Shown here: piece by piece, positions 1 to 36,149 of the stretch
Position numbering within the stretch: position 1 is the stretch's first letter
Layout: each line of letters begins with the position of its first letter
Assembly: GCA_030597375.1 (NCBI GenBank)
Contig: JAUVRX010000004.1
Span: forward strand, 1 to 36,149
Direction: 5' to 3'
Source: Acidobacteriota bacterium
Lineage (GTDB): Bacteria; Acidobacteriota; Thermoanaerobaculia; Multivoradales; JAHEKO01
Length of the DNA stretch: 36,149 nt
Notes under the pieces: model-generated
The model's database searches: none
Seen by the model: only the letters and a program-made list of their open reading frames with translations
Told to the model about the DNA's origin: nothing
Program-made: the position numbers and the translations under genes

Positions 1-296
1 CCCGCGACCGGCACGACATAGACCTGCTCGTCACCGTCGTACTGGCCGGTGAAGGCGATCCACTGGCCGTCGGGGGAGAACTTGGCGAAGACCTCGAGTC
101 CCGGATGGGCCGTCAGCCGCCACGCGGCACCTCCTGCAGTGGAGGCGAGCCAGAGATCGCCGGCATAGGTGAAAACGACCTTGTCCCCGCTGATGTCGGG
201 GAAGCGGAGCAGCTTGGTCTGGGCGGAAGCGACAGCAGCACCGACCAGGACCAGCACCACTGCGACCATGAGCACACGGAAGCGTCTCGCTTTCAT
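1..296 (-). CDS. Tricorn-protease-like / TolB-type beta-propeller protein, N-terminal part (runs off the window start)
   Basis: Reverse-strand translation from ATG at 296: [99 protein letters not shown]; signal peptide followed by the propeller-blade pattern typical of tricorn homologues. Confidence 0.85.
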
Positions 297-519
297 GGGG
301 AATCCCTCTCGAGAAAATTGAATGAATCGACCCTGCGGCGCGAGCCGCGCCATGACACCAAGAATAACGAGAATATCAGCCCCAAGGTTGCATAACGAGC
401 GAATGCCGGGAGATTCATAGCTGATGCTGACTCACCCTTGGCCCGGTGGCGCAGGTCGGATATGAGAAGATCAGTTCACTATTTCCCGTAGTACCCCTTT
501 CGAGGGAAGGAGGCTGACC

Positions 520-972
520 ATGAATTGGAAGCTGATCATGATCGGTGGCATCGTCTTCTGGTTGGTGACGAACGTTCTCGGGATGTTCGTGACCGGCATC
601 ATCATCCACGAGAAGATCCTCGATCCGGTCTACCAGGCCCATGAGTCGTTCTGGCTGCCGGAGTTGAGGCAGGATCCTCCCGACATGGCGGCGCTGATGC
701 CCCGGTGGATGCTGACGTCATTCGTCAGCAGCCTCGTCGTCGCCGGTATCTACAGTCTTGTCGGCGGATCGTTCAGCGGGCCGGGCTGGAGCCGCGGAAT
801 GAAATGGGGGCTCTGCCTCGGCATCTTCAGCGCCATGACCTACTTCGCCATGTCCGGCATCTTCGACTTGCCTCTCCAGATCTGGATCTGGTGGGGAGTC
901 GACGCGCTGATCCTCTTCACGTTGGGTGGTGCGGCGATGGGCTGGGCCGGCGAGCGCTTCGCTGGGACCTAG
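520..972 (+). CDS. Small integral membrane protein, uncharacterised
   Basis: 150-aa ORF with about four hydrophobic segments; good SD (ggaagg/aggagg) just upstream of ATG. Confidence 0.75.
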   Translation: MNWKLIMIGGIVFWLVTNVLGMFVTGIIIHEKILDPVYQAHESFWLPELRQDPPDMAALMPRWMLTSFVSSLVVAGIYSLVGGSFSGPGWSRGMKWGLCLGIFSAMTYFAMSGIFDLPLQIWIWWGVDALILFTLGGAAMGWAGERFAGT

Positions 973-1424
973 CTCGACTCGGAGCCCGTCGGTTCTTGAG
1001 CTCGACTCGAGAGCCTCTCCTGCACGAGTCTCAGCAACTCCTCTTCTGAGCGGTTGAGGAGCTCCTCTCTTTCGAGGAGGCCCTGGCGCTGCAAACGACT
1101 GTGGATCGCCCCTCTCGAGCGTTCAAACCGGGTGGCGATCTCACCCGTCAGGACTCCCTGTTCGAGCAGATCGATCAGTTGTCGGTCTTCCTCCTCGGAC
1201 CAGCGCCTCTGGGTGCGCAGTGGCCTTCCCTCCTCCCGGTTGATCTCCTCCAGGGTCTTCTTCCCTCGCCCGGAGCGGGACTCGATCAGCTCGATGGATC
1301 CGAAGAGAGCACGGATGACCTTCGGGTGGTTGTAGGGGCTGTCCTCCTCGAAGATTTCGCCCGTGATCGGGTGGGCCCCGCTGGCCAGAGCCGAAAGAAC
1401 CTCGACGACCTCATGTTTGTTCAT
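969..1424 (-). CDS. Small protein with SANT/Myb-like helix-turn-helix (RRWSEEEDRQLIDLL...)
   Basis: Start taken at MNKHEVVEVLSALASG (ATG at 1424), because the longer ORF upstream overlaps the Fe-S protein gene; C-terminal part looks like a Myb/SANT-type DNA-binding helix bundle. Confidence 0.65.
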   Translation of the reverse strand: MNKHEVVEVLSALASGAHPITGEIFEEDSPYNHPKVIRALFGSIELIESRSGRGKKTLEEINREEGRPLRTQRRWSEEEDRQLIDLLEQGVLTGEIATRFERSRGAIHSRLQRQGLLEREELLNRSEEELLRLVQERLSSRAQEPTGSESS

Positions 1425-1519
1425 GGGAAACGCTCCTTTCGAGTCCTCGTCCTGACTCCTTGGTCTCGAAAGGGAGCGCACTGTTACAGCCGCACGGCCC
1501 CTACTGCTTGCCGATCGGA

Positions 1520-3529
1520 CTACAGGGTGTCGGCCACCAGCTCGGCGACGTCCTTGACCTGAAGGGAATCCTCCTTGCCCTCCACCTTGACGGCGTCGTC
1601 CATCATGATCATGCAGAAGGAGCAGGCCGTTGCCACGGTCCCGGCACCGGTGGCTGCCGCCTGCCTCACCCGTGCCAGGTTCATGCGGTCTTCCTCCTCC
1701 ATGTCGTACCACATGTTGCCGCCACCTGCGCCGCAGCAGAAGCTCGCCTTGCGGTTGTACTCCATCTCCACCAGGGACGAGCCACCGACTGCCGCCTTGA
1801 TCAGGTCTCTGGGGGCCTCGTACTCGCCCTCGTAACGGCCCAGATAGCAGGGGTCGTGAAAGGTCACCTTGCCATTGATGGAGGCATCGACCTCGAGTTT
1901 CCCTGCCTTCATCAGCTCACCGATGAACTGTGAGTGGTGCTGGACCCGGAAGTCACCGTCGAAGTCCTTGTACTCGGTCCCCAGCGTTTGCATGCAGTGA
2001 GGACAGGGCGTGACGATGGTCTCGAACTCGTACTGCTTCAGCGTTTCGATGTTCTGCATGGCCAGGGTCTCGAAGAGGTACTCCTCCCCCAGGCGACGCG
2101 CCGAGTCGCCGGTGCAGGTCTCCTCCTCTCCCAGCACTGCGAAGTCCACCCCAGCGTGCTGGAGGATTTTCACGAAAGCTCTCGCCACCTCCTGGTTGCG
2201 CGGATCGTAGGCTCCTGCGCAGCCCACCCAGTAGAGGACATCGGCCTTCTTCTTGTCGGCCATGAGCGGAAGCTCCAGGCTGGCCTCCGACGCCCACTTC
2301 AACCGATCGGAGGCCGGCAGGCCCCATGGATTGCCCCGGTTCGTCATGCCTTCCAGAGCTTCCATCGCCTGCTCTGGTGGCTCACCTTCCGACAGCACCA
2401 GGTAGCGTCGCATATCGGTGAAGGTGGGCACGTGGTCGATGAGAACCGGACAGGCTTCCGTGCAAGCACCGCAACTGGTGCACGACCAGAGCTCCGCAGT
2501 CTTGATTCGACCGCCGATGAGCTCCTCCGGCTCATCCTGTTTCCTGATCGTTCTGGCGTAGAGGTCGTGCCGGATATCGGTGATCAGCTTCATGGGCGAC
2601 AGTGGCCGTCCCGTGGCATGGGCTGGGCAGACGGTCGTGCAACGGGCACATTCGGTGCAGGAGACCGAATCCAAGAGTTGCTTCCAGGTGAATTCGCTCG
2701 CCTGGTGGGCACCGAGTGAAACGTCGTCCAGATCGGCCTCGGGGTCCTCCATGAGCGCGCTGACGTGCATCGGTCTCACGAGCCCGAGGCTCTTGACGTC
2801 GGTGAGGGCCACATTGACGATGACCGCCACCGAGTGGAACATCTTCGTCAGGGGCAGGATGGCGATGAACAGCAGAGAGGTGATGGCGTGTCCCCACCAC
2901 AGCGTGCGCTCGACGCTCGCCCAGGCCGAGTACGACGCCAGTCCCGAAAGAGGCCAGCCGATGAATGAATAGGCGGCCGTGCCTGGCTGCTCGACGGCCA
3001 GGCGAGCCGCTTCGGAGAGGAACCCTCCCAAGACCAGAAGCAGCAGAAACAGGAGAATTCCGGTGTCACCCAGGAGGTTCCCCCGGCCCCGGAAGGAATC
3101 CTGGGGCAGAGGCTCAGGCTTGGAGAAGGCGCGTCGAAAGAGTGCCATCAGGATGCCGACCAGAAGCAGCAGGCCACCGAGATCGTTCAGCGACGCGAAC
3201 CAGGCCGTGTCCTTGGTCGGCAGGTAGCTCGCGAACCATCCACGCGTGACGAAGAAGTCGACCGTAGTGGCGAAGACGAGCTCGATGAAACCCCAGCCCA
3301 GGCAGAAGTGCATGACCGAGGCGTAGGTGAATCTGCGGCTGAGCACCTTGCGCTGGCCGACGCCGAAGGTGAGAGCGTTGAGGAGACTCTCGATGGGCCG
3401 CACCCGGCGGTACTTCTCCTCCTTGCCGATACGAACCGTGAAGAGCAGACGCAAGTTGTAGGCGAAATAGACCAGAGCCAACAGCGCTAGCACGTAGAAC
3501 AGCAGCGGTATGTGATGGGTGCCCTGCAT
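1520..3529 (-). CDS. Membrane-bound (Fe-S)-binding reductase: NarI-like N-terminus + two 4Fe-4S motifs + CCG (heterodisulfide reductase-type) domains; possible ETF:quinone oxidoreductase-like
   Basis: 669 aa; N-terminal TM segments, CTECARCTTVCP and CTSCGACTEACP ferredoxin motifs, CCG-type repeats (DVLYWVGCAGAY..., CPHCMQTLG, FHDPCYLGRYEG, FCCGAGGG). Confidence 0.88.
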   Translation of the reverse strand: MQGTHHIPLLFYVLALLALVYFAYNLRLLFTVRIGKEEKYRRVRPIESLLNALTFGVGQRKVLSRRFTYASVMHFCLGWGFIELVFATTVDFFVTRGWFASYLPTKDTAWFASLNDLGGLLLLVGILMALFRRAFSKPEPLPQDSFRGRGNLLGDTGILLFLLLLVLGGFLSEAARLAVEQPGTAAYSFIGWPLSGLASYSAWASVERTLWWGHAITSLLFIAILPLTKMFHSVAVIVNVALTDVKSLGLVRPMHVSALMEDPEADLDDVSLGAHQASEFTWKQLLDSVSCTECARCTTVCPAHATGRPLSPMKLITDIRHDLYARTIRKQDEPEELIGGRIKTAELWSCTSCGACTEACPVLIDHVPTFTDMRRYLVLSEGEPPEQAMEALEGMTNRGNPWGLPASDRLKWASEASLELPLMADKKKADVLYWVGCAGAYDPRNQEVARAFVKILQHAGVDFAVLGEEETCTGDSARRLGEEYLFETLAMQNIETLKQYEFETIVTPCPHCMQTLGTEYKDFDGDFRVQHHSQFIGELMKAGKLEVDASINGKVTFHDPCYLGRYEGEYEAPRDLIKAAVGGSSLVEMEYNRKASFCCGAGGGNMWYDMEEEDRMNLARVRQAAATGAGTVATACSFCMIMMDDAVKVEGKEDSLQVKDVAELVADTL

Positions 3530-3698
3530 GGCGACCTCCCCGTCAGACTGCCGGTGAATTGGCGTGTGAGGGTAGAGCCGACCAGCAATGACCGGTCCAG
3601 AGCTTGGAATGGATGCGCGCTGATCGCATCAGCGGCGCCCTCAGCCCCACCGTAATGCCCTGTCCCGAGCCATCGTAGCACGGCCCGCCGCGACCGAA

Positions 3699-4607
3699 TC
3701 AGCGAAGTGCTGCCGCAATCCGCCCGGCGGAAAAGCGCAGATTCTCGAGCCAGTCGTGAGCCAGAGGATCCAACTCCTCGACTCGGGCATCGAGCTCCGC
3801 TGCGATCACTCTGGCACTGCGGTCGGAGAAGCCCTTCTGCGCGAAGACGACCCGAATACCCTCGCGCCTCGCCTCTTCGATCGTGGCGACGAGCTGCGCC
3901 GGACCGGGCTCCTTTCCTCCGGATTCGATCGCCATCTGCCGTAGGCCGTACTCGCACGCGAAGTGGCTCCAGGCCGGATGAAAGACCATGAAGCGGCGAC
4001 CCTGAAGTCCAGACAGCAGCTGGCGGAGCTCGAGATCCAACCGCTCGATATCCGACAGCAGGCTCTCCAGGTTCTGTCGATAGTACGGCGCCCCTTCGGG
4101 ATCCAGTCGGACCAGCTCGGCCTCGATGTTGGCGGCCGCGGTCCGCATCAGGCGTGGAGAGAGCCAGATGTGGGGATCCCCGTCGAGCTCCCGACCCTGC
4201 TCGTCCTGACAGAAGGTCCCTGTCCCGGCCGCCATATCCACAGTCACGACCTGGGTGTTGCCTGTCAGGAGAGTCTCCAGGTGGCGCTGTTCGAAGAGGA
4301 AATCCGGGTGCCCCACCTCGACATAGAGGCGCGATCTTCCCAGGGCTACCATCTGCCGTGGAGAGGGCTCATAGGTGGCTGGAGAGGTGCCCGGCGGCAC
4401 CAGGACATGCACCTCGACCCTCTCCCCGCCGATACGCTCCACGAAGTAGGCCTGCGGAGGCACACTGACGCTGACCACGAGGGGAAGCTCCGCCGCCAGG
4501 GCTCGGCTCGGGGCGCCCAGGGCCATCAGGGCTGCGACCACTAGGGTACCCAGGTGCAGGATCCGTCCTGGGGGCCGTTCTGCAGCCTGTCCTCGTTTCC
4601 ACGGCAT
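3699..4607 (-). CDS. znuA: Metal (Zn/Mn) ABC transporter substrate-binding protein, ZnuA-like
   Basis: 302 aa; signal peptide, VSVPPQAYFVERIGGERVEVHVLVPPGTSPATYEPSPRQ, VGHPDFLFE, GDPHIWLSP, FMVFHPAWSHFACEYGL. Confidence 0.88.
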   Translation of the reverse strand: MPWKRGQAAERPPGRILHLGTLVVAALMALGAPSRALAAELPLVVSVSVPPQAYFVERIGGERVEVHVLVPPGTSPATYEPSPRQMVALGRSRLYVEVGHPDFLFEQRHLETLLTGNTQVVTVDMAAGTGTFCQDEQGRELDGDPHIWLSPRLMRTAAANIEAELVRLDPEGAPYYRQNLESLLSDIERLDLELRQLLSGLQGRRFMVFHPAWSHFACEYGLRQMAIESGGKEPGPAQLVATIEEARREGIRVVFAQKGFSDRSARVIAAELDARVEELDPLAHDWLENLRFSAGRIAAALR

Positions 4608-4622
4608 GGCTGAAAAGTCGGG

Positions 4623-5876
4623 CTAGAAGCCCCTATCGATCGGCACGGCGATATCCAACCAGACCAGAAAATGGTCACTGACCACGATCCCGGTTTCGCT
4701 GTGGTGTCGCCACACCCCTCCGTCCAGGACCTCCAGATCGACCGACGGCAGAACATAGTCGGCACGTAGGCCCCACTCCGCCGTGTCCGTCCGGTCCAGG
4801 TGTGGGAGCCGAGCGGCGGCGGATGAATCGGCCTCGGGAACGAAGGCGTCGCTCAGACGGTCATGCTCGAGGAGCCTGTCGATCGCACCGTCGAGTGAGT
4901 GGCCCTCGTCAGGGTCGGCGTTGAGATCACCCAACAGTACGAACAGCCGGTCCTCCGGCAGCCCGCCGCTGCCTCCAGCATCGCTCCGAATGTAACCCGC
5001 ATCATCGAGATAGTCGGCCCAGAAGCGAATCTCGTCGTGATTCCGCATTCTGTTGCGCATCTCTGGACCATCGAAGGCCGGTGGAGTGGGATGGCTCGCG
5101 AGGACATGAAGGACCACACCACCCGGCAAACGGACCGGGACATCCCAGTGGCTCTTGGAGCTCAGCCGCAGGACACTCCACTCCTCGGGTGAATACCAAC
5201 TCTGTCCGGTGGCCGGATCCGTAGGTTGCAGTGCGCCTGGCATCCGGCTCCATTCCAGTTGCTGAAACGTGCGGACGTCTGCCTCCACGATCTCCAGGTC
5301 TTCTCTCACCAGCAGCGCCATCCCATACTGCCCCGGGAACGTCCCGTAACCCCAGGCATCCTGTCCGTAGGCGCGCTCGGCAGCAGCTTGCCCATCCTGG
5401 CTTTCATGGCCAGCGCGACGTGGAGGCTGCGTCGAGACCCGGCCATCGTTGTCCAGATCCAGGCCGCTGGCAACGCCGGTGTTCACCGGTCTCATGAAGG
5501 CCCGATAGCGGAGCGGTTCGAGACCCTCGCCCTGGGATTCGGCCAAGAACAAGTCAGCGAATCGCTGGCCATTCTGACCGGGCTCCTGCCCCTCCACCCA
5601 ACCCGGTGCTCCCGGCTGGTCGTAGGCGATCTCGTTGATCAGCAGGATGTCGGGCCGGATCTGCTGCACTATGGCTGCGGCCTCTCGAGGACGTATCTGT
5701 GTCGAATCCAGCAGCTCCGAGGTCCGCAGGTCCTCGATATTGAAAGTCGCGACCCTCAGTATCAGCTCCTCCTCCCCGTCCTGGGACAGCCCATTCTCGA
5801 GCGACTCAGGGTTACCGCAGCCGAGCCACGACGCCAGCAGCAAGATGATCGGCAAGCGGACGGTGATCCGTTTCAT
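4623..5876 (-). CDS. Exported endonuclease/exonuclease/phosphatase (EEP) family protein, possible lipoprotein
   Basis: 417 aa; N-term signal ending in ...LASWLGCG; RVATFNIEDLRT, ILLINEI, HVLASHPTPP, LLGDLNADPDEG, RADYVLPS, SDHFLVWLDI are EEP landmarks. Confidence 0.85.
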   Translation of the reverse strand: MKRITVRLPIILLLASWLGCGNPESLENGLSQDGEEELILRVATFNIEDLRTSELLDSTQIRPREAAAIVQQIRPDILLINEIAYDQPGAPGWVEGQEPGQNGQRFADLFLAESQGEGLEPLRYRAFMRPVNTGVASGLDLDNDGRVSTQPPRRAGHESQDGQAAAERAYGQDAWGYGTFPGQYGMALLVREDLEIVEADVRTFQQLEWSRMPGALQPTDPATGQSWYSPEEWSVLRLSSKSHWDVPVRLPGGVVLHVLASHPTPPAFDGPEMRNRMRNHDEIRFWADYLDDAGYIRSDAGGSGGLPEDRLFVLLGDLNADPDEGHSLDGAIDRLLEHDRLSDAFVPEADSSAAARLPHLDRTDTAEWGLRADYVLPSVDLEVLDGGVWRHHSETGIVVSDHFLVWLDIAVPIDRGF

Positions 5877-5883
5877 GGCTGAC

Positions 5884-6762
5884 TTACGATGCCGAGCTGA
5901 CCGAGGTCGGCGAATCCGACGGCAACGACCTTGGAGACCTGGGCAGATCGCCGCGGACCATGCGGCGCCATAGATAGGCCGGGAGCATCAACAACGCCCC
6001 GAGCAGGACCATCGTCGGTCCGGAAGGAAGGTCGAATACATAGGACAGGGCCAGACCAGCCAGGGTCATGATGGCGCCGATGAGGGTAGAGAGCACGATC
6101 ACTGCGACGAAGCTGCGAGTCAACATGAGGCTGATGACGGGCGGTATGGTGAGCAGCGCGATCACCAGGATGATGCCTACCAACTGAATCAGCAGCACCA
6201 CCGCCAGTGCCACCATGACCATGAGAATTGCCATGAAGAGTCCCACCGGCACACCCTGGACCCGCGCGAACTCCTCGTCGAAGGAGACCGCCACAAACTC
6301 CTTGAAGAACAGCACGATGAAGCAGAGAACCAGAATGGTGAACAGAAAAGTCGCCAGCACGGCCCCCTTGCCTACCGTCAGGATGTTGCCGAACAGGTAG
6401 GTCATGAGGTTCGGAGCGTAGCCAGGGCTCAGAGCGACGAAGATCACTCCTATCGCCATTCCCACACTCCACAGGATGCCGATGACAGCATCTCGCGAGC
6501 GAATCCATCGACGGCTACCAGCTGCCAACAGCAACGCCGAGGCTATGGCCACGACCCCAGCACCCAGGAGTGGCTCGACCCCCAGGAAGTAGCACACACC
6601 CAATCCTCCAAAGGCGGCGTGGCTGAGTCCTCCGCTGATGAAGACCAATCGCTTGACGACGACGAAGGTGCCGATGACACCACACAGGACGCTGGCCAAC
6701 AGGGCCGCGTAGACGGCCTGGCGGATGAAGTCGTAGGACCAGAGCTCCGAGAGGCTCGCCAT
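5884..6762 (-). CDS. znuB: Metal ABC transporter permease, ZnuB/MntB-like
   Basis: Start at MASLSELWSYDFIRQAVYAALLASVLCGVIGTFVVVKRLVFISGGLSHAAFGGLG; multiple TM segments. Confidence 0.88.
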   Translation of the reverse strand: MASLSELWSYDFIRQAVYAALLASVLCGVIGTFVVVKRLVFISGGLSHAAFGGLGVCYFLGVEPLLGAGVVAIASALLLAAGSRRWIRSRDAVIGILWSVGMAIGVIFVALSPGYAPNLMTYLFGNILTVGKGAVLATFLFTILVLCFIVLFFKEFVAVSFDEEFARVQGVPVGLFMAILMVMVALAVVLLIQLVGIILVIALLTIPPVISLMLTRSFVAVIVLSTLIGAIMTLAGLALSYVFDLPSGPTMVLLGALLMLPAYLWRRMVRGDLPRSPRSLPSDSPTSVSSAS

Positions 6763-6766
6763 GGTT

Positions 6767-7522
6767 CTAGTGCCGATGCTCTCCCAACACCCTGTGCGGC
6801 ACGCCGTGGGCCACGAGCTCCACCGGGCATCCATAGACCTGTACCAGCATCTCCTCGGTGAGCTCGGAGCCGGGATGGTAGTAGAGCTCGCGATTGACGC
6901 AGGCGATCTGCTCCACCAAGCCGGCAAATGGCGTGATGTCGTGGGTGATCACGACGACCGGAATTCGACCACGAAGCTCCTTCAAGGCCTCGATCACCGA
7001 GACCCTGGACTCAGGATCGATGGAACCCAGAGGTTCGTCCAGAAACAGGATCTCGGGGCTCCCGACGAGCGCCCGCGCGATCAGGGTACGCTGCATCTGG
7101 CCTCCCGAGAGGTCTCCGATGTAGGAGGTCGCAACGGCCTCGAGCCCCAAACGCTCCAACGTAGACTCGACTCGCCGATTGTCTTCCTTTGCATAGAAGC
7201 GCCGCGGCCCTCGCGCACCGAGGCGGCCCATCCGAACGACGTCGAAGACCTTCAGCGGGAAGGCCTCATCGAAATCGGCGAACTGAGGTACATAGCCGAT
7301 GGCACCTCGACGGCTCGACAGATACGACCTCACCGAGCCCGACCACGGGCGCAGCAGCCCCAAGATGATCTTGACCAGGGTCGTCTTCCCGCCACCGTTG
7401 GGCCCGATGATGGCAAGAAAATCGCCAGCCGAGATCTTCAGGAAGACGTCTTGAAGAACCGGCTTGCGCTCGTACCCGAAGCAGATATCTTGCAGCTCGA
7501 TCAGTGTCGCTGGCTCAGTCAT
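6767..7522 (-). CDS. znuC: Metal ABC transporter ATP-binding protein, ZnuC-like
   Basis: Start at MTEPATLIELQDICFGYERKPVLQ; Walker A GPNGGGKTT, LSGGQMQR signature, Walker B EILFLDEP. Confidence 0.9.
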   Translation of the reverse strand: MTEPATLIELQDICFGYERKPVLQDVFLKISAGDFLAIIGPNGGGKTTLVKIILGLLRPWSGSVRSYLSSRRGAIGYVPQFADFDEAFPLKVFDVVRMGRLGARGPRRFYAKEDNRRVESTLERLGLEAVATSYIGDLSGGQMQRTLIARALVGSPEILFLDEPLGSIDPESRVSVIEALKELRGRIPVVVITHDITPFAGLVEQIACVNRELYYHPGSELTEEMLVQVYGCPVELVAHGVPHRVLGEHRH

Positions 7523-7612
7523 CGGCCTCTCCAAAACACCACTCCTTGCCACTCCGCACCCTTCACTCTCATCGGCGAGCAATCCCCAGGTCCCGAACTG
7601 CAGGGTTTCTCC

Positions 7613-8701
7613 CTACACCATCGCCTCGGAGCCGATCTCCGGGTGCTCCTTGACGAATTGGACGAGCCGATCGAGATACTCCAGGAAGCTGGGCAGCTCG
7701 ACACCGGTCCCGGCCAGGTCCTGCAGGGTGTTGTCGCAGGTGTAGTGGGTGGGATGGACGAAATAGTCGATGGCCGATGACGGAATCTGCATCACTCGGA
7801 AGACACCGGGAAGATAGTCGATGGCCAGTTTCGAGACTCCCACCGGGGCCGGAACGCGAATCACGAACCGGCCCGTGGCGCGGCCGAGCTCACGGAGCAG
7901 CTCATCCACTGTCAACGGGTTCGGGTCGGCCAATTGATAGACCTTGCCCTGCGATCCACTCTGTGCGCTCAGCTCCGCTATGGCTTCCAGCACGAAGTCG
8001 CTCGGTACCAGATTGACTCGTACCGCGCTGGGATCACCTACCACCGGGAGCATGGCTACGACCGGCTGGCGCAGGAGCCAGCGCATGACGTAATAAGGGC
8101 CGTCGTACTTCTGGGTGGCGCCGGTGCGACTATCGCCGACGACAATTGCCGGCCGATAGACGGTGGTCGGCAGACCCGCGACCCTGCGCTTCTGGACTTC
8201 CACCTCCGCCAGGTATTTGGTCTCTTCGTAGTAGTTGTTGAACTTCTGCCCCTTGACCAGATCTTCCTCCCGGAAGATACCGGCGTAACGACCGCTCACA
8301 TAGCACGTGCTGACGTAATGGAATCGCTCGAGCTCGGCGCACTCCGCGGCGAAGTCCAGCATGTGCCGGGTGCCGTCGAAGTTGACCCTCATGCCGAGAC
8401 TCCGTTCGACGCTCAGATCGTAGACCGCCGCCAGGTGGAAGATCTGGCTGATGGCCTTCTGGTACTTCTTCGGCTTGCCGAGGCCCAGATTCGACTGTGT
8501 GATGTCACCGATCAACAACTCGATCCGATGCGCCAGATGAGGGTGCTCCGTCTCCAGTGCTTCGACCCGACTCTCGGCAAGTTCGAAGAACTTGTCCTGT
8601 ACCAGACAGACCGCCACATCGTCGTTGGCTGGAGAGAGAACCTTCGGCAGGAGCCCGGAGCCGAGAAAGCCCGGGAAGCCTGTAAAGAAGATCTTCGACA
8701 T
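7613..8701 (-). CDS. NAD(P)-dependent SDR / NAD-binding-4 (male-sterility-like) oxidoreductase
   Basis: 362 aa; MSKIFFTGFPGFLGSGLLPKVL, HLAAVYDLSV, YEETKYLAE motifs. Confidence 0.85.
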   Translation of the reverse strand: MSKIFFTGFPGFLGSGLLPKVLSPANDDVAVCLVQDKFFELAESRVEALETEHPHLAHRIELLIGDITQSNLGLGKPKKYQKAISQIFHLAAVYDLSVERSLGMRVNFDGTRHMLDFAAECAELERFHYVSTCYVSGRYAGIFREEDLVKGQKFNNYYEETKYLAEVEVQKRRVAGLPTTVYRPAIVVGDSRTGATQKYDGPYYVMRWLLRQPVVAMLPVVGDPSAVRVNLVPSDFVLEAIAELSAQSGSQGKVYQLADPNPLTVDELLRELGRATGRFVIRVPAPVGVSKLAIDYLPGVFRVMQIPSSAIDYFVHPTHYTCDNTLQDLAGTGVELPSFLEYLDRLVQFVKEHPEIGSEAMV

Positions 8702-8720
8702 TGCACTCTCCTTGGGGTCT

Positions 8721-10346
8721 TCAGCGCAGACCCGGTATCCATCGCAACAGGCGCAACGCGCCGCTCATCAACTCGCTGAAGTCCTCTTCGCCGACGCCAG
8801 CCGGGGAGGCGATCGGCATGCCCCTTTGAACTGAGACGGTCTGCGCCTCCGTGTACTTGACAATCCCCTCGGCACCGTGCCGGCGACCGATTCCTGACTC
8901 CTTGAAGCCGCCCATCGGAGCGTCGATCGAAGCCCAGGTTGCAGCGTAGGCCTCGTTGATATTCACCGTGCCGCATTGGATTCGGGCAGCCAGCTCCCGA
9001 CCCTTCTCAGGATCGCCCGTCCAGATCGAAGCGTTGAGCCCATAACGGCTATCGTTGGCTCGCTGAATGGCCTCCTCGACCGTGCTGAAGGCGCTGACGG
9101 CGACGACCGGACCAAAGGTCTCTTCCCCGAACACCTCCATCTCGTCGGTGACACCCTCAAGCACAGTCGGTTCGAAGAAGTAGGGACCGATGTCGGGCCG
9201 GGGTCGACCCCCGGCCAGGATCTTGGCACCTTTGGCAACGGCATCCGTGACATGTGCCTGCACCTTCTCCAGGTGCGCCTGCGACACCAGGGAGCCCATA
9301 TCCGCCTCGAAGTCGAGCTCGGCTCCGAGTGTCATTCGGGCTGCCCGGGTCGCCAGACGCTGTGCGAAGCGATCGAACACAGATTTATCAACGTAGATGC
9401 GCTCGATGGAGATGCAGAGCTGACCAGCGTTGGCGAAGCAGCCACGAATGGCTCCGTCCACCGCGTTGTCCAGATTGGCGTCAGCCAGCACGATCATGGG
9501 GTTCTTGCCACCCAGCTCGAGGGAACAGCCGATGAGACGCTCGGCAGCCTGTCGGGCAACGATGCGACCGGTCCGTGTGCTTCCCGTGAAAGCGATGAAG
9601 TCGACCTGGTCGATCAGTGGCGTTCCCAGCTCCGAGCCCTTGCCGGTGACGATCTGGAACAGATCGTAGGGCAACCCCGCCTTGTGAAGAAGCTGCAGCG
9701 CCCACAGTGCGGTAAACGGCGTCTGCTGATCTGGCTTGAGAACCACCCCGTTGCCCGCCATGAGAGCCGGCAAGGCGTCAGTGATCGCCATGCTCAGGGG
9801 ATAGTTCCAGGGGGAGATGAAGCCTACGACTCCCCGGGGGCGATGGTGCTCCCAGGTGGAGGTCAACCCCGGCAGAGCCCCCTTTCGCCGGCGGGGGCCG
9901 AGATGTCGCTCGGTGTTCACCGCATAGTACCGAGACACCATGGCGACGTCGGCCACCTCCTCGAAGGCGCTCTTGCGAGCCTTGCCGGTCTCCAGTTGGA
10001 TCAGATCGAGGATCTCCTGACGGTGAATCAGCATCAGGTCGTGATAGCGCATCAGAAGGGCCTGGCGCTCCGCCAGATCGGTTTCGGCCCACTCCACCTG
10101 AGCTCGCCGCGCTCTCTTGACAGCCTTGGTAACCGTGGCCGGCGTGCCATTGGGGAACTCGGCCAGAGTAGCCCCGTCAATCGGGGAGATGACCACCAAC
10201 GGAGGCCCCTCGTCACCGGCAAGAGGCACCAGGCCCGTCAGCTGTCGCAGCTTTTCCCTGGTCAGGGAACCCATCCTCTCCACAGACACCCGGGTAGGCT
10301 CTGGAGCGATCACCTCGGTCACTGGATCCTTTGTCATGGTCACCAT
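8721..10346 (-). CDS. Aldehyde dehydrogenase, succinate-semialdehyde dehydrogenase-like
   Basis: 541 aa; FISPWNYPLSM, FTGSTRTGRIV, LELGGKNPMIVL, NAGQLCISIERIYV, EETFGPVVAV. Confidence 0.9.
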   Translation of the reverse strand: MVTMTKDPVTEVIAPEPTRVSVERMGSLTREKLRQLTGLVPLAGDEGPPLVVISPIDGATLAEFPNGTPATVTKAVKRARRAQVEWAETDLAERQALLMRYHDLMLIHRQEILDLIQLETGKARKSAFEEVADVAMVSRYYAVNTERHLGPRRRKGALPGLTSTWEHHRPRGVVGFISPWNYPLSMAITDALPALMAGNGVVLKPDQQTPFTALWALQLLHKAGLPYDLFQIVTGKGSELGTPLIDQVDFIAFTGSTRTGRIVARQAAERLIGCSLELGGKNPMIVLADANLDNAVDGAIRGCFANAGQLCISIERIYVDKSVFDRFAQRLATRAARMTLGAELDFEADMGSLVSQAHLEKVQAHVTDAVAKGAKILAGGRPRPDIGPYFFEPTVLEGVTDEMEVFGEETFGPVVAVSAFSTVEEAIQRANDSRYGLNASIWTGDPEKGRELAARIQCGTVNINEAYAATWASIDAPMGGFKESGIGRRHGAEGIVKYTEAQTVSVQRGMPIASPAGVGEEDFSELMSGALRLLRWIPGLR

Positions 10347-10723
10347 GCTCGATCTCCTCGCCCCACTCGACGCTGACTCTGGCGCCGAGACGGCGGCAAT
10401 TTCCTATTATCGCACCTCGGACGGGTTCCTAGGTCGCATTTATTCATGACCCCGCGAGAGCAGATTGTGGAAAGCGTCCGTCAGATCGGGTCACCCGCAG
10501 GGAGGAGCACCGGAGGCAACCTTGCGGGTTGTCGAGGAGCGACGAGCGAGGACGGCCTGCGGTGGCGGGCGATCTCTGCTAGATGCCGTGGGGCTCATGA
10601 ATCATGCGGGCCAGGAGCCGGCTGCTGCTGCACCTCGAATTCGGAGCGGGACTGCGGCCCTCTCGATTCGGTTCCGATGAGCTATGATTCCGACCGTAGA
10701 GTTGACCCACAGGAGAAACAGGG

Positions 10724-10984
10724 ATGAGCGATGCGGACTCGATCAGAGAGAAGATAATCCAACACCTGATCTCGGCGTCGGACGAAGAGTTCGACGCTTC
10801 CGAGGCCTCCGATCAGACATCTCTTCGCAAAGATTTCGACCTCAGCTCGCTGCAAGCCGTGACCCTGGTCATGGACCTCGAAGACGAGTTCGGCGTCACG
10901 ATCGAAGACGAAGAGATCGAGTCTTTGAAGACGGTAGGGGACATCCTGGCCATGGTGACCCAGAAGCTGGAGCAACTCGCCTAG
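10724..10984 (+). CDS. Acyl carrier protein (atypical phosphopantetheine motif)
   Basis: 86 aa; LRKDFDLSSLQAVTLVMDLEDEFGVTIEDEEIESLKTVGDILAMV aligns by eye with ACP; attachment Ser within SSL rather than DSL. Confidence 0.88.
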   Translation: MSDADSIREKIIQHLISASDEEFDASEASDQTSLRKDFDLSSLQAVTLVMDLEDEFGVTIEDEEIESLKTVGDILAMVTQKLEQLA

Positions 10985-10987
10985 CCC

Positions 10988-12235
10988 ATGAGACGACGCG
11001 TCGCCATCACCGGCGTAGGGTTGGTGTCCTGCCTCGGGCACGACTATGCGACCGTCCTGGAAGCTCTGCGTCAGGGCAGGAGCGGTATTCGGGCTGTCCC
11101 GGAATGGGAAGGACTGGGCCTCAAGAGTCTCGTGGCGGGCATCATCGAGAACCTGGACGAGAAGAAGGAGGCGGCCAAGATATCGAAGAAGCTCACGCCG
11201 GCCATGTCCGACGCCGCTCTCTACTGCGCCCTTGCAGCACGCGATGCCGTAGCGGATTCAGGGTTGGAAGAGGGGGAGCTCCAGGACCAGAAGACCGGTT
11301 GTACCGTGGGTTCGGGCGTTGGCAGCGTAGATTCTGTCAAGAAGGCTGCGGACCTCTACTACGCTGGCCGCGTCCGTCGGGCGGATCCCTACACCGTCCT
11401 ACGCTGTATGGCCAGCTCCCCGAGTGTTGCAGTCGCCAACCTGCTCAAGGTCAGGGGCAGGAGCTACTCGCTGAGCTCCGCCTGCGCCACCTCTGCCCAC
11501 AACATCGGCCACGCCTTCGAGCTGATCCGTGCCGGCATTCTGGACCGTGCCGTCTCCGGGGGTGGCGAGGACACCGCCGAGCTGGTCTCAGCGGCCTTCC
11601 AGGGGCTGCGGCTAGCGTTGTCGACGCACTACAACGACACACCCACCAAGGCCTCGCGACCCTTCGACGCCCGTCGGGACGGCTTCGTAATCAGCGGTGG
11701 CGGCGGTATCGTGGTCCTCGAAGACATGGAGCTCGCCTTGGCAAGAGGGGCTCGAATCCGAGCCGAGATCATCGGCTACGCGGCCAATTCCGATGGCTTC
11801 GATCTCGTACTCCCGGAGCCCGATGGAGTACAGGGGGCCGCCTGCATGCGAGCCGCGATCGAAGATGCCGGAATCGCACCCGACGAGATCGACTACGTGA
11901 ACGCTCATGGAACCTCCACGATTCAAGGCGACCTGGCCGAAGTCAAAGCAATCAAGGCGACCTTCGACGGCCAGATACCGCCCTTCTCCTCCACCAAGTC
12001 CATGACCGGGCATGGAATCGGGGCCGCCGGAGCCCTCGAGTTGATCTTCTGTGTCGGCATGTTGGAACAGGGCTTCATCGCTCCATCCATCAACATCGAA
12101 ACACCCGATCCAGCCATCGAGGGGCTGCCGGTGGTGACAGAGGCCCGGAAGCAGGAGCTCACCACGGTTCTGACGAACAACTTCGGCTTTGGTGGAACCA
12201 ACGCTTCGATGGTGATCCGACGCTTCGATGCCTGA
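10988..12235 (+). CDS. Beta-ketoacyl-ACP synthase, FabB/FabF family (FabB-like)
   Basis: 415 aa; active-site SLSSACATSAHNIGHAFE, NAHGTST, KSMTGHGIGAAGALE, NNFGFGGTNAS. Confidence 0.93.
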   Translation: MRRRVAITGVGLVSCLGHDYATVLEALRQGRSGIRAVPEWEGLGLKSLVAGIIENLDEKKEAAKISKKLTPAMSDAALYCALAARDAVADSGLEEGELQDQKTGCTVGSGVGSVDSVKKAADLYYAGRVRRADPYTVLRCMASSPSVAVANLLKVRGRSYSLSSACATSAHNIGHAFELIRAGILDRAVSGGGEDTAELVSAAFQGLRLALSTHYNDTPTKASRPFDARRDGFVISGGGGIVVLEDMELALARGARIRAEIIGYAANSDGFDLVLPEPDGVQGAACMRAAIEDAGIAPDEIDYVNAHGTSTIQGDLAEVKAIKATFDGQIPPFSSTKSMTGHGIGAAGALELIFCVGMLEQGFIAPSINIETPDPAIEGLPVVTEARKQELTTVLTNNFGFGGTNASMVIRRFDA

Positions 12236-12743
12236 TTCTGCCGTCGCTATCGACCGTCTGCGCGATTCCGACGGCGACCTCGACCGCCAAGCCCTGCAAC
12301 AGATCCTCCCGTATGGCGAGGAGTTCCTCTTTATCGACCGAGTGACCAGACTGGAGTCTGCAGTGGTCGAAGCCACCTACCAGATTCCGCAATCAGCGCC
12401 CTTCCTCGACGCCCACTTCGTTGGCCTCCCCCTGATGCCGGGTGTGCTCATCGGCGAGGGCCTGGCACAGGCGGGTACGGTCATGGTGCGCTATAACCTC
12501 GAGGACCATGCCAGCAAGGACCTCCTGGCTTTCCAGATCGAAAGTGCCCGGTTCCTGGCTCCAGCCGTGCCGGGCGAGACGCTCAGATATCACGTCGAGC
12601 TGACCCAGTTGCGCCGTCGCGCAGCCCGACTGGAGGGCCAGGCCTTCGTCGGCGACCGGCGCGTCTGCAAGGCTCGTCTGGTCCTGGCCATTGTCGATCG
12701 TCAGCTCCTGAAGGCCGAGCTGAGTAAACCCCGGGCGAAATGA
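12228..12743 (+). CDS. FabZ-like 3-hydroxyacyl-ACP dehydratase (hotdog fold)
   Basis: 171 aa; LPYGEEFLFIDRV, AHFVGLPLMPGVLIGEGLAQAG; overlaps the KAS gene by 8 bp. Confidence 0.85.
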   Translation: MPDSAVAIDRLRDSDGDLDRQALQQILPYGEEFLFIDRVTRLESAVVEATYQIPQSAPFLDAHFVGLPLMPGVLIGEGLAQAGTVMVRYNLEDHASKDLLAFQIESARFLAPAVPGETLRYHVELTQLRRRAARLEGQAFVGDRRVCKARLVLAIVDRQLLKAELSKPRAK

Positions 12744-13636
12744 TCCGCATCGCAGTTCTTGCCGACATCCATGGCAATCTCCCGGCTCTCGAGGCCGTGC
12801 TCGAGGATGTCGCCGCCCAGCAGCCAGACGAAGTGCTGGTGGGAGGCGACCTCGTCGGCCGCGGTCCCTGCGGCAAGAAAGTCGTCCAACGGATCACCGA
12901 AAAGGGCTGGCGGGGCGTGCGTGGCAATCACGAGGATTACCTTCTCGCCTTCCGCCACAAGCGGGTAAGGAGCCATTGGTTGACAGCCCCGGAGTGGACT
13001 GCCGCTCGCTGGATGGCTGCGGAGCTCGACGAGGCGGCAGCCCGCAGCATCGAGGGCCTGCCGCTCACCCTTTCGAGCCGACTGGCACCTGAGCTTCGGC
13101 TGGTGCATGGGAGCCCCAGATCCAACAGCGAGGGCATCGGTCCCTGGACCTCACGCCAGCGGATGGAAACTCACCTTGCCGCTGTGAAAGAGACGGTCCT
13201 GGTCTGCGGCCACACCCATCGGTCTCTCGAGTGCCGACTACCCACCGGTGTGGTGGCCAACGTCGGCTCGGTGGGACTACCGTTCAACAGGGACCGAAGG
13301 GCTCAGTACGCGCTCTTCCACTTCGACCGCGAAGAGGTGGAAGTCGAGTTCCGCCGAGTCGAGTACGACCTCGGCCTGACCCTCGGAGACTACGAATCCT
13401 CCGGATTCTTGAGCCATGGAGGGGCCACCGCCCGACTTCTCTTGATGGAACTGGAACAGGCTGCACCCTTCCTGGTGCCCTTTATCGCATGGGCAAGGGC
13501 CCGAGGCGTGCAACCCCTTGAGTCGGAAGTCGGAGCTTTCCAGGAGTTCTACGACCCAGATGAGTCCTTTCGCAGCTTCTCTTGTCGGATGAGGGAATTA
13601 GGAGACGCATCGAAGCGCTTGCAGGAACCCTCCTGA
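12740..13636 (+). CDS. Metallophosphoesterase (YfcE/calcineurin-like)
   Basis: 298 aa; IAVLADIHGNLPALEAVL, VLVGGDLVGRGP, VRGNHEDYLL, LVHGSPR, VCGHTHRSLE; ATGA overlap with preceding gene. Confidence 0.9.
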   Translation: MIRIAVLADIHGNLPALEAVLEDVAAQQPDEVLVGGDLVGRGPCGKKVVQRITEKGWRGVRGNHEDYLLAFRHKRVRSHWLTAPEWTAARWMAAELDEAAARSIEGLPLTLSSRLAPELRLVHGSPRSNSEGIGPWTSRQRMETHLAAVKETVLVCGHTHRSLECRLPTGVVANVGSVGLPFNRDRRAQYALFHFDREEVEVEFRRVEYDLGLTLGDYESSGFLSHGGATARLLLMELEQAAPFLVPFIAWARARGVQPLESEVGAFQEFYDPDESFRSFSCRMRELGDASKRLQEPS

Positions 13637-13664
13637 GCCCCTACGCCGGGCAAGACGGCACCAG

Positions 13665-15236
13665 CTACCCTTCCGGCTGCGACCCGCCTGTCAGCCGACC
13701 GAGCAACTCTCGCCCCCCCTGCAGCGCCACGCGCTGCATGTAGAGCTGAACTCCAACCAGGCCTCCCAACTCCTCACCCCCCCCTGCCCGACCAGGTCCT
13801 CCATGCAGAGTCTGGGGCAGGGCGGCACCGGAGCCGGGACCCTCACCGACCGTCGTCTCACTGCCGATGTAGATCCGACCTGTGTAGCTGGCACCCGTTT
13901 TCAGGAACTCACCAAGCCAACTTTCGTCGTCGCTGTAGAGGGACGTAACAAGCGTTCCGCCCGCCAGGGACATCAACTCCGCCGCAGTGGTAGCACCCCC
14001 ATCGTAGGGCAACAGAGTAGCGACAGGTGCGAAGACCTCTCTATGATGAACCGTTGTCGCAGCGCCGGGATCGGTGGCTTCGAGCAGCGTCGGCTGCACG
14101 AAGAATCCCTTCCCTGCCGGGCTGCCGACGCCATCGACTCTCTTGCCGGTGCCTAGAATCAATCGCGCCTCGCGCTGAAGCTCGGCGATACCCTCTACGG
14201 CGTCTCTCAGTTGCTGCGCCGACGCCAGAGGACCCATGCCCACGGTCTCATCGGAGGGATCCCCTGTCACCACCGCTTCGAGCTTCGCCACCAGGGCTTC
14301 CCGGACCTCCTCGAGTCTCTGCCGGGGAATCAATATCCGGCGCACGGCGGTGCACTTCTGACCCGCCTTCTGGGTCACCTCACGGACGACGTCCTCGAGA
14401 AACATCTCGAAGACGGGACTGCTCGGCTCTGCGTCCGGCCCCAGGACAGCGGCGTTGAGACTGTCCGCCTCGACGTTGAACCGACAGTTGACGGCGGTCA
14501 GCCCCTCACCCTGGCGCAGGGCGGCAGCCGTCGTCGCCGAGCCGGTGAAAGCAATTACATCCTGGGGGCCCAACCGATCCAACAGGTCCCCTGTCGAGCC
14601 ACAGATGATCTGCAGAGCGCCATCGGGCAGAATGCCGGCGTCGATGACGATCTCGACACAGCGCTGGGCCACGAGAGCTGTCAAGGTCGCGGGTTTCGTG
14701 ATCACCGGCATGCCAGCCAGCAGCGCGCAGGCAGCCTTCTCCGCAAAACCCCAGACTGGGAAGTTGAAGGCGTTGATGTGAACCGCGATACCCCTCCTGG
14801 GAACCCAGGCATGTCTGCCCCAGAAACCGCCACCCCGCCCAAGCTGCACCTCTTGCCCGTCGAGTATCAGGCCCCCGCCTTCGAGTCCCCGAGCCAGGCC
14901 GGCATAGTAAGCCAAGGCGAACCCACCGCCATCGACGTCGAAGGAGCCATCGGACATCGTGGTGCCATTGTTCTGCCTCGACAGGTCCAGCAACTCGTCT
15001 CGATTCTCCCGTAGGACCTTCGACATCTCCTTGAGCAGTGCCCCTCGCTCTACGAGAGTCATGCCTCTGAGTGCAGGGCCTCCGTGCTGCCTAGCGAACT
15101 CGAGAGCTGCCGCAAAATCGACTCCATGAGTCGAGGTCTGGGCAATGACCTCTTCGGTTGCAGGGTTGAGCAGCGGCACGAAATCAGCAGCCGGCTCGTA
15201 CCAACCACCGCCAACGAAACTTCTGAGGGTCTGCAT
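13665..15236 (-). CDS. Aldehyde dehydrogenase, PaaZ-type ALDH domain
   Basis: Start at MQTLRSFVGGGWYEP; HINAFNFPVWGFAEKAACALLAGMPVITKPAT, TGSATTAAALRQ, VTQKAGQKCTAVRRILIP are PaaZ-like; no hydratase domain follows. Confidence 0.85.
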   Translation of the reverse strand: MQTLRSFVGGGWYEPAADFVPLLNPATEEVIAQTSTHGVDFAAALEFARQHGGPALRGMTLVERGALLKEMSKVLRENRDELLDLSRQNNGTTMSDGSFDVDGGGFALAYYAGLARGLEGGGLILDGQEVQLGRGGGFWGRHAWVPRRGIAVHINAFNFPVWGFAEKAACALLAGMPVITKPATLTALVAQRCVEIVIDAGILPDGALQIICGSTGDLLDRLGPQDVIAFTGSATTAAALRQGEGLTAVNCRFNVEADSLNAAVLGPDAEPSSPVFEMFLEDVVREVTQKAGQKCTAVRRILIPRQRLEEVREALVAKLEAVVTGDPSDETVGMGPLASAQQLRDAVEGIAELQREARLILGTGKRVDGVGSPAGKGFFVQPTLLEATDPGAATTVHHREVFAPVATLLPYDGGATTAAELMSLAGGTLVTSLYSDDESWLGEFLKTGASYTGRIYIGSETTVGEGPGSGAALPQTLHGGPGRAGGGEELGGLVGVQLYMQRVALQGGRELLGRLTGGSQPEG

Positions 15237-15308
15237 GATCGCCTCCTTGCAATGCGGGCTCCTGGCCCGCCTCCTTCGGGCTACTGGCAACAGCGGCCGG
15301 GAAAGCCG

Positions 15309-15992
15309 TCAATCTTCCCGTGCGAGCTCGATGCGAATGAAATTCTCCAGGACCCGGAGTCGATCCCCGCTGAGCTGTACGAACTCGACGCCCACCCGGT
15401 AGCGTAGCTCTTCTTCCACGAGATCCACTTCCGCCGCGTAGACAACCCTGCCCATGCACTCGAAGACGTCATCATTCAGCTGCAATTCCAGCTCGACAAT
15501 GGACTCCGGCTTCGGGGGCAGCTCGGTGATGATCAGCATGCCGGAGGCACTGAGCTGTTTGACCAGGAACTTGGACTCGGTCTCGAGATCGATCTCGTCC
15601 TGACTCTCCACCTTGAGCCGGCCGAAGATCCTCTGCTTGAGATCGAGGATGACGTTCTTCTCCATGAAGACATGCAGCTGCTCCGCATGGGTCGTCAGAA
15701 TGTCCTCGAAGGCGATGCCGGCGGAATAGACCGGAACCACATCGCCGGTATCCCGCTTCTCGGTTCCAGCCAATCGGCACCACATCACCTTGCCTTCCAA
15801 CTGCACCGAGTCGGGGCCTTCGCCGAGGCGGAAGTTGTACTTCCGCCCCACCTGGAGCTGGGCACTCGTTCGCACGGCGAATCCGCCCAGGCTCAAGTTG
15901 TCGACGTGCGCCTTGACCGAATAGGAGAAGCTGCCCTGCACCTCATCGGTAGGGAAGCGCGGATATCGCCGTCTCTCGTCTTGATCGCTCAT
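15309..15992 (-). CDS. PilZ-domain protein
   Basis: 227 aa; DERRRYPRFPTDEVQGSF...VDNLSLGGFAVRT (RxxxR...SxxG c-di-GMP-type motif), a second PilZ-like half may follow. Confidence 0.82.
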   Translation of the reverse strand: MSDQDERRRYPRFPTDEVQGSFSYSVKAHVDNLSLGGFAVRTSAQLQVGRKYNFRLGEGPDSVQLEGKVMWCRLAGTEKRDTGDVVPVYSAGIAFEDILTTHAEQLHVFMEKNVILDLKQRIFGRLKVESQDEIDLETESKFLVKQLSASGMLIITELPPKPESIVELELQLNDDVFECMGRVVYAAEVDLVEEELRYRVGVEFVQLSGDRLRVLENFIRIELARED

Positions 15993-16198
15993 TGCAATGG
16001 ACTCCCGATTCTATACTTTTTGGCTGCTGTCGGAGCAGCCCGAAACATCCGCTCTCGGCTGTGTAGTTTCGACCCCTGTGTGAGACACGCCACATCGCAA
16101 CACCCCCCTTGGGGGCTTACAATATCTACAGGAGTAGAAGCGCAAGCGGCAGAGTCGGTCATCAGGACAACCGACTTCGGAAGCCCGCGAGGCGAGAC

Positions 16199-17839
16199 AT
16201 GAGTATCACCGGCAATCTCCTTACGCTCGAGCTATCGGAACTTCTCCAGTGGCTAGCCCAGGGAAACAAGACCGGCGTCCTCATCGTCGAGAACAAGAAC
16301 ATAGACAAACGCATCTACTTCGACCACGGCACCATCGTCTCATCCGAGTCGAGTGACTCCCAGGAGCACCTCGGGCATTTCCTCATCGAGGAGGGCCTTA
16401 TCGATGAGCCGACACTGGCCCGCGCCCTCAAGCTGCAGCAAGCAACCCAGATCCTCCTCGGTAAGGTGTTGGTGACCCTCGGCGCCATTTCGGAAGAGGA
16501 GCTGAGCCAGGTTCTTCAGCAGAAGACCCGAGAGACGATCTACGAGCTCTTCACCTGGCCCGAAGGCGAGTTCCGATTCGCTCCGGACGAGCTGCCCGAG
16601 TTCCCCATGGTTCCCATCGCCCTCGACGTCACCAACGTGGTCCTCGAGGGGATGCGACGGATCGACGAGGAGAACCACTCTGCGGCTAGCAGGGTAGAGG
16701 ATCAGGCAGCCGTAGATGCCCGTGAGATCGAGGAGACCATGGCTGCCGAGATCCTGGACCCTCTGAGTATCTCTTCGGTCGAGATCCCGAGGGTGGTGGA
16801 TGACACGAGTGCCTCCCGCGAGCGCTCCAGCGTCATCGAAGAAGAGCTCGCAGGCACGATCGCACCGAATGTGAGAGGTTTCTACGAGACCTCGGCCGCC
16901 AAGAGGGACAATCGGGTCAGGCTCCTGGCAGCTGTCGCTGCCGGAGTGATCGTCATTCTCATCGGATTCATGGCCTACTTCTTCTGGCCGGCGGAACCGA
17001 GCGAAGCAGGGACCCAGGTGCCACTGGAGGGTCCTGGGAGGGTCACCGAGTTCGAGCCTGCTCCGACGCTCCAGGAGGTGGGCCTCCTGCCACCGACTGA
17101 GACCGAGGTGGACCCACTGGCAACAGCTGAGATCGAGCCACCGGCGCCCGATGGCGACAACAGGCAGCAAGAAAGGCAACGTAGAACCGAATACGAGCAG
17201 GAGTTGGAAGGCCTTCCCAATCAGCTGCGCAACGCCCAGGCAGAAGCCGAAAAGAGCAAGACTCCAGCCGAAACCCAGCTGGCAAGCAATCCGATCGGGG
17301 ACGACTCTGCCGCCCTGCCGCAGCGAATCGGGCGTACCACGGTCGTCGCACCTCGCGGGGAAACCCAACTCGACACGGAAGAGGTCGTGCCCGCCAACGA
17401 TGCTGCTTCCAGCCTGCTCGACGCAGACTCCGAAAGCTCCGACGAAGAGTCCGACTCGGGATCCACCCTTTCTCCTGCCCAGCTCGACTCACAGTCCGAG
17501 GCGTCGGCCGTCGAGATCGAGCCTGAGCAACACAAGGCGGCCAGGGGCGATCTGGTAGAGCCCGGGCCAGGGGTCACGGCACCTACAATCGTCAAGCGGC
17601 CGCAACCCCGCTACCCCGAGGCTGCTCGACGAATCGGCCGTAGTGCGGTCGTGGTCCTACGCCTTCTGATCGATGAAGAGGGAAACGTGGCCGAGATCCA
17701 GCAGGTCGGTGCCAAGGCAGGCATGGGCTTTGACAGGTCGGCCATCATGTCGGCGGAAAAGACCGCCTGGAAGCCCGCCATGATGGACGGTGTCGCGGTC
17801 AAGATGTGGGTCGATCTGCGGATCGAATTCCAGCCCTGA
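16199..17839 (+). CDS. DUF4388 (PatA-N-like) - TM - TonB C-terminal domain fusion
   Basis: Start at MSITGNLLTLELSELLQWLAQGNKTGVLIV; DUF4388-type N-term, single TM (LLAAVAAGVIVILIGFMAYFF), acidic/Ser-rich linker, TonB-like C-term (PTIVKRPQPRYPEAARRIGRSAVVVLRLLIDEEGNV...AWKPAMMDGVAVKMWVDLRIEF). Confidence 0.85.
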   Translation: MSITGNLLTLELSELLQWLAQGNKTGVLIVENKNIDKRIYFDHGTIVSSESSDSQEHLGHFLIEEGLIDEPTLARALKLQQATQILLGKVLVTLGAISEEELSQVLQQKTRETIYELFTWPEGEFRFAPDELPEFPMVPIALDVTNVVLEGMRRIDEENHSAASRVEDQAAVDAREIEETMAAEILDPLSISSVEIPRVVDDTSASRERSSVIEEELAGTIAPNVRGFYETSAAKRDNRVRLLAAVAAGVIVILIGFMAYFFWPAEPSEAGTQVPLEGPGRVTEFEPAPTLQEVGLLPPTETEVDPLATAEIEPPAPDGDNRQQERQRRTEYEQELEGLPNQLRNAQAEAEKSKTPAETQLASNPIGDDSAALPQRIGRTTVVAPRGETQLDTEEVVPANDAASSLLDADSESSDEESDSGSTLSPAQLDSQSEASAVEIEPEQHKAARGDLVEPGPGVTAPTIVKRPQPRYPEAARRIGRSAVVVLRLLIDEEGNVAEIQQVGAKAGMGFDRSAIMSAEKTAWKPAMMDGVAVKMWVDLRIEFQP

Positions 17840-17842
17840 TCA

Positions 17843-18595
17843 TCAGCCCCCAAACCAGAGCTTCACTGCGAAGAGAACGATCGTCACGGTGACGACTCCT
17901 CGCACCCATCGGTGTCCCCTGAGGACGGTGAGGCGCACTCCGACCAGACCTCCGATGATGGTGCCCGCCGCCAGCGTCAAGCCCATGAGCCAGTCCACTT
18001 TGCCCTGCCAGGCGAAGAGAGCCAGGGACAGGGCCGTAAAGCAGAGCACCGTCAGCACCTTCACGGCGTTGCCCCGTACCAGGTTCAGGCCCACGGCCGA
18101 GGTGACGGCCAGGATGAAGAACCCGACTCCAGCCTGAACGAACCCGCCGTAGATTCCCACCACGAAGAAGGCCAGGCCGGTCAGGACGTAGTGCCACCGG
18201 GATCGAGCCGAGAGGTCTGTGGAGTTGTCCCCCTTCCTGTGATGGGGGGACCACAGAGTCCATACGGACACCGTCAGCATCAGCAGAACCAGAACTCGCC
18301 TGAAAGCCTGATCGCTGATGACCAGCGCACCCCAGGTCCCCAGAATCGCTCCCAGAGTAGCCGGGCCAGCTGCCCACCCCAGTGAGCTCCAGTCCAGCAC
18401 GCGGTGGCGCTCGAAACTCCACACCGCCGCCACGTTCTGCAGGAGGATTCCAACTCGATTCGTACCGTTGGCGACTCCCGCTGGCAGCCCGAGAAACATG
18501 AGTATCGGCAGGGTCAGAAAGGAGCCGCCCCCGGCGATGACGTTGATCGCGCCGGCAATCAGCCCCGATCCAAAAAGCAGAAGATAGCCCGTCAT
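17843..18595 (-). CDS. TSUP (TauE/SafE) family sulfite/sulfonate exporter-like permease
   Basis: Start at MTGYLLLFGSGLIAGAINVIAGGGSFLTLPILMFLGLPAGVANGTNR, characteristic TSUP N-terminus. Confidence 0.9.
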   Translation of the reverse strand: MTGYLLLFGSGLIAGAINVIAGGGSFLTLPILMFLGLPAGVANGTNRVGILLQNVAAVWSFERHRVLDWSSLGWAAGPATLGAILGTWGALVISDQAFRRVLVLLMLTVSVWTLWSPHHRKGDNSTDLSARSRWHYVLTGLAFFVVGIYGGFVQAGVGFFILAVTSAVGLNLVRGNAVKVLTVLCFTALSLALFAWQGKVDWLMGLTLAAGTIIGGLVGVRLTVLRGHRWVRGVVTVTIVLFAVKLWFGG

Positions 18596-18936
18596 TTCTC
18601 TTTGCCCGGCGCCGTGATCGACAGTGGCTCCCAACGGCATCGTTCCAGGTCGACCCGCCCGGCAGAGTCGAAGATCGCACCCTCTTCCTCCAGCAGCTGT
18701 CTCTGGAAGCCCTCCCAGCCGAGCTCCGCGCGACGACTGACCTCACCCCTGGCGTTGATCACCCGGTGCCAGGGCAGCTCTGAGCCAGCCGGCAAGGCAT
18801 GCAACGCATAGCCCACCTGGCGAGCACGTCCTGGCAACCCCGCCAGATTGGCGATCTGCCCATAGGTGGCGACCTTCCCCAAGGGCACGCGAGCCACCAC
18901 GGCGTAGATCCTCTCGTAGGAAGAAGGGGTCCCCAT
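18592..18936 (-). CDS. Alkyltransferase-like (ATL) protein, MGMT family without catalytic Cys
   Basis: 114 aa; VPLGKVATYGQIANLAGLPGRARQVGYAL, PWHRVINARGEVS (Trp in place of the PCHRV Cys). Confidence 0.9.
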   Translation of the reverse strand: MGTPSSYERIYAVVARVPLGKVATYGQIANLAGLPGRARQVGYALHALPAGSELPWHRVINARGEVSRRAELGWEGFQRQLLEEEGAIFDSAGRVDLERCRWEPLSITAPGKEK

Positions 18937-19009
18937 GGTTGCCAGCTCGTCGCCTCCGATCAGAGCCGCTCCAATCGACTGGATCGCAATCGGTGTCTCC
19001 GCCGCCCCC

Positions 19010-20632
19010 TCAGAGCAGAATGCCAGCGATCGTAGCGGTCAAGAAGGAAGCCAAGGCTCCGCCGAACATGGCTTTCAGCCCGACTTTGGCGAGGTCACCT
19101 TTTCTCTCTGGGGCAAGGGCACTGATACCGCCGATCTGGATTCCGATGGAGGAGAAGTTGGCGAAGCCGCACAGCGCGTAGGTCGAGATGATAATGGCTC
19201 TGTCGCTCAGGAGACCCTCTTGTATGTAGCTACCGAGGGTCCCATAGGCCACGAACTCGTTGAGTGACAGCTTTACACCGAGAAGATTGCCTACCTTCGA
19301 GGCGTCGGCCCAGGGTACACCCATGAGCCACGCCAGCGGCCTCAGAAGAGTGCCGAAAAAGGTCTGCAGCGAGCCGGGGAAGATGCCTTGATATTCACCG
19401 ATCGCCGGGGACATCCCGCTGGCGGCGTAGGCCACGAAGCTCCCACCGAGAAGACGCCCATCGATCCATCGATCGATGAGGCTCAAGATGACGTCGGCGA
19501 CAGCGATCAGGGCGATGAAACCGATCAGCATGGCGCCGACGTTGACTGCCAGCTTGAGGCCGTCCAGGATGCCGTTGGAGGCCGCCTCGATAACGTTGCC
19601 TCCGCTTTCGATCTCCGGCATCTCGATATCGCCGGCGGTCTGCGAGTGCTCCTTCTCGGGAAAGATGATCTTGCCGATCACCAGGGCCGCAGGAGCCGAC
19701 ATCACACTGGCCGCCACCAGATGGCCCGCCGGCACTCCCATGGCGATATAGCCAGCCAGAACCCCTCCCGCGATGGTGGCGAAGCCTCCCACCATGACGG
19801 TGAGGAGCTCCGACTGCGTCATACCGGCCAGAAAGGGCTTGATCAGCAGGGGAGCTTCGGTCTGTCCGACGAAGATGTTGGCGGTACACGACAGGGTCTC
19901 CGCGCCGCTCGTTCCGAGGGTCCACCGCATGAAGCGACTCAGAGTCTCGACTACCTTCTGCATGATTCCCAGGTAGTAGAGGACCCCCATGAAACCACCG
20001 AAGAAGATGATGGTCGGCAGGACCTTGAAGGCGAACTGCATCCCGAAGCCCGGCCACCCCCCTTCCGGCCCGGGGAAGAAGTACTGAGGGTCGGCCAGGT
20101 TTCCGAACAGGAAACTGGCGCCATAGTCCGACAGGTTCAGGAAGTTGGCTACGCCGGTGCTGAAGTACTGGAAGGCCTGCCGACCGTGCAGGTCCTTGGC
20201 CACCATCCAGGCTACGAGGAGTACCACGAGAAGAGCGCCCATGAATCTCTGCGCACCCGGAGCGAGCTCGAAGCGCCTATTGAGCAGTAGAGCTACCAAC
20301 AGAGCCCCGAGACCCATCAACAAGAGCTGAGAGGAGAGCTGTACCGCCAGAGCGCCGACGGCCAGACCGGCTGGCAGGACCACGGCGGCCTGGCGCCATC
20401 GGCGACCTCCTTCCGGCGGCTTGTCATCCAGCAGGTAGAGGATGACGAGCAGACCGAGCAGACCCATTCCGACAAAGCTCCAGATGTCCTGGCGGAGAAT
20501 GATGAGAGCCAGGACGAACTGCAGGCCGAGACCCCAGAGAATGGGTCGCAGCTTCACTTCTCGTCGGTGGTAGGAGAGACACCAGGCGAGTCCGAGCAAC
20601 GCCACCAGTCCCAGAATGCTGACCCAATTCAC
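19010..20632 (-). CDS. Concentrative nucleoside transporter (CNT/NupC family)
   Basis: GTG start at 20632 (VNWVSILGLVALLGLAWCLS); FVGQTEAPLLIKPFLAGMTQSELLTVMVGGFATIAGGVLAGY is CNT-like. Confidence 0.88.
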   Translation of the reverse strand: MNWVSILGLVALLGLAWCLSYHRREVKLRPILWGLGLQFVLALIILRQDIWSFVGMGLLGLLVILYLLDDKPPEGGRRWRQAAVVLPAGLAVGALAVQLSSQLLLMGLGALLVALLLNRRFELAPGAQRFMGALLVVLLVAWMVAKDLHGRQAFQYFSTGVANFLNLSDYGASFLFGNLADPQYFFPGPEGGWPGFGMQFAFKVLPTIIFFGGFMGVLYYLGIMQKVVETLSRFMRWTLGTSGAETLSCTANIFVGQTEAPLLIKPFLAGMTQSELLTVMVGGFATIAGGVLAGYIAMGVPAGHLVAASVMSAPAALVIGKIIFPEKEHSQTAGDIEMPEIESGGNVIEAASNGILDGLKLAVNVGAMLIGFIALIAVADVILSLIDRWIDGRLLGGSFVAYAASGMSPAIGEYQGIFPGSLQTFFGTLLRPLAWLMGVPWADASKVGNLLGVKLSLNEFVAYGTLGSYIQEGLLSDRAIIISTYALCGFANFSSIGIQIGGISALAPERKGDLAKVGLKAMFGGALASFLTATIAGILL

Positions 20633-20754
20633 GATCGAATCTCCCCAACTCCGTCCCTGAGTCTCACCGTTTGCCGATTCCTCTTCGACACTCGATCCAG
20701 GATCGATATGCTGCCGACTACGAGCAGCTACCCTGACGCCGGAGCAATAGTACC

Positions 20755-21951
20755 TCAGGGCTCCTCTGCCAGACTTTCCTGCTCTGTCCTCCAGTTCAGT
20801 GGAGAATCCAGCAGCAGCAGCGCCAAGAGTGCTCCCCGCTCCACCAGGCTGTCCAGCTGAACGAACTCGTGAGCTGCGTGGGCGCCCGCGCCCACCGGTC
20901 CCAGGCCGTCGAGCGTCGGTGCGTAGAGGCTCGCCACATTGCCATCCGACCCGCCCCCTGCCAGACACTCTTCGAGGTCCATGTCCAACTCCAGGGCCAC
21001 CTCCTGAGCGCGTCGCCACAGCAGTCGGTTGCGCGGTGTTCGTTCCAAAGGCGGGATGTCCACAGCGCCCTCTACCTCCACTCGAGCTCCTGGCGCGACT
21101 GGACCGATGCTCCGAATTGCTGCCTCCAGGTCGCCGGCCTGTTCAGTGGTCAGGACCCGGACATCGACCTCCGCGGTGCTTTCGGGAGCCACCACATTGG
21201 GGCGCATCCCGCCGTCGATCGTGCCGACATTGACCGTGACTCCGTTCTCCGGGTCATTGAGCGCGAAGAGCTTCTGGACCACATGGGAGAGCTCGAGTAT
21301 GGCGCTGACGCCCTTGCTGGGCTCGAGGCCGGCGTGCGCCGCCTTGCCGCGCACCCGAATCGTGAACTGACCGACACCCTTACGGGCCGTCTTCAGGGCT
21401 CCCGTCTCGCCCATCGGCGGCTCGAGGATGAAGACGCGATCTGCGATCTTCGATAACCGCTCGACGGTTCGACGTGATTCTCCGCTGCCGATCTCTTCGT
21501 CCGAGTTCACGAAAACCACCGGCAGGACCTCGGGCTCGAAGCCCTGCTCGGCAAGCGCTCGCAGGGCGAAGATCATCAGCGTGAGACCACCTTTCATATC
21601 GTAGATTCCGGGCCCTGTCATGCGGCCGGCACGAAGGGTGATCGGCATCGAGCGCAGCGTGCCACGGGGCCAGACGGTGTCGCAGTGTCCGATGAGGGTC
21701 TGAATGGGCCTGTGTCGGCTCCGATCCCGTGGTATAGCCAGAAGATGACCACCGGTCTCCTTCCCTGGGAGTCGTCGGATCCGAAAGCCAGTGGCATATA
21801 GCTCTTCGGCGAGGACTGCCTGCACGTCGGTCTGAGAGGACGGGTCCTTCGACGGCGACTCCGCGGCGACCAGGCGCTCCAGGACCTCGTACATCTCAGC
21901 TCGTCGGCAGCGGAGATAGTCCAGGATTCCTCGAGCCCGATCCGATGGCAT
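20755..21951 (-). CDS. M20 family metallopeptidase (carboxypeptidase G2-like)
   Basis: 398 aa; LIGHCDTVWPRGT, GPGIYDMKGGLTLMIFAL, NSDEEIGS, GKAAHAGLEPSKG, GGGSDGN. Confidence 0.9.
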   Translation of the reverse strand: MPSDRARGILDYLRCRRAEMYEVLERLVAAESPSKDPSSQTDVQAVLAEELYATGFRIRRLPGKETGGHLLAIPRDRSRHRPIQTLIGHCDTVWPRGTLRSMPITLRAGRMTGPGIYDMKGGLTLMIFALRALAEQGFEPEVLPVVFVNSDEEIGSGESRRTVERLSKIADRVFILEPPMGETGALKTARKGVGQFTIRVRGKAAHAGLEPSKGVSAILELSHVVQKLFALNDPENGVTVNVGTIDGGMRPNVVAPESTAEVDVRVLTTEQAGDLEAAIRSIGPVAPGARVEVEGAVDIPPLERTPRNRLLWRRAQEVALELDMDLEECLAGGGSDGNVASLYAPTLDGLGPVGAGAHAAHEFVQLDSLVERGALLALLLLDSPLNWRTEQESLAEEP

Positions 21952-21960
21952 GAGTGGCGC

Positions 21961-22569
21961 TCAGCGCCGGAATCCGGCGGGTAGGGGGAACGACTGGCTC
22001 GTGGCGATCTCCGCGAACCGATTGGGGTGGAGATAGACGAAGAGAGGGCAGGCATCCAGCACATCCTGATCGTCCCGATCGTCATCTCGAAGGGCATCCC
22101 GGTGCGCATAGGCCGCCATCACCTTGCCGGCGATCAGGCTGTTGGGCCCGAAGCCGTCCACCACCCGGTCGAGCTCGCACTCCAACAGCAGATAGGCGTC
22201 TCGCAGGAAGACCCCGTCGGTGAAGCGCGCTGGAAAGGTGGGGACAGCCTGCAGCATGGACTTGCTGCCATCTTCACAGCGTGGCGCGGCGGCGAGGCTG
22301 GCCAGCAACACCTGATCCGGTCGCGGAAAACTGACCGTGAAGCACTCCTCGCGTGTGATGTTTCGATAGGTCGAGTGGGTGGGGGCGCAGACAAACCCGA
22401 AGTAGTTCTCCCAGCCCAGAGGGGTCGCCATGTGTTTCGGGGCGAGATCCGGGCTGCCATCCTGCTCTTGCGAGCCGATCACCACCAGTGGTGCCACACA
22501 GAAGAAGCGCTGCCAGATAGGGCAATCCACTTCGAGGGAGACGAGCTGACTGTAGGGGTCTTCCGACAT
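21961..22569 (-). CDS. Flavin reductase-like FMN-binding protein
   Basis: Start at MSEDPYSQLVSLEVDCPIWQRFF; VIGSQEQDGSPDLAPKHMATPLGWENYFGFVCAPTHSTYRNI. Confidence 0.8.
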   Translation of the reverse strand: MSEDPYSQLVSLEVDCPIWQRFFCVAPLVVIGSQEQDGSPDLAPKHMATPLGWENYFGFVCAPTHSTYRNITREECFTVSFPRPDQVLLASLAAAPRCEDGSKSMLQAVPTFPARFTDGVFLRDAYLLLECELDRVVDGFGPNSLIAGKVMAAYAHRDALRDDDRDDQDVLDACPLFVYLHPNRFAEIATSQSFPLPAGFRR

Positions 22570-22679
22570 GAACCCTCCTCTCCTCAGGACCTCCGAGACG
22601 CTCACTTTGAAACAGGGAGAGTCTATCAAGGGCTCCCAGGGTAGACTCGGCGAGTCCTGTTCCAGACCCTCCTTACTCC

Positions 22680-23750
22680 ATGCACGGTTTTCTAGACATC
22701 GAGGCCATCCTGGCCGGGGATCCGGCCCGTCGCCCCGTCGAGGGGCAGGTGATCGGCCATTCGCGGCAAGGGCGCCCGATCCGCGCCTTCGACCTCGGCA
22801 GCGGTCCGATACGAATCAGCCTGATCGGAGGCTGCCACGCCGACGAGCCGGTCGGGCCGGCCATGCTGAAAAAACTGGCCACTCATCTTGGAACGCTGGC
22901 TCCGACCCACCCGCTGCTGGTCGAGATGCGCTGGCAGATCGTTCCCCACGTCAATCCGGATGGAGCCGCCGTCAACGCCCTCTGGAGCGACCTCACACTA
23001 CCGTCAACCGACCACCTGAGCGCAGACGATGAAGCCTACGACTTGGTTGCCTACGTACAGCAGGTCGTGCGGGAGCTTCCCGGCGACGATATCGAGTTCG
23101 GCTTTCCTCGTGATCGCAACGATGACAACGCCAGGCCGGAGAACCTGGCAGTGGCCGGCTTTCTGCGAGCTGGAGGCCCTTTCCATCTGCACGCCAGCTT
23201 CCATGGAATGGGCCTTGCCCCGGGCCCCTGGTTTCTCCTCGAGCCTTCCTGGGCCGACCGCACGGCGGCGATGCGAGACGCCCTCCGCCAATCTGTGAGG
23301 TCCATGGGCTATCGACCCATGGATCTGGATCGCCAGGGTGAGAAGGGTTTCTGCCGCATCGACGAGGGTTTCTCGACCCGACCCGACTCGGAGGCCATGA
23401 TCGCCCATTTCCTGGCCCTGGGAGACGACGAGACTGCCGCCAGGTTTCGACCGAGCTCCATGGAGTATGTCCGACGGCTGGGCGGCGATCCCTTGACCTT
23501 GGTCTCGGAGATGCCTCTCTTCCTGGTTCCCGAGACTGCCGACAAGCCCGAGGCGCCGAGATTCGAAAAGGGAACCGAAGGCCGCAAGCGCCTTCTCGCC
23601 TGGCTGCAGGAACTCATCTCTGGAGAACCGGTCGAAGTCGCCAGGCGGTCGATCGCGGAGGTCGGCATCCGTCCGATGCCCATCCGCGATCAGATGCGAC
23701 TGCAGCTGGCCTTCCTGGACCAGGCCCTGATCCTGATCAGGGCTGACTAG
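22680..23750 (+). CDS. M14-type zinc carboxypeptidase-like protein
   Basis: 356 aa; IGHSRQGRPIRAFDLG, LIGGCHADEPVG (HxxE), VPHVNPDGAAVN. Confidence 0.82.
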   Translation: MHGFLDIEAILAGDPARRPVEGQVIGHSRQGRPIRAFDLGSGPIRISLIGGCHADEPVGPAMLKKLATHLGTLAPTHPLLVEMRWQIVPHVNPDGAAVNALWSDLTLPSTDHLSADDEAYDLVAYVQQVVRELPGDDIEFGFPRDRNDDNARPENLAVAGFLRAGGPFHLHASFHGMGLAPGPWFLLEPSWADRTAAMRDALRQSVRSMGYRPMDLDRQGEKGFCRIDEGFSTRPDSEAMIAHFLALGDDETAARFRPSSMEYVRRLGGDPLTLVSEMPLFLVPETADKPEAPRFEKGTEGRKRLLAWLQELISGEPVEVARRSIAEVGIRPMPIRDQMRLQLAFLDQALILIRAD

Positions 23751-24999
23751 CCCGGCGCTCGGCTGGTACTACCAGTACTGTCCACAGTGCCCCGCAGACG
23801 ATCTGCACCCCTGCGAAGACCATGACACCCGAACGCAAAGTCACGGCCCCTGACTCGAGCAGCAGACTGGCAGTAAGAATGGAGACACTGTCCGCCAGCG
23901 TCATCGCCAACCACTCGGCCGAGAACACCCGCCCCCGGAAACGATCTTCAGTCCGTCTCTGCAGCAGAACGGTCGAAGCCACCCAGTTCGCACCACTCGG
24001 AGCGTGAGCCAGAATTACCAACAACGCGATTACCACCAGCGACGGCACGACTCCGACAGCTAGATAGCAGAGGCCTGAGATCACGATTCCCAGGCCCATC
24101 AGGAGAGGCCATTGCTTCTCATCCGGCAGCCAGGTGCGGACCGCTACGGGACCGATTCCGGTACCGAGTCCCCTGAGGCCGTAAAGCAGACCGATTCCCA
24201 GCGCCGGCGAGCTCGGCATCAAGCCCTCGCCCAGGAGAGCCAACATGTAGACTAGGGCCCCTCCACCCAGCGACCAGGTCGACTTGGCCAACGCCATTCG
24301 CCCGACCTGCTTGTGTTCCCAGAGGTAGCGCCACCCTTTGGCGATATCCCCAAGAGCCGTTTTCATGGACCCGAGGGAGGCTTGCGGATCGGTCCGCTGC
24401 GGAATCGTGGTGCGCCACAAGAAGGCCGCCGACACCAGGTAGCTCAGGCTGTCCAGAACGAAGACGGCCCGGACTCCAAACCAGTCGGTCGCGACGCCAC
24501 CCAGGGCGGCTCCCACCGCCAACAGGGTGGACCATGTGGCCGCTGACAGGGCGTTTGCGGTAAGCAGCTCCCCGGCAGTCGTGATGTTGGGAATCGAGGC
24601 ACTTCGGGCCGGAATGAAAACAGCGGTGAGAATCACCTGTAGGCTGGCCAGGCCATAGAGCAGATAAAGGTCGCTGGCCTCGTTGACGAACAGGAAGCCG
24701 AGGACCACCAGAGCGCGAAGCAGGTCGGCGACGATCATCAGCCACCGCCGGTTGAAGCGATCGACCAGCAGCCCCGCCAGAGGAGAGGCAAAGGCAAAGG
24801 GGACCATCTTGGTGAGGAAAACCAATCCCAGAGCAAAGGGAGATCCGGTCAGTTCCCGAACCAGGGTGTACAGGGCGATGGCGTTGAACCAGTCGCCGAA
24901 CCACGACGCCACCTCGCCGAACCAGATGTTTCGGTAGTTTCTATTGCCCGCTAGAAGGGCTCGGAAGCCGACGCTCGCCGCTGGATTGCTGTCCTTCAC
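23737..24999 (-). CDS. MFS transporter (exporter type)
   Basis: 420 aa; FGDWFNAIALYTLVRELTGSPFALGLVFLTKMVPFAFASPLAGLLVDRFNRRWLMI; 10-12 TM pattern. Confidence 0.87.
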   Translation of the reverse strand: MKDSNPAASVGFRALLAGNRNYRNIWFGEVASWFGDWFNAIALYTLVRELTGSPFALGLVFLTKMVPFAFASPLAGLLVDRFNRRWLMIVADLLRALVVLGFLFVNEASDLYLLYGLASLQVILTAVFIPARSASIPNITTAGELLTANALSAATWSTLLAVGAALGGVATDWFGVRAVFVLDSLSYLVSAAFLWRTTIPQRTDPQASLGSMKTALGDIAKGWRYLWEHKQVGRMALAKSTWSLGGGALVYMLALLGEGLMPSSPALGIGLLYGLRGLGTGIGPVAVRTWLPDEKQWPLLMGLGIVISGLCYLAVGVVPSLVVIALLVILAHAPSGANWVASTVLLQRRTEDRFRGRVFSAEWLAMTLADSVSILTASLLLESGAVTLRSGVMVFAGVQIVCGALWTVLVVPAERRASQP

Positions 25000-25057
25000 C
25001 TCGAGAGATCGGCCATCTCGACAAGATTCGGAGCGCCGGTGCTGGTGTCAGGTCGGG

Positions 25058-25225
25058 CTAGGAGTCAGCGCGGTAGAAACGCCCGTCGCGAGAAAGTGGA
25101 GCGGCGAGTCCAGATTCGACCGGATCCGAGGCGCATAGTGGTGCTATGTAACGAGGATCCGGTCGAATCTGGGCCGCCGACACCGCTTTCACAGTAGGGT
25201 AGCTTTCTGCCGCGCAGACTCCTAG
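25058..25225. repeat. Nested fold-back (long imperfect inverted repeat) element, MITE-like candidate
   Basis: CTAGGAGTC[A]GCGCGG[T]AGAAA at 25058 is mirrored as TTTCT[G]CCGCGC[A]GACTCCTAG ending 25225; inner perfect 18-bp arms 25110-25127 / 25155-25172 (ccagattcgaccggatcc); innermost catag/ctatg 25134-25138 / 25144-25148, all centred near 25141. Confidence 0.8.
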
Positions 25226-25243
25226 GCAAGGGGAAGTCTGGCC

Positions 25244-25798
25244 TCAGTCACCGTCTGTCTCGGCAGCAGCGTTGAAGCGCTCGATCATCATGGCGGTGAT
25301 GTCGATCCGCTCGCCCACCATGAGGACTACACCCGGAACGTTATTGAGAATGAGATCGAAGCCCAGCTCCGTCCTGGCATGCTCGAAGACCGGCTCGAGC
25401 ATCGCCTCGATCTCCCGCAGACTCTCCTCCTGGATCTTCTGGCCTTCACGCTGCTTGTCGTCCCTGAATCGGCGCAGGGCGATGGTGGCATCTTCGTATT
25501 CCTTGTTGAGCTCGGACAACCGCGTCTCGGAAAGGGAGTTGGCGCCCTCGGCCAGTCGCTGGCGTAGCTCGTTGGCCTGCTGGTTCAAGGTCGACATCTC
25601 TTGCTGCACCTGCTGCTGAAAGCTCTCGAGACGAGCCTGCAATTCCTGACCCTGTTTGGACTGGCTGACGACCGCTTCGAGGTCGACAATCGCCACCTTG
25701 ATCGGCGGTTCCTGAGCCAGCAGCGGAGTGAAGCCTACGACCAGAATCAGGAGAACCATCGACGGACCCAGGAACCTCACACCTATCATTCTTGTCAT
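25244..25798 (-). CDS. OmpH/Skp family periplasmic outer-membrane-protein chaperone
   Basis: Start at MTRMIGVRFLG; signal peptide, KVAIVDLEAVVSQSKQGQELQARLESFQQQVQQEMSTLNQQANELRQRL, coiled coil. Confidence 0.87.
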   Translation of the reverse strand: MTRMIGVRFLGPSMVLLILVVGFTPLLAQEPPIKVAIVDLEAVVSQSKQGQELQARLESFQQQVQQEMSTLNQQANELRQRLAEGANSLSETRLSELNKEYEDATIALRRFRDDKQREGQKIQEESLREIEAMLEPVFEHARTELGFDLILNNVPGVVLMVGERIDITAMMIERFNAAAETDGD

Positions 25799-25915
25799 CG
25801 TCCAACTCCCCTCAAGTTCGTCTGCTGCGGACATTCAGTGTCCGATCCAGGCGATTCGGTGTCATCGACGTTACAACGGGGCCGCCGTGCTGCGCTACCC
25901 CACCGACACAAACCC

Positions 25916-26602
25916 CTACTTTACTCCAACCCACGCACGTAGCAATTCCTGGTAGCTGCGGAAGTGATGTGGAGCCTCGGATGAGCGCGCCTTGATGAGA
26001 TAGCGAACCCCGGCATTGCGAGCACAAGCACCATCACGATCCTCCCGGTCGCCGATCATCAGGCACTGAGCCGCCGTGACGCCGGCTCGAGACATCAGGT
26101 GCTCGAGGCCAGCCGGGTCGGGTTTCAAACGATCGATATCCGGATCGGCGGCCGCAGCGATGAAATCTACAGTCAGGTTCAGGGCTTGCAGCTTCTCTCG
26201 AACCGGATAGTCGGACAAGACGCCGATCTGCCTGCCGGTGCTGTGCAGGCGATCGAAGAGCTCTTCGACGGCGGCAAAACGGCATCGACGGAGGTGTTTC
26301 AGCGGTCGCTTCTCGATCCAGTTGCTGACCACCTCGGCCACTTCTCCTGGCTCGATTCCCAGGCTGGCGGCGGGTCGCTCGAACTGCAACCGTCCGATGT
26401 TCTGAGCGCCTTCATCCGCCAGACGCTCTCTGGCCTGCCGATACTCGGCAATGACTTTGAGCTCTCCAAGATCACCGGGGTGGCGCAGACAATGCAGCCC
26501 CAACTCCCAGAGCATTCGCCTACGAATGCAACTCTGGTCGTAGAGGGTCCCGTCCAGGTCGAAGACCACCAGGCGAAAGCCGGACCCGTCAATCCACTCC
26601 AT
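25916..26602 (-). CDS. HAD family hydrolase
   Basis: 228 aa; VVFDLDGTLYDQ, GVLSDYP, KPDPAGLEHLM, CLMIGDREDRDGACARNAG. Confidence 0.9.
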   Translation of the reverse strand: MEWIDGSGFRLVVFDLDGTLYDQSCIRRRMLWELGLHCLRHPGDLGELKVIAEYRQARERLADEGAQNIGRLQFERPAASLGIEPGEVAEVVSNWIEKRPLKHLRRCRFAAVEELFDRLHSTGRQIGVLSDYPVREKLQALNLTVDFIAAAADPDIDRLKPDPAGLEHLMSRAGVTAAQCLMIGDREDRDGACARNAGVRYLIKARSSEAPHHFRSYQELLRAWVGVK

Positions 26603-26700
26603 CTCTGCTCTCGTGGCTGTCGACGAGCCGCCTCCGTGACGCCACCCTGGGGATCCCCCTGTGGAGATTTCGACTCATCAGGAGCGTCTCTGTCACGGCC

Positions 26701-27183
26701 CTATTCGGTCTTCTTGCGGAACTCGTCGATGGCGATCACTGTACCCGTCCTCTCCGGAGCGGAACCAGCAGCGCCGGTCGATTGGCCTTCACGGCTCTCA
26801 CCAAACTCGACCTCTTCCTCCTCCAAGGTCGAGGTGCCCAGTTGCAATCCGAATTCAGCACTCGGATCGATGAAGCTCGTGAGCGCCTCGAAAGGGATCG
26901 TCAGGTGATGCTTCGAGCCGCCGAATCGCAGGGTGACCCCAAAGAGCTCTTCTTCGACCGACAGGTTCCAGAACTGGTTCTGCAAGACGATGGTCATCGT
27001 CTCGGGGTGACGGACCTTCAGGCCGCTCGGCATGACCACCTCGGGATGGTCCGTTCTGAAGGTCAGGTAGAAATGATGGTCACCTGGAAAACCGTCTTCC
27101 GCCACCTGGCTCAAGACCCCTCGCACCACTCCCATGAGGGCTTCGTGAATGAGAGCTGGATAGTCGATTTCGTCGCCGGACAT
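26701..27183 (-). CDS. SspB-like ClpXP adaptor / specificity-enhancing factor
   Basis: 160 aa; HHFYLTFRTDHPEVVMP...LKVRHPETMTIVLQNQFWNLSVEEELFGVTLRFGGSKHHLTIPFEALTSFIDPSAEFGLQL matches alphaproteobacterial-type SspB. Confidence 0.88.
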   Translation of the reverse strand: MSGDEIDYPALIHEALMGVVRGVLSQVAEDGFPGDHHFYLTFRTDHPEVVMPSGLKVRHPETMTIVLQNQFWNLSVEEELFGVTLRFGGSKHHLTIPFEALTSFIDPSAEFGLQLGTSTLEEEEVEFGESREGQSTGAAGSAPERTGTVIAIDEFRKKTE

Positions 27184-27204
27184 GATGGGTGCCTTCGCTT
27201 CCCT

Positions 27205-28836
27205 TCAGGTGTCGGCCCGGTCGAGAAACCCGGCCGACCGGAGACGCTCCAGATGCGCCATGATCTGGCGCTCGGCCAGAGGGCGGACGATCTCCGAGAT
27301 CTCATCATAGGCCACTTCCATGATCTCGTCCGGCTTCCGGCGACCCGACTCCCAGGCCTCGAGGATTCGCTGCTCCCGCCACTGCCGATGATCGATCAAC
27401 TCGTTCAGCTTGGCAACGGCACTCCTGATCGCCGGCCCATGGGCCGGGAACATCGTTCTCGGGGCCAGATCCCGAAGCCGCTCGAGCGACCTGAAATATT
27501 CGTTCATGTTGCCTTCGGGTGGATCGATGACGATCGTCCCGAAGCCGGCCACCATGTCGCCTGCCAGCAATGAGCCGTCCTGCTCCAGCAAGAAACAGAG
27601 ATGCCCCCGGGCATGCCCAGGAGTGTGGAGCACTCGCAGTCGCATCGGCGGCTCGCCTGGCAGGGTGAGCCGTTGCTCGTCATTGAGCTCACCGTCGACC
27701 TGCAATCCACGAGCCCGCAACCGCGCCGCGGTAGCGGCATGAGCCAGAACCGGAACCCCCAGCGCTTCTCGCAGTGGCCCCACTCCCCCTACATGATCCG
27801 GGTGGTGATGAGTCAACCAGATGGCGGTGACTCGCCGATCGAGCTTGCTCTCGGTCGCCTCGAGCCCCTTCCTCAGGCGACCGATCTCCTCCTCGAGCGG
27901 CGAGCCAGGATCGACCAGGACGCACTCGCCTGTCCCCAGGAGATAGGCATTGGTGTATGAGGCGGGAGGAAGAGTCGGAGTTCGCATCGGAAACAGCAGT
28001 ACTCCCGGTCGGAACTCGATACGCCGATAGGGACCCAGGTTGCACTCCTCTGGCCTATGCAGGCGCTCGACGCCACCGACCGGACCCTCCTGATCCAGAA
28101 CCTCCAGGATATGGACGATCGGCGGGGCTATCAGGACTTCTCCATCCTGCCAGCGCTCGAGAGCGATCGACGGTCGAATCCACTCTCCCGATTCGACTTC
28201 TCCCGCGATGACTTCGGGCTGCACCGATCGGGTCCTCGGCCAATGCAGAAGGAAGAACCGGTTGTCGAATCGCATGGGACCCAGCGGTGGTGTCAGCCAG
28301 CGACCGGCGTAGAGGAGTCCCGAGACCTCCGGCGACAGCCCCGCGTTCAAGAGCACTGAAGCGAAGTCCATCTCCCCAGCCAGGAGCTCTCGACGAAGGA
28401 CACTCAACCGGCTCGTCAGATCCCCGCCATCCTTCGCATCGACGGCCGGAGAGGAGAGCATCAGGCCCGTCTCCTCGAAGAGCTCTCGCACGGCACACGT
28501 CAGCAGCCCCGGTGGGGCAATCGGACCCAGATCCGACACCCCTTCGAGCACCGCTTCCGGCAAGGCGCCATCCAGCGGGGCCTCGGCAATCATCTGGGGC
28601 CTGCCGACGACCTCGATCTCCTGATCGTGCCGGGACAGCCCACCACCGGGAAAAGCATGCCAGCCTCCCATGAAGGTCAGGCTCTCGGACCGCTTGATCC
28701 AATAGACCTCCAGGTCTTCATCCGTCTGCCGCCAGGGGACCACAGAGGCCGAAGCTCGTGGTGGCCTGGGTCGGGGTAGACTTGCTCCCCTCTCGATCTG
28801 TTCCAACACCCGCTCGTAGAGACTGTCACCTGTCAT
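27205..28836 (-). CDS. Fusion: N-terminal Nudix-like domain + C-terminal metallo-beta-lactamase-fold hydrolase
   Basis: 543 aa; WHAFPGGGLS, CAVRELFEETGLML (degenerate Nudix box, NUDT19-like), then VDPGSPL, LTHHHPDHVGGV, HTPGHARGHLCFLL, GDMVAGFGTIV, FPAHGP. Confidence 0.87.
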   Translation of the reverse strand: MTGDSLYERVLEQIERGASLPRPRPPRASASVVPWRQTDEDLEVYWIKRSESLTFMGGWHAFPGGGLSRHDQEIEVVGRPQMIAEAPLDGALPEAVLEGVSDLGPIAPPGLLTCAVRELFEETGLMLSSPAVDAKDGGDLTSRLSVLRRELLAGEMDFASVLLNAGLSPEVSGLLYAGRWLTPPLGPMRFDNRFFLLHWPRTRSVQPEVIAGEVESGEWIRPSIALERWQDGEVLIAPPIVHILEVLDQEGPVGGVERLHRPEECNLGPYRRIEFRPGVLLFPMRTPTLPPASYTNAYLLGTGECVLVDPGSPLEEEIGRLRKGLEATESKLDRRVTAIWLTHHHPDHVGGVGPLREALGVPVLAHAATAARLRARGLQVDGELNDEQRLTLPGEPPMRLRVLHTPGHARGHLCFLLEQDGSLLAGDMVAGFGTIVIDPPEGNMNEYFRSLERLRDLAPRTMFPAHGPAIRSAVAKLNELIDHRQWREQRILEAWESGRRKPDEIMEVAYDEISEIVRPLAERQIMAHLERLRSAGFLDRADT

Positions 28837-28887
28837 GACGTCTGCTTATAACACAGGATGCCGGTGGAGGGGCACCGACCCTACCGG

Positions 28888-28917
28888 TTGATCCATCGGC
28901 CGCCCAGAGGGTAGATT
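28888..28917 (+). promoter_or_regulatory. Possible sigma70-like promoter (TTGATC - 18 bp - TAGATT)
   Basis: Located about 35 bp upstream of the ATG at 28952 in the divergent intergenic region; motif match only. Confidence 0.3.
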
Positions 28918-28951
28918 GCAGGACAGTCGAACACGGAGGACTCGAGTTCCG

Positions 28952-29431
28952 ATGCCGTCGCAGGAACGAACCAACAACACTCTCCTCAATTCCTGGCACC
29001 GCGCCCGGAGCCTGCCGGGTGGCAGGAGGCTGTTCAGCTTCATGCTTCGCAGGCAGGTGCCTTATTCCGGCAGCATCAGGGCCCAGGTCGAGGAGTTGAC
29101 TGCCGGATACGCCAAGGTGCGGATGGCTGATCGACCCCGCGTGAGGAACCATCTTCGTTCGATCCACGCCGTGGCGATGACCAACCTGGGCGAGCTGGCC
29201 AGCGGCCTCGCCATGACCGCTGCGATGCCCACACAGCTGAGAGGCATACCCGTGCATTTCACCGTCGAGTTCCTGAAAAAGGCCCGAGGGGAGATCGTGG
29301 CTGAAGGGCGGGCACCGATTCCCGAGACGGGAAAACAGGCGGAGTACGACGTGGAGGCCATCCTAGAGGACGACACTGGTGCCAGGGTAGCTCGTTTCAC
29401 AGCCCGGTGGGTCGTTGGACCGAGAACCTGA
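28952..29431 (+). CDS. DUF4442 / PaaI-like hotdog thioesterase family protein
   Basis: 159 aa from ATG 28952; LFSFMLRRQVPYSGSIRAQVEELTAGYAKVRMADRPRVRNHLRSIHAVAMTNLGELASGLAM. Confidence 0.8.
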   Translation: MPSQERTNNTLLNSWHRARSLPGGRRLFSFMLRRQVPYSGSIRAQVEELTAGYAKVRMADRPRVRNHLRSIHAVAMTNLGELASGLAMTAAMPTQLRGIPVHFTVEFLKKARGEIVAEGRAPIPETGKQAEYDVEAILEDDTGARVARFTARWVVGPRT

Positions 29432-29455
29432 GACCGATACGGGTCCAACCAGACC

Positions 29456-30622
29456 ATGCCCCGATTCCCACGAGTCGCTCCGTCGGTCGCTTCAATCGAG
29501 GGTTCCATCTACACGGCCCTGGCCCACAAGCTGGCCACCTTCGAGGGCGAGATCTATCCGTTGCACATCGGCGACACGTGGATGGAACCTGCCGCGGGCT
29601 CGCGAATGGAAGACCTCCGAGTCGCGGACCATCCGGGTATGCACCGCTACTCCATGCCACAAGGTCTACCGGAGCTGCTGGATGCCATTGTCGATCGGAC
29701 CGTCGAGCGCACCAGCGTTCCCACGAAGCGAGACAATGTCCTGGTAGCAGCCGGTGCCACCGGGGCGCTTGGAGCCGTCATCGGCACCATCGTAGAACCT
29801 GGAGACGAGGTCCTCATCCTGGCACCTCACTGGCCACTGATCGCCGGCATCGTCCGCTCTTTTCACGGTGAGCCGGTAGCCGCCCCGTTCATCGGCCGGG
29901 TAGATACGGCGGACTCGGCTATCGAGGTCGTCACCTCACACTTGACCGAAAAGACTGTAGCTCTCTACGTCAGCACACCGAACAATCCGACAGGTCGGGT
30001 GATTCCTCCCGACTGGCTGCAGGCCCTGGCTCGGTGGTGCGCCCGCCACGAGCTCTGGTTGGTCTCCGACGAGGTGTACGAAGACTACGTCTATCAAGGT
30101 GAGCACGCCTACACACGACCCATGGCTCCGGAGCGAGTCTTCTCCGTTCACTCCTTCTCCAAGGCCTACGGGATGGCCGGCAACCGCTGCGGTTATGTAG
30201 TCGGTCCCGAGGAGGCGGTAACCCAGCTTCGCAAGGTCAGCACACACACCTTCTATTCGACACCCACCGCATCCCAACTGGCAGCCTTGAAGGCGCTCCA
30301 GGGTCTTGGTGAGCCCTGGGTAGAGAAAGCGAGAGAAAGCTACCGTGCCATGGGAAACGCTGCAGCCGACAGACTGGGAGTCGCGCGGCCCCAGGGCAGC
30401 ACGTTCCTTTTCATCGACGTGGAAGACCAACTGGACGAGCGGGGTCTGAAGGGATTCCTCGAAGACTGCGTCGAACGAGGTCTTTTCGTGGCGCCCGGCC
30501 CCAGCTTCGGCCCGTACCCCTCTCACGTCCGGGTCTGCTATACGGCGGCACCTCCAGAGATCGTCGACCGGGGGATCGCCATCCTCGCCGAGATGCTGGG
30601 AAGAGAGGCCAGAAAAGGCTAG
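29456..30622 (+). CDS. Class I/II PLP-dependent aminotransferase
   Basis: 388 aa; VSTPNNPTGRVIP, LVSDEVYEDYVYQ, FSVHSFSKAYGMAGNRCGYVVG (PLP Lys). Confidence 0.92.
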   Translation: MPRFPRVAPSVASIEGSIYTALAHKLATFEGEIYPLHIGDTWMEPAAGSRMEDLRVADHPGMHRYSMPQGLPELLDAIVDRTVERTSVPTKRDNVLVAAGATGALGAVIGTIVEPGDEVLILAPHWPLIAGIVRSFHGEPVAAPFIGRVDTADSAIEVVTSHLTEKTVALYVSTPNNPTGRVIPPDWLQALARWCARHELWLVSDEVYEDYVYQGEHAYTRPMAPERVFSVHSFSKAYGMAGNRCGYVVGPEEAVTQLRKVSTHTFYSTPTASQLAALKALQGLGEPWVEKARESYRAMGNAAADRLGVARPQGSTFLFIDVEDQLDERGLKGFLEDCVERGLFVAPGPSFGPYPSHVRVCYTAAPPEIVDRGIAILAEMLGREARKG

Positions 30623-30662
30623 GTTTCCGAGCTCGGAACCTGACTCCCATCAGGAGTAGCAA

Positions 30663-32690
30663 TTGCCGAAGACCATTTCGATCCGCCGCAGCCTCCTCAC
30701 CAATCTGGTGGCCATCGTCCTGCTGCTGGGCTCGGCCATCGTCATCATGATGGCGCTCAGAACCCGAAGCGCTGTGATGGGCCTCTCCGGCTCGCTGATT
30801 CAACAGGCCAGTCGGCGCACCGACGTCAAGCTGCGGAGCTTCTTCGAGCCGGTCACCCGACAGGTGGAAGGGCTCAGGGCATGGGGGCGCACCGGGGTCG
30901 TCGATATCGACGACCCCGATCAGCTGCGTCGACTGCTGACACCGCTCTTGGAGGAGATTCCCTGGAGCTCGGCGGTGTTCGTCGCCGACGATCGAGGTCG
31001 CGAGCTCCTGCTACGAGCCAGCGAGGAGGGGTGGACGACCCGAGAGACACGCCGCGATGAGTGGGGAGACAAGGCGCTTGTTCACGAGTGGAACAGGAAC
31101 ACATCGGAACTCACGAGCCGAGAGGAAGCCTTCGAGTACGATCCACGAACCCGACCCTGGTACCAGGACACTGTCCGAGAGCTCGAAGTGGCCGAGCAGC
31201 AGGGCACCTTGCCTGGGGTCCACTGGACCGAGCCCTATCTGTTCTTCAGCACCGGTCGTCCGGGAATCACCGCCTCCGGAGCGTTCAGGAACGCCGGCGG
31301 CGGAATCAGCGTCGTCGGCATGGACATCGCCCTGGCAGAAATCTCCCGATTCACCAGCTCCATCAAGCTGCTCGATGAGGGATCGGTCTTCGTCCTCACC
31401 GAAGACAACCGCCTCATCGGGCTACCTCGAAACCCGAACCGCGAGCTCGAGATGATGGAGATGGAGGAGCTCCTGCTCAAACACCCCGAGGAGCTCGGCA
31501 CCAAGGCAGCCCGCGACGCCTCCGAAAGACTTCTGCGCAGCGCCGACCAGTGGCAGAAGCCCATTCGAATGGTAAGCGAGGGCGAACCCTGGTGGGGCCA
31601 TGTCCATCCCTACCAACTGACGCCGGATCAGCGGCTCCTCATCGGTGTCGCTATCCCTGAGGACGACATCCTGGGCAAGGTCAAGGCCCAGCGGTACTGG
31701 GTGGTCGCCATCACATTGGGCGTGCTGGGACTGGCCGTCTGGCGGGCCGCCAAGATGGCCAAGGGCTACAGCCGGCCGGTAGAGATGCTGGTACAGGAAA
31801 GCGAGCGGATCAGCACTGGTGATCTCGAGCCCGGCCCGCCGATTCGCTCGAGGATCACGGAAGTCAGGCAACTGGCAGTGGCCCACGATCACATGCGAGA
31901 GGGTCTGAAGACGAAGCTGAAACTCGAGCACGACTTGCAGCTGGCTCGCCAGATTCAGGAGAGCGCGCTGCCCGAGACGCTGCCGGAGATCGCCGGCTTC
32001 GATCTGAGTGCCTGGAGCCAGCCAGCGGACGAAACCGGCGGAGACAGCTACGACGTCATCGGCCTGAAGGACGCTGCGGACGGTTCCTTCACCCTGACCG
32101 AGGGAGTCGCCGAGCGCGCCCTACTGCTGCTAGCTGACGCCACAGGACACGGAATCGGCCCGGCCCTCTCGGTGATGCAGCTCCGCGCCATGATCCGCAT
32201 GGCCGTTCGCGTCGGTGCCGATCTGTCGGGGATCGCCGCCAAGATCAACCAACAACTTCATGCGGACCTGCCGCAGGAACGTTTCATCACCGCCTGGATC
32301 GGACTTCTCGACGGCCCGAGTCGGACGTTGACCCCGTTCAGTGCCGGTCAGGCCCCACTGCTCCACTATGTCGCGGCCGAGGACAGCTGCCGGGTGCTGG
32401 ACTCGAACGCCATTCCCTTCGGCCTCTTCCCGGTCATGAAGGTCGCGATACCGCCGCCCATCTCCCTGGCCCCTGGAGACCTCTACGCGGTTCTCTCGGA
32501 TGGCTTCTTCGAAGCCAAGGACCCCGTGGGCAAGGAGTTTGGAACCGCCAGGGTGATCGAGGTCATTCGCCGCCATCGGCAGGACTCGGCAGTAGAGATC
32601 CTGCAGCGGATTCGCTCGGCTACAGAGGAGTTCACCAAGGGTGCTCCACTGGACGACGATCGAACCCTCATCATCATCAAGCGCAATTAG
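30663..32690 (+). CDS. Membrane sensor protein phosphatase: extracytoplasmic Cache-like sensor - HAMP - SpoIIE/PP2C
   Basis: 675 aa, TTG start with upstream caggag; N-term TM, RTRPWYQDTV Cache-like, second TM, HAMP, LARQIQESALPETLPEIAGFDLSAWSQPADETGGDSYDVI, LLLADATGHGIGPALSVMQLRAMIR. Confidence 0.88.
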   Translation: MPKTISIRRSLLTNLVAIVLLLGSAIVIMMALRTRSAVMGLSGSLIQQASRRTDVKLRSFFEPVTRQVEGLRAWGRTGVVDIDDPDQLRRLLTPLLEEIPWSSAVFVADDRGRELLLRASEEGWTTRETRRDEWGDKALVHEWNRNTSELTSREEAFEYDPRTRPWYQDTVRELEVAEQQGTLPGVHWTEPYLFFSTGRPGITASGAFRNAGGGISVVGMDIALAEISRFTSSIKLLDEGSVFVLTEDNRLIGLPRNPNRELEMMEMEELLLKHPEELGTKAARDASERLLRSADQWQKPIRMVSEGEPWWGHVHPYQLTPDQRLLIGVAIPEDDILGKVKAQRYWVVAITLGVLGLAVWRAAKMAKGYSRPVEMLVQESERISTGDLEPGPPIRSRITEVRQLAVAHDHMREGLKTKLKLEHDLQLARQIQESALPETLPEIAGFDLSAWSQPADETGGDSYDVIGLKDAADGSFTLTEGVAERALLLLADATGHGIGPALSVMQLRAMIRMAVRVGADLSGIAAKINQQLHADLPQERFITAWIGLLDGPSRTLTPFSAGQAPLLHYVAAEDSCRVLDSNAIPFGLFPVMKVAIPPPISLAPGDLYAVLSDGFFEAKDPVGKEFGTARVIEVIRRHRQDSAVEILQRIRSATEEFTKGAPLDDDRTLIIIKRN

Positions 32691-32719
32691 CGGCCCCAGT
32701 CCCAAAGCTCTTCGGGCTG

Positions 32720-32767
32720 GGGCGTAAGGGCGTGAGGGCGTGAGGGCCTGAGGGCCTGAGGGCCTGA
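32720..32767. repeat. 8-bp tandem repeat, six units (gggcgtRa x3, gggcctga x3)
   Basis: gggcgtaa gggcgtga gggcgtga gggcctga gggcctga gggcctga read directly. Confidence 0.93.
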
Positions 32768-32884
32768 GGGATTGTGATCCGGGCCCTGGGTCGAGGACAC
32801 TCAGCCTGCGCTGAGAATCCGAACCGCCTCGGTCATGGGGATCCCGAGAACCCGGGGCACAAACGGTCTGGGCCGTACCTGGAT

Positions 32885-33709
32885 TCAGATTCGACGGTGA
32901 TCGCTCACCGGGATGGCTCGTCGAACGCGTTGGACCACCCCCAGGTCGATCTCCGCCAGGGCGAGCCCGGGACCGTCGGCCGCCATGGCCACCACATGCC
33001 CCCAGGGATCGAGGATCATTGCGTGGCCATAGCTTTCCCTCAAGCCCGCATCGTCGTGCTTGCCACACTGCGCCGGGGCCAGGACCCAGCATTGGTTCTC
33101 GATGGCCCGCGCCCGCAGCAGCGGCTGCCAGTGGTCCCTTCCGGTGGTGAGTGTAAAGGCCGAGGGTACCGTCAAGATCTCGGCCCCATCGTCCCTCAGA
33201 CGCTGGTACAGGCCCGGAAAGCGCAGGTCGTAGCAGATGCTCAGACCCACTCTGCCGAGGTCGGTATCGACCACCACGGCTCTCTCGCCGGCCTCTACCG
33301 TTGCCGACTCCTGGAATCGGACCTGGCGCGAGACGTCGACATCGAAAAGATGGATCTTGCGATACACCGCCAGGCGTTCGCCACCGGGTGAAAACAGCAC
33401 CGAGGTGTTGTGACATAGCGCCGGGTCTGCCGCCTTTTCATTGAACGATCCCAGCAGCAGGAAGATCTCGAGCTCCCTGGCCAGCTCGGAGAAACGAGTA
33501 CAGGTCGGCCCGTCCACCCTCTCGGCCCTCAGCACCTTTTCCTCGTGGGGCCCCAGGAAATTGGTGTTCTCCGGAGTCGCCACCAGTCGAGCGCCGTAGC
33601 CAGCGGCGCGACGGACCCGCTCTTCGGCCTGCCGCCAGTTCGCCTCTTCGTCAGAGGTACTGTTCAGTTGGACGACCGCAGCCAGAAACATCGCTAGATT
33701 ATCCATCAC
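32885..33709 (-). CDS. Carbon-nitrogen hydrolase (nitrilase/Nit family)
   Basis: 274 aa (start may instead be MFLAAVVQLNST at 33691); ATPENTNFLG, YRKIHLFDVDV, LSICYDLRFPGLYQRL (catalytic Cys), RARAIENQCWVLAPAQCG. Confidence 0.92.
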   Translation of the reverse strand: MMDNLAMFLAAVVQLNSTSDEEANWRQAEERVRRAAGYGARLVATPENTNFLGPHEEKVLRAERVDGPTCTRFSELARELEIFLLLGSFNEKAADPALCHNTSVLFSPGGERLAVYRKIHLFDVDVSRQVRFQESATVEAGERAVVVDTDLGRVGLSICYDLRFPGLYQRLRDDGAEILTVPSAFTLTTGRDHWQPLLRARAIENQCWVLAPAQCGKHDDAGLRESYGHAMILDPWGHVVAMAADGPGLALAEIDLGVVQRVRRAIPVSDHRRI

Positions 33710-33718
33710 TCGCCGCTC

Positions 33719-33750
33719 TTTGTCTCACAGCTTGTTTGTCTCACGGCTTG
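33719..33750. repeat. Two adjacent 16-bp direct repeats tttgtctcac[a/g]gcttg
   Basis: 33719-33734 tttgtctcacagcttg and 33735-33750 tttgtctcacggcttg, one mismatch, in the divergent intergenic region upstream of the sortase gene. Confidence 0.92.
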
Positions 33751-33813
33751 ACGGGCCGACCGGCACCTTGGATAGACTCCGTCAACCAGCCTCCACTGTA
33801 GCGGATCGAATTC

Positions 33814-34566
33814 ATGAATTGGAGAACCATCGCTGAACGCTCTGCCTGGACGATCGGCATCTCTCTAGTGTTGATCTGGATCGGCTTCTGGATCCATGGC
33901 AGGGTTGGCAGCCGGTCCAGCATCGAGGACTTCGAGCAGGCGCGGGCCACCCTGCCGGCAGCCGAGGACTCCCCCCCGCAACCTCGGGAGGCCCAGCCTC
34001 AGCCCTCGCCTGCCGACCTACCGGCGAGTCCCCCCATCGAGCCCCGCAAGCTGCCGACCGATCTTCCTGTGGACTACAGCCTCTGGGATGAGGGTCGAAT
34101 CAGGGAATACGAGGAGAGCCTGGAGCACGATTTCGGCCTGCCTCTGGCCATTCTCAGGATTCCGAAGATCGATCTGCAGGTGCCCCTACTCGAGGGCACT
34201 GATGATCTGGCACTCAACCGGGGAGTCGGCAGAATCATCGGGACGGCACGCCCGGGTGAGCTCGGTAACCTGGGCATCGCGGGTCATCGCGACGGATTCT
34301 TCCGCGGTCTCAAGGAACTGGGTCAGGGCGATACCATCGAGCTCGACACCCTCACCGCGACCGACATCTATCGGATCGACGAGATCACCATCGTCACACC
34401 CCAGGACGTTCAAGTGCTGGAGCACCAGGCCGTGCCGACCCTGACGCTGGTGACCTGCTATCCGTTCTATTTCGTCGGCCATGCGCCCAAGCGTTACATC
34501 GTCAGTGCAACCCTGGTGGAATCTGATAGCGTTAGTGCTTCAAGTGCGGATACGGCCTCCCAGTGA
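33814..34566 (+). CDS. Sortase, class D-like
   Basis: 250 aa; N-terminal TM anchor, Pro-rich linker, LRIPKIDLQVPLLEGTDDLALNRGVGRI, GNLGIAGHRDGFFRGL (His), TLTLVTCYPFYFVGHAPKRYIVSA (Cys, Arg). Confidence 0.92.
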   Translation: MNWRTIAERSAWTIGISLVLIWIGFWIHGRVGSRSSIEDFEQARATLPAAEDSPPQPREAQPQPSPADLPASPPIEPRKLPTDLPVDYSLWDEGRIREYEESLEHDFGLPLAILRIPKIDLQVPLLEGTDDLALNRGVGRIIGTARPGELGNLGIAGHRDGFFRGLKELGQGDTIELDTLTATDIYRIDEITIVTPQDVQVLEHQAVPTLTLVTCYPFYFVGHAPKRYIVSATLVESDSVSASSADTASQ

Positions 34567-34594
34567 GGAGGTGGAGAGGACGGTTCAGGATCGT

Positions 34595-34608
34595 ACGCCT
34601 TCGGGCGT
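34595..34608 (+). other. Short stable hairpin acgcc-TTCG-ggcgt (C(UUCG)G tetraloop)
   Basis: Perfect 5-bp stem with UUCG loop between the sortase gene and its putative substrate gene. Confidence 0.6.
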
Positions 34609-34650
34609 TGCTCAGCCGTTGAAACAGAAGGCAAACGAAAGGAGAGACGA

Positions 34651-35178
34651 ATGAAAGCTAGACACATGCTGATGCTGGCCGTCGGCTTCGCCCTGATCCT
34701 CGGGATCGCCGGGCAAGTCCAGGCTCAGGAGGAAGGAACCAAGGTGGAGATCGGTGAAGGACGGGTGATGCATCGCTCGGGCAATACCCTGATCGTGGAT
34801 GTCGCCAAGGGCACGCACCTCGGAATCCAGAGGTTCGACTTGAGCAAGGTCAAGCACCTGACGTTCTACAAGTATGGCAAGGAGATCCAGCCCCAGGACC
34901 TCAAGAAGGACGACATGGTCACCGCGTATGCGGACAGCGCAGCAGCACCGCCTGTCACGATTACGATGAGCGAGGTGGTGGAGCTCCAAGCCGCTCCGGC
35001 ACCGGCACCTGCACCAGCACCTGCACCAGCGCCGGCACCAGCTGCCCGACCGACTCCGGCCCCGGCACCTGCACCAGCGGCACTGCCCTCGACCGGCAGC
35101 CAGCTGCCGCTGCTTCTGGTCCTGGCCGTCGCTTTCCTGGCCATCGGCCTCACACTGACGGTGATCCGCAGATTCTAG
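34651..35178 (+). CDS. LPXTG-type sorting-signal protein (putative sortase substrate)
   Basis: 175 aa; signal peptide MKARHMLMLAVGFALILGIAGQVQAQ, short globular region, Ala-Pro repeat linker, C-term LPSTG-SQLPLLLVLAVAFLAIGLTLTVI-RRF (motif, hydrophobic stretch, basic tail); good SD aaaggagag. Confidence 0.9.
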   Translation: MKARHMLMLAVGFALILGIAGQVQAQEEGTKVEIGEGRVMHRSGNTLIVDVAKGTHLGIQRFDLSKVKHLTFYKYGKEIQPQDLKKDDMVTAYADSAAAPPVTITMSEVVELQAAPAPAPAPAPAPAPAPAARPTPAPAPAPAALPSTGSQLPLLLVLAVAFLAIGLTLTVIRRF

Positions 35179-35199
35179 GGTTCCCTACCAGAACCATTC

Positions 35200-35217
35200 C
35201 CGGCAGGATCCTGCCGG
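35200..35217. repeat. 18-bp perfect palindrome ccggcaggatcctgccgg
   Basis: Self-reverse-complementary sequence directly upstream of the terminator hairpin. Confidence 0.9.
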
Positions 35218-35221
35218 TTCA

Positions 35222-35247
35222 GGCCGCGCCAACAGCGCGGCCTTTTT
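35222..35247 (+). terminator. Rho-independent terminator for the sortase/LPXTG genes
   Basis: ggccgcgc-caaca-gcgcggcc followed by TTTTTCTT; 8-bp GC stem. Confidence 0.92.
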
Positions 35248-35266
35248 CTTGGTCGCGTCGACGACG

Positions 35267-36149
35267 TCAGAAGTTGACGACCAGCGAGGTTCTGAAGATG
35301 GTATCCAGCTTCTCCTTGTGAATCTGCACTTCACCGATCTCGACCTTGAGTCCGGTCTCTCGATCGATCGCGTAGAGGGTGACATCCTGAAGGCCGGGGA
35401 TACTGTTGTAGAGCCACTGCAAGCTCACCTTGAGCGCCAGGTGACTGTTGATGGCAACAGAGATGGAGTTGACCATGTCCGAGTAGTAGTCGGAGGTGTC
35501 CTCCAGGCTATCGGTGATGTTCCAGAGGTTGCGGTAGGTCGTGACCTTTCCCCACTGGTTCTCGTACTCCCAGCCAAACCGGAAGCCGATGAACGAATCG
35601 TCCTTCTCCGGATCTGGGGTTTCGTCTTCGCGATCCGTGTAGCTGAGGCCATAGGTCGTCGAGAACTTCAGGTCCTCGCGATCCCACCAGATGTTTCCCA
35701 CACCGGCGAAGCCGACAAATCGATTGAGGATGCCGGCGTCCTTGTTGCGCTCCCAGCTGGCACCGACGTTCCAGAAGAAGCGCTCTGTGATGTTTCGATC
35801 GTATCGATTCTCGATGAAATAGCGCTCGACATCGGGACTCTTGCTCGGGAAGATGACATTGACTTCACCGTCGGGATCATCGATATAGAAGAAGGCGAAT
35901 GGATCGTCCGAGGTGTTCGAGCGCACGCCGTCTACCAGGAACGAATAGCGTGCGTTGGACCAGACGCGCCGAAGGAGGTTGTTGAAACCGAGGGTCTCGG
36001 TGCTCGAGTTGCCATCGGTTACGACCAGGCTCAGGTCGGTGGAGTTGGTCCATCCCAACTTCTCTTCTTCCTCCTCCTCTTCCTGAGCCCACGAGGGCGT
36101 CGAAACAAGACCGACAAGCAGAGCGAGGCAAACGGGCAGAAAGTACTTC
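35267..36149 (-). CDS. DUF481-like outer-membrane beta-barrel protein (start codon lies just beyond the window end)
   Basis: In-frame extension of the listed ORF to 36149 reads KYFLPVCLALLVGLVSTPSWAQEEEEEEEKLGWTNSTDLSLVVTDGNSSTETLGFNNLLRR..., i.e. a signal peptide then alternating beta-strand sequence ending ...RTSLVVNF (terminal Phe). Confidence 0.82.
   Translation of the reverse strand, partial: KYFLPVCLALLVGLVSTPSWAQEEEEEEEKLGWTNSTDLSLVVTDGNSSTETLGFNNLLRRVWSNARYSFLVDGVRSNTSDDPFAFFYIDDPDGEVNVIFPSKSPDVERYFIENRYDRNITERFFWNVGASWERNKDAGILNRFVGFAGVGNIWWDREDLKFSTTYGLSYTDREDETPDPEKDDSFIGFRFGWEYENQWGKVTTYRNLWNITDSLEDTSDYYSDMVNSISVAINSHLALKVSLQWLYNSIPGLQDVTLYAIDRETGLKVEIGEVQIHKEKLDTIFRTSLVVNF

Follow-up and report, generated by a model that had tools for sequence, protein, structure and literature searches.

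Organization of the sortase locus

The window, that is the whole stretch of DNA analyzed here, comprises 36,149 bases and corresponds to one whole contig of a 3.01 Mb genome (323 contigs, 92% complete). It contains two neighboring genes on the forward strand that encode a sortase of 250 aa and, after a gap of 84 bp, a secreted protein of 175 aa with an LPXTG-type sorting signal (Table 1). The ORF coordinates agree in this respect with a preliminary description of the same DNA, which had also claimed that the pair is closed by a strong terminator. An intrinsic terminator is indeed found 3' of the pair: at 35221-35243 a 9-bp stem is followed by a T-run, and the region folds with -32.6 kcal/mol (z -5.7). 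A nitrilase and a DUF481 barrel were considered as additional parts of the system and rejected. We take both to be bystanders because they are found next to the pair only within the genus. Elsewhere in the window, a single ORF (16109-17839) combines a DUF4388 N-terminal part with a TonB C-terminal domain at its end.

Table 1 Features of the sortase-substrate pair and of the related Myxococcota partners. Positions without a prefix refer to the window.
Feature	Position	Strand	Remarks
Class D-like sortase with a single N-terminal membrane helix and predicted periplasmic catalytic domain (residues about 105-237)	33814..34566	+	250 aa
Pre-catalytic motif PVDYSLWDEGRIREYEESL (residues 85-103)	34066..34122	+	conserved
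Catalytic His158 (AGHRD)	34285..34287	+	invariant
Catalytic Cys215 (TLVTCYPF)	34456..34458	+	invariant
Catalytic Arg227 (PKRY)	34492..34494	+	invariant
Dedicated substrate	34651..35178	+	175 aa
Signal peptide (residues 1-26, ending in QVQAQ), no lipobox	34651..34728	+	sequence; AlphaFold2 helix 2-23
Small beta domain (residues 31-95), six strands	34741..34935	+	AlphaFold2, block pLDDT mostly 87-95
Pro/Ala-rich disordered stalk (residues 96-144)	34936..35082	+	sequence; AlphaFold2
LPSTG motif (residues 145-149)	35083..35097	+	predicted cleavage Thr148/Gly149
Hydrophobic helix and RRF tail	35104..35175	+	AlphaFold2 helix 152-174
Intrinsic terminator 3' of the pair	35221..35251	+	GC-rich hairpin, 9-bp stem, T-run
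Myxococcota linker-only partners	L206:2206-2790, L207:2164-2574, L208:1028-1297, L209:2132-2533		

The sortase and its nearest class

With 99.2 bits against PF04203 (E 1.8e-28, cut-off 26.6) the first protein of the pair belongs to the sortase superfamily, and it also scores above the cut-off of TIGR01076 (85.2 bits for 39.35). His158, Cys215 and Arg227 are all present and are invariant in two alignments, one of 20 relatives and a second set of 44. The complete set of catalytic residues that had been claimed for this sortase is thus confirmed.

Class D is the nearest class by NCBIfam, PDB sequence search and Foldseek, yet the protein stays under the NCBIfam cut-offs: its best NCBIfam match, the SrtD model NF058671, gives 134.4 bits for a cut-off of 140, and the class D model NF033746 gives 125.6 bits for a cut-off of 165. 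The earlier designation of the enzyme as class D-type therefore holds for the nearest class but not for membership by these cut-offs. Two relatives (L106 and L002) exceed the NF058671 cut-off. The closest solved structures by sequence are 2ln7 from B. anthracis and 4d70, the sortase D of C. perfringens. The latter is also the best PDB match of the AlphaFold2 model (pLDDT 86.8) in the Foldseek search, with class C sortases as the next-best structural neighbors. We rejected class GN (TIGR03784) as an identity for the window sortase, which scores 80 bits for a cut-off of 158.25 and is separate from the GN sequences in the tree. This maximum-likelihood tree is based on 131 columns and has long branches, and its deep order is thus weakly constrained; in it the GN sequences form their own starred clade, four Bacillota class D sequences cluster in a starred group away from the diderm sequences, and the window sortase falls in a group of 28 (support 86/87) in which Acidobacteriota dominate.

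Ahead of the catalytic domain the sortase carries a conserved motif. Out of the 89 sortases compared, 45, including that of the window, contain this motif in the form D-x-SLW-[SDA]-x-x-RI-x-x-Y, and it was found in none of the class GN or Bacillota class D sequences of this set. Its tryptophan, Trp91 in the window sortase, lies 67 residues ahead of the catalytic His, and exactly this spacing is found in 40 of the 45 motif carriers. Class C sortases have a lid, and by analogy the SLW motif may be a lid or a docking element.

One sortase from a genome of the same order (G026; L021:1387-2163, reverse strand) has the sequence TLVTSFPF, in which Ser replaces the catalytic Cys; the His and Arg are kept. 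A sorting-signal neighbor was not detected at this locus.

The substrate protein

The second protein consists of a signal peptide, a small beta domain, a stalk and a sorting signal. The stalk is without secondary structure and has the lowest pLDDT of the AlphaFold2 model. The sorting signal has all of its elements, as had been proposed: the LPSTG motif, the hydrophobic helix and RRF follow each other in this order. In a protein search this anchor scores just below the cut-offs of PF00746 (17.3 for 20) and TIGR01167 (14.5 for 15.9), in a six-frame search of the genome it scores slightly above (20.4 bits for 20), and a profile built on the tails of its own family recognizes it with an E value of 2.9e-13. 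Across 37 substrates Pro146 and Arg173 are invariant and Thr148 is nearly so.

No Pfam family was found for the beta domain and Foldseek gave no significant match (best E 0.098). The weak matches obtained with the model hint at an OB/beta-barrel-like fold. A likeness to DUF5666 that was spotted by eye had no Pfam support and was discarded. Similarly, no known substrate family of Pfam or NCBIfam was above cut-off for this protein, the best being EF0750_LPXTG with 25.5 for 47.

Host envelope and pairing within the order

A genome profile search showed that the host encodes LpxC (E 3.6e-86) and Omp85/BamA (E 1.1e-52), and the window itself encodes both OmpH and a DUF481 barrel. Because of these proteins we take the host, an acidobacterium, to be a diderm. 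This is consistent with the outer membrane that the preliminary description attributed to it, and the lineage is likewise one of diderm Acidobacteriota and not of monoderms. The host's own MurE contains the motif DNPR, which we take to be a signature of the meso-DAP-adding enzyme type.

The host genome contains one sortase, and a six-frame search of it with the Gram_pos_anchor profile gave one match above the cut-off, the window substrate. With the profile of the family tails no second sorting signal was found in this genome up to an E value of 10. The genome-wide scan for LPXTG proteins thus leaves the window substrate as the lone recognizable sorting signal. One sortase, one recognizable target and adjacent genes together make this a dedicated dyad, with the reservation that a target may have been missed at 92% completeness.

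We also read the sortase loci of the same order, in which 21 of 59 genomes contain a sortase of any type. Two systems coexist in this order: class GN sortases with VWA-type targets, and class D-like sortases with small secreted LPXT[GA] proteins. Loci of the first type are L013, L017, L018, L019 and L008; two of the order's GN sortases were scored and gave 198-199 bits for a cut-off of 158. All of the 14 order genomes with an intact class D-like sortase, the window's own genome counted, have an adjacent sorting-signal gene, so that no close relative was found to have such a sortase and to lack the LPXTG neighbor. Both genes are kept in all three members of the genus, with 83-87% identity for the substrate and 74-78% for the sortase. 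A substrate-profile search of the order was positive in 16 of the 59 genomes, including the carriers of the class D-like pair; the positives without this pair, G024 and G051, are both marginal (E about 1e-4). In all, the single sortase, the single signal, the conserved adjacency and the LpxC and BamA of the host bear out the compact dedicated dyad in a diderm that had been suggested for this locus.

Related loci beyond the order

We scanned 84,980 prokaryotic species and used the best 80 loci. These come from Acidobacteriota, Proteobacteria (mostly Gammaproteobacteria), Deltaproteobacteria (Myxococcota by taxonomy) or unnamed records, and these best 80 relatives beyond the order are all in diderm phyla. 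Using a strict detector, which requires a protein with [LM]PxT[AG], a helix and a basic tail within 700 bases of the sortase, we found a neighbor of this kind in 60 of the 80 loci. On the strand of the sortase it lies downstream in 49 loci and upstream in 8, and in 3 loci it is on the opposite strand. The same motif, helix and basic tail occur in 61 of 1,082 mechanical ORFs near the sortase versus 1 of 3,760 farther off (Fisher p 3e-39, a descriptive value since the loci are related). The other 20 loci have no neighbor that fits this detector, in some cases only because the motif varies or the contig ends. In three of the 20 the adjacent protein has a PDS[GA] variant, L074 has LPVAG, L054 has LPQTG at a distance of 1.9 kb, and L036 and L083 are close to the end of a contig. 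This leaves about 13 of the 80 best loci with neither a visible adjacent substrate nor an obvious excuse. The PDS[GA] dyads (L087:4487-5107, L096:4478-5137 and L105:4478-5128) are from Terriglobia (Terriglobus, Bryocella) and keep the helix and the basic tail; it is possible that this drift of the motif goes along with an altered sortase specificity.

In a separate draw of 247 Acidobacteriota genomes, 50 match the window-type sortase profile and a neighboring sorting signal is present in 21 of the 29 loci read. At position five of the motif, Acidobacteriota have Gly in 15 cases and Ala in 10, and Pseudomonadota have Ala in 30 cases and Gly in 2. Most of the 22 genomes reached via the loci contain exactly one sorting-signal tail. 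In one acidobacterial locus (L089:2445-3149 and 3355-3657) a single sortase is accompanied by two adjacent substrates, of which one is a linker-only lipoprotein and the other bears a domain. Cultured carriers among the matches are Terriglobus roseus, Edaphobacter, Granulicella, Parahaliea and Shewanella marina.

Lipoprotein partners in Myxococcota

We surveyed 237 Myxococcota genomes and considered the sortases scoring over 210 bits as the closest (n=4). All four adjoin a protein of about 90-100 aa made of a lipobox signal peptide, a Pro/Glu linker and a tail with LPKTA, a helix and Arg (Table 1). No convincing globular Pfam domain was found in these four partners. Their lipoboxes read LACAS, GACAS or TACAT, and there is therefore no Asp after the Cys. 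This organization suggests that the Myxococcota linker-only lipoproteins are candidate tethers between the outer membrane and the wall in the manner of Braun's lipoprotein (Lpp), because two anchors and a spacer alone leave hardly another function. Provided that the wall is the second anchor, these partners would be functionally like Lpp, with which they would share an N-terminal lipid (predicted here), an extended spacer and, as proposed here, a C-terminus bonded to peptidoglycan. Lpp is helical and is attached to peptidoglycan by L,D-transpeptidases. The enzyme family and the linkage are thus different, and the Myxococcota spacer is Pro-rich instead of helical. The window substrate also differs from Lpp in having no lipobox, and its reading as a tether therefore leans on the relatives. 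Its analogous role could be that of a wall-bound spacer whose beta domain touches something else.

Proposed mechanism and alternatives

The reading that we favor, and consider fairly probable, is that the window encodes a one-enzyme, one-substrate periplasmic sortase system in which the LPSTG motif is cleaved after Thr and this Thr is most likely joined to meso-DAP. After export both proteins would stay in the inner membrane, where the N-terminal helix would anchor the sortase and the C-terminal helix the substrate. Cys215, together with His158 and Arg227, would cut between the Thr and the Gly of LPSTG, and the new C-terminal Thr would be passed to an amine, most likely that of the meso-DAP side chain in lipid II or nascent peptidoglycan. 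This should yield a small beta domain that is linked covalently to the wall through a Pro/Ala stalk of about 50 residues and that could serve in the periplasm as a spacer or as a tether directed towards the outer membrane.

By analogy, m-DAP peptidoglycan is a probable acceptor and the likeliest one; it should be available in this host because its own MurE carries DNPR. In B. anthracis, the SrtC enzyme of the basI-srtC operon cuts LPNTA between Thr and Ala, and the m-Dpm of cross-bridges is the nucleophile (PMC3297441). Many relatives of the window pair use an LPxTA motif.

The dedicated pair could instead use a lipid or some other amine of the envelope as the acceptor of its substrate, for example phosphatidylethanolamine, resulting in membrane or surface anchoring, as proposed for rhombosortase and GlyGly-CTERM proteins. 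The sequence names no acceptor, and in V. cholerae, also a diderm, the processed C-terminus of VesB carries an ethanolamine or glycerophosphoethanolamine mass (PMC6219818). We nevertheless regard a lipid acceptor as unlikely, given that the nearest characterized class D enzyme uses m-Dpm (PMC3297441) and that the Myxococcota substrates already have a predicted N-terminal lipid, which would make a second lipid redundant. Less probable again is hydrolysis alone, by which the sortase would free the substrate as an unattached periplasmic protein. Water can resolve acyl-enzymes and the dyad encodes no acceptor, but cutting a membrane-anchored precursor just for release would offer hardly any advantage over a normal signal peptide, and it is difficult to see why substrates that are linker-only lipoproteins should be set free.

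Polymerization of the substrate into a pilus-like or chain structure, as by class C and some class D-type enzymes, would fit with class C sortases being the next-best structural neighbors and with the SpaA-type pilin genes that adjoin Bacillus plasmid class D sortases. It appears very improbable here in view of the single small substrate, of Pfam scans that revealed no isopeptide-pilin domain and of the beta domain, in which a conserved Lys nucleophile was not found (the best Lys column reaches 14 of 37). We give the least credit to a non-functional pair, decaying or left from lateral acquisition: the spread is patchy (21/59 order genomes with any sortase, 50/247 Acidobacteriota by profile match) and one relative has Ser for Cys, but the frames are intact, the catalytic residues invariant and the terminator present, and both genes are kept throughout the genus.

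Attachment to m-DAP peptidoglycan can be extended to the relatives in a tentative way, which we would not put at even chances. A diderm-specific class D-like branch in Acidobacteriota, Gammaproteobacteria and some Myxococcota might bond dedicated stalk proteins to peptidoglycan. In Myxococcota, where these proteins are minimal lipoproteins, the sortase would thereby produce a counterpart of Braun's lipoprotein that links the wall with the outer membrane.

Comparison with known systems

Sortases are best known for protein display on Gram-positive walls. The dyad described here occurs repeatedly in Acidobacteriota and Gammaproteobacteria and in a few Myxococcota, and therefore sortase anchoring of the Gram-positive type probably also fastens proteins within two-membrane envelopes. 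The preliminary description had seen the novelty in the role of the substrate and in its acceptor. In the open-licence literature we found no description of class D-like sortases of Acidobacteriota or Gammaproteobacteria, and the window pair is apparently part of a broad diderm branch that has not been described so far. Branch members may already be annotated, since the NCBI SrtD model captures some of them. The sortase chemistry is already established; the new elements are the diderm class D-like branch, the small stalk substrates, the SLW motif and the linker-only lipoproteins. With this second, broader diderm branch, the purpose of a sortase behind an outer membrane would become directly testable because there are cultured carriers among the matches, usually with a single substrate. 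Provided that its product is bound to the wall, the system would represent a new covalent route of periplasmic tethering beside that of the L,D-transpeptidases.

Cassettes of a sortase and a single target are known in diderms from class GN (TIGR03784) and its marine proteobacterial sortase target protein (TIGR03788). Class GN is a dedicated sortase that is strictly confined to Gram-negatives and whose VWA-type LPXTG targets are encoded by adjacent genes (PMC3237569). The class GN target is however a large VWA-type protein, whereas in the window substrate a stalk carries a small beta domain. Rhombosortase/GlyGly-CTERM and exosortase/PEP-CTERM resemble the window pair in the C-terminal motif, helix and basic tail, in the dedicated membrane enzyme and in their occurrence in diderms, and they show adjacency when a single target exists (PMC3237569). 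Their enzymes and motifs are unrelated to those of the window pair.

The Gram-positive counterpart of the window dyad is the basI-srtC operon of B. anthracis. The two have in common a class D-like sequence and fold, a dedicated substrate gene and an LPxT[A/G] motif, and an m-DAP acceptor is plausible for the window pair as well. SrtC and BasI differ in their monoderm host, their role in sporulation and the domain of the substrate, and the window sortase differs from SrtC in its scores under the NCBIfam class D cut-offs, in its DxSLW motif and in its position apart from the Bacillota class D sequences. Another Gram-positive dyad of the same layout was observed on Priestia plasmids, where a class D sortase lies beside a small LPxTA protein (L115:1873-2409 and L123:1224-1754); these LPxTA proteins share a Cys-containing domain (CSDF...ERLDGWGNKVDDGIPCE).
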